This document shows positions 1 through 64,000 of a stretch of 64,000 nucleotides of DNA, one piece after another (the first letter of the stretch is position 1; every line of letters begins with the position of its first letter). Under the pieces are notes generated by a model. It ran no database searches. It was given only the letters and a program-made list of their open reading frames with translations, and was not told where the DNA came from. The DNA is taken from contig JAJRCF010000004.1 of NCBI GenBank assembly GCA_028679075.1, forward strand, positions 1 through 64,000, written 5' to 3'. The DNA comes from Methanoregula sp. (GTDB lineage Archaea > Halobacteriota > Methanomicrobia > Methanomicrobiales > Methanospirillaceae). Both the position numbers and the translations under genes were made by a program.

Positions 1-3
1 ATA

Positions 4-1371
4 TTGTCGAAAGTTGTAGAGATTTCCCCAACCACAAGACATGAGGGACACTCCAAGCTGACGCTCAAGGTCAACGACCAGGGCATCATCGAGACCGGTA
101 ACTGGTGTTCCATTACCCCGGTCAGGGGTGTCGAGAAGCTTGCCGTCGGAAAGACGCCCGAGCAGGTCCCCAAGATCGCATCACGTGTCTGTGGTATCTG
201 TCCGATTGCCCACAACCTTGCTGCGACCGAAGCGATGGAAGCATCCATCAAGTGCGAGATCCCCCGGGACGCACTTCTGCTCCGTCATATCCTCCAGCTG
301 GCAAACCGGCTGCACAGCATTGCACTGCACGATATCCTGATTCTCCCCGACCTGTATTTACCAGGTACCGAGACCAAGATCAACCCGTTCACGGCAGAAG
401 AGCCCGTCCGGACCGTTGCAAAGCGGATCCAGAGACTCCGTGAGATCGGCCAGACCATCGGCCAGATCGCAGCAGGCGACTGCATCCACCCGCGGAACAC
501 CCGTGTCGGTGGTATGTACCGCAACGTCTCCGAGCAGGCAAAGACCAAGATGTACGACCTCGCCAAGGAGGGACTCCCCCTTGCAAAGGCCCAGATGGAC
601 CTTATGATCGCGATCCTGCGCAACTACCAGGCACGCGAGCATGTGGACGTCGGCGGCATGAAGGTCGCACTCCCCAAGACCCTCGGTTACCACAACCAGG
701 GCTACCTTGCAACCCACGCATTCTACGGCTCCTCGAGCCTTGACGAGTGCCCCAGCTGGGACATCCGCCGGTTCAAGGAAGTCAGGCCGTGGGACTGGTA
801 CATGGGCGAGATGGAGATTTCCCTCGAAGAGCCCCGCTACCCGATTGGCGGCACCACCAAGATGGGAACCAAGGTCAACCCGCAGATGGAAGCCTGCACC
901 GGTATCCCGATGTACGACGGCCAGCCCGTTGAAGTCGGTCCCCGCGCCCGTCTCGCAGTCTACAAGGGCTACGACGAGAAGGGTACCGTTGGCCAGAACA
1001 TTTCCCGTGAGATGGAATACACGGACTGCTTCTACGAGATGATCGACTGTCTTGATGAGCTCAACACGACCGGCAAGGTCGTTGCAGACTACATCCCCGA
1101 CGGCGACGGAACCCTCGGCTGGGCATCCAACGAAGCCCCCCGCGGTACCGATGTCCACCTTGCACGCGTCAAGGACTGGAAGGTCCAGTACTTCAGCATG
1201 CTCGTCCCGACCACATGGAACTTTGCAACCTGCAGCGCTGCACTCACCGGTGCACCCTGGCAGCTCGCCGAAGTTATCATGCGCGGGTACGACCCCTGTG
1301 TATCATGTGCAACCCACATGATCGTACTGGATGAGGACAACAAGGTAGTAGCTCAGAAGCTCATCCAGTGA
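4..1371 (+). CDS. frhA: Coenzyme F420-reducing [NiFe] hydrogenase, alpha (large) subunit
   Basis: Large catalytic subunit of the F420-reducing hydrogenase, which oxidises H2 in the cytoplasm and delivers electrons to F420 for methanogenesis. Both nickel-binding motifs are visible: RVCGICPIAH near residue 62 and DPCVSCATHM about 20 residues from the C-terminus. The short tail after the second motif is the part removed by the maturation protease. The length, 455 aa, is usual for FrhA. The start is a TTG three bases from the window edge; the following MSKVVEISPTTRHEG is a normal FrhA N-terminus, but an upstream start cannot be excluded. It is the first gene of a four-gene frhADGB operon, 10 nt before frhD. 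Confidence 0.95.
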   Translation: MSKVVEISPTTRHEGHSKLTLKVNDQGIIETGNWCSITPVRGVEKLAVGKTPEQVPKIASRVCGICPIAHNLAATEAMEASIKCEIPRDALLLRHILQLANRLHSIALHDILILPDLYLPGTETKINPFTAEEPVRTVAKRIQRLREIGQTIGQIAAGDCIHPRNTRVGGMYRNVSEQAKTKMYDLAKEGLPLAKAQMDLMIAILRNYQAREHVDVGGMKVALPKTLGYHNQGYLATHAFYGSSSLDECPSWDIRRFKEVRPWDWYMGEMEISLEEPRYPIGGTTKMGTKVNPQMEACTGIPMYDGQPVEVGPRARLAVYKGYDEKGTVGQNISREMEYTDCFYEMIDCLDELNTTGKVVADYIPDGDGTLGWASNEAPRGTDVHLARVKDWKVQYFSMLVPTTWNFATCSAALTGAPWQLAEVIMRGYDPCVSCATHMIVLDEDNKVVAQKLIQ

Positions 1372-1381
1372 GTGTCACCTG

Positions 1382-1927
1382 ATGCTTCATTCGGAGATCG
1401 TAATCGTGGGATGCGGAAACCCCCTGTTTGGCGATGACGGGTTTGGCCCGGCGGTGATTGAGGATATGGAGAAGCTTACACTTCCCGACAATGTAACAAT
1501 ACAGGACGGTGGCGCAGGCGCCCCGCACTTTATTTTTAATTTCCTTAATCCCGAAGTGACGAAGAAACTCATCGTCGTTGACATTGCAGATTTCAATGCA
1601 AAGCCCGGATCAATATCAAAAATCTCCGGTAAGGACCTGAAGCCGGGAGCTTACATCGATCCCCATTCATGGGATGGTGTCGACCAGCTCTGTCGTATCA
1701 AGGATCAAATTGATACTACCGTTGTCCTGTGCCAGCCGGCAAAGGCCATCATAAAGGGAGATGCGGATGTTGATATGGAACTTTCAGAAGATGTGAAGAA
1801 TGCGATTCCGAAAGCAATCCAGGTAATACTCGAAATTATTGGAGTTGATTATGGGACTACTATCAATCTTCAAGAAGAAGGACGCCAGCGTGGAACCGCA
1901 GAAACCTGCAGCTCCAAAGACCGCTAG
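1382..1927 (+). CDS. frhD: Coenzyme F420 hydrogenase maturation protease
   Basis: HycI/HoxM-type endopeptidase expected to clip the FrhA C-terminus after nickel insertion. The N-terminus has the family signature GCGNPLFGDDGFG, containing metal-ligand acidic residues, and VDIAD lies further on. It sits between frhA and frhG, the normal order. The last 25 or so codons overlap the N-terminal part of the frhG reading frame in another frame. The protein tail there (GTTINLQEEGRQRG) looks low in conservation, whereas the frhG frame looks coding, so the tail may simply tolerate the overlap. Confidence 0.93.
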   Translation: MLHSEIVIVGCGNPLFGDDGFGPAVIEDMEKLTLPDNVTIQDGGAGAPHFIFNFLNPEVTKKLIVVDIADFNAKPGSISKISGKDLKPGAYIDPHSWDGVDQLCRIKDQIDTTVVLCQPAKAIIKGDADVDMELSEDVKNAIPKAIQVILEIIGVDYGTTINLQEEGRQRGTAETCSSKDR

Positions 1928-2729
1928 CGCAGCACCAACAGCAGCAGTAACTAAAAAGGAGGTTAAGCCTGTGGCAGACAAAATTACATTGGGCTACACC
2001 CACCTCAGTGGGTGCACCGGTTGTACTGTAGCATTAGCAGACAACTATGCCGGATTATTAACGCTCCTCGACAAATACGTCGACCTTAAGTACATGCCAA
2101 CACTTGCAGACGCAAGGCACGTCCAGAAGGTAGATGTATCGTTCGTCGAGGGTTCAGTCTGTATTAACGACAAACTCGCAGTGGAAGAGCTTAAGGAAAC
2201 CCGTGAAAAGTCGACAATCGTGGTCGCCCTCGGCGGCTGCGCCTGTTACGGCAACATCACCCGGTTCTCCCGCGGTGGCCAGCAGAACCAGCCGGCACAC
2301 GAGGCATACCTGCCGATCGGCGACCTGATCAAGGTGGACGTGTACATCCCCGGATGCGCACCAACCCCGCAGATGATCAGGAACGTCGCGGTCATGGCAT
2401 ACCTGCTCCTCAAGGGAACCAAGGAACAAAAGGACCTCGCAACTGCATTCCTCACTCCTCTGATGAAACTCACAGAGAAGACCGAGGCATGCTTCTGCGA
2501 ACTGATGACCCAGGTCATCAACCAGGGCCTGTGCATGGGTTGCGGAACCTGTGTGGCAGCCTGCCCGGTCAATGCAATCACGATGGAGTACGGCAAGCCC
2601 AACGGCGAGCGCGACCTGTGCATCAAGTGCGGCGCGTGCTACAGCCAGTGCCCCCGGAGCTGGTTCAGCTTCGATGTGGTTGAGAACTATGAGGCGATCA
2701 ACGAGGCCATAATGGCGGCACTCCAGTGA
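1851..2729 (+). CDS. frhG: Coenzyme F420 hydrogenase, gamma subunit
   Basis: Iron-sulphur electron-transfer subunit linking FrhA to FrhB. The small-subunit cluster motif SGCTGCTVALAD is near the start. The C-terminus has two ferredoxin-type clusters, CMGCGTCVAACP and CIKCGACYSQCP. Two starts compete. ATG 1851, with GGAG 6 nt upstream, adds a 40-residue Ala/Pro/Lys-rich leader (MGLLSIFKKK) that overlaps frhD. GTG 1971, preceded by a strong AAGGAGGT, gives the conventional VADKITLGYTH start. The longer form is listed because its codons look coding; either or both may be used. The track start TTG 1839 is less likely. Confidence 0.92.
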   Translation: MGLLSIFKKKDASVEPQKPAAPKTASAAPTAAVTKKEVKPVADKITLGYTHLSGCTGCTVALADNYAGLLTLLDKYVDLKYMPTLADARHVQKVDVSFVEGSVCINDKLAVEELKETREKSTIVVALGGCACYGNITRFSRGGQQNQPAHEAYLPIGDLIKVDVYIPGCAPTPQMIRNVAVMAYLLLKGTKEQKDLATAFLTPLMKLTEKTEACFCELMTQVINQGLCMGCGTCVAACPVNAITMEYGKPNGERDLCIKCGACYSQCPRSWFSFDVVENYEAINEAIMAALQ

Positions 2730-2740
2730 AGGTGATTAAC

Positions 2741-3667
2741 ATGGGAGCAGAACTCGGTAAATACAAATCATGCGTCTCAGCCCGAAGCACCGACAAGGAG
2801 CTTCTCAAGTGCGCCCAGGATGGCGGTATTGTCTCGTCTCTCTTTGCATTTGCACTGGACGAGGGTATCATTGACGGCGCAATCGTTGCAGCAACCAAGG
2901 AGTTTGCAGCAAAGAACCCGTCCAAGGTCATCATCGACAGCACGAACTTTGACATGATCGAACCCTGGAGACCCATCCCGGCGATCGTCAACACCAAGGC
3001 TGAGCTGCTTGCAGCAGCAGGAACCAAGTACAACATCAGCCCGAACGTTGCACTCCTCAAGGAAGCAACCCGGAGCTTTGGCCTGGACAAGGTCGGTATC
3101 GTCGGCACCCCGTGCCAGATGCAGGCAGTCCGGAAGGCCCAGCTGTACCCGATCGGCATGAGAGATGTCGGCGCGAGCATTGCGCTTGCAGTCGGTATCT
3201 TCTGCATGGAGAACTTCCCCTACCAGAGCATCCTCCAGCTCGTGGAAGACCACGCTGCGATGAAGCTCGAGTCCGTCAAGAAGATGGAGATCGGCAAGGG
3301 CAAGTTCTGGGTATACGGCAAGCGCGGACAGGTCGTCCAGCTGCCCCTCAAGGTGACCCACAAGTACGAGCAGCCCGGCTGCCACGTCTGCCTTGACTAC
3401 GTTGCAAACCTCGGTGACATCTCCACCGGCTCTGTCGGCAGCCCCGATGGATGGAGCACCGTCTTTGTCAGGTCCAAGATCGGAGACTCGGTCTGGGCAA
3501 AGGCAATGGCAGCAGGCGTCTTCGAGACCCAGCCCATCGAAAAGGTCAAGCCCGGTCTTGAACTCGTGTCCAAGCTCGCAAACGAGAAGATCACGAAGAA
3601 CAAGGCAACCCTCGAGGCCCGCAAGACCTTCGGTGTCGGCAAGGCACTCAGGAACCCCTACATCTAA
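2741..3667 (+). CDS. frhB: Coenzyme F420 hydrogenase, beta subunit
   Basis: FAD- and F420-binding subunit that passes electrons from the FrhG clusters to F420; a member of the FrhB/FdhB family. Recognisable features are the glycine-rich CAQDGGIVSSLFAFALDEG segment near the N-terminus, GTPCQMQAVRKAQ in the middle, FCMENFPYQS, and HVCLDYVANLGDIS with conserved cysteines. ATG 2741, behind AAGGTGATT, is preferred over the upstream GTG 2726, whose 5-residue extension has no matching ribosome site. It is the last gene of the operon and is followed by a T-rich terminator. Confidence 0.94.
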   Translation: MGAELGKYKSCVSARSTDKELLKCAQDGGIVSSLFAFALDEGIIDGAIVAATKEFAAKNPSKVIIDSTNFDMIEPWRPIPAIVNTKAELLAAAGTKYNISPNVALLKEATRSFGLDKVGIVGTPCQMQAVRKAQLYPIGMRDVGASIALAVGIFCMENFPYQSILQLVEDHAAMKLESVKKMEIGKGKFWVYGKRGQVVQLPLKVTHKYEQPGCHVCLDYVANLGDISTGSVGSPDGWSTVFVRSKIGDSVWAKAMAAGVFETQPIEKVKPGLELVSKLANEKITKNKATLEARKTFGVGKALRNPYI

Positions 3668-3680
3668 TTTTTTTTTATTT
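3668..3680 (+). terminator. Poly-T terminator after frhB
   Basis: A run of T residues (TTTTTTTTATTTT) begins directly after the frhB stop codon, as expected for archaeal intrinsic termination, which needs no stable hairpin. The repeat hairpins that follow could add to transcript end stability. Confidence 0.6.
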
Positions 3681-3900
3681 TGAGGGTCATCAGACCCGAG
3701 AAACGAGAAGAACGCGCCAGCGTTCTTCGAATTGTTGAGGATCGAAGAACCCGAACCATGAGAAGAACCCGCAGGTTTCTTCGAACTTTCAAAACTAATG
3801 TGCATTGTTACTTAATGCAAGGAGTGGACACGAGGCTTCGAGATGGGGAGGGTCATAAGACCCGAACCACGAGAAGAAACCATCAGGTTTCTTCGAGTGT
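3681..3900. repeat. GAAGAAC-type hairpin repeat cluster, copy 1
   Basis: Non-coding stretch with at least three short hairpins built from the same arm: GAAGAACGC-gcca-GCGTTCTTC (3707-3728), GAAGAACCC with GGTTTCTTC (about 3762-3783), and GAAGAAACC-atca-GGTTTCTTC (about 3872-3893). Units are introduced by GGGTCATCAGACCC or GGGTCATAAGACCC, themselves small palindromes. The same family recurs at 42787-43125 in the opposite orientation. Both clusters lie just downstream of an operon end, resembling REP elements. Confidence 0.75.
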
Positions 3901-3954
3901 CAATGGTTAAAACCCGAGACAGAAGAAGAGGCACTCAAGCATTCTTCACGCTTG

Positions 3955-4400
3955 CAGGACCGGGACCCCCCTACCCCCCACCCGGGAAGCTGCAGCAGGA
4001 CCCCCAGCCACCATGTTCACATCATTCCCTCGCCGGAGGATGTACACATTCGTACATCTTCCTGGGGGGAGGGTAGTCCCCCCTCCCTCAACAGGAGGCA
4101 CCCCTCACGACCCCGTTTTGAAAAGCGGAGGGGGGGTCCCCCTACCCACCCCTCCATGTCCCGGAGGGGTACCCACCCCCCTTTCCTGCATGCACAATCG
4201 TGATAGTTCGCGTGTAACTTCCGACGGAGCGACTTTGTTGCGGCATTTTCCCTGCAAGGGGACAGGGGGGGTACCCACCCCTCCTGCACTCAGGGGGGTA
4301 GGTACCCCTTCCTTTGTGGGAGGGGGGACCCTGGCGCCGGTCCCGGGCCGGGCCTGAGGGAGGGGTGGGTACCCCTGCCTCCCTGCAAGGAGTATGTTGT
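3955..4400. repeat. GC-rich GGGGTACCCACCCC repeat element, copy A
   Basis: About 450 bp without a credible gene, dominated by C- and G-runs. Variants of GGGGTACCCACCCC occur around 4168, 4266, 4285 and 4353, and a separate hairpin GATGTAC-acattc-GTACATC lies near 4037-4060. The last 100 bp (about 4292-4390) align with an element at 21683-21772, sharing CCTGG(C/T)GCCGG and GGGAGGGGTGGGTACCCCT. The many ORFs the track finds here read through simple G/C runs and are rejected. Confidence 0.75.
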
Positions 4401-4440
4401 CAGTTCGCACCAGGTTTCATGCGGACACACAGATCCTCCC

Positions 4441-4449
4441 TTTTAATAT
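4441..4449 (+). promoter_or_regulatory. TATA box for the 4474 flavin reductase gene
   Basis: TTTTAATAT is centred about 27-28 bp before position 4472, which would give a nearly leaderless transcript for ATG 4474. It is inferred from archaeal promoter spacing only. Confidence 0.45.
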
Positions 4450-4473
4450 CAGGTGAAAGAGAGAGACGCCATC

Positions 4474-5046
4474 ATGAAACGATCTCTTGGGCCAAAACCC
4501 GTTGCCTACCCGCTCCCAGTATTCGTTGTCGGGACATACTGCCCGGATGGAAAAGCCGACGCCATGGTTGCTGCCTGGGGCGGCATCTGTGCTTCGGAAC
4601 CCCCGTCCATATCCGTTACCATCAATAAAAATCACCAGACCTTCCACAATCTCGAAGCCAGACAGGCATTCACCGTCAGCATTCCCTCCTGGCCTTATCT
4701 TGAGGAGACCGATTACTGTGGCATGGTCTCCGGGCGGGACCACGATAAATTCGCCGAGACCGGGCTTTCCGCGGTCCGGGCGGGCACTGTCGATGCTCCC
4801 TATATCGGCGAGTTCCCGGTTGTCCTGGAATGCCGGGTCAGTGCCATGCACCCGATGGGCACCGGCATACAGGTCATCGGTGAGATCCTCGATGTCAAAG
4901 TGGACGAAGAGGTCCTGGGTGACGATAAAAAGCCGGTTCTGCAGAAGATCGGGGCATTCGGTTTCGATGTGACACGAATGGAGTATTATTCCCTGGGAAC
5001 TGTTATCGGAAAAGCATGGGATGCAGGCAGGAAGTTCATGGGTTGA
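4474..5046 (+). CDS. Flavin reductase family protein (FMN-binding split barrel)
   Basis: About 190 residues with the flavin reductase-like fold: VGTYCPDGKADAMVAAWGG, PPSISVTINK and NLEARQAFTVSIPS are the usual FMN-phosphate and isoalloxazine contact strands, and the C-terminal FDVTRMEYYSLGTVIGKAWDAG is typical. Such proteins bind FMN and reduce flavin or serve as small redox partners; the substrate is unknown. ATG 4474 is preferred over the track GTG 4453 because a TATA box lies 27-28 bp before it. It opens the plus arm of the island. A second, divergent member of the family is at 12127-12744 in the minus arm. Confidence 0.85.
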   Translation: MKRSLGPKPVAYPLPVFVVGTYCPDGKADAMVAAWGGICASEPPSISVTINKNHQTFHNLEARQAFTVSIPSWPYLEETDYCGMVSGRDHDKFAETGLSAVRAGTVDAPYIGEFPVVLECRVSAMHPMGTGIQVIGEILDVKVDEEVLGDDKKPVLQKIGAFGFDVTRMEYYSLGTVIGKAWDAGRKFMG

Positions 5047-5052
5047 AGCACT

Positions 5053-5211
5053 CTAATGGCTGGTACTGGACCTGGATTTCACACCCTGCCACCAGGTTCC
5101 TTTGATTTTCAGATATCCCGTGTATTTCCAGAACAGCAGGCTGGTGAATCCATTGTCATAGCGGGAATACAGATCGACATTGTCCTGCAGAAAAAATACC
5201 AGCTCCTGCAA
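5053..5211 (-). CDS. Possible small protein, 52 aa
   Basis: A minus-strand open frame, too short for the ORF track, reads as a plausible protein rich in aromatic and charged residues, including FFLQDNVDLYSRYDNGF and FWKYTGYLKIKGTWWQG. There is no ATG; TTG at 5209-5211 is preceded by GAGAGGA at suitable distance. The open frame extends upstream to 5241 without another start. It fills the gap between the flavin reductase and the binding protein and could also be the 3' remnant of a larger lost gene. No family recognised. Confidence 0.35.
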   Translation of the reverse strand: MQELVFFLQDNVDLYSRYDNGFTSLLFWKYTGYLKIKGTWWQGVKSRSSTSH

Positions 5212-5293
5212 ATGTAATTCCTCTCTTTTCTTATCCGGTTCTCATGAGACCTACGCTTCCCTGCCGGATAGTAGAGGAAATCAAAAATATTGA

Positions 5294-5301
5294 TTTAAAT
5301 A
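5294..5301 (+). promoter_or_regulatory. TATA box for leaderless binding-protein gene
   Basis: TTTAAATA is centred about 27 bp before ATG 5325, so transcription should start at or next to the start codon. This decides the start: the ORF-track start 5244 lies upstream of the promoter. Confidence 0.6.
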
Positions 5302-5324
5302 GTATGAAATTTTGTTTAATAGGT

Positions 5325-6485
5325 ATGATAAAAAGAGATTTGTTGTTCACAATTGTTATACTTTTCCTTGCTGCAGGTGCCCTCATTGCCGGATGTACCA
5401 GCACGAGCACACCTCCGACTCCCACGGGGGCAGGAACTGTTGCACCATCAGCAACAACCGCAGGAACCCTGACCGTCACCGACCTTACCAACAGGACAGT
5501 TACTGTGCCCGCGTCACCCCAGAGAATCATCGGTGTCGGGGCGGGGGATGTCCGTATGCTCGTATACCTCCAGTCCTCCGATAAGATTGTCGGTGTCGAC
5601 CAGATGGAGAAGGGATCGACAAACAAAACCGCTCTCGGGATGGGAATGCCATCCGGCACTGACAGGCCGTACAGCCTCGCCCACCCTGAACTTGGCGAGA
5701 AGCCCTACATCGGGACGAACCGGATCGATGACCCTGAGCTGATTATCGCCCAGAAACCTGACATCGTCTTCGCAACGTGGCGGACTGCAAAGGATGCCGA
5801 TGCGCTCCAGGAAAAGACCGGTGTCCCGGTAGTTACTCTTGTCTCGGGAGATCTTGGGAAGGGCAAAGCCCAGTTCTACCAGTCGCTACGGCTGATGGGG
5901 AAGATCCTGGGCAAAGATGCCCGTGCCGAAGAGGTGATAGCCTATATCGATACAACGATTGCCGACCTCAACACCCGCACGGCGGATGCAGCAAAGACTC
6001 CGTCAAAGAAAGTCTATATCGCCGGGGTCTCCTTCAACGGCGCCCACGGGATTCTCTCCACAGAGCCGACCTACCCGTCCCTGAAGATGATCAACGGCAA
6101 TAACGTTGCCTCAGGCGCCGGGACCGGCGGGCAGGTCATGATTGACAAAGAGCAGCTGCTGGCCTGGGACCCGGATGTCATCTTCATCGATGAGTCGAGC
6201 TATGCCCTCGTTGCTGCCGATCTCAAGGATCCCGCCTACCAGTCCCTCAAGGCCGTGAAGAACAAGCAGGTGTATGGTCTTATGCCCTACAACTGGTATG
6301 CCAACAACTACGATACCGTTCTTGCGAATGCCTACTATATGGGGAAGATCCTCTATCCCGACCAGTTCTCCGATATCGAACCCGGGCAAAAGGCGGATGA
6401 GATCTACACAAACCTTGACGGGAAGGCAGTCTATTCCGACATGAAGGAGCTGTTCGGGGGATACAAACCCCTACAGGTCACCTGA
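5325..6485 (+). CDS. ABC transporter substrate-binding lipoprotein (BtuF/FecB type)
   Basis: Extracytoplasmic binding protein for a metal chelate such as a siderophore, haem or corrinoid. The chosen start gives a lipoprotein signal peptide (KRDLLFTIVILFLAAGALIAGC) with lipobox IAGC, followed by a Ser/Thr/Pro linker. The mature part has the usual PeriplasmicBP_2 landmarks: LTDLTNRTVTVPASPQRII at the start of lobe 1, PELIIAQKPDIVFA, a central helix, and LLAWDPDVIFIDESS in lobe 2. Its stop overlaps the next ATG, so it is co-transcribed with the methyltransferase and the FecCD permease. The ligand cannot be read from the sequence. Confidence 0.88.
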   Translation: MIKRDLLFTIVILFLAAGALIAGCTSTSTPPTPTGAGTVAPSATTAGTLTVTDLTNRTVTVPASPQRIIGVGAGDVRMLVYLQSSDKIVGVDQMEKGSTNKTALGMGMPSGTDRPYSLAHPELGEKPYIGTNRIDDPELIIAQKPDIVFATWRTAKDADALQEKTGVPVVTLVSGDLGKGKAQFYQSLRLMGKILGKDARAEEVIAYIDTTIADLNTRTADAAKTPSKKVYIAGVSFNGAHGILSTEPTYPSLKMINGNNVASGAGTGGQVMIDKEQLLAWDPDVIFIDESSYALVAADLKDPAYQSLKAVKNKQVYGLMPYNWYANNYDTVLANAYYMGKILYPDQFSDIEPGQKADEIYTNLDGKAVYSDMKELFGGYKPLQVT

Positions 6486-7543
6486 TGAGGGCGAACGCGA
6501 TGGAGAATATTCCTCCCGTTTTACCGGATGGCTTTACTGTCCCGGGGCCAGACACCACGGATCCGGCGGCACTGCTTGAAGAGACGCTGTCAGGGCACCG
6601 GAAGTTCCAGGTCCTCGCAACGGCATGCCGCCTGGGTATCTTTACCCAGTGCGCCACTCCGCGATCCGTGAATGAACTCTGCACAACCCTTTCGCTTCTG
6701 CCCCCAATAACGGAACTGTTCCTGGAAGCCCTTGTTGCGCAGCAACTGCTGGTAAAGGACGGGGAGAACTTCCGGAACTCTTCCTATGCAGACCAGTATC
6801 TCAACAGCGCCTCCCCGTACTGCCTGCAGGACCAGGTCAACCTGCAAATCCATCTTGCCGGCCTCTGGAACACCCTGGAGGATGCACTGAAGAGTGGGCC
6901 ACGCATGTATAATGCGAAGGACTGGTTCTCCGATCTCGTTATTCCGGCAATGGCAGTGAACGCCCGGTGCGGGATCCTGCAGAAAACCGTCAGGCTGGTA
7001 TCAGCACAGCCGGAATTCCCGTCAGCAAAAATGCTGCTTGACATAGGAGGGGGCCACGGGTTTTATACAATCGCATTCTGCCAGCAAAACCCCTCCCTGA
7101 ACGGGGTTATCTTCGACCTCCCCGGCGTCCTCCCGGCAACCAGAAGGTATATCGATCAGTACAAAGCGGACCGGGTCAGCTGCGTTCCGGGAAATTTCTT
7201 TACAGACCCTCTTGGAGAGGGATTCGATATCGTCTTTTCCTCGTCAAATCCCGGGGGTAAAGCGCCATCCCTCATCCCGAAAATCCATGATGCACTGAAA
7301 CCCGGAGGATTGTTCATCAACAAACAGGGAAATGACACGGTCATGACCGACCCGCTCCAGGACCTTGAATGGAACCTCTGGACTGTCGAAGGAATGCAGA
7401 AAAGTCCACGACAATACTCGTTCAGCTACAGTCTCTCCTTCTCTGACTACAACAAGAGACTCAGTGAAGAGGGATTCACCGTGAGGGAGGTCATTCCCCT
7501 TACCGATCAGGCCACGATGACCATTGCACGGAAAAATGACTGA
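6485..7543 (+). CDS. SAM-dependent methyltransferase (O-methyltransferase, dimerisation domain type)
   Basis: 352 aa with an N-terminal winged-helix dimerisation domain (LATACRLGIFTQCATPRSVNEL..LEALVAQQLL) and a C-terminal Rossmann domain with SAM motif LLDIGGGHGFY, then GVIFDLPGVL and a motif IV/V region FDIVFSSSNPGG. This resembles plant/bacterial O-methyltransferases (acetylserotonin type). Start ATG overlaps the previous stop (TGATG). Lying between binding protein and permease of a chelate importer, it may modify the imported compound or help make it; that is inference. It is distinct in sequence from the two minus-arm methyltransferases. Confidence 0.82.
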   Translation: MRANAMENIPPVLPDGFTVPGPDTTDPAALLEETLSGHRKFQVLATACRLGIFTQCATPRSVNELCTTLSLLPPITELFLEALVAQQLLVKDGENFRNSSYADQYLNSASPYCLQDQVNLQIHLAGLWNTLEDALKSGPRMYNAKDWFSDLVIPAMAVNARCGILQKTVRLVSAQPEFPSAKMLLDIGGGHGFYTIAFCQQNPSLNGVIFDLPGVLPATRRYIDQYKADRVSCVPGNFFTDPLGEGFDIVFSSSNPGGKAPSLIPKIHDALKPGGLFINKQGNDTVMTDPLQDLEWNLWTVEGMQKSPRQYSFSYSLSFSDYNKRLSEEGFTVREVIPLTDQATMTIARKND

Positions 7544-7564
7544 AAAAAAGATTTCTGGTTAGCG

Positions 7565-8638
7565 ATGCATCTTGATGAATCATCCAGTATCGGCGTGGAA
7601 GAGTTCACCCGGTATACCCGCAGGAAAGGGCTGTTTATCCTCCTGTTAACGGGAATAACCGTCTTTCTCTTCATCATCGGCATGATCGTCGGCGGGATGA
7701 CCCTTTCGCCGGAGGAGGTTGTAACCTCGCTCATCCATCCCGGGGATACACAGGCTTCGCTCATCATCTGGAGTGTCCGTCTCCCAAGGGTTCTTGCAGC
7801 GGCGATTGCCGGTGCGGGTCTTGCAGCCGCTGGCGTTGTGATGCAGTCCGTGCTCCGGAACCCCTTAAGTTCCCCGTACACGCTCGGGATCTCCCATGCA
7901 GCCGGTTTTGGCGCAGCCTTCGCCATCACCGTGCTCGGGGCCGGGACCCTCTCGCACATGGTTGCCGATTCCGTCACGATCCGCAACCCGTACATCATCA
8001 CCATCTGCGCATTTGCCGGATCGATGCTGGCAACGGGGATCCTTCTCCTCGTTGCACGATACCGGAGTTCCCGGCCGGAGGTCATCATCCTGCTGGGTGT
8101 CGCCCTTGCAGCCCTGTTCACGGCGGGAACAACGTTCCTCCAGTTCTTCTCATCGTCCGACCAGATCGCGGCCATTGTCTTCTGGACCTTCGGCGACGTC
8201 GGGAGGGTAACCTGGGGGGATATCGGCCTGATCGCTCTTGTCGTCATACCGGTTATAGGGCATTTCATATACTCCCGGTGGGATTACAATGCAATCGATG
8301 CCGGGGATGATACGGCCATGAGCCTTGGTATGAATGTTGCACGGACAAGGACCGTCGCGATGTTCCTCGGTTCCCTTGTGACCGCTGTCATCGTGTCGTT
8401 CATGGGGATCATCGGGTTTATCGGGCTTCTTGGCCCTCATATGGTGCGAGTCATTGTCGGCAGTGATCACCGGTTCCTTCTCCCCGCATCCTGCCTGATG
8501 GGGAGTATCCTTCTGCTGGCTGCTGATCAGGTCGCCCGGGTAATCATTGCTCCGGCAGTGCTGCCGGTCGGTGTACTAACCGCATTCATCGGCGCCCCGC
8601 TCTTCATCTGGCTGATCATCGGGAGAACGAGATCGTAA
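7565..8638 (+). CDS. FecCD-family ABC transporter permease
   Basis: 357 aa, about nine to ten hydrophobic segments, homologous to BtuC/FecCD. Typical stretches are VRLPRVLAAAIAGAGLAAAGVVMQSVLRNPLSSPYTLGIS near the N-terminus and FIGLLGPHMVRVIVGSDHR..PASCLMGSILLLAADQVAR before the C-terminal LTAFIGAPLFIWLI. It should pair with the 5325 binding protein. Unusually, the following ATPase is of the ABC-2 exporter class, not the FecE/BtuD class, so the matching ATPase must come from elsewhere, for example the fecE-like gene at 20617-21399. Confidence 0.92.
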   Translation: MHLDESSSIGVEEFTRYTRRKGLFILLLTGITVFLFIIGMIVGGMTLSPEEVVTSLIHPGDTQASLIIWSVRLPRVLAAAIAGAGLAAAGVVMQSVLRNPLSSPYTLGISHAAGFGAAFAITVLGAGTLSHMVADSVTIRNPYIITICAFAGSMLATGILLLVARYRSSRPEVIILLGVALAALFTAGTTFLQFFSSSDQIAAIVFWTFGDVGRVTWGDIGLIALVVIPVIGHFIYSRWDYNAIDAGDDTAMSLGMNVARTRTVAMFLGSLVTAVIVSFMGIIGFIGLLGPHMVRVIVGSDHRFLLPASCLMGSILLLAADQVARVIIAPAVLPVGVLTAFIGAPLFIWLIIGRTRS

Positions 8639-8662
8639 CAAAGAGAGATCCTGCGAATTTCC

Positions 8663-9655
8663 ATGAACCCTGTCATTGAGACATTCAGCCTGACCAAACG
8701 CTTCGGATCGAATACCGCTGTCAACGCGCTCAGTCTGCGTATTGAGAAGGGGGAGGTTTTCGGGATTCTTGGCCCGAACGGGGCAGGAAAATCCACACTG
8801 TTGTCGATGCTCTGCACCATTCTCAAGCCAACCTCGGGAACCGCTACCGTCAATGGTTTCGACATCCTCCGGCAGCATCACGAAATCCGCCAGTCTATTG
8901 GCATTGTTTTCCAGGACCCGAGTGTGGACGCGGACATGACCGGCCTTGAGAATCTCCAGATGCATGCTGATCTCTATGATGTCCCGGTTTCCGAAGTCGG
9001 TGAACGGATCACGTCAGTCCTCAGGCTGGTCCAGCTGGAGGACCGGGCGAGCGATTACCTCTCCACCTACTCCGGCGGGATGCGGCGAAGGCTCGAGATC
9101 GCCCGCGGGCTCCTCCATTACCCGAAGGTGCTCTTCCTTGACGAGCCGACGATCGGCCTCGACCCCCAGAGCAGGGAGCACATGTGGGACCACATACGGA
9201 TGCTGCGGAAACGGGAGGATATGACGATCATCCTTACCACGCACTATATGGAAGAGGCCGACCGGCTCTGCGACCGCGTGGCCATCATCGACCACGGGAG
9301 GATCGTAGCGCTCGACAAACCCTCCGTACTGAAAAAAAGCCTGGGCGGGGACACCATCATCCTTGGAATAAAAGACGGGGAATCGCTCCGGGCGCTGCTT
9401 GTGGGCAATGGCATGGCAGAAAAAGTCGAGGTCCATAATGGCGAGGTCCGGGTAACCGTGGCAAACGCCAACATTCTTCTCCCCCGGATCATGGAGGCGG
9501 CAGCAACGGCCGGGATCTATATCGACTACGTCTACCTCAACCATCCCGACATGAACGATGTTTTCATCCATTACACGGGCCGGGACCTGCGGCATGAAGA
9601 GGCAAAGGCCCCGATGGGCAAGATGGCGATGATGCGCCGGAGGCGGGTGCGGTGA
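8663..9655 (+). CDS. ABC-2 type exporter ATPase (DrrA/CcmA-like)
   Basis: 330 aa ATPase. Walker A is GPNGAGKST at about residue 37, the signature is YSGGMRRRLEIA, and Walker B is VLFLDEPTIGLD, followed by an H-loop in LTTHYMEEADRLCDR. The C-terminal 100 residues match the DrrA accessory domain. It overlaps the permease at 9652 by 4 nt (GTGA), so the two form one exporter. The cargo is unknown; as part of the island it may export a chelator or modified product, or relieve toxicity. Confidence 0.92.
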   Translation: MNPVIETFSLTKRFGSNTAVNALSLRIEKGEVFGILGPNGAGKSTLLSMLCTILKPTSGTATVNGFDILRQHHEIRQSIGIVFQDPSVDADMTGLENLQMHADLYDVPVSEVGERITSVLRLVQLEDRASDYLSTYSGGMRRRLEIARGLLHYPKVLFLDEPTIGLDPQSREHMWDHIRMLRKREDMTIILTTHYMEEADRLCDRVAIIDHGRIVALDKPSVLKKSLGGDTIILGIKDGESLRALLVGNGMAEKVEVHNGEVRVTVANANILLPRIMEAAATAGIYIDYVYLNHPDMNDVFIHYTGRDLRHEEAKAPMGKMAMMRRRRVR

Positions 9656-10407
9656 GCGAGGTTCGGGGGATCTACACCCTCTGGCTCCGGGAGGTGAAGA
9701 AATTCCTGCGGGAGAAGCCCCGGCTTCTTAACGCGTTTGTCCAGCCACTTTTATGGCTCTTCATCTTTGGGACAGGCATGCGGTTCTCGGCCGGCGTAAC
9801 GGAATACAATTACCAGGAGTTCATCTTTCCCGGTCTCGTCTGCCAGGCAATGCTTTTTACCGCCATGTTCATGGGGATCTCGGTTATCTGGGACCGCGAG
9901 TTCGGCTTCCTGAAAGAGATCCTTGTCTCTCCTGTCTCACGGCCGTCCATCTTTCTTGGCAAGATGCTTGGGGCAAGCACCGATGTCATGCTGCAGGGGA
10001 TCATCATCTTCCCGTTCGCGTACCTCATCGGTGCCCGCATCGGTCTCCTGGTCTTTCTTGAGGCACTTCCCATCATGCTGCTCATCACCACCGGCCTTGT
10101 GTGCATCGGGCTGACGTTTGCCAGTGTCATGAAGAGCTTTGAAGGCTTCGGGCTCATCCAGACGTTCATCAACCTCCCGATGTTCTTTTTGAGCGGTGCG
10201 CTCTTCCCGTTAACAAACGTTCCGGACTGGCTGCGGTGGGTGAGCTTCTGCAACCCGCTCACGTACGGTGTGGATGCGATGCGGACGGTGATGATGGGCA
10301 ACGTCTTCGTGCCGCTCTTCCCGCTCTATATCGACATCGCGGTTCTCTTCGGGTTTGCCGTGGTCATGTTCCTTGTCGGGACGTGGGCGTTTTCCCGGAC
10401 GGAGTGA
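9652..10407 (+). CDS. ABC-2 type transporter permease (DrrB-like)
   Basis: 251 aa membrane component with about six hydrophobic segments. Typical ABC-2 features include LWLFIFGTGMRF, DREFGFLKEILVSPVSRPSIFLGKM (the conserved E-loop after helix 2) and FPLTNVPDWLRWVSFCNPLTYGVDAMR. The start is GTG 9652, overlapping the ATPase stop. It is the last gene of the plus arm; the neighbouring operon converges from 10632. Confidence 0.92.
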   Translation: MSEVRGIYTLWLREVKKFLREKPRLLNAFVQPLLWLFIFGTGMRFSAGVTEYNYQEFIFPGLVCQAMLFTAMFMGISVIWDREFGFLKEILVSPVSRPSIFLGKMLGASTDVMLQGIIIFPFAYLIGARIGLLVFLEALPIMLLITTGLVCIGLTFASVMKSFEGFGLIQTFINLPMFFLSGALFPLTNVPDWLRWVSFCNPLTYGVDAMRTVMMGNVFVPLFPLYIDIAVLFGFAVVMFLVGTWAFSRTE

Positions 10408-10631
10408 GTCTTTTGTTTGACTATTAAAAATAGGGATATCATGTTAGGGATATCATGTGCGAGCCTGACAGGCTGGTGAAGTTTTGAATGATCCCATCGA
10501 TCCGGGTATCGTTTCTTATTCACGAGTGAAGTTGAGGGGAAATACCTCCGCTAGAGCCGGTTTTTTCCCTACACGACATTGAAATTTTTTACGATTTCAG
10601 CATTATTGACCGGCATCCCAACCCACCCTTT
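10408..10631. other. Convergent intergenic region
   Basis: 224 bp between the stops of two convergent operons. It has T-rich stretches on both strands (for example TTTTTTCCC near 10561 and GAAATTTTTTACG near 10580) that could end transcripts. A short direct repeat ATATCATGT(T/G) occurs at about 10436-10458. No gene is seen. Confidence 0.5.
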
Positions 10632-11471
10632 TCACCCCATTGTTCCGTATTTTTGGAAATCAGGTCCGGCATGAAAAACCGGTATTTCCGTTTCGTTTCC
10701 ATGATGGACCGGCACATGCGCCGCTTTGATCACCATGAACGAGGGGATCCGCAGGTTACTGAGGACATCAGGGTCCCTCTTCCCTGGTCGTATATCCGGG
10801 ACCGGCTCATGGAGTGAGATGACGCACAATCCGTTTGTTTCAAGAGTATGGATATAGCGGGATAACGGGCGATGATAATGAAGGGTCGGGCCCCAGAAAT
10901 TCAGGCATTCTTTTTTTTCGCCGAGATAATCGCTCACCCTCTTATAGGATCTTGCCCCGGTTTCATCCCGGGCCCATTCACTGCAAAAAAATGACGGATG
11001 GGTTATGGAAAAGATGAACGATCCATCGGATTTAAGCACCCGGGAGAATTCCCCGATACTTGTTGCAATCTCCGGCAGGTCCATCAGGACCATGTTGGCG
11101 AGAACGATATCGAATGTCCTGCTCTCAACCGGAAGTGGGCGGGTCAGGTCCATGACTGAGTAGGTGATGGACGGATCAGGATTTTCTTCCCAAGCCATGC
11201 GAACCATCTCTTTAGATCCGTCAATTCCGGTAACCGTTGCACCCATCGCGGCGAGTCTCTTTGCATATCGCCCGTTTCCGCACCCGGCATCAAGGATCGT
11301 TTTCCCCTTAACATCCCCGATCATTTTGTCGACGACCGGTAAATAGGTGGAAACCTGGAAATCGGATGATCCCCCCGTGCTGTGTACATACCTGTCTGCA
11401 GCCTGATCCCAGAGAACCAGCGATTCATCGATGGGGGCAGTCATTCCAGGAAAATTTTGTGATTTGCGCAT
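10632..11471 (-). CDS. Class I SAM-dependent methyltransferase (UbiE/methyltransf_11 type)
   Basis: 279 aa. The SAM motif is ILDAGCGNGRYAKRLA, followed by VTGIDGSKEMV, a motif III region ITYSVMDLTRPLP and the post-motif FDIVLANMVLMDLPEI. The C-terminal half (FWGPTLHYHRPLSRYI, VPDIRPGK) matches small-molecule methyltransferases of this group. It is the last gene of the minus-strand transport operon, 9 nt after the histidine phosphatase gene. Substrate unknown. Confidence 0.85.
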   Translation of the reverse strand: MRKSQNFPGMTAPIDESLVLWDQAADRYVHSTGGSSDFQVSTYLPVVDKMIGDVKGKTILDAGCGNGRYAKRLAAMGATVTGIDGSKEMVRMAWEENPDPSITYSVMDLTRPLPVESRTFDIVLANMVLMDLPEIATSIGEFSRVLKSDGSFIFSITHPSFFCSEWARDETGARSYKRVSDYLGEKKECLNFWGPTLHYHRPLSRYIHTLETNGLCVISLHEPVPDIRPGKRDPDVLSNLRIPSFMVIKAAHVPVHHGNETEIPVFHAGPDFQKYGTMG

Positions 11472-11480
11472 AAGATTCCC

Positions 11481-12110
11481 TTATCTGGAGTGACTGGACA
11501 TATATGACATATCATTTATTTTTTGTATGATCCGCAACCCGTCATTATTTTCTTTTAACACCGACACCCCTCCCGACATTCCATGGAACGCGGTACGTTC
11601 CAGATCATCAATATTGTCGTGATGCCAGAGGAAGAAGAGCATATTCAGTGTGCCTCCGTGGGAGACAATGATAATGTTTTTTTCATCCGAACTCTGCATT
11701 TCCTGTAAGAACAAAAGCAACCGGGTATACAGATCCCGCTTTGATTCTGCATCTTCAAGGCACCGGAAATCCACCACCCGTTCCCGGGACTCCGGCCGAG
11801 CTTGGTTTTCCTGCAACCATTTCACCGATTTTCCCGTGGCACTTCCCATATGAAGTTCCCGGAGTTCTTTGCGGTACTTAGGTACAATGTTCAGGAAAGG
11901 AGCGATGATGTCAGCGGTCTGCCTGGCCCGCAATAAATCCGATGCGAACATAACATAATGCTGATCTCGTATTTCCTCTCTCAATGCTTCGCCAATATTT
12001 TTTGCCTGCTGCGTTCCCCTTTCGGTCAGTTCCCAGTCTGTCCAGCCGCCAATCATCCCGTTGGCATGATGGACGGACTGGGTATGCTGGATGGTGATTA
12101 GAGTTTTCAT
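11481..12110 (-). CDS. Histidine phosphatase family protein (phosphoglycerate mutase-like)
   Basis: 209 aa from ATG 12110; the track start at 12188 runs into the neighbouring gene. The catalytic motif is ITIQHTQSVHHANGM, where the usual RHG(E/Q) is replaced by QHTQ. So the phosphohistidine is present but the first arginine is not. The second part has FASDLLRARQTADII and the second catalytic histidine in VSHGGTLNMLFFLWH. Such proteins remove phosphate from small molecules (in bacteria, CobC acts on alpha-ribazole phosphate); the substrate here is unknown. The missing Arg may lower activity or change the substrate. Confidence 0.8.
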   Translation of the reverse strand: MKTLITIQHTQSVHHANGMIGGWTDWELTERGTQQAKNIGEALREEIRDQHYVMFASDLLRARQTADIIAPFLNIVPKYRKELRELHMGSATGKSVKWLQENQARPESRERVVDFRCLEDAESKRDLYTRLLLFLQEMQSSDEKNIIIVSHGGTLNMLFFLWHHDNIDDLERTAFHGMSGGVSVLKENNDGLRIIQKINDMSYMSSHSR

Positions 12111-12126
12111 TTTTGTCTCTTTTCGT

Positions 12127-12744
12127 TTACGAGGAGAATTCCCGGTACATCTTCTCCAGCGGATCCTTCCGGTCCACAAACATCGCACCGAATGAATCCG
12201 ATTTCCCGGTATCCGTGACCGTGCAGTAGTTCATCGAAGTATTCGACCCGGTCATGAATAGCGGCCTGGCCATCCCAAGATCCCACGAACCATCAGGCCG
12301 GTAAACAGCATCGTCAATCTCAAGGTGCACGACCTTTCCCATGATGAGGACGTAACGCGGCTCCTCAAAGAGCTTATCGAGCATGCATTCCATCCAGGCA
12401 TAGCACCCTTTGATGCCGGGCGGCCCGACCACGACCGAGGGTTTTTCGTCAAGCCCCGCAAGTTCGAACTCGTCCGCTTCGGGCGGGGAGTACCGTGCGG
12501 TCGGGATTACCTTGTCGGCGAAACCCGTACCGGCAAGGTTGATGACGAATTCCCCGGTTGCCCGGATGTTATCGAGCGTGTCCCGCCGCTTTGCCGTTGC
12601 AATGCAGACAAGATCGAGTGGGCGAAGTACCGGCATCACGCACCCGTACGGGGCGATGTTCCGCACGCCTTCTCTGCTTATGGTCGAGATAAACGTGACC
12701 GGCAGGGGGATAATTGATTCCCTCTTGAATGGTTTCAGGATCAT
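12127..12744 (-). CDS. Flavin reductase family protein (FMN-binding split barrel)
   Basis: 205 aa: PVTFISTISREGVRNIAPYGCVMPVLRPLDLVCIATAKRRDT is the FMN-binding core and GEFVINLAGTGFADKV follows, as in flavin reductase-like flavoproteins that share a fold with the 4474 gene but little sequence. It lies 16 nt upstream of the phosphatase gene and 42 nt after the methyltransferase gene in the minus operon. Pairing a flavoprotein with a chelate importer would fit reductive release of a metal, but that is inference. Confidence 0.85.
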   Translation of the reverse strand: MILKPFKRESIIPLPVTFISTISREGVRNIAPYGCVMPVLRPLDLVCIATAKRRDTLDNIRATGEFVINLAGTGFADKVIPTARYSPPEADEFELAGLDEKPSVVVGPPGIKGCYAWMECMLDKLFEEPRYVLIMGKVVHLEIDDAVYRPDGSWDLGMARPLFMTGSNTSMNYCTVTDTGKSDSFGAMFVDRKDPLEKMYREFSS

Positions 12745-12786
12745 TTCTTCACCGTTCGCGTTCGATCAGCCCGCAAGCGGGTTGCT

Positions 12787-13659
12787 TCAACGTTCCTCAT
12801 CGTTCCTCCGCATGTCCCAGACCATCATGCCCGTCATGGCCTTGGTCTGTGACGAATACTTCCCGTCCGTTGCCCGGGCCGTGAAATACTCCCGCATCCG
12901 TTCCTTCATTGGCTCATCAATCTCCTTTGTCGAGCTGAAGAAACCAGAAACGGTGTCTACCATCTCATCAACGGTCTCTTCCCCATTCCAGAGATCCTGC
13001 CGGATCCTGACAATCGGGCGGTACCCGTTCATGTACAGATACATGAAGGGATTCGGGAACCCGTGGGAGTTCTGCCGGAACTCTTCGTTGAAGAGCATGC
13101 GGTAGAGCTCATGGTATGCCGGGTCCCACTGGCGGTCTATCCACCCGCTGTAATAGCAGACCCCTTTTGCCGCTTCGAGCATAAGGCTGAATGCTTCCGG
13201 AGTCTGCACGGCCGGTGTCATCGAAGCGATGACAAGGTCGAAGTTCTTCCGGAACCCCAGGTCATCGAGGTCAACCTCGTCCCATGAGACGAGGACCGTC
13301 CGCTCAACGGAGGCCTTTTCTTCTTCCGCTTTCATCGAAAGGTGCCTGAGCATCTCGGAAGAGAAGTCAACTGCAGTCACCCGGGCTCCCATTTTTGTAA
13401 GCGGGATGGCAAGGGCGCCGGTGCCGGCACCGATGTCGAGCACCGTAGCACCATCGATCTCAAGGCCGGTCTGCCCGATAAGATCGAGCACAGCTGCGAG
13501 CCGGTCTTCCTTACGGCCGGCAGGTTTCTTCGCGAACTGACCGGCCCGGTTGTCCCAGAACCCGGCCTGCATCGGCCCGCGGTTCTTTCCGTGGCTGACT
13601 GCCTGTTTCCAGTATTCCGTCCAGTACCTGCTGTTCTCATTTTGGATGGTATCTGTCAT
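12787..13659 (-). CDS. Class I SAM-dependent methyltransferase
   Basis: 290 aa. An N-terminal helical section (NENSRYWTEYWKQAVSHGKNR) precedes the SAM fold with VLDIGAGTGALAIPLTKMGARVTAVDFSSEML and FDLVIASMTPAVQTPEAF. Start ATG 13659 overlaps the stop of the ATPase gene by 4 nt, so translation is coupled. Methyltransferases of this type are often seen beside peptide/nickel-type ABC transporters in methanogens (recollection, not checked); a role in making or altering a metal-binding small molecule is inference. Confidence 0.85.
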   Translation of the reverse strand: MTDTIQNENSRYWTEYWKQAVSHGKNRGPMQAGFWDNRAGQFAKKPAGRKEDRLAAVLDLIGQTGLEIDGATVLDIGAGTGALAIPLTKMGARVTAVDFSSEMLRHLSMKAEEEKASVERTVLVSWDEVDLDDLGFRKNFDLVIASMTPAVQTPEAFSLMLEAAKGVCYYSGWIDRQWDPAYHELYRMLFNEEFRQNSHGFPNPFMYLYMNGYRPIVRIRQDLWNGEETVDEMVDTVSGFFSSTKEIDEPMKERMREYFTARATDGKYSSQTKAMTGMMVWDMRRNDEER

Positions 13660-15425
13660 GGTTTCAACTTCCTGTCATCTGCTCTCATTTCCTGTGCGTG
13701 GTCATGGTCATGGCAGCAGAGCCCGATCCGCGCTCCCACGAGCCTGCGTGTATACCCGGTTTTCGGGGAGAGCATCACATCGTGGGCATTACCCGTCTCC
13801 ACAATCCTGCCGGCATCCATGACCGCGATCCTGTCGGCAATCTTCAGGGTCAGGGAAAGGTCATGGGAGATGTAGATCATGGCAAAACCCCGCCGGTTCT
13901 GGAGTCCCTTTAGCAGACGCAGCACGTTTGCTGCCGTCGACACGTCCAATGCGGAGGTGATCTCATCGGCAATGAGCAGTCTGGGTTTCATGATCATGGC
14001 CCGTGCAAGCGCAACCCTCTGCCGCTGGCCGCCGCTCAGCTCCCCACAGTACTTACCAAGGAACTGATCGGTCGAGGGGAGCCTGACCAGGTCCAGGGCC
14101 TCCTTAACCATCCGCAGCCGTTCTTCCCCATCGCCAATCTTGTTGATATCGAGCGGCTCCTTTACAGCATCACATACCGTGAAACGGTTGCTGGTGGAGC
14201 TGAACGGGTCCTGGAAAACAATCTGGATGCCCCGGAAGCGATGGCCCTGGGTTCCCCCGTGCACGCTCCCGTTCATGAACAGGACATTCCCGGTTTCAGG
14301 AACGAGGACCCCTGCAAGAATATGGGCAAGAGTGGACTTGCCAGAACCGGTCTGGCCCACAACCGCCAGTACTTCTCCCTCGTGGATTTCCAGATCAACA
14401 TCATCGACAGCCTGAAGCGTCTTCTTGTCCGGAAGGGGATACCTGAACCGGAGCCCCTCTGCTTTCAGGAGCGTTGCAATGCCCCCCCGGTGACACGCGA
14501 TCTCCCTCCCATTCCCGCAGGGTCGTAGGAACGGCGCCGTCTCCCGGCAGGCATCGACCGGCTGCGTGCAACGCAGGTTGAACGGACATCCGGTCTGTTT
14601 TTCTCCGGCAGGCGAATCCCCCGGGATTCCCCAGAGATCTTTGTACAGGAAGATATCCGGGGTTGCATGGATGAGGCCGCGGGTATAAGGATGCCGGGGG
14701 TCGTTGAGGATCTCAGGGGTTGGCCCGCTCTCGACAATCGTGCCGGAATACAGGACAATCAGTCGCGATGCAAGAGAGGACACAAATGTGATGTCGTGGG
14801 ATATCAGGACCATGCTGTACCCGCGGGTTTTCTGAAGGGAATAAAGGAGTTCGCGGATCTCTTTTCGCGTGAAGGCATCGAGCGCGGATGTCACCTCATC
14901 GAGAACGATTAGCCGGGGGTCGCAGGAGAGGGCCATGGCAAGCATTGCCCGTTGTCGCATGCCGCCGGAGAGCTGGTGGGGATAGACATTCATCCAGGAC
15001 GGGTCGAGACCGACCATGACAAAGAGATCCACACACCGGGCTTTTGCCTCTGAGGGGGTTATGGGAAGATGACGGAGCATGGGTTCAGTCACCTGCTCCC
15101 CGATCGTCATCACCGGGTTTAAGGCCTCAAGGCTGTTCTGGAACACGATGGCGATCTCTTTCCACCGGAGCTGGTTCATCTCCGGAACCGTGAGGGATGA
15201 GAGATCTCTGCCTTCAAACGAGACCCTGCCGGATACGCTTGCGCTGTGGCCGAGCATGCGCAGGATGCTTAAGGCAATCGTGGTCTTGCCGCTGCCGGAC
15301 TCCCCGACAATCCCGAGGATCTCTCCCGGCTGCAGATAAAACGAAACGCCGTCAACCGCCTGCACGGTGTGACTGTCAAGACGGTACTGGCATTTCAGGT
15401 CGCTGACTTCCAGCAGGGTCATCAT
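13656..15425 (-). CDS. Fused double ATPase of a peptide/nickel-type ABC transporter (DppD-DppF fusion)
   Basis: 589 aa from ATG 15425, overlapping the previous permease stop; the track's longer N-terminus is read-through of that gene. There are two ABC cassettes in one chain. The first has Walker A GESGSGKTT, signature LSGGMRQRAML and the DppD-type cysteine-rich C-terminal stretch CPFNLRCTQPVDAC. The second has Walker A GQTGSGKST, signature LSGGQRQRVALARA and Walker B LLIADEITSALD. In most bacteria these are two genes (dppD/dppF, nikD/nikE); a fusion keeps them equimolar. It energises the two permeases upstream. Confidence 0.93.
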   Translation of the reverse strand: MMTLLEVSDLKCQYRLDSHTVQAVDGVSFYLQPGEILGIVGESGSGKTTIALSILRMLGHSASVSGRVSFEGRDLSSLTVPEMNQLRWKEIAIVFQNSLEALNPVMTIGEQVTEPMLRHLPITPSEAKARCVDLFVMVGLDPSWMNVYPHQLSGGMRQRAMLAMALSCDPRLIVLDEVTSALDAFTRKEIRELLYSLQKTRGYSMVLISHDITFVSSLASRLIVLYSGTIVESGPTPEILNDPRHPYTRGLIHATPDIFLYKDLWGIPGDSPAGEKQTGCPFNLRCTQPVDACRETAPFLRPCGNGREIACHRGGIATLLKAEGLRFRYPLPDKKTLQAVDDVDLEIHEGEVLAVVGQTGSGKSTLAHILAGVLVPETGNVLFMNGSVHGGTQGHRFRGIQIVFQDPFSSTSNRFTVCDAVKEPLDINKIGDGEERLRMVKEALDLVRLPSTDQFLGKYCGELSGGQRQRVALARAMIMKPRLLIADEITSALDVSTAANVLRLLKGLQNRRGFAMIYISHDLSLTLKIADRIAVMDAGRIVETGNAHDVMLSPKTGYTRRLVGARIGLCCHDHDHAQEMRADDRKLKP

Positions 15426-16336
15426 ACACCCCCGGCCTGCCGGAGGCGCGGATCCAGTACCTGTTCGAGGTCCCGGCTGATGAACGCAAGGCTGGTAACG
15501 AGGGTGATCAGGGCAACGAGCGGGGGAATGAGCCACCACTGCCAGAACGGGGTAAAATAGATGGATTTGAAACTGGTTGCATAATAGAGCATCATACCCC
15601 AGCTTTTTGAAGTCGGGTCACCGAGCCCGAGGAAAGCAAGCCCTGATTCCGCAACAATCGCGTACGAGGTGATGCCAAGGATGAGGACAAAGAGGATCGG
15701 GAGCACTTCCGGCAGGATATGCTGGCGGAGGATGTAAAACGGTGTTCCCCCGTAATTTTTTGCTGCGATGATGTACGTGTTGGTTTTCATTGCAAGAGTC
15801 TGGGCTCGGGCAATCCGGGCAGGTTTTGCCCAGCTGAACAGGATGAGGACAAGGATGACATTGACGATGCTCGGGCCCATGAACGCAGAAATGACGATGA
15901 GGAGCGGGAAACTGGGCAGGGCCATGAGGATGTCGACTGTCCGCATCAGCAGCTGGTCTGCCATTCCCCCGAGATATCCGGCAAGGATACCGAGTATTCC
16001 TCCGCCAATTCCGGCAATAAGCGCCACAACCAGCCCAATGACAAGGCTCATCCTTGCACCATAGCAGATCTGGGACCAGATGTCCATTCCCAGCTCGTCC
16101 GTGCCGAGAAGATGCTTCTGTCCCGGTGGCTCCAGGGAATTTCCTGTGATCTTATCCGGGGGGTATGCTGACAGGAGTGGCGCAAAAAGGGCAACGATCA
16201 GGATCAGGGCGATCCCGCACAACCCGATTTTTCCCTCAATACTGAACCGGGACAGAATGCTTTCCGAAGTGTCGATCATTCCCTTCAGGAATGATCCTCC
16301 TGGCATGCCATAGCGGGGGAAAAAACCGGATACCAT
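15422..16336 (-). CDS. ABC transporter permease (DppC/NikC type)
   Basis: 304 aa. An N-terminal helix (GLCGIALILIVALFAPLLSAY) is followed by the extracytoplasmic segment GTDELGMDIWSQICYGARMSL, typical of DppC/NikC. The EAA loop is TNTYIIAAKNYGGTPFYILRQHILPEV, and five to six hydrophobic helices are present. Start ATG 16336 sits 5 nt after GGAGG; the track's TTG 16339 is one codon earlier. It lies between its partner permease (9 nt gap) and the fused ATPase (4-nt overlap). Confidence 0.93.
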   Translation of the reverse strand: MVSGFFPRYGMPGGSFLKGMIDTSESILSRFSIEGKIGLCGIALILIVALFAPLLSAYPPDKITGNSLEPPGQKHLLGTDELGMDIWSQICYGARMSLVIGLVVALIAGIGGGILGILAGYLGGMADQLLMRTVDILMALPSFPLLIVISAFMGPSIVNVILVLILFSWAKPARIARAQTLAMKTNTYIIAAKNYGGTPFYILRQHILPEVLPILFVLILGITSYAIVAESGLAFLGLGDPTSKSWGMMLYYATSFKSIYFTPFWQWWLIPPLVALITLVTSLAFISRDLEQVLDPRLRQAGGV

Positions 16337-16345
16337 CAAATCCTC

Positions 16346-17332
16346 CTAATCCGACACCCTCGGGTCAAGCTTCCGGTAGACCTGGTCCACAAGCAGGTTG
16401 CAGAGAAGGATCGAGACAGCGGTAACGAGCAATATGCCCTGAATAAGCGCATAGTCCCGGTTCACTACCGCACTCCGCAGGGTCAGCCCGATCCCGGGAT
16501 AGCTGAAGACGGTCTCGACCAGCACTGCGCCGCCCATCATCAGCCCGATCATGAAACCGGTCCGCGTCACCACCGGGAGAAGCGCATTCCGGAGCGCATG
16601 GCGTGTCCAGACGATTCTCTCTCCCAGGCCTTTGGCATATGCAGTACGGATGTAATCCTTTGATGATACCGTAATGAGCGTGTTACGCGTCAGCAGGTAC
16701 ACACCGGTGAGCTGGGCAAGGGCAAGCGTGAGGACAGGGAGGAATGCATGATGGGCAATGTCCAGTGCCTGATCCACTACCCCGGCATAGTGGGCAAACG
16801 GTGTGACGGCGCCTGCCAGCGGTAAGAGTTTGAGCCAGACGCAGAATATGAGAAGGAGGATGATCCCCAGCAGGAACGAGGGAATTTCGGAAAACGCGAT
16901 CAGGCCGGTCATCATGACCCGGTCCGAGCGCTTCTTCCGGTTCCGTGCAGAGATCAGCCCGAGAATGATCCCGACTGCGGTGCTCAGGGCGGTTGCGCAG
17001 AAAATAATCAGGATCGTCCACGGGAGGTGAATGAGGATAACGCTGGTCACGGGTATCTTGTAATAGATGCTCTGTCCGAAGTCACCGTGTGCCATATTTG
17101 CCAGGTACCGGAAGAACTGTTCATGCAGCGGGAGGTCCATACCATAATAGCTGATAAAGTACTGGCGCTGCTCCTCCGTCATAGTGACAATGTCCTCACC
17201 CTGGACATCCGATGACGTTGTCGAGAACGGATCGCCCGGCATCATCCGGGGCAGAAAAAAGTTAATGGCAAGGATCACGAGCAGGGTGATGACGAACCTG
17301 ATGATGAGAGTGTTCCTCGTCTTCTCGTTCAT
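16346..17332 (-). CDS. ABC transporter permease (DppB/NikB type)
   Basis: 328 aa. The N-terminal helix FVITLLVILAINFFLPRMMPGDPF carries the family's PGDP motif. GMDLPLHEQFFRYLANMAHGDFGQSIYYK matches the DppB periplasmic segment, and the EAA loop is SKDYIRTAYAKGLGERIVWTRHALRNALLPV. About six membrane helices are present. It follows the binding-protein gene by 47 nt and precedes the DppC-type permease. Confidence 0.93.
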   Translation of the reverse strand: MNEKTRNTLIIRFVITLLVILAINFFLPRMMPGDPFSTTSSDVQGEDIVTMTEEQRQYFISYYGMDLPLHEQFFRYLANMAHGDFGQSIYYKIPVTSVILIHLPWTILIIFCATALSTAVGIILGLISARNRKKRSDRVMMTGLIAFSEIPSFLLGIILLLIFCVWLKLLPLAGAVTPFAHYAGVVDQALDIAHHAFLPVLTLALAQLTGVYLLTRNTLITVSSKDYIRTAYAKGLGERIVWTRHALRNALLPVVTRTGFMIGLMMGGAVLVETVFSYPGIGLTLRSAVVNRDYALIQGILLVTAVSILLCNLLVDQVYRKLDPRVSD

Positions 17333-17379
17333 CTGCTGTTACCTGCCCTGCCTGCGCCTGTTCTCACCGGTAATCGGGA

Positions 17380-19047
17380 TTACCGCTTGGCTGCAATCCC
17401 TTCCCTCACCAGGTATGAAAGCTTGCTGTGCGTCCGTGCATGATGATCGTACATATTCATCCACCCGTCATAGGTTGGGAGAGTCCAGACATCCCATGTC
17501 TTGGTATAGAAGAGCGGAATAGTTGGAATATCATCAGCAAGGACCTTCTGCATCTCAAAGACGATCTGTTTGCGTTTCGCATCATCCAGCTCTTTGACCT
17601 CGCTTGCGGCAAGGGAATTGAACGCGTCATTATGGTAGCCGATGACGGATGCCTGCGCAGCTACCGTATTCGAACCGGAGAGCGTCTTCGCATCGCTGTA
17701 CCGGGTCCTGAGGTAATCTGCGTCCTGGCCCCAGCCTCCAAACCCGCTGACCAGTAATTCGAAATCCCCCTTCTTCAAGTTGGTATCCCGGGCCTTGCTC
17801 TCGAGTGCCTTGACCTGTATATCAATCCCGGCTTCCTTCAGTCGTTCCTTGATAAGCTCCCCGATCCGCACTTCGGTGCTTGCAAGACTGAGCGCATACG
17901 AGAGTTTCTTTCCGTCCTTGTCACGGATTCCGTCGCCATCAGTATCCTTCCAACCGGCCTCGTCAAGCAGGGTTTTCGCTTTGGCGAGATCCCAGGCATA
18001 TTCGGGCTGATCGGCATTATACCAGATATGGTTATCCGGAAGGATCCCCAGGTTACCCGGTTCACCGGCACCCCGCTGAATCTTATCTACAAGCTCGCTG
18101 CGGTTGATTGCGTAAGCAAATGCCTGCCGGACCCTGACATCCTTGAGCTCAGGATACTTCTTCATGTTGAAGTAGAACTCGTATCCCCAGAAGTCCGGCT
18201 GCTGGACAAGCCGGTATTTCGGATTGTCCTTATATTTATCGAGAATATCCGGCGTGACAGAGGAGAAGTCAATCTCGCCCTGGTCGAATGCAATCAGCTC
18301 GTTGCTGACCGGGATGAACTCAACGGTTTTAACGGCAACCCGCGGTCCCCAGAACCCTTCGTTGGCAACATAGCGGTACGAGCCATGCTCCTTGTTATAT
18401 TCGGCCAGCTTGTAAGGCCCGGTACCGATAACGGCACTCTTATTAAGGAATTTCGCCGGATCCGTTACATTCCGGTAAATATGTTCCGGAATGATACGGT
18501 AGCTGGATATCTTGTACAGGAAGGATGACGCGGGTTCCTTTAAGATGAATTTCACGGTATTGTCGTCGATTACCTTGACACTGTCGATGAGTTCGGTCTC
18601 GATCCCGCCGGAAACAGGGACGTTCTTCATCTCGTATTCTGTTGTGAACTTCACATCGTTTGCCGTGAAGGGGAGATCATCCTGCCATTTGACTCCTTTG
18701 CGGAGGTAGAAGGTATACTCTTTCCCATCTGCGCTGATCTCCCATCTCTCGGCAAGCCAGGGAATAATGCCTTTCTCGTCCCGTTCAAGCAGGCTGTCGA
18801 AGATCATTCCCACTTTAGAAGAGCCCGGTCCCCTTGGGTAGATTGTAAACGGCTGGGGGTACCCGTAATCTCCTCCGGTAAGGTGAACAATTTCGGCCTG
18901 CGTTGCACCCTGGCCTGCACCGGATGTTGCTGCCGAACCTGTACTGGCAGACGTGGTCTGAGAGCTGTTCTGTGATGTGCACCCTGCCAGAACAACCGCC
19001 AGGCAGATAAGTGCAATTACGATTATGATTATACCACTTTTTTTCAT
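17380..19047 (-). CDS. Family 5 extracellular solute-binding lipoprotein (peptide/nickel type)
   Basis: 555 aa. Signal peptide IIIIVIALICLAVVLAGC has lipobox LAGC, followed by a Ser/Thr/Gln/Ala linker of about 35 residues. The mature protein reads as SBP_bac_5: LAERWEISADGKEYTFYLRKGVKWQDD is the family hallmark, then VRQAFAYAINRSELVDK and the DPP-like C-lobe. ATG 19047 follows GGAGAGGAA. It carries the likely ligand choice for the transporter: nickel or nickel chelate, oligopeptide, or another chelate. The adjacent FmdE gene favours a metal, as inference. Confidence 0.92.
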   Translation of the reverse strand: MKKSGIIIIVIALICLAVVLAGCTSQNSSQTTSASTGSAATSGAGQGATQAEIVHLTGGDYGYPQPFTIYPRGPGSSKVGMIFDSLLERDEKGIIPWLAERWEISADGKEYTFYLRKGVKWQDDLPFTANDVKFTTEYEMKNVPVSGGIETELIDSVKVIDDNTVKFILKEPASSFLYKISSYRIIPEHIYRNVTDPAKFLNKSAVIGTGPYKLAEYNKEHGSYRYVANEGFWGPRVAVKTVEFIPVSNELIAFDQGEIDFSSVTPDILDKYKDNPKYRLVQQPDFWGYEFYFNMKKYPELKDVRVRQAFAYAINRSELVDKIQRGAGEPGNLGILPDNHIWYNADQPEYAWDLAKAKTLLDEAGWKDTDGDGIRDKDGKKLSYALSLASTEVRIGELIKERLKEAGIDIQVKALESKARDTNLKKGDFELLVSGFGGWGQDADYLRTRYSDAKTLSGSNTVAAQASVIGYHNDAFNSLAASEVKELDDAKRKQIVFEMQKVLADDIPTIPLFYTKTWDVWTLPTYDGWMNMYDHHARTHSKLSYLVREGIAAKR

Positions 19048-19095
19048 TAGTTCCTCTCCTTGGATTACCTGATACCGAAAACCATTGCCGATGCT

Positions 19096-19752
19096 TCACC
19101 AGCCACGGGTATAATCGCTAAAGCAGGGAATACAGACGAAATTCCCGTTCTCCACTCTTGCACGCGACTCAGCGACCATCTCCCCGCATTTCGAACATTT
19201 CACGGAGTTGAAGAGTCTGGCTTGACCGGGAACTTCCGGCGTCACATGCTTCACGTCAAAGTAGTTTTCCGCAGGTTCCACAAGCATTTTATCGACCTGT
19301 GCCTGCATCATGGTCCGCATGACGGTGACCTCTTCGGGAGTCGCTTTTCCTTCCCTGACTTTCATGCGGAGACTCCTGAATGCCGGCTCTTCATCCTTTT
19401 CCCGGTCTTTCAGGGATATCCTGACAGCATCGTTTGTTGCACGGTTGATGAACGTGTATACGTGCTTGCCGTAATTCCGGAAGATCAGGTTTCCCTTTCC
19501 CATCGTACATCCCGTTACGGCCTGGATGGCATCAACCCCGCAGGCATCGTTCTCCACGATAGCAACCAGTTGTTCGTCAACATCACGTTCAGAACGCAGC
19601 TCTTTGATGGCAATCTTTGCAGCACAATAGCCGAGGGTGAACCCCGGGCAGACATGCCCGTGAAATTTCACTGCTTCAGAAAATGGCATGATGGTGGGTT
19701 CCCGCGAATCCTGGCCACCCTCCGCCATGCCGGAATGAGAATTCATGCACAT
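19096..19752 (-). CDS. FmdE-family protein with C-terminal zinc ribbon (paralogue 1)
   Basis: About 218 aa. The N-terminal FmdE domain has KFHGHVCPGFTLGYCAAKIA and the central VENDACGVDAIQAVTGCTMGKGNL, with conserved His/Cys residues that bind metal in this family. The C-terminus has a four-cysteine ribbon VKCSKCGE..FVCIPC. FmdE co-purifies with formylmethanofuran dehydrogenase in some methanogens, but stand-alone members beside ABC transporters are usually assigned to metal handling. ATG 19752 is listed because a TATA-like sequence lies near 19783-19790; GTG 19761 and ATG 19746 are alternatives. Next gene downstream is the binding lipoprotein. Confidence 0.85.
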   Translation of the reverse strand: MCMNSHSGMAEGGQDSREPTIMPFSEAVKFHGHVCPGFTLGYCAAKIAIKELRSERDVDEQLVAIVENDACGVDAIQAVTGCTMGKGNLIFRNYGKHVYTFINRATNDAVRISLKDREKDEEPAFRSLRMKVREGKATPEEVTVMRTMMQAQVDKMLVEPAENYFDVKHVTPEVPGQARLFNSVKCSKCGEMVAESRARVENGNFVCIPCFSDYTRGW

Positions 19753-19782
19753 TTTTATCACTTTTTTTCTTGATAGTACTAC

Positions 19783-19846
19783 GAAATAAACCTGCTGAAA
19801 AAAATCTTATCTGTTTTTCATTTAACAATAAAAAAAAATCCTATCT
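19783..19846 (-). promoter_or_regulatory. Promoter with direct repeats upstream of FmdE-1 operon
   Basis: Read on the minus strand, a TATA-like TTTATTTC (19783-19790) lies about 27 bp ahead of the FmdE-1 start. Just upstream are two near-identical 15-bp blocks, AAAAAAATCTTATCT (19798-19812) and AAAAAAATCCTATCT (19832-19846) as written on the plus strand, 34 bp apart, about three helical turns. They could be operator sites for the nine-gene transport operon. Confidence 0.4.
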
Positions 19847-19954
19847 TGTATGAAAAATTTGACTGGAATGCGTTTTTTTTACATTAGTGAGATGGCAAGG
19901 ATAACTGTATATGGTTACCGGCAGGAAAACGCGGAACAGAGAGATAAAAAAAAG

Positions 19955-20614
19955 TTAGTGTTTCTTTACTCCCTGCGTTCCCTCAGCACAAGGGATGCAG
20001 AGGCACTTCCCGTCGACAACCCTCGTCTTTGCGTCCGCAACAGACTCGCCGCAGCACGCACAGGTGACCGATTTGAAGATCCGGGCCTTCTTCGGCGCCT
20101 CCATCGTAATCTTCTCAATCTTCATGATTTTGTCGGCAGGCGCATGCAGGAGATCAACGGTGGCCTTGTGCATAAGGGCATGGAACCGCTCTGCTTCCGC
20201 CTCTGTCGCGGTGCCGCCGAAGACCTTCTTTCGCAGGTCCATCATGTCTGCGCTCTCGGTTGTGTCGTTGCGGCGGAATGTTACCCTAACCGCCTTCCCG
20301 TCATTCCGGTTATAAAACGTGAAGGCATGCTTGCCATAGTCATGGATGATGAGGTTTCCCTTGCCGGCCGTTGTACCAGCAATGACCTGGATTGCGTCGA
20401 CCCCGCAGGCATCGGTCTCGCAGATGGCGACAAGGTCCTCGTCCTCGGGGCGTGAAACGCCGAGGGCATCCATAGCAGCAGTTGCCGCACGGTAGCCGGA
20501 TGCAAGGCCCGGGCAGGAATGGCCGTGGAAACGGATGCAGTCATTAAACGTTACAGCCTGCTGGGCACCGGGGGGGTGGTGCCCGTGGTCATGATCATGA
20601 TTATGGTCGTGCAT
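19955..20614 (-). CDS. FmdE-family protein with His-rich N-terminus and zinc ribbon (paralogue 2)
   Basis: 219 aa from ATG 20614 with GGAG 7 nt upstream; the track's start lies inside the previous gene. The N-terminus is a His/Asp tail, MHDHNHDHDHGHH, typical of nickel, zinc or cobalt handling proteins. The FmdE core RFHGHSCPGLASGYRAATAA and ICETDACGVDAIQVIAGTTAGKGNL parallels paralogue 1. The C-terminal ribbon is VTCACCGESVAD..CLCIPC. It follows the FecE-type ATPase with 2 nt between stop and start. The tail suggests metal storage or delivery (inference). Confidence 0.87.
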   Translation of the reverse strand: MHDHNHDHDHGHHPPGAQQAVTFNDCIRFHGHSCPGLASGYRAATAAMDALGVSRPEDEDLVAICETDACGVDAIQVIAGTTAGKGNLIIHDYGKHAFTFYNRNDGKAVRVTFRRNDTTESADMMDLRKKVFGGTATEAEAERFHALMHKATVDLLHAPADKIMKIEKITMEAPKKARIFKSVTCACCGESVADAKTRVVDGKCLCIPCAEGTQGVKKH

Positions 20615-20616
20615 GA

Positions 20617-21399
20617 TTATTCTCCTATTCCGGTTTTGCAGGTGCCGGGGATGACGCACCGGACGCCGCCGAGTTCGCCGATTATGACCGGAAGACCGTA
20701 CACCTTCTCGATGACCAGGGGTGTGACCACCTCGGGCCCGCCATGCATATGTACCCTTCCGTTCTGGAGGAAGATGAACGAATCCGCAAACCTCAGGGCC
20801 TGGTTCAGGTCATGCATGGTCATGACCGCGGCGATCTTATGTTCGCGGGCGATCTCACGGATCGTGGTGAGGATATCCACCTGGTTCTTCAAGTCGAGGT
20901 TGCTTATCGGTTCATCGAGAAGGAGGACCCGTGGTTCCTGCACGAGGGCACGGGCGATGGCAACCTTCTGGAGTTCCCCCCCGCTCATCTCGTCGATATA
21001 ACTGAGGCGGAGATCCTGCATGCCGAGTTTCACGAAGATGGAGTCCACGATGGCAAGATCGCGGGAGGTAACGTCCCAGCCGATATGGGGACGCCGGCCA
21101 AGGAGGACGGCATCGAATGCAGTCAGCCGCCCGGTCTCCACCCGCTGCGGCACGTAACCGACTCTTTTGGCAATCTCCATAGTCCCGAGTTCGAGCAGGT
21201 TCCTGTCATCCAGCAGCACGGACCCTTCCTTGGGCCGGAGGATCCGGTTCAGGCACTTGAGGAGCGTCGTCTTCCCGACACCGTTGGGTCCAAGCACGGC
21301 TACCACCTCGCCTTCCCGTATGGAAAAGCCGATCTCTTTGAGCACATCCTTGTTCCGGTACATGAATTTTAGTTCATTGACACTCAGCATATCTGTCAA
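20617..21399 (-). CDS. FecE/BtuD-type ABC transporter ATP-binding protein
   Basis: 260 aa: Walker A GPNGVGKTT, signature MSGGELQKVAIARA, Walker B VLLLDEPISNLD, and the typical C-terminal GPEVVTPLVIEKVYGLPV of chelate-importer ATPases. The start is TTG 21399, overlapping the stop of the permease remnant (TTGA) with GGGGGT 7 nt upstream; ATG 21390 is an alternative. Its own permease is reduced to 25 codons, so it either serves the intact FecCD permease at 7565 in trans or is an orphan. FmdE paralogue 2 follows immediately. Confidence 0.92.
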   Translation of the reverse strand: MTDMLSVNELKFMYRNKDVLKEIGFSIREGEVVAVLGPNGVGKTTLLKCLNRILRPKEGSVLLDDRNLLELGTMEIAKRVGYVPQRVETGRLTAFDAVLLGRRPHIGWDVTSRDLAIVDSIFVKLGMQDLRLSYIDEMSGGELQKVAIARALVQEPRVLLLDEPISNLDLKNQVDILTTIREIAREHKIAAVMTMHDLNQALRFADSFIFLQNGRVHMHGGPEVVTPLVIEKVYGLPVIIGELGGVRCVIPGTCKTGIGE

Positions 21400-21473
21400 C
21401 GTTTATACCCCCTCAACAGCACGAAGATGAAGACCGGCGCTCCCGTGAACGCGATCATGATGGCGGAGATCAT
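21396..21473 (-). pseudogene. 3' remnant of a FecCD-family permease gene
   Basis: Directly upstream of the FecE-type ATPase, the minus strand encodes MIAFTGAPVFIFVLLRGYKR and a stop that overlaps the ATPase start. This is the C-terminal end of a FecCD permease; the intact copy in this window ends LTAFIGAPLFIWLI. About 25 codons remain and the frame upstream hits stops within 20 codons in AT-rich DNA. The remnant differs from the 7565 gene, so it is not a recent copy. It is too short for the ORF track. Confidence 0.7.
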
Positions 21474-21537
21474 AGTGCGTGCACACGATTTTTCATACGA
21501 TTCTAAAGAATATTAAAATAGCGTATTATTAATTGAT

Positions 21538-21549
21538 GATCATATGATC
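21538..21549. promoter_or_regulatory. Perfect palindrome GATCATATGATC upstream of the fecE unit
   Basis: A 12-bp perfect palindrome in AT-rich DNA, next to TATA-like sequences (AATTAATAATA, TATTTTAATATT on the minus strand), about 65 bp upstream of the permease remnant. It could be an operator for the fecE-fmdE unit. Chance cannot be excluded. Confidence 0.35.
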
Positions 21550-21682
21550 TTTTAGTATTCAGTTCATGAAAATAAGTAAAAATGCGTGTAATGTTTTTCC
21601 TGTTTATGCATCACTCAATCAACCCGTAAAGGGTCCTACCCAACTGTCTCCATAATCTCATAAAAAAATAGTTATGAACAAT

Positions 21683-21772
21683 GAGGGGTCCCCACCCCTC
21701 CCTTCATGGGTGGGGGGGTCCCTGGTGCCGGATCCGGCCCAAAGAAGCGGGAGGGGTGGGTACCCCTCAAGG
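21683..21772. repeat. GC-rich repeat element, copy B
   Basis: About 90 bp that align in the same orientation with 4292-4390. Shared stretches include CCCTGGTGCCGG (CCCTGGCGCCGG in copy A) and GGGAGGGGTGGGTACCCCT. It lies between the fecE unit and atwA, so copies A and B bracket the island as direct repeats about 17.3 kb apart. The rest of the 21480-21834 gap is AT-rich with no gene seen. Confidence 0.7.
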
Positions 21773-21834
21773 ATAAATTTCAAACAATAAACACCGGAGA
21801 ATTCCGGAGAGCCGGCCCCCACTCGTCCCCGGTA

Positions 21835-23430
21835 TCAGTCCCTCTTCTCTTCCTCGGTCACCTGCATAAGGACCTGTGCCGTCGGGCCGATATCGATGAT
21901 CTTCCCGCCCCGCATGAGTGCCAGCCGGTCGCAGATGTCCCGGACAAAGTCCATGTCATGCGAGACGACGATGAAGGTCTCGTCCATCTCGTCGCGGGCA
22001 TTCAGGATCGAGTGTTTCACGTCCTGTTTCGTTATCGGGTCCATGGTGCCGGTCGGCTCATCGAGGATCACGAGGCGCGGCTCGCGGATGAGCACCTGCG
22101 CAAGGGCGACCCGGTGCCGCTCGCCATCCGAGAGTTCCGCTGGCATCCGGTCCAGGATCTCCTTTGATTTTTCTTCCGTGAACCCCGCCATGCAGAGCGT
22201 GACAACCGCTTTCCGGATTGCCAGCTCCTTGGGGAAATCCAGCCCGATCGACTCGGTGAGGTTGTCGATCACCGTGCGGTGGGGGAAGAGGTCGTATTCC
22301 TGGTGCAGGAGCCCGATGTACTCCTTCGCCCGGCCCCGCTGGTCGATGCCGGGTTTTGTCATGTCCACCCAGTCGTCGCCGATAAGGATGTTCATCTCGC
22401 CGCTCGTGGGTTCGATGATACCGGACATGATCTGCGCGAGCGTGGTCTTGCCCGCCCCGCTCTTCCCGATGATGCCGAAGATCTCCTTCTTTGCCACATC
22501 GAACGTGACCATATTTACCGCTTTCACAACGCCACGGTCCACCGAGACATAGCGCTTGGTCACATCCCGGGCAGACAGGATCTTCTCTCCCAGTTCCACG
22601 GGCTCCGTTGATTCGATCTCATGGTAGTCTTTTGCAAACGAGCGGATCACCGTCTTCGGCGAACCGATGGATGCGATTTCACCATCTACCAGTAGCATCG
22701 CACGGTTCGCCATGTCCTCGATCACCTGCGAGAAGTGCGAAGTGACGACCATGCCCATCGTGTTCTTCTTTGCCGCCTCAAGGAGCATGCCGTGCACCAG
22801 CCGGGCAGTCTCCGGGTCGAGGGTTCCCGTGGGTTCATCGGCAAAGAGCATTGCCGGATTCTTCGCCAGTTGTCGTGCAAGCACCACCCGCTGCTTTTCC
22901 CCACCTGAGAGGTCGCGGGCGATATGCATCATCCGGTGCGAGAGCCTGACCTGGTCGATGAGATCGGCAGCCCGGTTGATCGCGTTCTCCTGCGGGTAGT
23001 TGATGTCATCGAGCGCGTGCAGCACGTTCTCGATCACCCGGTCATCGCCATAGAGGGCAAACGTGCGCTGGAACATGATCGCGGTACGGCTCATGACCCG
23101 CGATTTCATGCCATTGCTCTCCTCGTCCCAGAGATCGACATCGACGGCAACAAGGTCTCCGCCGCATTCGGGACATCTCCCTCCGGCCCGGCTCTGTACA
23201 TCCATAAAGGAACACCGGTCGCAGGCCGCCATGTGGTAGACAATGGAGCCTTTGGTCGGCGGTTGTTCTACACCGCGGAGGAGGTGCATGAGCACGCTCT
23301 TCCCGGCCCCGCTCCGCCCGATGACGCCGATGATCTCCCCTTCGGGGATCTCGAACGAGATGTTGTTTAAGACCCGCGTGTCATCGAAGTCCATGCAGAG
23401 GTCGTGTACGCTGATAAAAGGTTGTGGCAT
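21835..23430 (-). CDS. atwA: Methyl-coenzyme M reductase system component A2 (ATPase)
   Basis: 531 aa with two ABC cassettes and no membrane segment. The first has Walker A GRSGAGKSV and signature LSGGEKQRVVLARQ; the second has Walker A GKSGAGKTT, a signature-like LSDGERHRVALAQ, and Walker B LVILDEPTGTMD. A four-cysteine insert, CDRCSFMDVQSRAGGRCPECGG, in the first cassette is diagnostic of component A2, which drives ATP-dependent reductive activation of methyl-CoM reductase in the cytoplasm. It follows the small DUF5320-like gene by 8 nt and probably shares its promoter at 23624-23651. Confidence 0.93.
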   Translation of the reverse strand: MPQPFISVHDLCMDFDDTRVLNNISFEIPEGEIIGVIGRSGAGKSVLMHLLRGVEQPPTKGSIVYHMAACDRCSFMDVQSRAGGRCPECGGDLVAVDVDLWDEESNGMKSRVMSRTAIMFQRTFALYGDDRVIENVLHALDDINYPQENAINRAADLIDQVRLSHRMMHIARDLSGGEKQRVVLARQLAKNPAMLFADEPTGTLDPETARLVHGMLLEAAKKNTMGMVVTSHFSQVIEDMANRAMLLVDGEIASIGSPKTVIRSFAKDYHEIESTEPVELGEKILSARDVTKRYVSVDRGVVKAVNMVTFDVAKKEIFGIIGKSGAGKTTLAQIMSGIIEPTSGEMNILIGDDWVDMTKPGIDQRGRAKEYIGLLHQEYDLFPHRTVIDNLTESIGLDFPKELAIRKAVVTLCMAGFTEEKSKEILDRMPAELSDGERHRVALAQVLIREPRLVILDEPTGTMDPITKQDVKHSILNARDEMDETFIVVSHDMDFVRDICDRLALMRGGKIIDIGPTAQVLMQVTEEEKRD

Positions 23431-23438
23431 GGTCCTGG

Positions 23439-23597
23439 TTACCTCGTCGTGGGTTCGGCAGCATTCCGGTCCCGGGCATGACGGTCCGGATCCTGTTCTT
23501 CCTGCAGGTAACCTGCGGCGCTCTTCCTGCAGGGTCCCCTTCCCCGCCCGATAACCCGGCCCCGTTTCAAAGGTCCGGTCCCGTCATAGTTCGGCAT
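23439..23597 (-). CDS. Small DUF5320-like protein, 52 aa
   Basis: Too short for the ORF track. The protein begins MPNYDGTGPLKRGRVIGRGR followed by GPC, matching the MP(x)(D)GTGP(x)G(x)G...GxG(x)GxC N-terminus of small DUF5320-family proteins of anaerobes, often found near DUF134 regulators and NifX/Mrp proteins. GAGGG lies about 8 nt before ATG 23597. It ends 8 nt before atwA and begins about 25 nt downstream of the predicted transcription start of the 23624-23651 promoter, so it is first gene of the atwA operon. Function unknown; metal or redox association is inferred from neighbours of the family. Confidence 0.7.
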   Translation of the reverse strand: MPNYDGTGPLKRGRVIGRGRGPCRKSAAGYLQEEQDPDRHARDRNAAEPTTR

Positions 23598-23623
23598 AGT
23601 ATTCCCTCACTTCGCAGGGAATT

Positions 23624-23651
23624 ATTACGCATATGAGCATAAAGATTTAAG
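23624..23651 (-). promoter_or_regulatory. Promoter-operator for DUF5320-atwA operon
   Basis: On the minus strand: CTTAAATCTTTATG (TATA region, 23638-23651) directly followed by the near-palindrome TTATGCTCATATGCGTAA, which falls between TATA box and expected start site. The same arrangement is found at 24814-24844 ahead of the DUF134 operon. An occupied site here should block transcription, so a repressor is the simplest reading. Confidence 0.6.
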
Positions 23652-23770
23652 GATCGGGATCGCATGAACGTATGCGGAGCGGGCACCGGCATGCATCTCC
23701 CGGTCACCTTCAGGGTACCGGCATACCGGGCACCCGGCCCGCTAAAAAAGGTATTGCGTTTCTTGTTTCT

Positions 23771-24145
23771 TTATTTCTGGTCAGCAGCATCCCGCGGGCA
23801 TTTCGGGCAGCGGCCCTCGGCAGCTCTTGTGCAGCCGGCCATCTCGATACCCTTGCCGTTGACGAGTGCATCGGCAATTTTCCGGCGGGCTTCGTGCAGG
23901 TCGCGCCACGCGGTCTTGCGGGAGACCCCGAGTTTCTCGGCTGCCTCTTCCTGTTCGAGCCCTTCGAGATCGATGAGCCGGATCAGTTCAACCTCCTCGG
24001 GCTGGAGCGAGATGCCTTTACCCTCTCCTTCACAGCAGCAGGGCTTGTAACACCGCGACTCGGATGTAGTGGCAATGATACGCCTCACGCGTGGCCGTCC
24101 CCGCCGCGGGCATTCGTTCACATCAATGCTCTCATCCGCTGTCAT
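23771..24145 (-). CDS. DUF134 family predicted DNA-binding protein
   Basis: 124 aa. N-terminal PRRGRPRVRRII and a cysteine cluster CYKPCCCEGEG resembling a metal site. These are followed by a sigma-70 region 4-like helix-turn-helix, VELIRLIDLEGLEQEEAAEKLGVSRKTAWRDLHEARRKIADAL. The tail has more cysteines (CTRAAEGRCPKCPR). DUF134 proteins are putative regulators commonly beside NifX-type or DUF5320 genes. As the only obvious DNA-binding protein nearby it is a candidate to bind the two promoter-operators at 23624 and 24814 (inference). It is the last gene of a three-gene minus operon. Confidence 0.88.
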   Translation of the reverse strand: MTADESIDVNECPRRGRPRVRRIIATTSESRCYKPCCCEGEGKGISLQPEEVELIRLIDLEGLEQEEAAEKLGVSRKTAWRDLHEARRKIADALVNGKGIEMAGCTRAAEGRCPKCPRDAADQK

Positions 24146-24210
24146 GGGATTCTCCTGAGTATAGTGTGTAACCTGAAGAGTAATAACATGTATACCGGGT
24201 TTATGACGAT

Positions 24211-24510
24211 TTATTCAGCACCGGAGACCTGATGTTTTGCCTGCACCGGCCGTACCTGCACAAGATACTTCTTGATGATCCGGTATGGCGGGGTTGTATC
24301 CCGGAACTTTTCCATCCGGGCTACCTTATACGGGCAGGAAACGAACGGGCCGTGGTGGATTTTCTGCAAAAAACCTGAGAATGCCGGCCCTGCCGATTCT
24401 TCCATCTGGAAGAACGAACGGAGTTCCCTGACCGTGACCCAGCGTTCAGCCGAACCGGTTGCTTCCATGTACTGCTCCAGCAGTTCAGGGACTTCCGGAT
24501 GTCGGATCAT
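24211..24510 (-). CDS. Hypothetical protein, 99 aa
   Basis: Family not recognised. The N-terminal 60 residues (EVPELLEQYMEATGSAERWVTVRELRSFFQM..FSGFLQKIHHG) look like a winged-helix or small helical DNA-binding fold, and the C-terminus FRDTTPPYRIIKKYLVQVRPV is a beta-rich basic segment. It sits 40 nt after the Cys-rich gene and 65 nt before the DUF134 gene, consistent with co-transcription. Confidence 0.65.
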   Translation of the reverse strand: MIRHPEVPELLEQYMEATGSAERWVTVRELRSFFQMEESAGPAFSGFLQKIHHGPFVSCPYKVARMEKFRDTTPPYRIIKKYLVQVRPVQAKHQVSGAE

Positions 24511-24550
24511 AGCAACTCCTTAACGGGGTTTTAAAAAAAAGTGAGCTGCC

Positions 24551-24781
24551 CTAATGGCACCGGGGGCCGTGGCCGCAGCGGTTGCGGGCTTCTTTTGCGG
24601 CCTCACCGGATCCGCAGCAGCAGGAATCGCCGAATTTCAGGTCAGACGTGCAGGCATCCCGGTGGCTGGGAGAACCCGGAATTTCCTCGTGCTGCTCGCC
24701 GCAGGCGCAGGTATGCAGGGGGGTGGATTTCTTATCGTTGCCGGCTTTTCTGGTATCGCTGGATTGTGTAGTATCTGGCAT
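24551..24781 (-). CDS. Small Cys/His-rich protein, 76 aa
   Basis: Hydrophilic protein with nine cysteines and several histidines in clusters: LHTCACGEQH, GDSCCCGSGE and the C-terminal RCGHGPRCH. This pattern suggests binding of a metal or Fe-S cluster. ATG 24781 has GGTGA just upstream. It is first gene of the operon with the 99-aa protein and DUF134, and its promoter carries the same operator as the atwA operon. Family not recognised. Confidence 0.6.
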   Translation of the reverse strand: MPDTTQSSDTRKAGNDKKSTPLHTCACGEQHEEIPGSPSHRDACTSDLKFGDSCCCGSGEAAKEARNRCGHGPRCH

Positions 24782-24793
24782 TTGTTCACCAAC

Positions 24794-24810
24794 CGTACGG
24801 CGGCCGTACG
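24794..24810. promoter_or_regulatory. Perfect inverted repeat in the 5' leader of the Cys-rich gene
   Basis: CGTACGGC-G-GCCGTACG, eight paired bases around one centre base, lies between the predicted transcription start (about 24812) and the ATG at 24781. With a one-base loop it is better read as a protein-binding site on DNA than as an RNA hairpin. Confidence 0.5.
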
Positions 24811-24813
24811 ATA

Positions 24814-24844
24814 ATTACTCATATGCGCATAAATCATTTAAACC
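24814..24844 (-). promoter_or_regulatory. Promoter-operator for the Cys-rich / DUF134 operon
   Basis: Minus strand: TTTAAATGATTTATGC (TATA part) running into GCGCATATGAGTAAT. Aligned with 23624-23651 it gives the consensus TTAAAT-n(1-2)-TTTATGC(G/T)CATATG(A/C)GTAAT. The centre CATATG is a palindrome and the outer TTATGC/G(C/A)GTAA arms are nearly so. Confidence 0.6.
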
Positions 24845-24954
24845 ATTGTGATCTGACAGTGTACAAACAGACGAAGGGCTCCCCTTTGTTGCGGGCTCGT
24901 GAAGGCACCTAAAAAAGGGGAAGCCTCATCCCCTTCCCTGATCGATACTCTTCC

Positions 24955-25806
24955 ATGACTCCCGGGCTCACGCTCACCGTCCTTATCGATAATACCTGTC
25001 TTGCGGATCGTGATTTCTGTGGCGAGGCCGGGCTCTCGTTCCTGCTGGAAACGGGGGGTAAGAAGATCCTCTTTGATACCGGCTTGTCAGGGCTTTTCAT
25101 TACCAATGCGGAGAAGATGGGTCTCAGCCTCCGTGACCTGGACTTCCTCATCCTCTCGCACGGACATATCGATCATACCGGGGGACTGGCTGCGCTCACC
25201 CGGCACCTTGCCGGTGCAACACCTGATCGGAGCCCGCCCCGGGTGCCACAACTCATCGCCCACACCCGCTGCTTCTGGCCCAAAGAAAAAGACGGCAGGA
25301 ACAATGGTTCGGAGGTAAGCGAGGCGGAGATCCGCCATCAGTATCCAACCAGCCTGTCCGAAAAACCGGTCTGGATTACGGATGACCTTGTCTTCCTCGG
25401 GGAGATCCCACGGAGGTTCCCGTTCGAGGAGGGTGGGCCGGGGACACGGAAGGTCTTCCTGCCGGATGGCAGTGCGGAGCCCGATCACCTGCCTGATGAT
25501 ACGGCTCTCGCATTCCGCTCGGCAGAAGGACTCGTCATCATCACCGGATGCTCCCACGCGGGGATCTGCAACATCACGGAATACGCCCGGGAGGTATGCG
25601 GGGAGAAGCGGGTTGCCGATATCACCGGCGGGCTCCACCTGCTGGCACCAGAACCAAAACGGTTTACAAAGACAGGGAAATACTTAAACCGCCTCCACCT
25701 CAACGACCTGCATGCCTGCCACTGCACATCGCTTCCGGCAAAACTCGCTCTCGCAGATTATTGTCCCATGCAGGAGGTAGGCGTGGGGATGAAGTTTGAG
25801 TGGTAG
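24955..25806 (+). CDS. MBL-fold metallo-hydrolase (COG1237 type)
   Basis: 283 aa. The zinc motif is LILSHGHIDHTGGL (HxHxDH), with FLLETGGKKILFDTGLSG before it, GCSHAGICN and DITGGLHLL later, and LHACHCTS near the C-terminus. This matches the COG1237 group. One member has been linked to methanopterin synthesis (dihydropterin ribofuranosyl-aminobenzene phosphate synthase, as annotated for several methanogens). The specific reaction here is not certain. It stands alone on the plus strand; ATG 24955 is the first start in frame. Confidence 0.85.
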   Translation: MTPGLTLTVLIDNTCLADRDFCGEAGLSFLLETGGKKILFDTGLSGLFITNAEKMGLSLRDLDFLILSHGHIDHTGGLAALTRHLAGATPDRSPPRVPQLIAHTRCFWPKEKDGRNNGSEVSEAEIRHQYPTSLSEKPVWITDDLVFLGEIPRRFPFEEGGPGTRKVFLPDGSAEPDHLPDDTALAFRSAEGLVIITGCSHAGICNITEYAREVCGEKRVADITGGLHLLAPEPKRFTKTGKYLNRLHLNDLHACHCTSLPAKLALADYCPMQEVGVGMKFEW

Positions 25807-25870
25807 GATTCACGCGGATCCGTTGCTCAATTTCTTCCCGCAATTCATAACAAACGCCAGAGTCGGGTAA

Positions 25871-27052
25871 TCATCCATTATCAGTGGCGGATTGTATAAA
25901 CCGGAATTTTCCTTTCGGCACCATGATCTCGAACCGGACGCCCTTCCCATAGACACCCGATTCTCTGATGGAGAGCCCGGTGATGGCAAGGATCTCCCGC
26001 GTGAGGAACAGGCCAAGGCAGGTATTCTTCCCGAATCCTTTCTCGAAGATCCGCTCCTTGTCTGATTCCTGCACGCCAACCCCGTCATCTTCATACACGA
26101 TCGCGAGGGTATCCGGACCGGGGTCCATTGAAGAGACGGTGATGTGCCGGACCCGCTCCCCGTGGCGACGCGAGTTGTCGATCAGGTTCTCAAAGACTTT
26201 TTCAAGAAGGGGATCGGCGAAGATCTCAAGACCCCTGACATTGACGGACACCTCGATCTCGCCGGGAGGAAGGTTGGACCGCAGCGCCACTAGGCGCTCG
26301 CCGATATCCTGCCACGCAGGGGCGTTTACCCCGAGTTCCTCGTAATCTTTCGTGAATTCGATCTGCCGCCGTATAGTCTGTGCTGCGATATCTTCCTTCT
26401 CGATGAAATGCACCAGCTCCGGATCCGTGCACTTCATTTTCGAGAGTTCAATAAAGCCCATGAGTGCAAGGAGCTGGTTCTTGATATCATGGCGGGTGAT
26501 ACTGGAGAGGAGATTGAGTTTTTTATTGGCGGTCCGGAATGCTTCCTGGGATTCTGCCAGCTGGGTGTTGAGGGTGCGCATCTCCCCGTTTGCATCAGAC
26601 AACTTACGGTTCTGCTCCAGGATCCGTTCATAATAACAGCGCATCTGCTCGACAATCGAACCCACCACCAATGCCACGATGAGCATCATACAGCCCCTCA
26701 TCAGGGCATCCGGAGAGAGTTGCCCGGTGAGCAGATAGGTGACGGTCACGTGGAGACTGCCGAAAAGAAGCGCGACCCAGACCGCCTTTCTCCCGTACCA
26801 GAGGCCGGCGATCACAATGATCAGGTAGTAAAATTGCGTATAAACGACGGTGATACCCATATGATAATGAATTACGTATTCAAGATCCAGACCGGCAAGG
26901 ACCAGGAGGATGAACACAACCGGGTGTGGGCGGTTGAACGACTGCCACCAGGAATCACCTGCGTTACATTTCTGCAAAACCGTACCTCGCGCCTTTATCG
27001 TTCCCGTGAATGATTGTGGGATATAGGGGTAATAAATAACTATGTTGTGCAA
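25871..27052 (-). CDS. Membrane sensor histidine kinase
   Basis: 393 aa. Four to five hydrophobic segments in the first 145 residues (VFILLVLAGLDLEYVIHY, FYYLIIVIAGLWY, VALLFGSLHVTVTYLL, MMLIVALVVGSIV) form a small membrane sensor. A coiled coil follows (about 148-190). The phosphoacceptor helix is LLSSITRHDIKNQLLALMGF. The ATPase domain has the N-box VFENLIDNSRRHG, the G1 box EDDGVGV and GLGLF-type CLGLFLTREIL. No receiver gene is adjacent. Its start overlaps the DUF4405 gene by 13 nt, so the two are probably coupled. Confidence 0.88.
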   Translation of the reverse strand: MHNIVIYYPYIPQSFTGTIKARGTVLQKCNAGDSWWQSFNRPHPVVFILLVLAGLDLEYVIHYHMGITVVYTQFYYLIIVIAGLWYGRKAVWVALLFGSLHVTVTYLLTGQLSPDALMRGCMMLIVALVVGSIVEQMRCYYERILEQNRKLSDANGEMRTLNTQLAESQEAFRTANKKLNLLSSITRHDIKNQLLALMGFIELSKMKCTDPELVHFIEKEDIAAQTIRRQIEFTKDYEELGVNAPAWQDIGERLVALRSNLPPGEIEVSVNVRGLEIFADPLLEKVFENLIDNSRRHGERVRHITVSSMDPGPDTLAIVYEDDGVGVQESDKERIFEKGFGKNTCLGLFLTREILAITGLSIRESGVYGKGVRFEIMVPKGKFRFIQSATDNG

Positions 27053-27336
27053 TCGTCCGGCTCTTTTGTATCCGGCCTGATACTCCTTCCGATATTTTTG
27101 AAAAACTTCACGTGCAGGAGCAGGTGGATGATGAGCAGGGCAACGAAGGCAAAACCCGTATAATCATGGATGGCCACCCACTGGGACCGGGTAATCCCCA
27201 TCCATGTGACCCAGCTGCCACCCCGTCCGCCACCGGAGGGGAGGAAGATGTACAGCACCAGCCCGGTTATGAGCACCGGGATGAACGTGATCAGGCAGCC
27301 GATATCTATGAATGCGTTGATAGTTACGCGTTTCAT
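27040..27336 (-). CDS. DUF4405 domain small membrane protein
   Basis: 98 aa with two clear membrane helices (LITFIPVLITGLVLYIFLP and YTGFAFVALLIIHLLLHV) and histidines placed as in DUF4405/cytochrome b-like two-helix units: IHDYTG, IHLLLHV. The motif ITRSQWVAIHDYTGFAFV is typical of the family. A haem-binding or sensing role is possible by analogy with cytochrome b561-like proteins, but not shown. It precedes and overlaps the sensor kinase gene. Confidence 0.8.
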   Translation of the reverse strand: MKRVTINAFIDIGCLITFIPVLITGLVLYIFLPSGGGRGGSWVTWMGITRSQWVAIHDYTGFAFVALLIIHLLLHVKFFKNIGRSIRPDTKEPDDCTT

Positions 27337-27407
27337 GAGAGCACCCCATGATCCTCTGGAGGTGCCCGGGGTAATAAAAGTGAAGGTCTGGGGCAGGTCC
27401 GGGCGGC

Positions 27408-28745
27408 TCAGTTGATCCTGAGCCGCTGCCCATTCTGCATCGGGTGGACATCCTTGTTCGCCGTATATCCCAGGTCGCCGGCAAACTCGGCATACCCTGC
27501 CGTCATCTTCAGGTCCGCATGGGCAGGGATGATATGCTGGGGCTGGAGCAGCTGGATGAACTCGTAGTGGTCTTCCCGGTAGGCATGGCCGCTCACGTGC
27601 AGGTCCTCAAAAATCCGGGCACCGGTCTTCTTGAGCAGCTGTTCTACCACATACCGCTGCCCGAAGTTCATCGGGTTCGGGATCACGTTCGCGGAGAAGA
27701 GCACCTTGTCACCCTTGCTCAGCTGGTACGGGGTGTCGCCATGCGCAATGCGCGTGAGGATCGACCCGGGCTCTCCCTGGTGACCGGTGACAATGGGCAG
27801 GAACTTCTCCTTTCCCTCCTTCATCATCCGGCGCATCACGCGGTCAACGGTCCGCCGGTCGCCAAAGACGCTCGCGGTCGGGGGAAACGAGACGAATTTC
27901 ATCTGTTCTGCGGTTGTCGAATATTTCTGCATCGAGCGACCGAGGAAGACCGGCCTCCTGCCGATCTCGTGGGCACATTCCGCGATGGTCTTCACGCGGG
28001 AGATGTGGGACGAGAACGTGGATACGAGAATCGAACTCTTGTCGTCCTCGAAACTGGTGATGACGTCCCGCACGAGGTCCCGGGCGATCCGCTCGCTGGG
28101 GCACCGGCCCGGGCGGTGAATATAGGTGCTTTCCACGATAAGGGCGAGCACTCCTTCCTTCCCGAGCTGGCGGAACCGGGCAAAGTCCGGAGGTTTGCCG
28201 ATGACCGGTGTACGGTCGAACTTGAAGTCGCAGGCATAGACGATCGCACCGTGAGGCGTGTGGAGTACCGGGGTCACGGTATCAATGATCGAGTGCTGCG
28301 TGTGCACGAATTCGAGGACAATGTTCGGCGAGATCGTGTATTTCTGTCCCGCACTGAGCGCAAAGAGCCGGTTGCCCACGCCGAATTTCTTCTCGCCCGA
28401 GATCTGCTGGCGGATCAGTTCCGTTGCATACGGGGTCGCGATGATGGGCGCCTTGTACCGGTGTGCAAGCTTCGGGATGGCCCCGATATGGTCCAGGTGC
28501 CCGTGCGAGCAGACGATTGCCTTGACTGTGCCTTCGACATTCTGCAGCACGGTGTCGTCCGGGATCGCCTTGATCTTGATGAGATCAAGGGAATGCATCT
28601 CGTCGACTTCTGCGTCCTCGTGGATCATCAGCTGGTCGAGGCGGAGCCCCATGTCAAAGATGACAATCTCCTTTCCGCAGCGGACAGCGGTCATGTTCCG
28701 CCCGACCTCGTCATATCCGCCAACGGCGATAATTTCTATTTCCAT
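27408..28745 (-). CDS. rnj: Ribonuclease J (MBL-fold/beta-CASP exoribonuclease)
   Basis: 445 aa from ATG 28745, the usual MEIEIIAVGGYDEVGRNMTAV N-terminus; the track's 37 extra residues are not conserved-looking. The zinc motif is CSHGHLDHIGAIPKLA. The beta-CASP region includes TFSSHISRVKTIAE and VTGHQGEPGSILTRIA, and a late motif is HVSGHAYREDHYEFIQLL. In euryarchaea, RNase J is a 5'-3' exonuclease acting in mRNA turnover and rRNA processing. The gene is monocistronic or follows an unrecognised small ORF. Confidence 0.92.
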   Translation of the reverse strand: MEIEIIAVGGYDEVGRNMTAVRCGKEIVIFDMGLRLDQLMIHEDAEVDEMHSLDLIKIKAIPDDTVLQNVEGTVKAIVCSHGHLDHIGAIPKLAHRYKAPIIATPYATELIRQQISGEKKFGVGNRLFALSAGQKYTISPNIVLEFVHTQHSIIDTVTPVLHTPHGAIVYACDFKFDRTPVIGKPPDFARFRQLGKEGVLALIVESTYIHRPGRCPSERIARDLVRDVITSFEDDKSSILVSTFSSHISRVKTIAECAHEIGRRPVFLGRSMQKYSTTAEQMKFVSFPPTASVFGDRRTVDRVMRRMMKEGKEKFLPIVTGHQGEPGSILTRIAHGDTPYQLSKGDKVLFSANVIPNPMNFGQRYVVEQLLKKTGARIFEDLHVSGHAYREDHYEFIQLLQPQHIIPAHADLKMTAGYAEFAGDLGYTANKDVHPMQNGQRLRIN

Positions 28746-29300
28746 GTGTTGTATTTCTCCTGATTTTCTGACTGACTGGGTATTTCCTGATTCACGGACA
28801 TCCCGGGCAGGACCGGATACACTTCCCTGCACGCCGGGTACGGGCATCCCGTACACCAGTTCATGGTTATTCCGGCAGGGTTACCGGCCCGCAACAGGGT
28901 GCGGGTGGGTATCACAAGGAGCGGCACATCGCCGGTACCCGGCTCCGTTACCCTCGCACTGCGACAAGGTACATAGGGAAAAACCTGTACAACGTGTCGG
29001 CGCGGGTCTCATGCAATGCCGTTTTTTACGGCCGATATTATCCAGGGCCACATAAGCGGGCCATCACCACGAAAACGTGGATCATCGTAACCCTCCCCAC
29101 AGCCACCGGGTTGTTCCCCGATGAGGTGTGTCACAGATGGCAGTCCTGCCATCTTCCGCATGATCCCTGCGCACTATTTCCCGCACAGGTTGTCCCGGAT
29201 TATCTGTAAATACCCGGAATCGTGTCTATGTTAAGTGGTCAGTCAGATACATCAAACTATGGGTAGCAGCCCGTTGTTTCCCGGGACCCCTCACCACATC
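28746..29300. other. Intergenic region between divergent RNase J and the VWA triad
   Basis: About 555 bp with no convincing gene. It contains one perfect hairpin, GATGGCA-gtcc-TGCCATC (29136-29153). Short minus-strand frames (28736-28927, 29009-29161) were looked at and not accepted. Promoters for both flanking operons must lie here. Confidence 0.5.
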
Positions 29301-29308
29301 ATAAAATA
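29301..29308 (+). promoter_or_regulatory. TATA-like box upstream of the VWA/PP2C/kinase operon
   Basis: ATAAAATA would place the transcript start near 29331, leaving a leader of about 50 nt that includes a good ribosome site GGTGA 6 nt before ATG 29383. Confidence 0.35.
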
Positions 29309-29382
29309 GATTATACGTACAAAGGCCATCTTAGTACTACGCAACTGATAACGATACGACCAGTATTTTATGGTGAAATGAT

Positions 29383-30057
29383 ATGAGCGACAATATGTAC
29401 CTCGACCAGCAGCCGCTGGGAGCGGTGACCTTTGCAGAGAACCCGGAGCCCCGGTGCCCCTGCCTGTTGCTGCTCGACACATCAGGATCGATGGCCGGCG
29501 AAGCGATCGCCGAGCTGAATGCCGGGATCAAATCGTTCTACAATGAACTCCAGGGCGATTCCCTTGCAATAAAGCGGGTCGAGGTCGCACTCCTCACGTT
29601 CGGCCCGGTCCGGGTCATCAGCGAGTTCAACACCGCGGAATGCTTCTTCGACCCCCAGCTCGAAGCCGTGGGCGACACCCCGATGGGCGAGGCGATCCGG
29701 AAGGGTGCCGAGCTGATCCGTGCAAGGAAGGAGCAGTACCGGGCAAACGGCATCTCGTTCTACCGGCCGTGGATCTTCCTTATCACCGACGGGGCCCCGA
29801 CCGACGAGTGGCAGAGCGCTGCGGCGCTCGTCCGGGAGGGCGAGGTGTCCAAGTCCTTTGCCTTCTTTGCCATCGGCGTCAACAAGGCGGACATGAAGAT
29901 CTTAAAACAGATCTCCGTCCGCGAGCCGGTCAAGCTCCAGGGCCTGAAGTTCCGGGAGTTCTTCCAGTGGCTCTCCAATTCCATGAAGTCCGCGTCCCGG
30001 TCCAACCCCGGCGACCGGATCCAGCTCGCTCCACCGCTCGGGTGGAGTGAGATATGA
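29383..30057 (+). CDS. VWA domain protein (TerY-like)
   Basis: 224 aa, single von Willebrand A domain. The MIDAS motif is [18 protein letters not shown], with [14 protein letters not shown] and [12 protein letters not shown] supplying the other metal contacts. With the next two genes it forms the triad VWA - PP2C phosphatase - protein kinase described as the TerY-P system by comparative genomics (Anantharaman, Iyer and Aravind). The VWA is thought to be a regulated adaptor whose state is controlled by phosphorylation. Stop and start overlap by 4 nt with the PP2C gene. Confidence 0.9.
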
Positions 30058-30821
30058 TATGGAAATCCACCGCTTCATCTGTCACGGGAAGATCGCACCT
30101 GGACCGCGGTGAGAGCGGACAGGACTACAGCCGTGCCGGCTCCATCCGGATCGCGGATAGTGAATTTTTTATCGGTCTTGCCGCTGACGGCGCCGGCAGT
30201 ACTACCGACGGGGGGCGGGGGGCAGAGATCGCGTGCGAGACCGCATGGGAATGCATCATCGGCAACCTCCGGCAGGACGGCGACCTCCCAAACATTCCGG
30301 ATGAAGAAATCCGGCGCTGGATTACCGCATCGCGGGACGCCACCGCAGCGGAGGCCGCGGGCAGGGGGAAGCGGCTGAAGGACTATGCCTGCACACTCCT
30401 CGGGGTGGTGACCGGCAGGGACCATGCCATCTTCTTCCAGATCGGCGATGGCGCAATCGTCGTGAGTGCCGGGGAAGACTACCAGACGATCTTCTGGCCG
30501 GAACAGGGAGAATACGCCAACACGACGTTCTTCGTCTCGGACGAAGCGTACCTGGAACGTCTCAGGATCCTGCATGCCCCGTCATCCCCCACGGAGATCG
30601 CCCTCTTCACGGACGGACTGCAGAACCTTGTCCTCTCCTTCTCGCAGAAGAAGGCCCATGCCGGTTTCTTCCGGCCCCTGTTCGAAGCGCTCCGCAGGGA
30701 CCCCGGTAACGGGTTCTCCGATTTCTCCGGCCAGCTCGGGCGGTTCCTCCTCCGTGACGACATCAGCACCCGGAGCGATGATGACAAGACCCTCATTCTT
30801 GCAGTACAGGTCGCGGGTTGA
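30054..30821 (+). CDS. PP2C-family Ser/Thr phosphatase
   Basis: 255 aa. PP2C metal ligands are visible in [23 protein letters not shown] (DGxG), [25 protein letters not shown] (GDG), FTDGLQNL and the C-terminal [11 protein letters not shown]. The N-terminus ([16 protein letters not shown]) is like the PP2C_2 subgroup found in TerY-P triads. It overlaps both neighbours, so the three proteins should be made together. It is expected to reverse the kinase's action on the VWA partner or another target. Confidence 0.9.
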
Positions 30822-30823
30822 TC

Positions 30824-32839
30824 ATGGTCACCGTTCCTCTCACGTCGTTTGTTGACAGCCATGGCACCTCCCTCCGCCTCGGCAAGCGGATCGGGAGCGG
30901 CGGCGAGGGGGATGTGTACGAACTCCTGGCAGCGCCGGATACCACGGTGGCAAAGATCTACAAAAAGCCGCTGGACGCTTACAAGCAGGAGAAGCTGCGG
31001 CTGATGGCCCGGGGGTGCAATGACGAGCTTGAGGGCATTTCTGCGTGGCCAACCGATGTGCTCTGCACCCGGCCGGGCGGCCCGGTGGTCGGCTTCCTGA
31101 TGCCGAGGATTGCTGACGCAAAGCCGATCCACATGCTGTACGGGCCCACGCACCGTAAAGAGACCTTCCCCCATGCGGACTGGCGGTTCCTTGTGAGGGC
31201 GGCAAAGAACCTCGCGGCCGCCTTCTCCGTGATCCATAAATACGGTTACGTGATCGGGGACGTCAACGAGGGCAACATCCTTGTCGATGACAAGGCCTGC
31301 GTCCGCTTAATCGACTGCGACTCATTCCAGGTACGGTCTTATGAGCGCCTGTATTACTGCGAGGTCGGGGTGGCGCACTTCACCCCCCCGGAGCTCCAGA
31401 AGTCCACCAACTTCCGGCTCGCACGGACGGCCAACCACGACAATTTCGGGCTCGCGATCCTGATCTTCCAGCTCCTCTTCCTCGGGCGCCACCCCTATGC
31501 AGGGGTCTACTCCGGCAAGGAGGACATGCCGATCGAGAAGGCGATCGATGAGTTCCGGTTCGCCTACAGCAGGAATGCCCGGCTGAAGGCGATCGCGCCC
31601 CCGCCAAACTCTGTCGGCCCTGCGATCGTCCCGGACCGGATTGCCCGGCTCTTCGAAGAGGCCTTTGCCGAATCCGGGACCGGGTACGGGGGCCGCCCGA
31701 CGGCCGAGGTCTGGTGGGACGTGCTGGACCCCTTCGAGGCAAAGCTCCGCCGGTGCCCGGCAGACGGGGTCCATTACTACTACTCCGGCCTCTCGTCCTG
31801 CCCGTGGTGCCGGCTCGAAGAGGCATCGGGAGTCCTCATCTTCCTTTCCGCTGACAGCATCACGAAGATCGATCTCAGACGCGAGTGGCAGAACGTGGAG
31901 GCAGTCCATCCTCCGGGGCCTATGCCGGTGATCAGCCCGGACGCGTACCACCCAGGCCCGGTCCCGCTCGCCCCGGCCGTGGAACGGTCCCTTGCGTTCC
32001 GGAAGGTCCGCCAGCTCGCCGGCGCAGTGCTTGCCGGGGGCTGCCTGATTCTCGCAATCGGGGAGGTGATCATCGATCCCTGGGAGGTCCTCCTGATGGG
32101 GGCAATCGCGATCGCCCTCTTCTTCTTCCCGGGAAAGGAGGCGGAAGAGCGGAAGCGCCGTTGGGCCAGCCTCGAGTCAGCAGGATATATGTGGCGGCTC
32201 TGGAACCGGAAATGGACCGAGGAGGCAGGCGATGCCGCATTCCTTGCCCAATTGGCGCGCCTGCGGGAACTCAAACATACCTACGAGCATATCAACCGGC
32301 AGTTCCAGAACGACCTTACCTCCCTTGAGACCACGGTCCGGGAACGCCAGGTGCAGCAGTTCCTCAGGAAATACCCGGTGGACCGGACCACCCTGCCCCG
32401 GTTTGGGACCGCCATACTGGCAGGTTTGAAAGCGGCAGGCATCGCGACTGCAGCGGACGTGATACCGGCGAACCTGCACCGCGTCCCGCGGCTGGACCCG
32501 ACTATCAGGGGCGAACTTATCTCGTGGCGGGAGAGGCTGAGTGCCGCATTTTTGTTCGATCCCACGAAAGGTGTGGACCAGGCCGATGTCCGGGCTCTCG
32601 TCCACCGTTACCAGCCGCAGATGCGGCCGGTCGAACGGGAACTGCTGCAGGGGGCTGCCCGGCTCTCCCGGATCCAGCAGGATGTCCTGAAAAAACGGGT
32701 CATGCTCCGGCAACCCGTGGAGAAGAGGGCACAGGAACTGGCCAGGGCAATGGCGGACTACCGGCCGTTCGAGAGCCCTGTGGAAGAGGCGATCCGCCGG
32801 GACATCGAGGCCGTCGGTTCATACCTCTTCTCCCGGTAA
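30824..32839 (+). CDS. Atypical protein kinase with zinc ribbon, membrane segment and HhH-like region
   Basis: 671 aa. The kinase-like domain (about 1-300) has the glycine loop GKRIGSGGEGDVYEL, a lysine in VAKIYKKP, the catalytic loop GDVNEGNILVDD (HRD replaced by GDV, Asn kept) and the metal loop LIDCDSFQV (DCD for DFG). It is followed by a four-Cys ribbon (CPADGVHYYYSGLSSCPWC, about 310-330), two hydrophobic segments near 395-440, a coiled coil, and a helix-hairpin-helix-like stretch LKAAGIATAADVIPANLHRVPRL. This is the kinase of TerY-P triads. ATG 30824 is chosen; the track's TTG 30818 overlaps the PP2C stop. Confidence 0.88.
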   Translation: MVTVPLTSFVDSHGTSLRLGKRIGSGGEGDVYELLAAPDTTVAKIYKKPLDAYKQEKLRLMARGCNDELEGISAWPTDVLCTRPGGPVVGFLMPRIADAKPIHMLYGPTHRKETFPHADWRFLVRAAKNLAAAFSVIHKYGYVIGDVNEGNILVDDKACVRLIDCDSFQVRSYERLYYCEVGVAHFTPPELQKSTNFRLARTANHDNFGLAILIFQLLFLGRHPYAGVYSGKEDMPIEKAIDEFRFAYSRNARLKAIAPPPNSVGPAIVPDRIARLFEEAFAESGTGYGGRPTAEVWWDVLDPFEAKLRRCPADGVHYYYSGLSSCPWCRLEEASGVLIFLSADSITKIDLRREWQNVEAVHPPGPMPVISPDAYHPGPVPLAPAVERSLAFRKVRQLAGAVLAGGCLILAIGEVIIDPWEVLLMGAIAIALFFFPGKEAEERKRRWASLESAGYMWRLWNRKWTEEAGDAAFLAQLARLRELKHTYEHINRQFQNDLTSLETTVRERQVQQFLRKYPVDRTTLPRFGTAILAGLKAAGIATAADVIPANLHRVPRLDPTIRGELISWRERLSAAFLFDPTKGVDQADVRALVHRYQPQMRPVERELLQGAARLSRIQQDVLKKRVMLRQPVEKRAQELARAMADYRPFESPVEEAIRRDIEAVGSYLFSR

Positions 32840-32862
32840 CCTGCCACGGCACGGGGCCCGGG

Positions 32863-34356
32863 TTACGCGTTCCCGGTATACGCAAAGTCGATGTAGCCCC
32901 GGTACGGGTCGGTGGCAAGCAGCCTGACGCTGATCTTCTGGCCCACCCGGAGGCCCTTCTGGCCTTCCATGACCCGCCCTTCCACCGGCGGAGTAGTGAG
33001 CCGGACATAGGTGCCTTTCTCGGACGCGCCGGTGACGAGGCCGGTGAAGGTCTTCCCGACCTGGTCGCGGAGGAGGACGGCGGCGGCTGCCTTGCGCATG
33101 AACCGCTCGGCCTTCTTGGACTGCTTCTCCTGCTCGGTCAGCCAGAGGCAGAGGTCCTCGAGTTCCTGTACGGAATAAGGGCTGGGCTTCTTGTCGAGGA
33201 CGGATTTGATAAGCCGCTGGATGATAAGGTCAACATACCGCCGGTTCGGGGCAGTACCGTGAGTGTAATCGGTGACCGCGAGGGCAAAATGGCCGATCGG
33301 GTAACTGCCGGGCTGGAGCATCGCGTACTCACCCGGGCCCATCAGTTTGATGACCGTGAGGGAGAGGTCGGGGAACCGCTCGGGATCGGCCTTCTTCTGT
33401 GCAATGAGGAAGCGGGCCAGTGCCTGCACGTCCGGCTGGGCCGGCAGCTTCTCGCCAAGGGCTGCGGCAACAAGGACGATCCCCTCCCAGTTCTTCGGCA
33501 CCCGCACCACCCGTTCGATCCGGGGGATGCCGGCGTCAGATAGGAAGGCCATCATGGTCCGGTTCGCTGCTACCATGAACTCCTCGATGAGGGAGCGGGC
33601 CGCGTTCATCTCGACAACCGTGAGGTCTTTAACCACCCCTTTCTCGTAGATCGCCTGCGCCTCGATTGTCTGGAGGTCAAGCGCCCCCTGACCGGTCCGC
33701 TGCTGCCGCAGGCGCACCGCTGCCTCGTGCTGCAGCCGGATCTGCTCCGCAAGGCCGGGCACGGCACGGACGCCCTCCGGTTCCGGCCCGGTCCCCTCGA
33801 GCCATGCGCCCACCTGTTCGTACACGAGTTTGGCATAGTTGGTAACATATGCACGGCAGATGGTCCCGTACCGGATGGTGCCATCCGGAAGCACCCAGTA
33901 GTCAACGACCATGGCAGCGCAATCCTTCCCCGGGAGGAGCGAGGTGATCCCCGCAGAGAACTTTGAGGGAAGCATGGGGAAGGTAACGATATCGAGGTAT
34001 TGCGATGCTCCGTTGTGGGCCGCATGCCTGTCGGTGCGTGAGCCTTTCGGCACCCATAGATCGACATCCGCGATCGCGACCTGCACGTGGATCTCCCCGT
34101 TCTTCTCCTTCACGCAGTACTCCATCTGGTCGAGGTCCATCGAGTCAAAATTGTCGATCGATGACCAGAGGAGTGCACGCAGGTCCTGTGCGTTATGCCG
34201 GGGCAGGGCCCGGTTATCGCCGTCGATCGCACTCACTTCACGCATCACGGCATTCTCGAACTGCGGTTTGAACCCGTATTTCTTCATGGCGTCCCACGCG
34301 ATCGCTTTCATGTCGATCTGCACGCCGCCTAGTCGTCCCGGGGGTTGTCTGCTCAT
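32863..34356 (-). CDS. RNB-domain exoribonuclease (RNase II/R family)
   Basis: 497 aa. The RNB catalytic core starts with LWSSIDNFDSMDLDQMEY and VAIADVDLWVPKGSRTDRHAAHN, carrying the clustered aspartates that bind magnesium. MLPSKFSAGITSLLPGKDCAAMVV and RYVDLIIQRLIKSVL are further RNB landmarks. The C-terminus ends in an S1-like strand set (GKTFTGLVTGASEKGTYVRL). N-terminal cold-shock domains of bacterial RNase R are absent. It probably degrades RNA 3' to 5'. It converges on the kinase gene with only 23 nt between stops. ATG 34356 is listed; ATG 34311 (MKAIAWDAMKKYGF) is an alternative. Confidence 0.9.
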   Translation of the reverse strand: MSRQPPGRLGGVQIDMKAIAWDAMKKYGFKPQFENAVMREVSAIDGDNRALPRHNAQDLRALLWSSIDNFDSMDLDQMEYCVKEKNGEIHVQVAIADVDLWVPKGSRTDRHAAHNGASQYLDIVTFPMLPSKFSAGITSLLPGKDCAAMVVDYWVLPDGTIRYGTICRAYVTNYAKLVYEQVGAWLEGTGPEPEGVRAVPGLAEQIRLQHEAAVRLRQQRTGQGALDLQTIEAQAIYEKGVVKDLTVVEMNAARSLIEEFMVAANRTMMAFLSDAGIPRIERVVRVPKNWEGIVLVAAALGEKLPAQPDVQALARFLIAQKKADPERFPDLSLTVIKLMGPGEYAMLQPGSYPIGHFALAVTDYTHGTAPNRRYVDLIIQRLIKSVLDKKPSPYSVQELEDLCLWLTEQEKQSKKAERFMRKAAAAVLLRDQVGKTFTGLVTGASEKGTYVRLTTPPVEGRVMEGQKGLRVGQKISVRLLATDPYRGYIDFAYTGNA

Positions 34357-34619
34357 GGCTGATCAGCAGACTGTCTGTCGTTCTCCCATATGTCCTGATC
34401 GGCCCTGACATCGCGATCTGCACGGGATGCGAAACGGGGGAATTTCAGTCATATTTTTCCAATAAACTGCCGGCTGGTTTATGTAAACGGGAGGATACGT
34501 ACCTCCCACAATGCCGCAGTGTGACCCGCTGAATAGTGTGACCTGTAGCATCTTTCACGTGAGAGGATGGGGCCGAAACACACGGCATTTCCCGTCCCTG
34601 AACTGATCTTCCCGTCGAT

Positions 34620-34629
34620 TATAAAAATA
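34620..34629 (+). promoter_or_regulatory. TATA box for the REC-PAS kinase gene at 34668
   Basis: TATAAAAATA, in the AT-rich end of an otherwise featureless 34357-34619 gap, predicts transcription from about 34652 and a 16-nt leader before ATG 34668. Confidence 0.55.
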
Positions 34630-34667
34630 ATTAAAAAAAAGGTTCCATAATCCGGGTGTTCAGGCGA

Positions 34668-37600
34668 ATGTTTACGATCCTCTATGTGGATGACGAACCA
34701 GACCTGCTGGTGCTGGGCCGTCAGTTCCTGGAACGTTCGCCGGAGTTCAGGGTCCTTCCCATGGCCTCCGCACCGGAAGCCTTGGCATCCCCCGAAATCA
34801 AGTGCTGCGATGCGATTGTCTCGGATTACCAGATGCCGGATATGGATGGGATCGAGTTCTTAAAAGCCGTGAGGGAGCAGTTCGGCGACATCCCGTTCAT
34901 CCTCTTCACCGGGCGGGGCCGGGAAGAGATCGTGATCCAGGCAATCAACAACGGCGCGGACTTCTACCTCCAGAAAGGCGGGGATGCAATGGCGCAGTTT
35001 GCCGAGCTGGAACACAAGATCCGGCAGGCCGTGGCCCGTCGCCAGGCGGAGCATCTGCTCGTGGAATCGGAGAAACGCCTTGCCGATATCATCAACTTCC
35101 TGCCCGATGCCACGTTTGCCATCGACAGGGAAGGCCGGGTCATTGCCTGGAACCGCGCAATCGTGGAGATGACCGGGGCGAGTGCCGCGGAGATGCTCGG
35201 CAAGGGCAATCACGAGTACACGAGGCCGTTCTACGGCGACCGCCGGAAGGCCCTGATCGACATGGTCTTCGAGCCGGACGAGGTGCTCTCGCAGCACTAC
35301 ACCCATATCAGCCGCAGCCGGGGGATCCTTACCGGGGAGACCTCAATCTCCACGCCCGACGGCAGGCGCCGTATCCTCATGGCTACTGCACGGCCGCTCT
35401 ATGACCGGGATGGCGGGATCGCTGGTGCGATCGAATCTCTCCGGGATATCTCCGGTATGAGAGACGCGGAAGAGGCGCTCCGGGCAAGCGAGGAGAAATA
35501 CCGGCTGGTCGTGGAACACAGCCAGGACGCGATCTATATCCACCGGTCCGACCGGGTGCTCTTCGCCAACAATCGGGCTGCAGAACTCACCGGTTACACC
35601 CACGATGAACTTATGGCGATCCGGCTCTGGGACCTTGTGCACCCGGATGACCGGGCCGGCCTCATGGAGAACGCGAAGAAGCGTTTTGCCGGTGCTGATA
35701 TACCCCCGGGGTTCACTGCCCGGCTCATTACAAAGGACGGCCCGATCATTCCCTGCGAATTTTTCGTGGACCTCATCGATTACCTGGGTGCCCCCGCGAT
35801 CCTCGGGATTGCCCGGGACATCAGGGTGCGCAAAGAGGCCGAGGACTCACTCCGGGCAAGCGAGGCCCGGTTCCGGGAGCTGGCCGAGCTCCTCCCCCAG
35901 ATCATCTTCGAGACAGACAGCGATTTTGGGATCACGTACGCGAACCACCATGCCCGCACCGTGACCGGACTCACGCCGGACGATCTCACACAGGGCCATT
36001 CCGTCTTCAACTTAATTGCAGAAAAGGACCATGCACGTGCAAAGGAGAGCATCGGGAAGATCATACGGGGAGAACCCATCGATCACCATGAGTACGAGGT
36101 GATACGCCGTAACGGCACCGCGTTTACTGCCTATATCTACGCGGCCCCCATCATGCATGACGGGACCTTTGCCGGGTTACGCGGGGTGGTCGCGGATGTC
36201 TCCGAGCGGAAGCGGACGGAAAGGGAACTGCGTACTGCCTACGAAAAACTTGCCGCACAGGAAAAAACGTTACGCCGGCAGTACGAAGAACTGGCCACGT
36301 CCGAAGAGAACCTCCGGGCAACGCAGGTGTCAGTCGACCAGGCTGCGTTCGGCATCCTCTGGCTCTCACCGGAAGGAAAGATCATCTACGTCAATGATGC
36401 GCAATGCCGGATGCTTGGCTATACCCGGGAAGAGTTGCTGGACATGTCTGTCTGGGATATTACCCCCGGCTATGATCCCGCACATTATACAGAACGCTGG
36501 AGGCAGCTCAAGAACGTGAAATCGTGGCTGTTCGAGACAGAGCACCGTACAAAGGACGGGAGGAGGTATCCGGTTGAAGTCATTGGCAAGTACTTTTCTT
36601 TCGGGGACAGGGAGATTTATTATGCCTTTGAACAGGACATAACCGGCCGTAAACAGGCGGAAGAAGCACTGCGAAAGAGCGAGGAGCAGTTCCGGGAGCT
36701 CGGCGAATACATGCCCCAGATCATCTTCGAGACGGACAAGGAGTTCCGGGTCACGTACGTGAACCGCCAGGCCCGCCATCTGACCGGCCTGACCCAGGAA
36801 GACCTTGACCGGGGCTTCAGCGTCTTTGATTTCATTGCCCCAAAGGACCATGAGCGGATCAGGAGGAACACCGTAGCGGTGATACGGGGCGACCGCGATT
36901 ACGAGCACGAATATACCGCAATTCTCCGGGACGGCACTATCCTCTCCGTCCTGATCTATGCCGCACCCATCCTGCATGACGGGACCTTTGCCGGGTTGCG
37001 CGGGATGGTCGTCGATGTCACCGAGAAGAAACAGGTGGAGGAGGCGCTGCGCAAAAGCGAGGACAAGTACCGCCACATCCTCGAGAACCTGCAGGACGCG
37101 TACCTCCGCATGGACCGGGACGGGACCCTTACCATGGTAAACCCGTCGGCTGCACGCATCTACGGGTACAGGTCCCCGGACGAGATGATCGGGATGTCTG
37201 TCTCGACACTGTTCCGCGATCCGGGACAGAGAACATGGGTCAAAGAACTCCTGAAGAATGAGGGGAATGTAAGCGACATCACCGGAGAGGGACAGCGCAA
37301 AGATGGCTCGTTCTTCTGGGTATCGATCAGCGCCCAGTCCCTGCGGGACAGCGAGGGGCACATGATCGGCACCGAAGTAATCTCACGGGACATCACCGAA
37401 AGAAAGGTGATGGAGCACGCGATTCAGGAGACAAACCGGAAGCTCAACCTCCTCAATAACATTACCCGGCACGACGTGATAAACCAGCTGACAGCCCTGC
37501 ATGGCTATATTCAGCTCGCGGAGACGAAGAAACCCGACCCCGTCGTGATGGATTACCTGGACCGGATCGCGGAGGCCGCCGATACGGTGGGGCGACAGAT

Positions 37601-38081
37601 CGCGTTCACCCGGGACTACCAGGAGCTGGGCGTCAAGGCCCCGTCGTGGTTCGTACTCGACAAGGTCGTGGCGAAGGCCTCGGGCACGGCCGTGCCGGTA
37701 CGGTTCTCCGGCGCGTGCCATGCAGTCTCTGTCCTTGCCGACCCGATGCTCGAGCGGGTCTTCTTCAACCTCTTCGAGAACGCGGTCCGGCACGGGAGGA
37801 GCGTGACAGGAATTACCGTCCGCTGCGAGCGGGAGCCCGACGGCCTGTTCGTGATTGTCGAGGACGACGGGGTAGGGGTGAAGCCGCACGAGAAAGAGAG
37901 GATCTTTACCAAGGGGTACGGGAAGAACACGGGCTTTGGCCTCTTCCTGACAAAAGAGATCCTCGCGATTACCGGGATCACCATCCGCGAGACCGGCACC
38001 TTCGGGAAGGGCGCCCGGTTCGAGATGTTTGTACCTGAAGGAGCATACCGGCTGCCGGATAAGAAAGGGAAGAAGGCATAG
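34668..38081 (+). CDS. Hybrid histidine kinase: receiver, six PAS domains, kinase
   Basis: 1137 aa, no membrane segment. A receiver domain (1-115; acid pocket DDE, acceptor Asp53 in SDYQMPDMDG, Lys103) is followed by about six PAS domains starting near residues 130, 280, 400, 555, 670 and 795. PAS 3 and 5 are recent relatives (both RELxxxxPQIIFETD...IYAAPIxHDGTFAGLRG). The phosphoacceptor is LLNNITRHDVINQLTALHGY and the ATPase domain has FFNLFENAVRHG and FGLFLTKEIL. The receiver-first design suggests input from another kinase. ATG 34668 fits the TATA box better than GTG 34656. It is monocistronic, ending before a hairpin. Confidence 0.9.
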   Translation: MFTILYVDDEPDLLVLGRQFLERSPEFRVLPMASAPEALASPEIKCCDAIVSDYQMPDMDGIEFLKAVREQFGDIPFILFTGRGREEIVIQAINNGADFYLQKGGDAMAQFAELEHKIRQAVARRQAEHLLVESEKRLADIINFLPDATFAIDREGRVIAWNRAIVEMTGASAAEMLGKGNHEYTRPFYGDRRKALIDMVFEPDEVLSQHYTHISRSRGILTGETSISTPDGRRRILMATARPLYDRDGGIAGAIESLRDISGMRDAEEALRASEEKYRLVVEHSQDAIYIHRSDRVLFANNRAAELTGYTHDELMAIRLWDLVHPDDRAGLMENAKKRFAGADIPPGFTARLITKDGPIIPCEFFVDLIDYLGAPAILGIARDIRVRKEAEDSLRASEARFRELAELLPQIIFETDSDFGITYANHHARTVTGLTPDDLTQGHSVFNLIAEKDHARAKESIGKIIRGEPIDHHEYEVIRRNGTAFTAYIYAAPIMHDGTFAGLRGVVADVSERKRTERELRTAYEKLAAQEKTLRRQYEELATSEENLRATQVSVDQAAFGILWLSPEGKIIYVNDAQCRMLGYTREELLDMSVWDITPGYDPAHYTERWRQLKNVKSWLFETEHRTKDGRRYPVEVIGKYFSFGDREIYYAFEQDITGRKQAEEALRKSEEQFRELGEYMPQIIFETDKEFRVTYVNRQARHLTGLTQEDLDRGFSVFDFIAPKDHERIRRNTVAVIRGDRDYEHEYTAILRDGTILSVLIYAAPILHDGTFAGLRGMVVDVTEKKQVEEALRKSEDKYRHILENLQDAYLRMDRDGTLTMVNPSAARIYGYRSPDEMIGMSVSTLFRDPGQRTWVKELLKNEGNVSDITGEGQRKDGSFFWVSISAQSLRDSEGHMIGTEVISRDITERKVMEHAIQETNRKLNLLNNITRHDVINQLTALHGYIQLAETKKPDPVVMDYLDRIAEAADTVGRQIAFTRDYQELGVKAPSWFVLDKVVAKASGTAVPVRFSGACHAVSVLADPMLERVFFNLFENAVRHGRSVTGITVRCEREPDGLFVIVEDDGVGVKPHEKERIFTKGYGKNTGFGLFLTKEILAITGITIRETGTFGKGARFEMFVPEGAYRLPDKKGKKA

Positions 38082-38144
38082 TCTCTTGCCAGCGAGGGAA
38101 CGGGAAGATCCCCCTGGAGTTGTTTCAAAATCTGTAATATAACG

Positions 38145-38174
38145 AAACCCTTTTTATGTCCCTGAAAAGGGTTT
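38145..38174. terminator. Perfect inverted repeat between two kinase genes
   Basis: AAACCCTTTT-tatgtccctg-AAAAGGGTTT, a 10-bp perfect stem with a 10-nt loop followed by TTTTAATAT. It lies 64 bp after one kinase gene and about 94 bp before the next, so it may be a terminator or an operator for the downstream operon. Confidence 0.55.
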
Positions 38175-38267
38175 TAATATAGTAATTAATTGATCATACC
38201 TACCCCGGGTCACACGTGAAACGATAAAAAAATCTTTTTCCGGTAATACTGGCGGCGATACTGGCAG

Positions 38268-41200
38268 ATGAGAAAAGAGAGCGGTAAAAAAACAGCAACG
38301 GACACGCCGGGTTCACCTCAGATGCCTGTCACCGGTAAAAAGCGGGAGCTGGACGCACTCCGGGAGAGCGAATCCGTTCTGCGCAGTTTTTTTGACTCCG
38401 CCGGCGTCATGCGGGGCATTGTGGAAGTGATCGCCGATGATGACGTGCGTCATATCACCACGAATTCCGTGACCGCGGCATTTATCGGCCTGACTCCCGA
38501 CGCAATGAGGAATAAGTGCGGCTCTGAACTGGGCGAACCGAAAGAGATCCTCCGGTTGTGGGTGGGCTATTATATCGAGAGCCAGAAAAGTAAAAAAGCA
38601 GTCTCCTTTGAATACATGGACCCGCGGGGGGGATCCGAATCGTGGTTCCATGTCACCGTAAGCTACCTGGGAACACCCTCCCACGAGTACCCGCGGTTTG
38701 CATATGTGATGGTCGATATCACCAGCCGCAAACAGGCAGAAGAGGCGCTCAAAGCAGCAAATGAAGACCTTGAGTCCCGTATCCGCCAGAGGACCTCCGA
38801 ACTCATCAATGCTGTCGATTTCGCAAACACCGAACGCCACCGGCTCTACGATGTGCTGGAAGCGCTCCCCGTCTATGTCTGCCTGCTTGACAGCGATTAC
38901 CGCATGCCGTTTGCCAACAAGTATTTCCGGGAGACATTCAGGGAACCGCAAGGTCGCCGGTGCTACGAGTTCCTCTTCAACCGTACCGAACCCTGCGAGA
39001 TCTGTGAGTCCTATACGGTCATGAAGACCCGTGCGCCCCATCACTGGTTCTGGACCGGCCCGAACGGCAGGGACTACGATATCTACGATTACCCCTTCAC
39101 CGATACCGACTGGTCACTTATGATCCTCGAGATGGGGATCGACGTCACGGAACGGAAGAAGGCCGAGGAAGAATGGGCAATTCTCGCGTCCATTGTCGAG
39201 CACTCCGAGGATGCGATCATCGGAAAATCACTTTCTGGCGTTATCATGAGCTGGAATGCCGGTGCTGCGAAGATGTACGGGTATTCTGCAGAAGAGGCGA
39301 TCGGCCAGCATGTCTCGGTGCTCCTGCCTCCCGGCGCGGAAGATGACCTCGGCTATATCCTGGAACGGATCCGGAAGGGTGAACCGGTCTTCCAGTATGA
39401 TACGGTCCGGATGAAGAAAGACGGGTCGTTGATCCAGGTCTCTCTTACGGTCTCGCCGATCAAAGACCGGAAAGGAGTGTTGATCGGTGCATCTTCAATC
39501 GCACGGGATATCTCCGAGCGGAAGATGATCGCAGATACGATCGAAAAGGCCAATGTGTATAACCGAAGTCTTATCGAGGCGAGCCTGGACCCGCTCGTCA
39601 CCATTGCGCCTGACGGGACCATCAGCGATGTCAATGCAGCAACGATCCGGATTACCGGATATTCACGGGGGGAACTGATCGGGACCGACTTCTCGAACTA
39701 CTTCACGGAGCCGGACAAGGCAAAGGCAGGATACGAGAAAGTATTCCGCGACGGGTCAGTGACCGACTACGCGCTGGAGATCCGGAACAGGAACGGGCAT
39801 GTGACCCCGGTCCTCTATAATGCAACCGTGTACCGGGACACGCGGGGAAATGTCCTCGGTGTCTTTGCATCTGCCCGGGATATCACCGAACGGAAGAAGG
39901 CCGAAGAAGCGCTCAGCAGGGCGAATGCCTATAACAGGAGCCTGATCGAGGCGAGCCTGGACCCGCTCGTCACCATTGCACCTGACGGGACCATCAGCGA
40001 TGTCAATGCAGCAACGATCCGGATTACCGGATATTCGCGGGGGGAACTGATCGGGACCGACTTCTCGAACTACTTCACAGAACCGGATACGGCAAAGGCA
40101 GGATACGAAAAAGTATTCCGCGACGGGTCAGTGACCGATTATGCACTGGAGATCCGGAACAGGAACGGACAGGTAACCCCGGTCCTCTATAATGCATCCG
40201 TGTACCGGGACGCACAGGGAAATGTCCTCGGTGTCTTTGCCTCTGCCCGGGACATCACCGAACGGAAGAAGGCCGAAGAGGCACTCCGGAAGGCGCACGA
40301 TCTTCTTGAGGACCGGGTGGAAGAACGGACACGGGAACTGGTGCAGTCCAATGCCCAGCTCAAAGAGGAAATTTCCCAGCGCCGGATAGCGGAGTCCCTG
40401 GTGAAGAAGACCGTGTCCGAACTGTATGCCGCCATCGAATCAACAGCGGACGGGATGTATGTCGTAGACCGGGCCGGGAGGATTATCCGGTACAACCAGA
40501 ATTTTACGTCCATGTGGAAGATCCCTGACGACCTGCTCCAGAGCGGGGAAGACCGGGAGGTGTCAGGTTACCTGAGGACCCTGGTAAAAAATCCGGGGTT
40601 GTTCGATGAGAGCGAGGGACATTTCTCCCCAAAAGACCGCGAAACCTATGACATGCTAGAACTTAAGGATGGCCGGATCTTTGAACGGTATTCAAAACCA
40701 CAGAAGATGGATTCATCCATCATCGGCAGGGTCCTGAGTTACCGGGATGTCACCGACCGCCGGCATGCCGAGGAGAAACTCATCGCCTCGCTCCAGGAAA
40801 AGGAGATCCTGATCCGGGAGATCCACCACCGGGTCAAGAACAACCTCCAGATCATCTCAGGCCTGCTCAATATGACCCGGCTGAGGACAGACGACCCGGC
40901 AACAACCGGTATATTGACGGACATGATGATGAAGATCAAGACCATGGCCCAGATCCACACACGGCTGTACGAGAGCAAACAGGTCGATAAGATCAATATG
41001 GGCGGGCAGATCCGGGACCAGGTGGCCGATCTCTCCAGCATCTACGGGCAGTCCGGCCCGGAGATCGCCTGCGAGGTGGATGCGGAGGACCTTTACCTCC
41101 CGGTCGACCAGGCGATCCCCTGTGCACTGGTGGTCAATGAAGCCCTCTCCAATTCCTTTAAACATGCCTTCAGGAAGCGCAGGCACGGGACCATCAGGGT

Positions 41201-41408
41201 CTCTGCACGGCTGGAGGACGGGATGATCCATATCCGTGTCCAGGATGATGGGATTGGTATTCCCCAAGATGTGGATATCGACCGGGCAACAAGCCTGGGA
41301 CTGAAACTGATCCGGAACCTGGTACAGCAGTTGCAGGGAACACTGGTGATCGAGAGCACAGATCCGGGCACTGCGGTGAGTGTTGACTTCCCGCTCGCAA
41401 CGGAGTGA
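38268..41408 (+). CDS. Multi-PAS sensor histidine kinase (HisKA_2 type)
   Basis: 1046 aa, soluble. About six PAS domains precede the kinase. PAS 4 and 5 (about 425-670) are almost identical, a recent 124-codon tandem duplication. Two coiled coils separate the groups (for example EDLESRIRQRTSEL, LEDRVEERTRELVQSN). The phosphoacceptor is REIHHRVKNNLQIISGLL, the HisKA_2 signature, followed by an ATPase domain with LVVNEALSNSFKHAF and QDDGIGIP. It overlaps the next gene region closely (9 nt to ATG 41417), so the adjacent REC-MEDS-PadR regulator is the likely partner. It is first gene of cassette 1, repeated at 47050-51977. Confidence 0.92.
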   Translation: MRKESGKKTATDTPGSPQMPVTGKKRELDALRESESVLRSFFDSAGVMRGIVEVIADDDVRHITTNSVTAAFIGLTPDAMRNKCGSELGEPKEILRLWVGYYIESQKSKKAVSFEYMDPRGGSESWFHVTVSYLGTPSHEYPRFAYVMVDITSRKQAEEALKAANEDLESRIRQRTSELINAVDFANTERHRLYDVLEALPVYVCLLDSDYRMPFANKYFRETFREPQGRRCYEFLFNRTEPCEICESYTVMKTRAPHHWFWTGPNGRDYDIYDYPFTDTDWSLMILEMGIDVTERKKAEEEWAILASIVEHSEDAIIGKSLSGVIMSWNAGAAKMYGYSAEEAIGQHVSVLLPPGAEDDLGYILERIRKGEPVFQYDTVRMKKDGSLIQVSLTVSPIKDRKGVLIGASSIARDISERKMIADTIEKANVYNRSLIEASLDPLVTIAPDGTISDVNAATIRITGYSRGELIGTDFSNYFTEPDKAKAGYEKVFRDGSVTDYALEIRNRNGHVTPVLYNATVYRDTRGNVLGVFASARDITERKKAEEALSRANAYNRSLIEASLDPLVTIAPDGTISDVNAATIRITGYSRGELIGTDFSNYFTEPDTAKAGYEKVFRDGSVTDYALEIRNRNGQVTPVLYNASVYRDAQGNVLGVFASARDITERKKAEEALRKAHDLLEDRVEERTRELVQSNAQLKEEISQRRIAESLVKKTVSELYAAIESTADGMYVVDRAGRIIRYNQNFTSMWKIPDDLLQSGEDREVSGYLRTLVKNPGLFDESEGHFSPKDRETYDMLELKDGRIFERYSKPQKMDSSIIGRVLSYRDVTDRRHAEEKLIASLQEKEILIREIHHRVKNNLQIISGLLNMTRLRTDDPATTGILTDMMMKIKTMAQIHTRLYESKQVDKINMGGQIRDQVADLSSIYGQSGPEIACEVDAEDLYLPVDQAIPCALVVNEALSNSFKHAFRKRRHGTIRVSARLEDGMIHIRVQDDGIGIPQDVDIDRATSLGLKLIRNLVQQLQGTLVIESTDPGTAVSVDFPLATE
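39541..40284 (+). repeat. Tandem duplication of a PAS domain, 372-bp period
   Basis: The segment encoding SLIEASLDPLVTIAPDGTI through VFASARDITERKKAEEAL occurs twice in a row inside the kinase gene, with the copies differing at only a few per cent of bases. The GAGCCTGGACCC anchor is at 39581 and again at 39953, giving a period of exactly 124 codons. The reading frame is preserved. Confidence 0.9.
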
Positions 41409-41416
41409 TGATAACA

Positions 41417-42763
41417 ATGTCGAAGATTCTTGTGGTTGACGATGAGGCGATTATTACCATGGAGCTCGAAGAGCAGCTTCACGCGATGGGATATACGGTT
41501 GCTGGGATGGCAGCATCCGGTGAGAATGCGATAGAGAAAGCACGCCGTCTTTCACCGGACCTGGTCCTGATGGACATCGTCATGCCGGGAAAGCTGAATG
41601 GTATTGAAGCGGCAAAAATTATCACCGGGGAGCTGGGTATCCCGGTGGTCTTTGTCACCTCCTATGCCGATGACGCGATCATCGAGAAAGCGAAACAGGC
41701 CGGGCCCTATGGGTATATTGTAAAACCGTTTAATGGAATGGAGATCAAGGCTGCGATCGAGGTCGCCCTGTTCCGTAAAACGGCTGAACAGGAACTCCGG
41801 AAGACCGCCCCTGCAATACTGGAGAAGAGTACCCGCGATAAGGAGGGTGACGAAGAGGATGAGACCGGGGCGGAATATATCGACCTGCCGGAGATCAAGA
41901 CGGTCCTCTTAAAAGATATTTTTACCGATATTGTCCTCTTCCTGTATGTCGATCCAACCTTAAAAGACCCGATATTCAAGTTTGCCATTGAAGCCGGACT
42001 GAAACAGGGAGGGCGGAATTTCTTTGCCTATCACCGTTCCATCCTTCAGAAATATTTCTTAAAAGAGATCCGGGACAAAGACCTTTTCACGCGACGGATA
42101 AAAAAAGGCGAAGTATATCTCTTACCCGGAATTCTTGAGAAATGTTCGGAATCGTTGCCAAAGGACCCGTCGGCAGGCACGCTCCAGATCCTTTTTGATT
42201 TTTCCGAAACCGAAGAGTTCTCCGATATCATCGCAGTAAAAGACCTCATCCTGGCAAAAAAGAGCCAGGGTATACCCCTGTCGGGTATTATTGCCGTGAA
42301 CATGGCCGATATCGATCACAACCAGATAAAACTGCTCTCTGATGGCATTGCAAAGATCATCATATCCACCGGTAAGGAAACCACCCTGTCCTTTGCCCAC
42401 CGGTCATTCCCTTCCGATGCGGTCACCGTTGTTCCCCAGGCAACCATCGATGATGTCGTGAAAAGATCCCTTGAGCCGGTGATCCTCGCACTCCTTGAAA
42501 AACCCATATCAGGATATGATATCGTCCACGAGATCCACAGCCGGTATAATGTTCTCATTCCCCAGGCCCGGATTTACACGTACCTCTATGACCTCGAAAA
42601 GAACGGATACCTTGTTGTGAAAACATCGGGGAAATCGAAACTGTACTCGCCTACCGATGCCGGAAGGAAATATATCCATACCCGGCTGAACGAGTTCAAG
42701 TTTGTTTTCCGGCATATCCTGGGGGATGGTGTCACTGCGATCCCTCCATCCGAAAGAAAATAA
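41417..42763 (+). CDS. Response regulator: REC, MEDS-like domain, PadR-type wHTH (cassette 1)
   Basis: 448 aa. The receiver (1-120) begins MSKILVVDDEAIITMELEEQL, acceptor Asp53 in LVLMDIVMPGK. A middle domain (about 150-330: LLKDIFTDIVLFLYVDP...GGRNFFAYHR) resembles the MEDS sensory domain of methanogens. The C-terminal winged helix (about 355-430), LLEKPISGYDIVHEIHSRYNVLIPQARIYTYLYDLEKNGYL, is PadR-like. A DNA-binding output on an archaeal response regulator is uncommon. The start is ATG 41417, matching the paralogue; the track start is 4 codons upstream. It is co-transcribed with the 38268 kinase. The paralogue at 49811 is closely similar over the full length. Confidence 0.9.
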   Translation: MSKILVVDDEAIITMELEEQLHAMGYTVAGMAASGENAIEKARRLSPDLVLMDIVMPGKLNGIEAAKIITGELGIPVVFVTSYADDAIIEKAKQAGPYGYIVKPFNGMEIKAAIEVALFRKTAEQELRKTAPAILEKSTRDKEGDEEDETGAEYIDLPEIKTVLLKDIFTDIVLFLYVDPTLKDPIFKFAIEAGLKQGGRNFFAYHRSILQKYFLKEIRDKDLFTRRIKKGEVYLLPGILEKCSESLPKDPSAGTLQILFDFSETEEFSDIIAVKDLILAKKSQGIPLSGIIAVNMADIDHNQIKLLSDGIAKIIISTGKETTLSFAHRSFPSDAVTVVPQATIDDVVKRSLEPVILALLEKPISGYDIVHEIHSRYNVLIPQARIYTYLYDLEKNGYLVVKTSGKSKLYSPTDAGRKYIHTRLNEFKFVFRHILGDGVTAIPPSERK

Positions 42764-42786
42764 CGGGTCTGGAGTATGTCGAAAGG

Positions 42787-43125
42787 CATCAGAATGCTGA
42801 GGGGTCTTCAGACCCGAAGCAGGAGAAGAACGTAGTTCTTGGATTTGAGACAGAAGAAGAACCCCGTGGGTTCTTCGACCGAGTGCCTCATACTCTTCGA
42901 TTATCTCATACTCGAAGAACGCTGATGCGTTCTTCTCGTCCTCGCGACCCGGAAATTTTGTAAACCTCGACAATAAGAAAGGAGGCATCAGCCGACCTAC
43001 AGGTCTGATGGCCACTCGGAACTCGAAGAACGCTGATGCGTTCTTCTCGTCCTCCAGGTCTGATGACCTGTCGGAACTCAAAGAACACTGATCGTTCTTC
43101 TCCTCTTCATGGCTTGACGGCCACT
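42787..43125. repeat. GAAGAAC-type hairpin repeat cluster, copy 2
   Basis: A set of hairpins in opposite orientation to the 3681-3900 cluster: GGGTCTTCAGACCC, GAAGAACCC-cgt-GGGTTCTTC, and GAAGAACGC-tgat-GCGTTCTTC twice (about 42915 and 43025). A weaker AAGAACACTGATCGTTCTT lies near 43082. The units CTCGAAGAACGCTGATGCG and (A)GGTCTGATG recur as imperfect direct repeats. No credible gene is present from 42764 to about 43460; the long minus-strand track ORF at 42509 reads through these repeats. Confidence 0.75.
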
Positions 43126-43389
43126 CATATGTTTCAAAATTTGAGACAATCCCTGTAATATCCGGTAACATATATTGGAAATGCTAAAAGAGGGTGATGT
43201 GTGGGAGACCAGCTACCCACATCTGGGGAAAATGCCATCCAGGTACGGATACAACCCTCATCAACCTTAAAAACAAGCGGGCAGTCCAGGTACAAAGTAT
43301 AGGTTAAAAAGCCATGCACACACCAGAAGAGAGGGGAGAAGGGACTGCCCGCAGGGAAATCGCTTAGTCCACCATACCAACCGGGAAGT

Positions 43390-43416
43390 CCCTGGCAGCA
43401 GGCAACCCTGCCAGGG
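43390..43416. promoter_or_regulatory. Inverted repeat upstream of Hsp20-like gene 1
   Basis: CCCTGGCAG-caggcaacc-CTGCCAGGG, a perfect 9-bp stem, lies about 20 bp upstream of a TATA-like ATATAA (43435-43440). A different perfect inverted repeat lies upstream of the second Hsp20-like gene, so both may be controlled by DNA-binding repressors or end upstream transcripts. Confidence 0.45.
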
Positions 43417-43469
43417 AATCTTTCCAGAAAAAACATATAATTCCCATCATTGCCAGTAGGTGATTCCCC

Positions 43470-43742
43470 ACGAAACCTGAAAGACACAACAACGGCACTT
43501 CGTTTGACCCTCCGGTCCACATGGCCGATGATGGCAAGTATCTTCATGTCAGTATCGGTCTTCCCGGCATAGCGGAAGAGCAGATCCGGATCGATCTTGA
43601 AAGGACAACCGTTACCTTGTCCGTATGGGATGATGAACGGATGTTCGAAAAAGTCATCCAGGTCCCATCGGGAGCACGGATTTTCAAAAAGAAGGTCTGT
43701 GGCGGGGTGCTGGAAATTATCCTGGAAAAACAGGTACCATGA
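43470..43742 (+). CDS. Hsp20/alpha-crystallin-like small protein (cassette 1), ACG start
   Basis: 90 aa if started at ACG 43470. The core DDGKYLHVSIGLPGIAEEQIRIDLERTTVTL..FEKVIQVPSGARIFKKKVCGGVLEIILEK is a compact alpha-crystallin-like beta fold (GLPGI, GVLEIILEK), and matches the 51690 paralogue throughout. The paralogue starts ATG-AAA; here the equivalent codon is ACG-AAA with AGGTGA 6 nt upstream. No ATG, GTG or TTG is present between the upstream stop (43461) and ATG 43521, which lies inside the homologous region and has no ribosome site. Translation may begin at ACG, or at 43521 with a 73-aa product, or the gene may be damaged. It would act as a small chaperone. Confidence 0.65.
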   Translation, partial: TKPERHNNGTSFDPPVHMADDGKYLHVSIGLPGIAEEQIRIDLERTTVTLSVWDDERMFEKVIQVPSGARIFKKKVCGGVLEIILEKQVP

Positions 43743-43877
43743 TCCCTGGCTGTTAAAGCCAGGTGCGTTTTTATCATCTGCCGTCATGTTCCCGGGTTTT
43801 GTTTTATAACCTGATTTTCTGATCTGTAGAAATCATTTCAGGATGCTAACACTCCCGGGCTTTCGTTGCACTCATTG

Positions 43878-44103
43878 GGGGGGTCGGGCGGTGTACTTCC
43901 CGTGCGAACAAACCGGTGTGATTCCAGTAAGTACTATCGTAAATTTCCCCCCGGATTTGTTGGTCACGGGCGATAAAGTATCAAAGTACACCGCCCGACC
44001 CCCGCAGGGCCCCTCCCATTTCTGTGCCGGATTTATTCAGTTTTAAGGGATGAATGAAGGGATTGTCCTGGCCCCATGGGGGAGCGGGGGTCGGGCGGTG
44101 TAC
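43878..44103. repeat. Foldback element with three copies of GGGGGTCGGGCGGTGTAC
   Basis: The 18-mer occurs at 43879-43896, in inverse orientation at 43986-44003, and again directly at 44086-44103. Between the first pair further arms pair imperfectly (CCGTGCGAACAAACCGG with CCGGATTTGTTGGTCACGG), giving a hairpin of about 125 nt. The 43743-44250 gap otherwise holds nothing that looks coding. It may be a REP pair or a MITE-like relic; no terminal target duplication was seen. Confidence 0.7.
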
Positions 44104-44492
44104 AAAAAGGGGGAGTAAGGAATATTATTTCAAAAATGGTTTTCTACAGAGCAGATTTTAAAAAAATTCTACAATCTTTTCATATGAAATACTCCGGCTG
44201 GCAATAATCACCAGACCCTATGTTGCAAAAATTGCAAACTGAGAAACTCCTTATCAGTATTTAATGGGTTTTTAGTATCAGGACTATGAAGGAAAAAATC
44301 ATTGCTGCAATCGCAGATATCTCAGTCCCAGCACGTACCGGACCTGGCAGATGGCCTGTGCTGAATCCCTGGAAAACTTTTCTGGTAACCAAAAAAACAA
44401 TCGTTACCGCAGATTCGCTTTTACAATCCACTGCATCATTCTCGTTCGCTGACAACCGGCACTTCTCCGGAAAGAACATACCACACGTCCCC

Positions 44493-44503
44493 AATTATAT
44501 ATG
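44493..44503 (+). promoter_or_regulatory. TATA box for the kaiC-kaiB-kaiB operon
   Basis: AATTATATATG predicts transcription from about 44525, leaving a leader of about 26 nt with GGTG at 44543-44546 before the ACG codon at 44551. Confidence 0.5.
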
Positions 44504-44550
44504 CAGTGCAGATAATAGTCACATCAATGGAGTAAGGACAGTGGTGTAGT

Positions 44551-46314
44551 ACGAAACGTACAGGAAAAAATAAAACCGGCATATTTGCCGGAACGGAAGA
44601 ATTAGAGAAGATCCCCTCAGGGATCAAGGGTTTTGACGATATAACCGGCGGCGGGCTCCCGAAAGGCCGCCCATCACTTATCAGCGGCGGCCCGGGGTGC
44701 GGGAAAACACTCTTTGCCATGGAGTTCATCATCCGGGGGATTACCGATCATGGTGAACCCGGTATTTTTGTCGCGTTCGAAGAAAATATTGACGATCTCA
44801 AGAAGAATTTCAAGTCCATGGGGTTCGATCTTGATGACCTCGTACACCGGAAAAAACTGGTCCTTGACCACATCGCCATCGATCGCTCCGAGATCGAGGA
44901 GACCGGTGAGTACGACCTCGAAGGCCTGTTCATCCGGCTCGGCTCGATGATTGATTCTGTCGGTGCGAAGAGGGTTGCCATCGACACGTTAGAGACCATC
45001 TTCTCCGGTTTTGCCAACGAGGCGATCCTCAGGTCTGAGCTGCACCGGTTATTCCACTGGCTCAAGGACCGGGGTGTGACTGCGGTTGTCACGGGCGAAC
45101 GCGGGGACGTATCGATTACCAAATATGGCCTTGAAGAGTATGTTGCGGACTGCGTCATCACCCTCGACCACCGGATCATGAACCAGATCGCGACCCGTCG
45201 CCTGCGCATTGTCAAGTACCGCGGCAGCATCCATGGCACGGACGAGTACCCGTTTTTGATCAGCAGCGATGGTATCTCGGTCCTCCCCATCACCTCGATG
45301 TCCCTCACCCACAAGGCATCGGAAGAGAGGATCTCAGCCGGCATCCCCCGGCTCGATACCATGCTCGGGGGAAAAGGGTTCTTCCGCGGGTCATCCATCC
45401 TCGTCTCAGGCCAGGCGGGGACCGGCAAGACCAGTCTCGCAGCAAAGTTTATCGATGCAGCGTGCAGGCGGGGCGAGAGATGCCTCTTCTTCATCTCCGA
45501 GGAATCCGAGAGCCAGATCATGCGGAACATGTTGTCCATCGGCATAAACCTTGAACCATGGGTCAAAACCGGTCTCCTGAAATTCCATGCAGTCCGGCCA
45601 ACGGCGTACAGCCTCGAGATGCACCTCTCGGTAATGCTGAAACTCATCGGGGAGTTCAAGCCCCAGGTTTTAGCAGTTGATCCGATCTCCAATCTCTATC
45701 CCATTGGTGACGACATCCAGGTCCGCTCGATGCTGATGCGTCTCATCGACTTTGCCAAGTCCCTCCAGATCACCGGGTTCTTCACCAGCCTCTCGAATGA
45801 CGTGGATGTCGGGACCTATGGGTTCGAGCCCACCGAGATGCACGTATCTTCCTTAATGGACGCGTGGCTCATCCTTAAGAACGTCGAGGGAAACGGGGAG
45901 CGGAACCGTGCCTTCTCGATCATCAAGGTGCGGGGGATGGGACACTCGAACCAGCTGCGGGAGTTCATCCTGTCGAAAGAGGGCATCCAGCTCCTCGATG
46001 TATACAAAGGAAAAGAGGGTGTCCTCTTTGGTTCCGCCCGCATGGCGCAGGAGAGCAGTGAGACCATCGAACGGCTCAACAAGAGCGAAGAGATCGCACG
46101 GAAGAAGCGCGAGCTGGAGAGCAAGCGGAAGCTGATGGTGAACGGGATCGCGTTGCTGCAGGACCAGTATGCACGCGAGGAGGAGGAGATGAAGATCCTC
46201 ATTGGCCAGGATATCTCCCGCGAGAAAGCGGCAGAACAGATCAAAAAGGAGATCGCGGCCCAGCGGCAGGTCGACCGTAGACCCGGACAGCGCAGTAAAG
46301 CTAAGGCGAGGTGA
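44551..46314 (+). CDS. kaiC: KaiC-like RecA-family ATPase, two KaiC domains; non-canonical start
   Basis: About 588 aa. The ORF track starts at ATG 44719, which removes the first Walker A. The frame is open upstream to 44536 and reads [20 protein letters not shown], then SGGPGCGKT, as KaiC requires. No ATG, GTG or TTG exists in that extension; ACG-AAA at 44551 behind GGTG is the best start. The second domain has [22 protein letters not shown] and [22 protein letters not shown] matches the position of the cyanobacterial phosphosites (Ser-Thr), here Ser-Ser. A basic coiled-coil tail of about 75 residues follows. It is 4 nt upstream of kaiB. Confidence 0.88.
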
Positions 46315-46318
46315 ACGT

Positions 46319-46654
46319 ATGCCGACTACCCCTAAGACCCGGCAGAAAGAGAAGGTGAAGAAGGAAGAGGCTGATGACGGATCATGGATCCTGCGGCTGT
46401 ACGTTGCCGGGCAGACCCCGAATTCCCTGACCGCATTTGAAAACCTCAAGAAGATCTGCGAGGACCACCTCGCAACCAAATATACGATTGAAGTCATCGA
46501 CCTCCAGAAACACCCGCAGCTCGCAAAGGACCACCAGATCATCGCAGTCCCCACCCTGATCCGGAAACTACCAACTCCGGTCAAGAAGATCATCGGGAAC
46601 CTGTCCAATACCGAGAAAGTCCTTGTGGGCCTGGACCTCCGGAAGGTGACGTGA
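46319..46654 (+). CDS. kaiB: KaiB domain protein 1
   Basis: 111 aa from ATG 46319 with GAGGTGA just upstream; the track's longer version reads through the end of kaiC. After a Lys-rich lead of about 20 residues it is a full KaiB fold: [78 protein letters not shown]. KaiB is the thioredoxin-like, fold-switching partner of KaiC. It lies between kaiC and a second kaiB, in the same operon. Confidence 0.93.
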
Positions 46655-46691
46655 TACGAAAGCAGTTGCAAAGAAGAAAGCACAAGGCGAC

Positions 46692-47012
46692 GTGACCGCC
46701 GAGTTCGAGGCGGCACTCCTGAAGCGGAAGACCGATCACTACGTGCTCCGGCTCTACATTGCCGGCAACAACCCCCGGTCACAGGCCGCCGTCGAGAACG
46801 TGAAGAAGATCTGCGAGGAGTACCTGAAAGGGAGGTACGAACTCGAGGTGATCGATATCTACCTTGACCGGACAAAGAACCTGGTCGACCTCGTGCTCGC
46901 AGCACCGACCCTGATCAAGAAACTGCCACTCCCCTTACGGCGGGTCATAGGAGACATGTCCCGTAAGGAGAAAGTGCTCATCGGGCTCGATCTTGTCTCA
47001 CAGGTGAAATAA
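46692..47012 (+). CDS. kaiB: KaiB domain protein 2
   Basis: 106 aa from GTG 46692. The KaiB core is YVLRLYIAGNNPRSQAAVENVKKICEEYL, LEVIDIYLDRTKNLVDLVLAAPTLIKKLP, LRRVIGDMSRKEKVLIGLDL. The frame is open further upstream as AKKKAQGD, a Lys-rich lead like that of KaiB 1, back to ACG-AAA at 46656 with GGTGA 6 nt before it. GTG 46692 has only a weak AAGG site, so ACG 46656 is a real competitor. It is followed 37 nt later by the HisKA_2 kinase, suggesting that KaiB and kinase belong to one pathway. Confidence 0.92.
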   Translation: MTAEFEAALLKRKTDHYVLRLYIAGNNPRSQAAVENVKKICEEYLKGRYELEVIDIYLDRTKNLVDLVLAAPTLIKKLPLPLRRVIGDMSRKEKVLIGLDLVSQVK

Positions 47013-47049
47013 CCTCAGCTATGATAACAATCACTGCCAGGGAAACGAT

Positions 47050-49806
47050 ATGAAACGGGAAGGCGCGGACAGCAAAAAAGAGATCGAAGAACTGCGCGGG
47101 AAGATCCGCGAGCTCGAGGAGACTCTTGACGCCATCCGTTCCGGTGAAGTGGACGCCATCGTTGTCTCAAAAGACGATGTCCAGCAGGTGTACACGCTGG
47201 AAGGATCCGATCACCCGTACCGGGCACTGATCGATAATATCCGGGAAGGGGCGCTCACCCTCTCCCGGACCGGGATGATCCTGTTCTCCAACACGCGGTT
47301 TGAAGAGATGATGCAGCTGCCGTCCGAAAAAGTGCTCGGCACCTTTATCTTCGATCATGTCTGCCCGGAATTCCAGGAGGAGATCGGAGAGGCCGTAAAG
47401 GTGATCGTGAAGAAGGCATGCCGGGCACGGGTCCGGATGCGCCAGGGCACTTCTTCCATCCCCGTCCTCATCTCCATGAGCGCACTCTCTTCTGACAAGG
47501 ATACGAAGATCAGCGTTGTCATCACCGACAGGAGGCAGGACGAGGAACGGATCCGGTTCCAGGCACGCCTTCTCGATGCGGTCGGGGACGCCGTGATTGC
47601 GGTTGATACCGACCATAAAATCATATTCTGGAACGAAGGAGCAACCCGTACCTATGGCTGGAAGCCGGAAGAAGTCCTCGGTCGTAGTTCGGTGGAAGTT
47701 ATGGTTCCGGAAATTTCAAAGAAGGATGCACAAAATATCATCTCACGGGTTGACAGGGGGGAGATGTGGTCCGGGGAATACCGGGTCCGTCACCGGGACG
47801 GCCATGAATTTTTCATTCATGTAACCGACTCTCCCCTTTTCGGTGAAGACGGGAATCTCATCGCGGTCATCGGCATAAGCCACGACATCAGCGAACAGAA
47901 ACGTGCTGATGATGTGTTGCGGCACAACGAGGAGGCACTCCTGCGGGCGCACGAACTGCTGGAGGCCGTAACGAAAGGAACCGACGTGATTATCGCGGCC
48001 CAGGACCTGGATTTCCGGTATATCTTCTTCAACCGGACCTATAAGGAAGAGATTAAGCGACTCACCGGTAAGGACCTCACCCTCGGTACCAGCATGATTG
48101 ACGTGTACGCAGACATGCCCGAAGAGCAGAAGCGGGCCATGGAGGAGTGGAGAAAAGTACTCCAGGGGGAGAATGTAAACCAGACAATAACATTTGGTGA
48201 CTCACATGGACACCAGAAGATCTATCATGTACTCCACGCTCCCATCCGCGATGCGAATGGCACTATCATAGGTGCCGGGGAAGTGGCGTATGATATTACA
48301 AAACAGGTGCAGGTTGAGGACAAACTTCGTGAAACAACGGAATATCTTGATAAACTGTTCACCTATGCCAATGCCCCCATCATCGTCTGGGACCCGCAAT
48401 TCAGGATTACCCGGTTCAACCAGGCCTTTGAACATCTTTCCGGCAGGACGGCACAAGACGTTATCGGACAGCATGTTGAAATACTCTTACCCGGGAAATG
48501 CCAGGCAGATGCCATGGATATTATCAATAAGTCCATATACGGGGAGAGATGGGACAGCGTGGAAATACCCATTCTCAACAAGGACGGGGACATCAGGACG
48601 GTACTCTGGAATTCTGCCCCTATTTTCGGGCCTGACGGAAGAACGATCATCTCCATTATCGCCCAGGGTCAGGATATCACCGACCGGAAAAAAGCAGAAT
48701 CCGAGAGCAAATTGCGGGCTTCTGAATATGCGAGAATAAACACGATGCTTGAAGAAGAGATCCGGCAGCGGTCGTTATCCGATAAAACGCTTAAACATAC
48801 CCTGTCGCTCCTCAATGCAGCTCTTGATTCAACCGCTGACGGCATCTATGTAGTCGACCAGCTGGGAAAGATCACCAGTTATAACCTGAATTTCGTGACC
48901 ATGTGGGGTATCTCCCCGGCTGTGCTGGAATCCGGCGAAAACAAAACGGTCATGCATCATGTCCTGCCGCAACTTAAAAATCCGAAAGGATTTTTGGCCA
49001 GCATTGATGAGTTCCTGGAAAACCCGGGACGCGAAAGCTTTGACATGATCGAATTTAACGACGGGAAGATCTTCGAACGCTATTCAAAACCCCAGATAAT
49101 CGGGAATACGATGGTCGGCAGGGTCTGGAGTTTCCGGGACGTCACCGATCGCAAGCATGCAGAAGAAAAACTGATTGCATCCGTACAGGAAAAGGAGGTG
49201 CTGCTCCGTGAGATCCACCACCGGGTCAAGAATAACCTCCAGCTGATCTCCGGCCTGCTGGACATGACCCGGATGCGTTCTTCCGATCCGGCAACGACCG
49301 AGATTCTCACGGATATGATGCTGAAGATCCAGACCATGGCGCAGATCCATACCCGGCTCTATGAGAGCAAACAGTTCGGGAAGATCAATATCACCGGCCA
49401 GTTCAGGGACCAGGTAACGGCCTTGTCAAATATTTTCTCTCATAAGGGGCACGAGATCACCTGCGAGATTACCCCGGAGGACATTTTTCTCCCGGTGGAC
49501 CAGGCCCTGCCCTGTGCACTCGTTGTCAATGAACTTCTCTCGAACGCGTACAAACATGCATTCAAAGGGAGAAAACAGGGTAAGATTGAGATCTCTGCAA
49601 GCCAGAAGAACGGCCGGATCCATATCACGGTCCATGATAACGGGGTCGGGTTGCCCCCGGACCTGGACATCACCCGTTCCAGGAGTCTTGGGCTCAAACT
49701 GATCAGGACACTGGTGCAGCACCAGTTGCGGGGAACACTGAACATGGAGAGCCAGAAGGGGACTGAAATCAACATGGAATTTCCGGTAATAATCGCGGGG
49801 AGTTAA
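47050..49806 (+). CDS. Multi-PAS sensor histidine kinase (HisKA_2 type, cassette 2)
   Basis: 918 aa, soluble. N-terminal coiled coil with the MEKHLA-like motif LDAIRSGEVDAIVV, followed by about five PAS domains near residues 58, 170, 300, 430 and 595. The phosphoacceptor is REIHHRVKNNLQLISGLLDM and the ATPase domain has LVVNELLSNAYKHAF and HDNGVGLP. The C-terminal half (from LNAALDSTADGIYVVD) is closely similar to the 38268 kinase, while the PAS input part differs. It is directly downstream of kaiC-kaiB-kaiB and 4 nt before its REC-MEDS-PadR partner, so it is a good candidate to read the Kai proteins. Confidence 0.92.
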   Translation: MKREGADSKKEIEELRGKIRELEETLDAIRSGEVDAIVVSKDDVQQVYTLEGSDHPYRALIDNIREGALTLSRTGMILFSNTRFEEMMQLPSEKVLGTFIFDHVCPEFQEEIGEAVKVIVKKACRARVRMRQGTSSIPVLISMSALSSDKDTKISVVITDRRQDEERIRFQARLLDAVGDAVIAVDTDHKIIFWNEGATRTYGWKPEEVLGRSSVEVMVPEISKKDAQNIISRVDRGEMWSGEYRVRHRDGHEFFIHVTDSPLFGEDGNLIAVIGISHDISEQKRADDVLRHNEEALLRAHELLEAVTKGTDVIIAAQDLDFRYIFFNRTYKEEIKRLTGKDLTLGTSMIDVYADMPEEQKRAMEEWRKVLQGENVNQTITFGDSHGHQKIYHVLHAPIRDANGTIIGAGEVAYDITKQVQVEDKLRETTEYLDKLFTYANAPIIVWDPQFRITRFNQAFEHLSGRTAQDVIGQHVEILLPGKCQADAMDIINKSIYGERWDSVEIPILNKDGDIRTVLWNSAPIFGPDGRTIISIIAQGQDITDRKKAESESKLRASEYARINTMLEEEIRQRSLSDKTLKHTLSLLNAALDSTADGIYVVDQLGKITSYNLNFVTMWGISPAVLESGENKTVMHHVLPQLKNPKGFLASIDEFLENPGRESFDMIEFNDGKIFERYSKPQIIGNTMVGRVWSFRDVTDRKHAEEKLIASVQEKEVLLREIHHRVKNNLQLISGLLDMTRMRSSDPATTEILTDMMLKIQTMAQIHTRLYESKQFGKINITGQFRDQVTALSNIFSHKGHEITCEITPEDIFLPVDQALPCALVVNELLSNAYKHAFKGRKQGKIEISASQKNGRIHITVHDNGVGLPPDLDITRSRSLGLKLIRTLVQHQLRGTLNMESQKGTEINMEFPVIIAGS

Positions 49807-49810
49807 CGGT

Positions 49811-51160
49811 ATGTCAAAAATACTTGTTGTTGACGATGAAGCAATCATCACGATGCAACTGGAAGAACGCCTGAGTACAATGGGATACAGCGTTGCAGGC
49901 ATGGCAGCTTCCGGTGAAGATGCGGTCGATAAGGCACGGAGTGTCCGGCCCGATCTTGTACTGATGGATATCGTAATGCCGGGGAAGATGAATGGTATTG
50001 AAGCAGCAAAGATCATCACCACGGAACTGGACATCCCGGTTGTTTTTGTCACTTCGTATGCTGACGATACCATCATTGAAAAGGCAAAAAATGTCCGGCC
50101 CTATGGCTATATCGTAAAACCCTTCAATGAACTGGAGATAAAAGCGGCCATTGAAGTGGCACTGTTCCGTAAAGCGACAGAACGGGAAGACCAGAAGGTC
50201 AGGAAATCCGCCCAGGAAAGAAGTGCACCCGGCATGGAGACCGGTACCCTTGCACCGGACGGCCTTGCCTATCTCGATCTGCCGGAAATAAAAACCGTCC
50301 TGCTGAAAGATATCTTCACCGACATTGTTCTCTTTCTCTACACCGACCAGGTGGTAAAAGACCCGATATTCAAATTTGCGCTGGAAGAGGGGATAAAAAA
50401 GGGAGGCCGCAACCTGTTTGCCTATTCCCAGTCCACGCTCCAGAAATACTTCCCAAAGGAGATCCAGAAAAAGGAACTGTACACGTACCGGATAAAACGA
50501 CATGAAGTCCGTACCCTGCTGCCAGTCCTTGAAAAGTGCACTGATTCCCTGTTGTATAACGGTACGATGGACTCACTGCAGATCCTGCTGGATTTTTCCG
50601 AGACCGAGGAGTTCAATGATATTCTTGCCATCAGGAACCTGATCTTGGAAAAAAAGGCGACAAAGACGCATATATCCGGGATCATCGCCATCAATATCGG
50701 GAAAATCGATCACACCCTGATAAAAACCCTTGCGGAGGGTATTCCCAAGATCATTGTATCGACCGGGAAAGAGACAACGCTTTCCTTTGCCCACCAGACA
50801 TTTCCTGCCGGGTTGATATCCGTCGTCCCCCAGTCAACCGTTGATGATGTCGTGAAAAAGTCACTGGAACCGGTGGTCCTTTCCCTCCTGGACAAACCGA
50901 TTTCCGGGTATGACATTGTCCACGAGATCCATAACCGGTACAAGGTCTTTATCCCGCAGGCACGGGTCTACACGCTCCTCCATGATCTCATGGAAAACGG
51001 TCACCTGGAGATCCGGGTTTCCGGGAAATCCAAATTGTATTATACGACAGAAAAAGGGAGAAAACATATCAACCAGAAACTTGACGACTTCAAGCAGGTG
51101 TTCGAGCATATCATGGGCGGGGTAAGTGAGGTCAACGCGGGGAAAAATGATGAAAAATAA
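49811..51160 (+). CDS. Response regulator: REC, MEDS-like domain, PadR-type wHTH (cassette 2)
   Basis: 449 aa, paralogue of 41417-42763. Receiver MSKILVVDDEAIITMQLEERL with Asp53 in LMDIVMPGK. The middle domain is LLKDIFTDIVLFLYTDQVVKDPIFKFALEEG...GGRNLFAYSQ. The PadR-like C-terminus is LLDKPISGYDIVHEIHNRYKVFIPQARVYTLLHDLMENGHL. It follows its kinase by 4 nt. The likely targets are nearby stress genes, but no binding site was identified. The 51161-51592 stretch after it holds no convincing gene. Confidence 0.9.
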   Translation: MSKILVVDDEAIITMQLEERLSTMGYSVAGMAASGEDAVDKARSVRPDLVLMDIVMPGKMNGIEAAKIITTELDIPVVFVTSYADDTIIEKAKNVRPYGYIVKPFNELEIKAAIEVALFRKATEREDQKVRKSAQERSAPGMETGTLAPDGLAYLDLPEIKTVLLKDIFTDIVLFLYTDQVVKDPIFKFALEEGIKKGGRNLFAYSQSTLQKYFPKEIQKKELYTYRIKRHEVRTLLPVLEKCTDSLLYNGTMDSLQILLDFSETEEFNDILAIRNLILEKKATKTHISGIIAINIGKIDHTLIKTLAEGIPKIIVSTGKETTLSFAHQTFPAGLISVVPQSTVDDVVKKSLEPVVLSLLDKPISGYDIVHEIHNRYKVFIPQARVYTLLHDLMENGHLEIRVSGKSKLYYTTEKGRKHINQKLDDFKQVFEHIMGGVSEVNAGKNDEK

Positions 51161-51592
51161 TTGAATGGGAATACCGGTGCCAGGGCATCATCTGCCATGC
51201 AGATGCATTCTTTCCCCTTGTACATGCATTAATCCCCGTTTTTATCAAAAACAAAACAAGATTTGTAAAATCCGGTCGCCTTTATCTTCTTTTATAGACA
51301 GGTAATCAGTGGGTAGAAGAGTTACCCGGGGGAGGTGGTTTGTCATCTTTGAGAAGAAGAATGCCTCATGTGACCTTGCGGATGCTAAAACACGAGAAAA
51401 CTGCACAATGCCACCGGTGTGGAGGTGGCAGGAGGGGGCCTGGTATTCGGGGATACCGGGCTTTTCTGCTGCCATCCACAAATAACCTCTGAAGTAAATC
51501 ATACAACAGCCCCATCAGATATATGAACAAACTATACATGTTCACAAACGATACAAGCACTGCAATAAGCCAGAATATTTGGAGACAGGCCA

Positions 51593-51619
51593 GCGATCGG
51601 TCATAATTTTTCCGATCGC
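51593..51619. promoter_or_regulatory. Inverted repeat upstream of Hsp20-like gene 2
   Basis: GCGATCGG-tcataattttt-CCGATCGC, a perfect 8-bp stem, lies 70 bp upstream of ATG 51690. It could be a terminator for the kinase-regulator operon or an operator for the Hsp20-like gene. Confidence 0.5.
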
Positions 51620-51689
51620 TTTTCAGGTATGCAGCGGATAAAAATGACCTGACGGATTACAAAACAACTAAAAAAAGAGGAACAGAGAT

Positions 51690-51977
51690 ATGAAAAAAGG
51701 AAAATCTCACGATTCCGGGGCAATACCAACTGTCGAACCGGTAACGACTGTTTTTGATGATGGAAAATTTCTCCGCATCCGGACAGAACTACCCGGCATA
51801 TCTGAGGAAAGGATTAAAATCGACCTGGAAAACCAGTCGACCTCGGTTACTATTCATGCAATGAATACCGTCAGACAATATAAAAAAGTCATCACCATTC
51901 CCTGCGAAGTACGATTCTCAAAAAAACGGTTTTCCGAGGGGATTCTTGAACTGACCCTGGAAAAAAATTGTTCCTGA
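51690..51977 (+). CDS. Hsp20/alpha-crystallin-like small protein (cassette 2)
   Basis: 95 aa from ATG with AGAGGA upstream. VFDDGKFLRIRTELPGISEERIKIDLENQSTSVTI and RFSKKRFSEGILELTLEK form a minimal alpha-crystallin-like domain lacking the long arms of classical Hsp20. It is similar to 43470-43742 over the whole length. Its position upstream of grpE-dnaK-dnaJ supports a chaperone role. It lies 530 bp after the regulator of cassette 2, mirroring cassette 1. Confidence 0.75.
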   Translation: MKKGKSHDSGAIPTVEPVTTVFDDGKFLRIRTELPGISEERIKIDLENQSTSVTIHAMNTVRQYKKVITIPCEVRFSKKRFSEGILELTLEKNCS

Positions 51978-52312
51978 TACACCCCAAATACACCCCAAAA
52001 ATCTTGTGAAAAAGTCATCCTGTTTTACAACCAGCACGTATTTTGTTGCAGATTTTGTTTCAAAATCTGCTTTCTGACAAAGATCCTATAAAAAATCCTC
52101 GTCAATATCCACGACAGGTGAGGATAATTCCTTTCTTTGATAATTCCACCGGACTGTTTCAGGCTGGAGAGGAGATTGAGCGTATCTGGGATACCTACCG
52201 GAATATGAGCGGTAATTTCGATACGCAGAATAACGCCGTATTTCACCGTTACGGATCAGCATGTCCGTCTACCGGGTGTGGCCACTGCGGGAACCCTGAT
52301 TGTTATTTCAGC
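51978..52312. other. Intergenic region before grpE
   Basis: 335 bp with no accepted gene. A plus-strand frame (52043-52354) encodes a cysteine-containing tail but has only TTG starts and overlaps the grpE promoter. It contains the near-inverted pair GCAGATTTTG / CAAAATCTGC at about 52049-52070. Confidence 0.4.
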
Positions 52313-52320
52313 AAATTTAT
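52313..52320 (+). promoter_or_regulatory. TATA box for leaderless grpE
   Basis: AAATTTAT is centred about 27 bp before ATG 52344, implying a leaderless grpE-dnaK-dnaJ transcript and excluding the track's upstream start at 52278. Confidence 0.55.
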
Positions 52321-52343
52321 CCGGGATTATTACGATTACCCCC

Positions 52344-52874
52344 ATGGAATCTGATGGAAAACCGGGTAACGATGAGGGGACGATGACAGACGAGCTGGAA
52401 GAATTAAAAGAGGAACTTGAAACCCAGACCCGGCTTGCAGAAGACCGGCTCAACCGGCTGAAATACCTCCAGGCGGATTTTGACAATTACCGCAAATGGT
52501 CGCAAAAGGAAAAAGAAGCGATCATTGCACTCGCAAACGAGAACCTGATCAAAGACCTCCTGGTGATCCTGGATGACTTCGATCAGGCACTGCCATCCCT
52601 TGAGATGGAACAGAACCGGGAGGGTATGCAGATGGTCCAGAAAAAAATGGTAAAGGTCCTCAAAGAATACGGGTTACAGCCCATCGATGACGTAGGAAAA
52701 AAATTTGATCCGCAGTTCCATGAGGTAGTCTATAAAGTGAGGTCCACAGACGAGGCCAACACGATTCTCGAAAATCTCGGTAAAGGGTACCAGTTGAGAT
52801 CGAAGGTCATCCGGCCCTCGAAAGTAAAGATTGCAGAACATATCACAGATGGAGAAGGTGAAATCAATGGGTAA
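52344..52874 (+). CDS. grpE: Nucleotide exchange factor GrpE
   Basis: 176 aa. A long N-terminal helix ([41 protein letters not shown]) precedes the beta-wing with [11 protein letters not shown] and [17 protein letters not shown], all typical. GrpE releases ADP from DnaK. It overlaps dnaK by 8 nt (stop inside the dnaK start region), so translation is coupled. Confidence 0.93.
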
Positions 52875-54750
52875 AGAGAAGATCATCGGAATCGACCTTG
52901 GGACCTCCAACAGTGAGGCCGCCGTGATGCTGGGGGGTAAACCGACCATCATTCCTTCCGCTGAAGGTGCAACGGTTGCCGGAAAGATGTTTCCCTCGTA
53001 TGTTGCATTCACACCGGACGGGCAGCTCCTTGTAGGAGAACCGGCCCGCAGGCAGGCCGTGAGTAACCCGGAAGGTACGGTTACCGCGGCTAAACGGAAG
53101 ATGGGTACTGACCATATTTATCGTATTTACGGCAAGGAATACACGCCACAACAGGTCTCATCATACATCCTGCAGAAGATAAAGCGGGATGCAGAAGCCT
53201 TCCTTGGGGAAACGGTAACAAAAGCCGTGATCACCGTTCCTGCCTATTTCAATGACAACCAGAGGACCGCAACAAAGGATGCCGGGAAAATTGCGGGTCT
53301 TGATGTGGTAAGGCTCGTAAATGAACCAACGGCAGCTTCCATGGCATATGGACTGGACCGGACCGGGGAATACAAGATACTGGTCTTTGACCTTGGCGGT
53401 GGCACGCTCGATGTAACCATCATGGAATTTGGCGGGGGGACGTTCTCTGTCCTTGCAACGTCCGGGGATACCCAGCTGGGTGGCACGGATATGGACGCCG
53501 CAGTGTATGAATGGATTGCCGCCGAGTTCCAGAAACTTGAGGGGATCGATATCAGAAAAGACAAAATGGCAGTTAACCGGGTAAAGGAAGCTGCCGAAAA
53601 GGCAAAGATCGAGTTATCGAACGTTATAGAAACCGAAATTAATCTTCCCTATGTTTCCGCAACCCAGGCTGGTCCCAAACACCTTTCCATGAAACTGAGC
53701 CGGGCAAAGCTCGAGCAGCTGGTTGAGCCGATCATCAAACGGTGTCTCATCCCCTTTGAAACGGCATTGAAAGATGCAAACCTGACCAAGAATGATATCC
53801 AGAAAGTGATCCTTGTCGGCGGGCCGACACGGATGCCCGTGGTCCAGAAATTCATCTAGGACCATCTCGGGAAGCCGGTAGAACGGGGAATTGACCCGAT
53901 GGAATGCGTTGCCATCGGAGCGGCAATCCAGGGTGCAATATTAGGCGGCGAGATCACGGACATGGTGCTCCTTGACGTGACACCGCTCACGCTGGGTATC
54001 GAGACGCTCGGTGGCGTGAGGACCCCGCTGATCGAAAGGAACACGACCATTCCCACAAAAAAGAGCCAGACATTCTCAACCGCAGCCGATTACCAGACAT
54101 CAGTGACGATTCACGTGCTCCAGGGCGAACGTCCCATGGCCAGCGACAATGTCAGCCTCGGGCAGTTCAATCTCGTCGGGCTTCCTGCGGCTCCCCGGGG
54201 CATTCCCCAGATTGACGTCACCTTTGATATCGATGCATCGGGTATCCTGAATGTTTCGGCAAAGGACCTCGGGACCGGCAAAGAGCAGAAGATGACCATC
54301 ACTGCTTCGACAAAACTTGCCGAGACCGATGTTAAAAAAATGGTGAATGAAGCAAAACAGTATGAAGCAGAAGATAAAAGGCGCAAAGAAGAGGTTGAGG
54401 CCAGAAATATCGCAGACACTCTCATCTATACCGCGGAAAAGACAAAAGCCGAGCTTGCTGACAAAATAAGTGCCGATCTCATTGACAAGGTGAATGCAGC
54501 CATCGTTGCGTTAAGGGCAGCACTGGAAGGAAAGGACAGTGCGCTGATCAGGGCCGAAACGGAAAAACTCCAGAAAGTACTGGGAGAGGCCGGATCTGCT
54601 GTCTACCAGGCAACTTCCCAGAAGGAAGCCCGTCAGCAGGAGGGAGCGCCGGGTCCTGAACCCGGGGACGAATCACACCAACAGGGAGCAACAGGTCCGG
54701 GCGGGGAAAAAGTTGTCGACGCAGATTTCAAAGTCAAGGATGAGGTCTGA
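52867..54750 (+). CDS. dnaK: Chaperone DnaK (Hsp70), interrupted by an in-frame amber codon
   Basis: The frame from ATG 52867 (GGTGA 5 nt upstream) encodes a complete DnaK of about 627 codons except for TAG at 53857. Part 1 is the ATPase domain: [65 protein letters not shown]. After the stop the same frame goes on with [20 protein letters not shown], the substrate-binding domain ([33 protein letters not shown]) and an acidic tail. No frameshift or other damage is seen. Either this is a fresh nonsense mutation, a sequence error, or a read-through codon. The track splits it into 52831-53859 and 53899-54750. Confidence 0.88.
53857..53859 (+). other. In-frame TAG in dnaK
   Basis: TAG sits between QKFI and DHLGKP near the end of the ATPase domain, where a charged or polar residue is usual in DnaK. 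A single base change from GAG, AAG or CAG would create it. Pyrrolysine machinery is not seen in the window and is not expected in Methanomicrobiales. Confidence 0.85.
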
Positions 54751-54768
54751 TCCATTCCCGCTTACACC

Positions 54769-55827
54769 ATGGCAAAAGGGGATTACTATGAAATCCTGGG
54801 CGTGAAAAAAGATGCGTCGCAGGACGACTTAAAAAAGGCATTCCGTCACCTTGCCCGGAAATATCATCCGGATCTCAACAAGGGGAGCAAGGACGCCGAG
54901 GAGAAATTCAAGGAAGTCAATGAGGCCTACCAGGTCTTAAGCGACCCGCAGAAAAAAGCACAGTACGACCAGGTTGGGCATGCAGACTTCAAACCCGGTG
55001 AACCCGCGCCGGGAAGGACACCCGGTTATGAGGACCTGTTCCGGGACTTCGGGCTGGGGGATATCTTTGACGCATTTTCCGGCGGTTCCAGGAAGGCGAG
55101 ACAGAGAGCCGGGGCCGATCTCCGGATTGACATCAGCATCTCCCTGACCGACGCCTTCTATGGTACGAAAAATACCGTGGCAGTACCGCATTATTCCGAG
55201 TGCGGGACCTGCCATGGGACCGGTGCAGAACCCGGCCACCTGCGGGATTGTCCAGCCTGCAAGGGGACCGGGGAGATCAGGCACCCCCAGCAGGTAGGAA
55301 ACCGCCAGATCATGAACATCGTCCAGTGCCCGGACTGCGGTGGGAGCGGTAAGAGGATCGAGAAGCCCTGCGGGACCTGCAAGGGAAAGGGATCCCTGCA
55401 GAAAACCCGGACAATCGATGTGACTATCCCCAGGGGAGTTGAAGACGGGCAGTTCCTGAGAATTGCCGGGGAGGGAGAGCCCGGGGAGAACCGGGGGCCG
55501 CCGGGCGACCTCTATGTTGTTGTCCACATAAAAAAGCATGAAAACTTCGAACGACAGGGTGCAGATTTATACAACACTACACAAGTCAGCCTGAAAACAG
55601 CACTCCTGGGAAGTGAGATCACCGTCCCTGCAATCACGGGGACCGCATTACTGAAGATCCCCCCCGGGACCCAGAGCCATACCCTCTTCCGCCTCAGGAA
55701 CCAGGGGATGCCATACATGAATTCAGACCGTCGTGGCGACCTGCTGGTAAAAGCGATTGTGAAGATCCCGGAACACCTGTCAAAGAAGCAGGAAGAACTG
55801 GTGACTGCGGCATTTGCCAGTGAATAA
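54769..55827 (+). CDS. dnaJ: Chaperone DnaJ (Hsp40)
   Basis: 352 aa, type I DnaJ. The J domain (1-70) has YHPDLNKGS with the HPD motif. The G/F linker is short. Four CxxCxGxG-type zinc motifs follow ([32 protein letters not shown]), then the client-binding domain with [18 protein letters not shown] and [23 protein letters not shown]. It is the third gene of the grpE-dnaK-dnaJ operon, 18 nt after dnaK, and is intact. Confidence 0.94.
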
Positions 55828-56002
55828 TAAAGAACCCGTCACGGGCCTTTCTCTTTTACAGGATGATGAAGACCGCTGAATGTTCCGGGAAGAGACTATC
55901 GTGGATGTACGGGATCATTTTTCATTTTTTGATTCCTGACAATATCGTTATTACCCGTTACACTCATTCTTCATAAAAACCGGTTCCCTGACGTTGGTCT
56001 TT

Positions 56003-58348
56003 ATGATATCAGTTCTCTATGTAGATGATGAGTCCCCAGTCCTTGAAGTTGGCAAAGCGTATCTTGAACAGACAAACGAGTTTGCGGTGACCACCGCAGG
56101 ATCGGCACCTGCTGCACTCAAACGGTTAAAGGCCAACGGGATCCAGGCGATAGTTTCCGATTACCAGATGCCCGGGATGGATGGTATCGAGTTTTTAAAA
56201 CAGGTCCGGGCACTCGATAAAACCCTCCCGTTCATTTTGTTTACCGGCAAGGGCCGGGAAGAGATCGCGATCGAGGCCTTTGAAAACGGTGCAGACTTTT
56301 ATCTCCAGAAAGGCGGGGCCTCCGGACCGCAGTTTGCCGAGTTGATGCTCAAGATCCGGATAGCCGTCGAACACCGCCATGATAAGGCGCAGGTCACCAC
56401 GGTCAACCGGCTCTATACCGTGCTTTCCGAGACCAACAAGGCAATCGTCCGTATTCATGATAAGACAGAACTGTTAAACGAGATCTGCCGGATTGTTGTT
56501 GGTAAAGGTGGCTTCATGATGGCATGGGCAGGACTTGTCAACAGTGAAAAACATCTCATTGAACCTGTCGCAACGGCCGGTCGGGATGGAGGCTTCCCTG
56601 AGGCGGTTCCAATATCGATCGATGATACCCCCCACGCGCAGGGTCCGACTGAAACGGCATTCAACAGGAGAACCTTTAATGTCTGTAATGATATCGAAAC
56701 CGATCCATCGGTAACTTCGTGGCGTAAAGATGCACTCGACCGGGGCTACCGTTCACTTGCCGCATTCCCCTTTGCACTGGATACGCGGAATGCCGGTGTT
56801 ATTACGTATTTTGCTTCTGAACCAGGATTTTTCAACGAACGGATCCTTCAGCTCCTTGATGAACAGGCCGGGGATATCTCGTTTGCCCTTGCAACGCTTG
56901 ACCATGAAGAGCAACGGATTGCTGCCACAAAAGAACTGAAACAATCCGAACTCCAGTACCGCCGCCTCTTTGAAACGGCACAGGACGCGATCCTGATCCT
57001 TGACGGGGATACCGGGGAAATTATCGATGCAAACCCCTTCATTCTCAAGATGCTGGGGTACCCGCTGGAGGACTTCATTGGCAGGCACCTCTGGGAACTG
57101 GGTTTTCTCAAGGACAAGTCCTTTGCCCAGACCGCATTTGCGAAACTGAAAACTGAAGGATATATCCGGTATGAAGACCTGCCCCTGGAAACAATTCAGG
57201 GCAAGGCTATGCACGTGGAGTTCGTCAGCAATGTCTACTTTGTCGGCGACAAGAGGATTATCCAGTGCAATATCCGGGATATCACGGAAAGGAAAGAGGC
57301 TTATGATCTCCTGCAGGTATCTGAAACCCGGTACCGCCGCCTTTTTGAAACGGCACAGGATGCGATCCTGATCCTTGACGGGGATACCGGGGAAATTATC
57401 GATGCAAATAAATTCATTCTCGATATGCTGGGATACCCGCTGGAGTATTTCATTGGCAGGCACCTCTGGGAACTGGGTTTTCTCAAGAACAAGTCCTTTG
57501 CCCAGACCCTGTTTACGAAACTGAAAACCGAAGGGTATATCCGGTATGAAGACCTTCCCCTGGAAACAATTCAGGGCAAGGCCATAAGTGTGGAATTCGT
57601 CAGCAATGTCTACCTTGTAGGCGACAAGAGGATTATCCAGTGCAACATCCGCGATATTACAGAGAGGAGACGTGCTGAAAATACACTTGCTCTTGCCAGC
57701 AGGAAACTGAAACTGATGACAGGAATTACCCGGCATGATATCCTCAACCAGGTGATGGTATTATCCGGTTCCCTGGATCTTGCCCTCAAAACCACAAAAG
57801 AACCGGAAAAAATTGCCCATATCAACCGGGCAAGAAAAGCGGCAGACACCATCCAGCGCCAGATCGCCTTCACCAGGGAATATGAGGACCTCGGTGTCAA
57901 ATCACCCGCGTGGCAGCGTTTGTCGGTCATCGCCCAGACTGCCGCATCACAGATGTCAGAGAGTGCAATTACCCTTGAAATCCCCGAGGACCCACTTGAA
58001 ATATATGCCGACCCGCTTCTTGTCAAGGTTTTTGACAACCTGTTTGATAATGCACGGCAACACGGGGAAACAGTCACCCGCATAAGCATATCACATAAAC
58101 AGATCGGCAGGGAACTCATCATTACCGTTGCGGATAACGGGACGGGAATATCTCCCGAAGATAAACCGCACCTGTTCGAACGCGGTTTTGGGAAACATAC
58201 CGGTCTGGGCCTCTTCCACTCCCGGGAGATCCTGTCAATTACCGGCATTTCCATCAGGGAAACAAGTATCCCGGGCACGGGGGCACGCTTTGAGATCGTA
58301 GTACCGGAAGGAACATTCCGGTTCGCGGAAAACCCGGCACCATCATAA
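56003..58348 (+). CDS. Hybrid histidine kinase: receiver, GAF, two PAS, kinase
   Basis: 781 aa. Receiver 1-115 (Asp53 in SDYQMPGMDG), very like that of the 34668 protein. A GAF-type domain follows (about 140-310: LYTVLSETNKAIVRI...GFMMAWAGLVN...FALDTRNAGVITYFASEPGFF). Two nearly identical PAS domains (about 320-440 and 445-565) come next. The phosphoacceptor is LKLMTGITRHDILNQVMVLSG and the ATPase domain contains VFDNLFDNARQHG and GLGLFHSREIL. ATG 56003 is chosen over TTG 55994. It stands alone downstream of dnaJ. Confidence 0.9.
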   Translation: MISVLYVDDESPVLEVGKAYLEQTNEFAVTTAGSAPAALKRLKANGIQAIVSDYQMPGMDGIEFLKQVRALDKTLPFILFTGKGREEIAIEAFENGADFYLQKGGASGPQFAELMLKIRIAVEHRHDKAQVTTVNRLYTVLSETNKAIVRIHDKTELLNEICRIVVGKGGFMMAWAGLVNSEKHLIEPVATAGRDGGFPEAVPISIDDTPHAQGPTETAFNRRTFNVCNDIETDPSVTSWRKDALDRGYRSLAAFPFALDTRNAGVITYFASEPGFFNERILQLLDEQAGDISFALATLDHEEQRIAATKELKQSELQYRRLFETAQDAILILDGDTGEIIDANPFILKMLGYPLEDFIGRHLWELGFLKDKSFAQTAFAKLKTEGYIRYEDLPLETIQGKAMHVEFVSNVYFVGDKRIIQCNIRDITERKEAYDLLQVSETRYRRLFETAQDAILILDGDTGEIIDANKFILDMLGYPLEYFIGRHLWELGFLKNKSFAQTLFTKLKTEGYIRYEDLPLETIQGKAISVEFVSNVYLVGDKRIIQCNIRDITERRRAENTLALASRKLKLMTGITRHDILNQVMVLSGSLDLALKTTKEPEKIAHINRARKAADTIQRQIAFTREYEDLGVKSPAWQRLSVIAQTAASQMSESAITLEIPEDPLEIYADPLLVKVFDNLFDNARQHGETVTRISISHKQIGRELIITVADNGTGISPEDKPHLFERGFGKHTGLGLFHSREILSITGISIRETSIPGTGARFEIVVPEGTFRFAENPAPS
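56946..57690 (+). repeat. Tandem PAS-domain duplication, 375-bp period
   Basis: The stretch coding for YRRLFETAQDAILILDGDTG to IIQCNIRDITER occurs twice in tandem (anchors GCCGCC at 56961 and 57336, 125 codons apart) with high nucleotide identity, which indicates recent duplication or gene conversion. Confidence 0.9.
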
Positions 58349-58382
58349 CGGGTTTTTCTCTTTCATATTCTGGTGATTGACA

Positions 58383-58772
58383 TTGACGGATAAACAGATT
58401 GACGACGAGATTGATAACGCCGAAAAGGCCATTGGAGATGGCATGAACGCAATCGGAAGAGGAGCCCGCGGGTTCAATGATGAATTCATGGAGTTCCTCA
58501 AGAAGTACCAGGTGATAGGCCTTGCCGTTGCAGTGGTGATCGGGACGGCAGCAACAAAACTGGTGAATTCCACGGTGACCGATCTCATCATGCCCCTGGT
58601 GGCGGTCGTTACCCCGTCAGGCAACTGGAAGACGGCCGTGCTCGGGATTGGCCCCCTTAAATTTCTCGTCGGGGATTACCTGAGTGCGATCATCGATTTC
58701 ATGATCATTGCGCTCGTGATCTTCCTTGCGGTCAAGTACCTGATGAAAGGGGAAATGGGCAAGAAGGTTTGA
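58383..58772 (+). CDS. mscL: Large-conductance mechanosensitive channel MscL
   Basis: About 129 aa. TTG 58383 is used, 5 nt after GGTGAT; there is no ATG at the N-terminus. FNDEFMEFLKKYQVIGLAVAVVIGTAATKLVNSTVTDLIMPLVAVVTP is the first membrane helix and pore of MscL. A second helix, LSAIIDFMIIALVIFLAVKYLM, and a short charged tail follow. The N-terminal 35 residues (DEIDNAEKAIGDGMNAIGRGARG) are longer than in E. coli. It releases solutes on osmotic downshock and converges on the AI-2E transporter gene. Confidence 0.92.
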   Translation: MTDKQIDDEIDNAEKAIGDGMNAIGRGARGFNDEFMEFLKKYQVIGLAVAVVIGTAATKLVNSTVTDLIMPLVAVVTPSGNWKTAVLGIGPLKFLVGDYLSAIIDFMIIALVIFLAVKYLMKGEMGKKV

Positions 58773-58783
58773 TTTTTTTTTAA

Positions 58784-59809
58784 TCAGTTCTGATGCGATC
58801 GTTTTGCCGGACCACCTGTTTCTCCTGCAAATATTTTATACCCGGTTACCGCGAGCGCGACGAGCACCGGGCCAACAATGAAACCCACAATACCCATAAA
58901 CGGGACACCGGCAAGGATACCGATCATCATCATGACCGGGGGAATTGCCACCCGTTGCCCCATCATCACCGGCCGGTACCAGAAATCGATCCACCCGCTC
59001 AGGAGCGGATACCCGACAAGCAGGGTGATGAGAGCACTACCGGTGTCACCGTGGCTCATGAAATAGAGGATGAAGATGAGAAGCATAACCTGGGCACCGA
59101 TGAGCGGGATCAGCATGGCAAGACCGATCAGGGTTGCAAACAGGAATGGGTTTTCAACACCCAGAACAGCGAAGAACGGAATGGCAAGGAGAAATGAGAT
59201 TATTGCTGCGGAGATCTGGACAATGATGAGAGCATAGATCGTGTTGGTGGAAATTTCAGCCATTTTATGTACGGCAGAAAAAATCCCGGGGGTAAGCCTC
59301 CGGAGAAGTGTGTTCCACATCTGTTCCCCGTAATACAGCAGCATCGAGAGCGAGAGGAAGAAGATAATAATCGAGATAAGCGACTGCATGACATTGCTGG
59401 TCAGTGACAGAAGCGATTGCAGCATTAACTGGACAAGAGTGTCGGGCATATGGGTAAGTTGTTCTTCTGTGAAGGTTGGCAGGAATGCAGAAACACCGGT
59501 ATTTTTAAAACCGTGCACGAGGGATGCGACCATGGTCCCGATCTGGTCAATATTCCCATACACGATGCTCGCTGAGATAGATAGTACGAGCAGGAGGACG
59601 AGGAGGACCCAGACGGTAATGAAGGTGACCGATACTGAAGGCTTTACAATACCTGAAAGCCATTTATGAAAAGGCATAAGGGCTGTTGCAATGGCAGCTG
59701 ACCAGATACATACGGTCATGAGCGGCCAGAATACCAGGACGCAGGTAATAAAAATTGCACCGATAAGAAGCAGCAGTTGCTGGTCTTCACCTGCTTGGAA
59801 AAGATCCAT
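58784..59809 (-). CDS. AI-2E family transporter / putative permease
   Basis: 341 aa from ATG 59809; GTG 59818 is an alternative and the track start at 60004 overlaps the DUF1328 gene. Six to eight membrane helices are present, with the family landmarks PLMTVCIWSAAIATALMPFHKWL, an extracytoplasmic helical region, and the C-terminal GVENPFLFATLIGLAMLIPLIGAQVML and FMGIVGFIVGPVLVALAVTGYKIF. The family includes AI-2 exporters and Na+/H+ antiporters; substrate here unknown. Confidence 0.9.
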   Translation of the reverse strand: MDLFQAGEDQQLLLLIGAIFITCVLVFWPLMTVCIWSAAIATALMPFHKWLSGIVKPSVSVTFITVWVLLVLLLVLSISASIVYGNIDQIGTMVASLVHGFKNTGVSAFLPTFTEEQLTHMPDTLVQLMLQSLLSLTSNVMQSLISIIIFFLSLSMLLYYGEQMWNTLLRRLTPGIFSAVHKMAEISTNTIYALIIVQISAAIISFLLAIPFFAVLGVENPFLFATLIGLAMLIPLIGAQVMLLIFILYFMSHGDTGSALITLLVGYPLLSGWIDFWYRPVMMGQRVAIPPVMMMIGILAGVPFMGIVGFIVGPVLVALAVTGYKIFAGETGGPAKRSHQN

Positions 59810-59969
59810 AGATTTCACATCTTTGTCAGAAGTAATGTGTTTTTCCCGGCAATGGCGATTATCCGGACCGGATACCACGAAAAAACGAGGGTATCGGATG
59901 ATGCGCTCGTTTTCCGGTAAGGCATCGCCAGGTCCTTTGTAATCCCTGTTTGTTCCTGAAAGAATCCCG

Positions 59970-60119
59970 TTACAGTACGAATGCCACGATGGCGACAATG
60001 ACAAAGATGATGATAAGCCACTTCGCGATATCCATGGAAAAACCTGCTACACCCCGTGCACCCAGGATATAGGCGACCAGGGCCAACACGAGGAATAACA
60101 CTGCCAGTTCAATCAGCAT
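59970..60119 (-). CDS. DUF1328 family small membrane protein
   Basis: 49 aa, too short for the ORF track. Two hydrophobic helices, [24 protein letters not shown] and [17 protein letters not shown], joined by a short turn with the GARGVAG(F) motif, match DUF1328. ATG 60119 follows GGTGA in GAACGGTGAACG. It lies between the transporter gene and a hydrophilic stress-like protein. Function unknown. Confidence 0.8.
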
Positions 60120-60129
60120 CGTTCACCGT

Positions 60130-60354
60130 TCACTTTTTTTTCAACTCTGATCCGGCATGGTGTGCGGCGATTTTTGCATCGGCAACGACTTTGTGGACAC
60201 CGATTTGTACATCATCGGATAATTTCTGTGCTTCAACACCTGCATCCTTGAGGGTGTTATGGGCGGCAACGGTTGCATCATCATATACGGCATGTGCAGC
60301 CACGCGGGCGTTATCGACGGCTTTGCTGGCCTTTACTTTCAGATTCTCTGTCAT
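60130..60354 (-). CDS. Small Ala/Lys-rich helical protein, 74 aa
   Basis: Highly hydrophilic, no membrane segment. VKASKAVDNARVAAHAVYDDATVAAHNTLKDAGVEAQKL and AKIAAHHAGSELKKK have an 11-residue-like amphipathic helix pattern reminiscent of LEA or CsbD-type stress proteins. ATG 60354 with AAAGGAG upstream is preferred over TTG 60366. It ends 10 nt before the DUF1328 gene and is probably co-transcribed with it. Not assigned to a family. Confidence 0.65.
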   Translation of the reverse strand: MTENLKVKASKAVDNARVAAHAVYDDATVAAHNTLKDAGVEAQKLSDDVQIGVHKVVADAKIAAHHAGSELKKK

Positions 60355-60366
60355 TTGTAATTCCAA

Positions 60367-60775
60367 CTCCTTTCCCGACAGGATTTTTTACATCCTCATG
60401 AAACCATGATCTTTGAGAATCCCGTCAGGGCAGCCCAGCATGGTGTGAGAGCGTATATATCTCTTACCGGTTTTTGCAAAAAATGCATCAACAGGAAATA
60501 TCATGGGGATGAGTGCCCGGAAAAGAATCACACCGGTTTTCCCCGTGGTTATCAGGATTTTGCCAGCCAACACTTGTTTTCAAACGTAACCTTCACCGGG
60601 AAAAAGGTATGTTTTTCGTCGCGTTTCCTGCCATTAAATAATTCAACACTACGTCGATCCAGAAATCCGGCGTGGGGGGGATCAACAATCCTTGCTCCCA
60701 ATAATTGATACATAAAATGCAAAATCCCCGAATGGTAATATGCCACGTCAGCAATACCCACCGTTAGTGAAAATT
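60367..60775. other. Intergenic region before the PKD protein gene
   Basis: About 410 bp. ORFs called on both strands (60406-60708, 60388-60573, 60552-60761) lack ribosome sites and recognisable composition and are not accepted. AT-rich tracts such as AATAATTGATACATAAAATGC near 60701-60720 probably carry the promoter of the downstream gene. Confidence 0.4.
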
Positions 60776-63109
60776 ATGACACAAAAGAGTTACGGCGTAT
60801 ACGCAGGAATCGTCATCCTGCTCATCGCCCTGGTAATGTCCGTCGGTGCTGCTGACAGCACTGCGGAAGATATTGGCTACATCACGGTCGGATTGTACCC
60901 TGCTGCCAATTTTGATGCGCACTATGCATACAACACGGTCCCGACAGAAGTCTCGTTTCAGGATTACTCAACGGGCACAACCCCGATGACGTATGCCTGG
61001 GAATTTGGCGACGGCGCCGCTTCGACCGAGCAGAATCCCAAACACCGGTATCTCAGTAAAGGAGTATACACCGTCAAACTCACCATAACGAATTATTACG
61101 GCTCCAGCACTGAAACAAAAGTGGGATTCATCTCGATTGGCATGGCTCCGAATGCGGCATTTACCGGTGAGCCAACAACCGGCAATGCTCCCCTGAGCGT
61201 GGCATTCACCGATCGTTCAAGTGGTTATCCCACCTCGTGGAACTGGAATTTTGGTGACGGGCAGGAGTCCGATAAGCAGAACCCGGTACACACCTACTGG
61301 CCGGGCGGGGAGTATGCCGTGACCCTGACTGCCACCAATGACTATGGCAGGTCCAGCGTTACGAAGGATTACTACATCCACGTGATGCCCGCTCTTGATG
61401 CAAAATTCACCGCGGATCCAAAATCCGGATCAGCCCCGCTAGTGGTAAAATTCACGGATACATCAACCGGCAGCCCCGAATCCTGGACCTGGGATTTTGG
61501 TGACCGCACGATTTCAACGAGCCCGAACCCGGTCCATGCATATACCGCACAGGGTGCTTATGATGTCGTTCTTACCGTGAGGCGCGGGTTGAATGAAGAC
61601 AGTTCAACCCAGACGATCACGGTCGGTGGCGTGCCGGCAGCAAATTTTGTTGCAGACAGTACCACGGTCAGTGAGAAAACTCCTGTACGCTTCACGGACA
61701 CATCGCTCAATTCACCTGCTGCCTGGAACTGGGACTTCGGGGACGGTTCAACGTCAACCGCACAGAACCCATCCAAAGTCTATACGGCAAAAGGGGTATA
61801 CACCGTTACCCTGACAGCAGCGAACATAAACGGGAAGGATACCGAAACGAAAGTGAACTATATCACGGTTGGTATCCCCCCGACTGCTGAATTTGTCACC
61901 AAGATTCCAACCTCACAGACCGGGAGCCGGACACAGTACGTCAGGTTCATCGATACATCGGTTGGTAACCCGACATCCTGGACCTGGGACTTTGGCGATG
62001 ACTCGGGTTTCAGCGGCCAGTACCCCCCGCTCCATCTCTATAACCGGGACGGATCGTACACGGTATCACTGACCGTGGTAAATGCCTTTGGCCAGGACCG
62101 CGAGATCAAGACCAACCTTATCACCGTCAGGGAAGGGCCGAGGATTGACTTCAAGGCAGACAAAACGCGGTTGAGCGTGAACCAGTATGTCCGCTTCACG
62201 GACCTTTCCACGATGGCACCTACTTCATGGAACTGGGATTTCGGGGACGGGGGTTCAGGCACCGGACAGAATCCCGATCATGTATACCGCCAGCCGGGTG
62301 TGTACACCGTGCGGCTCTCCGCATCGGATGGATTCACCTCAAACACCCTGACAAAGAAAGACTACATCACGGTTGTTAATATTCCGGATGCCGACTTTGT
62401 GGCAGAAAAGACCAAAGGGATTACACCGTTTACCGCCTATTTCACCGATAAGTCTGCCGGCAACCCGACCGGGTGGAAATGGGATTTCGGGGATGGTTCA
62501 ACGTCAGCCGAGCAGAATCCCTCCCACATGTATACCACGTTTGGCAACGCATTGACCAACAAATTTACCGTGACCCTCACGGCAACAAATATCAACGGGG
62601 AGGGTAAGGAAACGAAAGTGGATTACATTACCGTAACCCAGACGCCCATTGCAGATTTCACCGTGGGAGACAGGCGTGGCAGGGCACCCTTTGTGGTGAA
62701 CTTCCAGGACCTCAGCGCCGGCGATCCGACAACATGGGCCTGGGATTTCGGCGATGCACAAACATCAACCGAGCAGAACCCGACACATGTGTACCCGTTT
62801 GAAGGCGCCTATGATGTCCGGCTTACGGTCACGAACCAGTATGGTTCCGACACGAATTTCAAGACCGGGACCACGTCCCAGCGGGGCAATGCCACACCCG
62901 TTCTCCTGCCGGTCTTCGTGGAAATTACTCCCATGGGGCTGACACCTGTCCCGACACAGCAGGCTCCGGCCCAACCCCAGCAGGCGACCCTGCAGGCACC
63001 CATGCAGACAACGGCTCAGGCTCCCGCGAAGTCACCGGTACCAATTCTTATACCCTTAGCTGCAACGGTGATTGGATCACTTGCCATTATCCTCGCAAAA
63101 AGGAAATAA
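60776..63109 (+). CDS. Cell-surface protein with eight PKD domains and C-terminal membrane anchor
   Basis: 777 aa. An N-terminal signal (YGVYAGIVILLIALVMSVGAADS) is followed by eight PKD repeats of about 80-85 residues. Each is marked by a W-x-(F)GD motif: AWEFGDG, WNWNFGDG, WTWDFGDR, WNWDFGDG, WTWDFGDD, WNWDFGDG, WKWDFGDG, WAWDFGDA. A Pro/Gln/Thr linker (VPTQQAPAQPQQATLQAP) and a final helix PILIPLAATVIGSLAIILAKRK follow. This is the architecture of methanogen surface adhesins and sheath-associated proteins. Repeats 4, 6 and 7 share GDGSTS/GGSGTGQNP cores, suggesting internal duplication. ATG 60776 is chosen; ATG 60740 is also possible. Confidence 0.9.
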   Translation: MTQKSYGVYAGIVILLIALVMSVGAADSTAEDIGYITVGLYPAANFDAHYAYNTVPTEVSFQDYSTGTTPMTYAWEFGDGAASTEQNPKHRYLSKGVYTVKLTITNYYGSSTETKVGFISIGMAPNAAFTGEPTTGNAPLSVAFTDRSSGYPTSWNWNFGDGQESDKQNPVHTYWPGGEYAVTLTATNDYGRSSVTKDYYIHVMPALDAKFTADPKSGSAPLVVKFTDTSTGSPESWTWDFGDRTISTSPNPVHAYTAQGAYDVVLTVRRGLNEDSSTQTITVGGVPAANFVADSTTVSEKTPVRFTDTSLNSPAAWNWDFGDGSTSTAQNPSKVYTAKGVYTVTLTAANINGKDTETKVNYITVGIPPTAEFVTKIPTSQTGSRTQYVRFIDTSVGNPTSWTWDFGDDSGFSGQYPPLHLYNRDGSYTVSLTVVNAFGQDREIKTNLITVREGPRIDFKADKTRLSVNQYVRFTDLSTMAPTSWNWDFGDGGSGTGQNPDHVYRQPGVYTVRLSASDGFTSNTLTKKDYITVVNIPDADFVAEKTKGITPFTAYFTDKSAGNPTGWKWDFGDGSTSAEQNPSHMYTTFGNALTNKFTVTLTATNINGEGKETKVDYITVTQTPIADFTVGDRRGRAPFVVNFQDLSAGDPTTWAWDFGDAQTSTEQNPTHVYPFEGAYDVRLTVTNQYGSDTNFKTGTTSQRGNATPVLLPVFVEITPMGLTPVPTQQAPAQPQQATLQAPMQTTAQAPAKSPVPILIPLAATVIGSLAIILAKRK

Positions 63110-63493
63110 TCCTTTTTTTATTACACATTGTTGACTTTAAAAATGATTATTACGACAGAATATCTTTAATCAGATTTTTGATTGTCACGTGGATCCCGGT
63201 TCTTATGATGCATTTCCCAGGATACATCATCTCATTGAGGCTCCGCATTTTTCAGGCACACGTTTAGATCTTATCAGTAATGGATATTTCAGGTTCCCTG
63301 AAAATGAAACACTCCTTGAATTTTCTTCCATCATCTTCACGGTGTTCGTCCTGAAGCCACCCCGGGACCTGAAGCAATTCGTATTTGGGATAATCAGGTT
63401 ATGGAGGTTCAGATTGTGGTCTTGTGCAGGAGGAGCATGAGTGAAAGTCCGTCTACTGGATCGTTCACATCGACCCTAAAAAAAATTCATCTT
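63110..63493. other. Intergenic region with doubtful ORF
   Basis: Starts with a T-rich terminator (CCTTTTTTTATTACAC) after the PKD gene. A plus-strand frame from GTG 63189 to 63440 (83 aa, HLIEAPHFSGTRLDLISNGYF) reads moderately like protein but has no ribosome site or recognised family. No other gene is seen. Confidence 0.35.
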
Positions 63494-63658
63494 CTAATTG
63501 TTTCCTTTTTGTGTAATTCTACAGGCTTTGGGAATGCGCTTCATTCCTTTTAGTATATTCGCGTTCTCCTGGCGTTTCTTAATGTATCGCTTGTGATCGT
63601 ATCCCCACGTTGAAAGAACCGGCCACACAAAAATACTGGATGAGATCCACACAACCAT
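63494..63658 (-). CDS. Possible small basic membrane-anchored protein, 54 aa
   Basis: Below the ORF-track cutoff. From ATG 63658 it reads a hydrophobic N-terminus (VVWISSSIFVWPVLSTWGYD) followed by a lysine/arginine-rich tail (KRYIKKRQENANILKGMKR). It lies 81 bp downstream of the DUF2927-like gene on the same strand. No ribosome site is evident and the family is unknown, so it is tentative. Confidence 0.4.
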   Translation of the reverse strand: MVVWISSSIFVWPVLSTWGYDHKRYIKKRQENANILKGMKRIPKACRITQKGNN

Positions 63659-63739
63659 GCGGGGTGCTGGTCATCCCGTGGGATGGCGGGAATTACTTAT
63701 TCCAGGGGGGAGCGTGCAAAAAAGGTTTGATAGTCCGTT

Positions 63740-64000
63740 CATGCAGGGGGGTGTTTCGGATCAGACCAGGAGCAATGCTTTGACACGGTCAAATGTCATC
63801 CCTGAAGTGATCTTTTTATTATACATTAATGTGACCACGTTCCAGTCCATATCATTTAATTTTGGAGTGAGTTCTGAGTCTGCATTGAAGATACTGTCCG
63901 GATAATCGTTTGTCTCTCCCGGGAAACCCATCTCATACAATAGACCCCGTAATGTCCAGTGTGTTCGCCGGTCGCCGGTTAAATCAGCATTAATATAGAC
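63740..64000 (-). CDS. DUF2927-like protein, 3' end (partial)
   Basis: The minus strand is open from the window edge to TGA 63740-63742, giving the last 86 residues. HWTLRGLLYEMGFPGETNDYPDSIF and LNDMDWNVVTLMYNKKITSGMT resemble the end of DUF2927/metalloprotease-like proteins, where a LxRALGLxxD...SIFN...LxxxDxxxLxLLYxxxIxxGM pattern is usual. The N-terminus lies outside the window. It is absent from the ORF track because no start falls inside. Confidence 0.6.

Follow-up and report, generated by a model that had tools for sequence, protein, structure and literature searches.

NifX-family proteins handle clusters of the L-cluster type in the assembly of nitrogenase. Component A2 (AtwA) belongs to the activation complex of methyl-CoM reductase, which holds L-cluster-like [8Fe-9S-C] clusters whose probable maker is NifB (PMC12176620). 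Genomes of Methanothermobacter carry several atwA genes (two and three), for which the parts of the source used here describe no regulator or operator (PMC3087415). The ORP clusters of Desulfovibrio encode together a NifX-like protein (DiNase), an Mrp/NBP35 ATPase, and ferredoxin-containing ATPases; the Mrp and NifX-like proteins of this system bind or transfer Fe–S clusters, Mrp and DiNase are fused in MrpORP, and the ORP operons are controlled by sigma54 (PMC6345978). As to regulators, autoregulated one-component HTH repressors, such as DeoR, have a palindromic operator in the core promoter and their own gene within the regulon, and autoregulated archaeal repressors acting downstream of TATA have it between the TATA box and the start, before the operon of the regulator itself.

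The locus described here, from Methanoregula sp., has features in common with these systems. In the window (the whole 64,000-nucleotide stretch of DNA that was analysed) and on a second, small contig, C37 (locus L006), one element recurs at five promoters, and we consider it quite probable, judging from sequence comparison, that it serves as the operator for a small regulon under autoregulation, the regulator being DUF134, itself one of the regulon's products. The layout is that of the archaeal TATA-downstream repressors. The regulon has AtwA in common with the activation complex, but its AtwA is a second copy, a multiplicity also seen in Methanothermobacter, and the operator-bearing operons do not encode McrC or Mmp7. 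NifX-family, Mrp/NBP35, and ferredoxin-containing ATPase genes are grouped as in the ORP clusters, but Mrp and NifX are separate proteins here (the 280-aa Mrp of L006 has a NUBPL-type domain only), and the promoters carry a CATATG operator instead of being sigma54-controlled.

The shared promoter element

The preliminary description of the window reported matching minus-strand promoter sequences in front of two operons, and both are found: TTTATGCTCATATGCGTAAT at 23624–23643(−) (operator 1) and TTTATGCGCATATGAGTAAT at 24814–24833(−) (operator 2). A TATA box lies ahead of each at an almost equal spacing, CTTAAATC at 23644–23651(−) for the DUF5320–atwA operon and TTTAAATG at 24835–24842(−) for the operon of the Cys-rich protein, p99, and DUF134. 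With up to three mismatches allowed, the pattern TTTATGCKCATATGMGTAAT matches the window at operators 1 and 2 only, and 100 dinucleotide shuffles of the window give no match to the 20-bp motif. Over all 2.5 Mb of the genome, the pattern search, again with up to three mismatches, calls exactly five operator sites, those outside the window being C37:5513, C37:8513, and C37:9491, while the reversed-pattern control in the same 2.5 Mb calls none. Every one of the five belongs to a TATA-type promoter, where it stands downstream of the TATA box and ahead of the predicted start, and the motif is thus not one that is scattered over the genome without promoter context. The view of the element as a common promoter sequence is ruled out by the same number, just five genomic sites.

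The logo, built from 106 distinct sites of this genome and its relatives, in which both window operators and their TATA spacing are represented, places the TATA box at −10 to −2 and the operator at 0 to 20, its end falling at about the predicted start; the element is ca. 20–21 bp long and the TATA spacing is fixed. The palindrome thus occupies the position, between TATA and the predicted start site, that had been assigned to it from the two window copies. The near-palindrome centred on CATATG is itself real, as C4 and G13 are invariant and T2 and A15 mostly paired, and in one sister genus the operator is the perfect palindrome TTTACTCATATGAGTAAA. A direct-repeat reading (TATGCGCA/TATGAGTA) is possible by eye; the inverted repeat is preferred because the other DUF134 classes carry inverted repeats only. 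As far as sequence can tell, the motif common to these promoters is a genuine operator. An initiator or other specialised core-promoter sequence, or a leftover of promoter duplication, to which no dedicated protein binds, would agree with the fixed TATA spacing and with the paralogous genes shared by two of the loci (DUF5320, DUF134, p99, and MBL), but the mere five copies per genome, the dyad symmetry, the conservation across two classes, and the sequence changes linked to the DUF134 helix (see below) leave it scarcely any probability.

The preliminary description had also foreseen that the motif might be absent upstream of the orthologous genes in relatives; it is present there, in Methanoregula, in Methanocorpusculum, and in other genera and families. 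Across 101 genomes of the family, about 178 copies of the strict motif TNNRCKCATATGNGTAA stand against 6 reversed-pattern controls (hand sum), and a survey of 296 near-complete genomes from the phylum finds it almost only within the order Methanomicrobiales, the exception being variants in Methanocellaceae. When loci are picked by DUF134 similarity alone, the motif stands behind TATA in nearly all Methanoregula and in Methanocorpusculum, and in other genera and families the same gene sets follow the same element, often in variants outside the strict pattern. In Methanocellaceae, which belong to a different class, related sites [TA]..TCKCATATGAGTAA follow TATA in all four genomes examined and precede NifX–MinD–MinD–NifX–DUF134 or DUF134–NifX–Mrp–AtwA operons. 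A regulon gene lies downstream of 106 of the 122 unique sites in the fetched loci, a figure that is descriptive because loci L117–L156 were partly selected by the motif. In several relatives (L141, L148, L150, L153, and L143) a further operator is found before a gene for a protein of ca. 238 aa (MSNEPMKIP...), DUF169-like by eye.

Genes behind the five sites and the second AtwA

Operator 1 (23624) had been described as heading an atwA operon. The operon does contain atwA, but its first gene is an overlooked one coding for a small Gly/Arg-rich DUF5320 protein of 52 aa (23439–23597(−); PF17253, E = 3.7e-7, above the curated cut-off), which has a paralogue behind operator 3 on contig C37. Operator 2 (24814) is followed by the genes of a Cys-rich 76-aa protein (24551–24781(−)), whose gene regularly opens this operon in Methanoregula and its near relatives and which has no match in Pfam or NCBIfam, of p99 (24211–24510(−)), and of DUF134 (23771–24145(−)). 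On C37, site 3 (L006 5513) precedes genes for DUF5320, a NifX-family protein, an Mrp/NBP35 ATPase, and two p99 paralogues; site 4 (L006 8513) precedes those for a NifX-family protein, two ferredoxin-MinD ATPases, a second DUF134, and a DnaJ-domain protein; and site 5 (L006 9491) precedes a NifX-family gene. The ferredoxin-MinD ATPases (L006 6371–7252 and 7249–8100) comprise CbiA plus 4Fe-4S domains, and the NifX-family gene beside them lies at L006 8162–8497. The 3' end of mcrA is located on the same small contig as sites 3–5. Shared control of the two window operons, as proposed earlier, is supported by the common operator in the same promoter position, and the putative regulon is indeed small, with five sites; nevertheless, it exceeds the two operons originally envisaged, and NifX-family, Mrp, and ferredoxin-MinD genes dominate it.

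A second possible regulator encoded in these operons is p99, a protein of 99 aa with a predicted winged-helix-like fold (weak structural matches only), of which the genome has three copies (window 24211–24510; L006 3108–3831), all in operator-bearing operons, as would be expected of an operator-binding protein. Its distribution largely refutes this role: p99 is present in 6 of the 25 genomes searched, in genera g1, g11, and g16 only, and is absent from most of the operator-bearing ones among them, including g8, g12, g13, g15, and Methanocellaceae, so that p99 as the regulator is most improbable.

The AtwA encoded in the window (21835–23430(−); TIGR03269, 854.7 bits against an equivalog cut-off of 517.1) is component A2 of methyl-CoM reductase in a second copy, the one linked to DUF134. 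The other copy (G000:C18:53575-55161) is 75% identical to it, the ATPase motifs being common to both, and no operator is found within the 12-kb surroundings of the C18 gene. The earlier proposal of a control of methyl-CoM reductase activation therefore holds in that an operator stands ahead of an atwA gene, but a regulon governing the sole or housekeeping activator is rejected, since there is another, operator-free atwA on C18. Genomes with a DUF134-linked atwA mostly hold an unlinked copy too, including all four Methanocellaceae. In the AtwA tree the linked copies of the Methanoregula type form one clade (19 rows, support 100/100), next to which stand the unlinked copies of these genera, and linked copies from other genera branch deeper.

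The presence of NifX-family, Mrp, and MinD proteins in one regulon with a second A2, together with the L-cluster-like clusters held by the activation complex, suggests by analogy that the regulon serves conditional cluster supply or methyl-CoM reductase re-activation. Its operons (DUF5320, NifX-family, Mrp, ferredoxin-MinD, second AtwA, DnaJ-like, and DUF134) would then constitute a conditional module for the supply or repair of metalloclusters and for the re-activation of methyl-CoM reductase; a link to the supply of the L-cluster in particular is speculation. Several methanogens carry a second methyl-CoM reductase activator under an operator of its own, in the company of genes of a metal-cluster-handling type, which makes the questions of when and how the methane-forming enzyme is re-activated, and where the iron–sulfur clusters of the activation complex come from, accessible to genetic and transcript tests.

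DUF134 and the sequence of its putative operator

The window DUF134 (PF02001/UPF0251) is a protein of 124 aa with a PF02001 score of 79.5 bits (gathering cut-off 27), the second copy, on C37, scoring 78 bits; its nearest named relatives come from Methanoregula. Members of the family occur widely, in archaea as well as in bacteria. No functional work on it was found in the open-access literature searched, so that an earlier description elsewhere is possible, and no member was found in viral contigs or phages by the searches made. The HTH core of the window protein is predicted at a pLDDT of about 97, and the predicted structure matches DNA-binding folds, those of sigma region 4 and of the DeoR DNA-binding domain (Bacillus subtilis, 7bhy; 0.6 Å over 40 residues). 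DUF134 differs from DeoR in having no sugar-binding domain, in the Cys pairs flanking its HTH, and in belonging to a family, present in both archaea and bacteria, whose putative operators retain a CATATG-like core while the flanks vary with the helix. Two such Cys pairs are found in the window DUF134 and in 94 of 102 rows of the W[RKQ]D type (a redundant set), and some motif-bearing lineages have a DUF134 without one or both of them; the Cys pairs could hold a metal or an Fe–S cluster.

DUF134 is the only predicted DNA-binding protein that accompanies the regulon throughout, and the regulon-linked proteins share the recognition helix SR[KR]TxW[RKN]D; that of the window protein is of this W type (VSRKTAWRDL). 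The suggestion that DUF134 is the autoregulator now appears likely, as the class of operator follows the class of recognition helix both within the order and across bacteria. The W-type helix (SRKTxWRD) goes with the operator TTACTCATATGAGTAA. Among loci chosen only for DUF134, the motif lies within ca. 4.5 kb in 48 of 59 with a W-type protein and in none of 41 with a non-W-type protein, the control pattern giving no hits in these loci, and an upstream operator on the same strand is found for W-type DUF134 in 81 of 122 loci, many of the others being truncated or having the site elsewhere. Loci of the SQPTFHR type in the same family of genomes (L130, L132, L134, L144, L146, L263–L270, and L274) all lack the W-type motif upstream (14/14); all 14 have instead an exact TGAATATATATTCA ca. 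300 bp upstream, ahead of a DUF5320–DUF134 operon, whereas the background for this sequence, one mismatch being allowed, is 6 matches in 650 kb. In Aenigmatarchaeota, Methanocellales, and Alkanophaga, proteins with the SQPTFHR helix go with GAATATATATTC.

Outside the motif-bearing order, a CATATG-centred palindrome (at least three of four flank pairs) is found upstream of DUF134 in 15 of 49 loci, against 0.28 expected from shuffles (maximum 3), and about two thirds of the 49 have no recognisable palindrome. Here the palindrome is TGCACATATGTGCA with the helix VHRST[IV]SRI (5 loci), GAACATATGTTC with TTFSR, GAGCATATGCTT with SRQTFG (QTFG), and TGACATATGTCA with TVQ. No convincing upstream palindrome was found for the DUF134 proteins of Methanosarcinaceae (WED/WSD helices). 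The plasmid-borne DUF134 genes, examined after the rule was stated, have a CATATG-centred site within ca. 100 bp of the start in six of eight loci and no recognisable palindrome in the other two; as several of the eight are close relatives, the independent count is ca. 4/6. In the convincingly identified cases, an Arg-to-Gln change at one position of the helix coincides with a G-to-A change at position 3 of the half-site, from which it is predicted that this residue contacts the third base. Such a rule, in which the effect of the helix is not fully separable from those of taxonomy and type of operon, gives the widespread DUF134 family a concrete role and a predicted base contact. On plasmids of Enterobacteriaceae, Aeromonas, and Salinivibrio (L283, L286–L289), DUF134 genes are followed by genes for cluster-binding proteins of the NifB/NifX family, and in Pusillibacter the two are fused, the same partnership as in methanogens.

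An unlinked transcription factor, with DUF134 as just one of its targets, would explain why a DUF134-less genome (G004) retains one site, upstream of a DUF169-like gene, and since gains and losses of DUF134 coincide with those of the operons, co-occurrence alone does not separate it from DUF134. Near-complete genomes of the order without DUF134 have lost the motif in 7 of 8 cases, and those with DUF134 have it in 49 of 67 (hand tally; Fisher p = 0.0015), but the value of the former as natural knock-outs is downgraded: those examined lack the linked atwA as well, and the co-loss is therefore not independent evidence. An unrelated factor, however, would not predict palindromes that differ with the helix class of DUF134 in one order and across bacteria, which makes this explanation a rather unlikely one.

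With DUF134 as the regulator, a dimer would sit on the CATATG-centred inverted repeat, downstream of TATA and ahead of the start site, and, when bound, would keep the five promoters silent by obstructing RNA polymerase or access to the start site, until a signal releases it. A response to metals or redox state, as suggested in the preliminary description, is a possibility. Repression by occlusion is favoured from the position of the site, between TATA and start in archaea and overlapping or adjoining a recognisable −10 or −35 in bacteria. A role for site-bound DUF134 as an activator of transcription, or as a promoter-recognition factor, is unlikely: its HTH does resemble sigma region 4 and the operators do sit inside core promoters, but the resemblance to sigma-70 is limited to a region-4/ECF-type HTH (residues 46–94; PF08281, PF04545), no region 2 was found by domain search, and the position between TATA and start, or overlapping or next to a good −35/−10, is the usual layout for occlusion. 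DUF134 differs from sigma-70 and ECF factors also in being a stand-alone protein of 124 aa, a proposed dimer on a palindrome, in archaea that use TBP and TFB.

A wider reading, to be taken as a whole and held only tentatively, is conceivable without being the probable one: the DUF134 family would consist, in both domains, of autoregulatory repressors that follow a readable protein–DNA code, in which the core is [C/T]ATAT[G/A], the third base of the half-site is set by Arg or Gln, and the flanking triplets by the rest of the helix, and its W-type member in Methanomicrobiales and Methanocellales would run a conditional module of the second AtwA and NifX/Mrp/MinD carriers, possibly supplying nitrogenase-type clusters for the re-activation of methyl-CoM reductase.

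Leader hairpins and adjoining sequences

Both window operons have a hairpin in the 5' leader, beginning near the predicted start. The one of the DUF5320–atwA operon (ATTCCCT...AGGGAAT) lies at 23601–23622(−) and is weakly conserved at promoters of the DUF5320 type; the other (ATCGTACGG...CCGTACGGT) lies at 24792–24812(−). In 20 leaders of the DUF5320 type the 5-bp stem has 93% of its cells paired, with double changes in four of the five pairs, a pairing equalled in none of 500 shuffles. The stem-loop could be a stabiliser of the mRNA 5' end or a second DNA dyad. A third leader stem-loop is seen at L006 ca. 5490–5515(−).

The two regulon loci also resemble each other in their surroundings. Paralogous genes for proteins of the metallo-beta-lactamase fold, 74% identical, lie beside both on the opposite strand (window 24955–25806(+) and L006 2144–3022(+)), and a similar G/C-rich intergenic sequence (...GGGTCCCC...GGATCCGGCC...GGGAGGGGTGGGTACCCC...), apparently a dispersed repeat, is found at ca. 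21684–21775 in the window and ca. 700–870 in L006. Adjoining the regulon in the window (19096–21399(−)) are genes for two FmdE-type proteins with a C-terminal zinc ribbon and for an ABC ATPase of the iron/corrinoid type, a possible metal uptake cluster.
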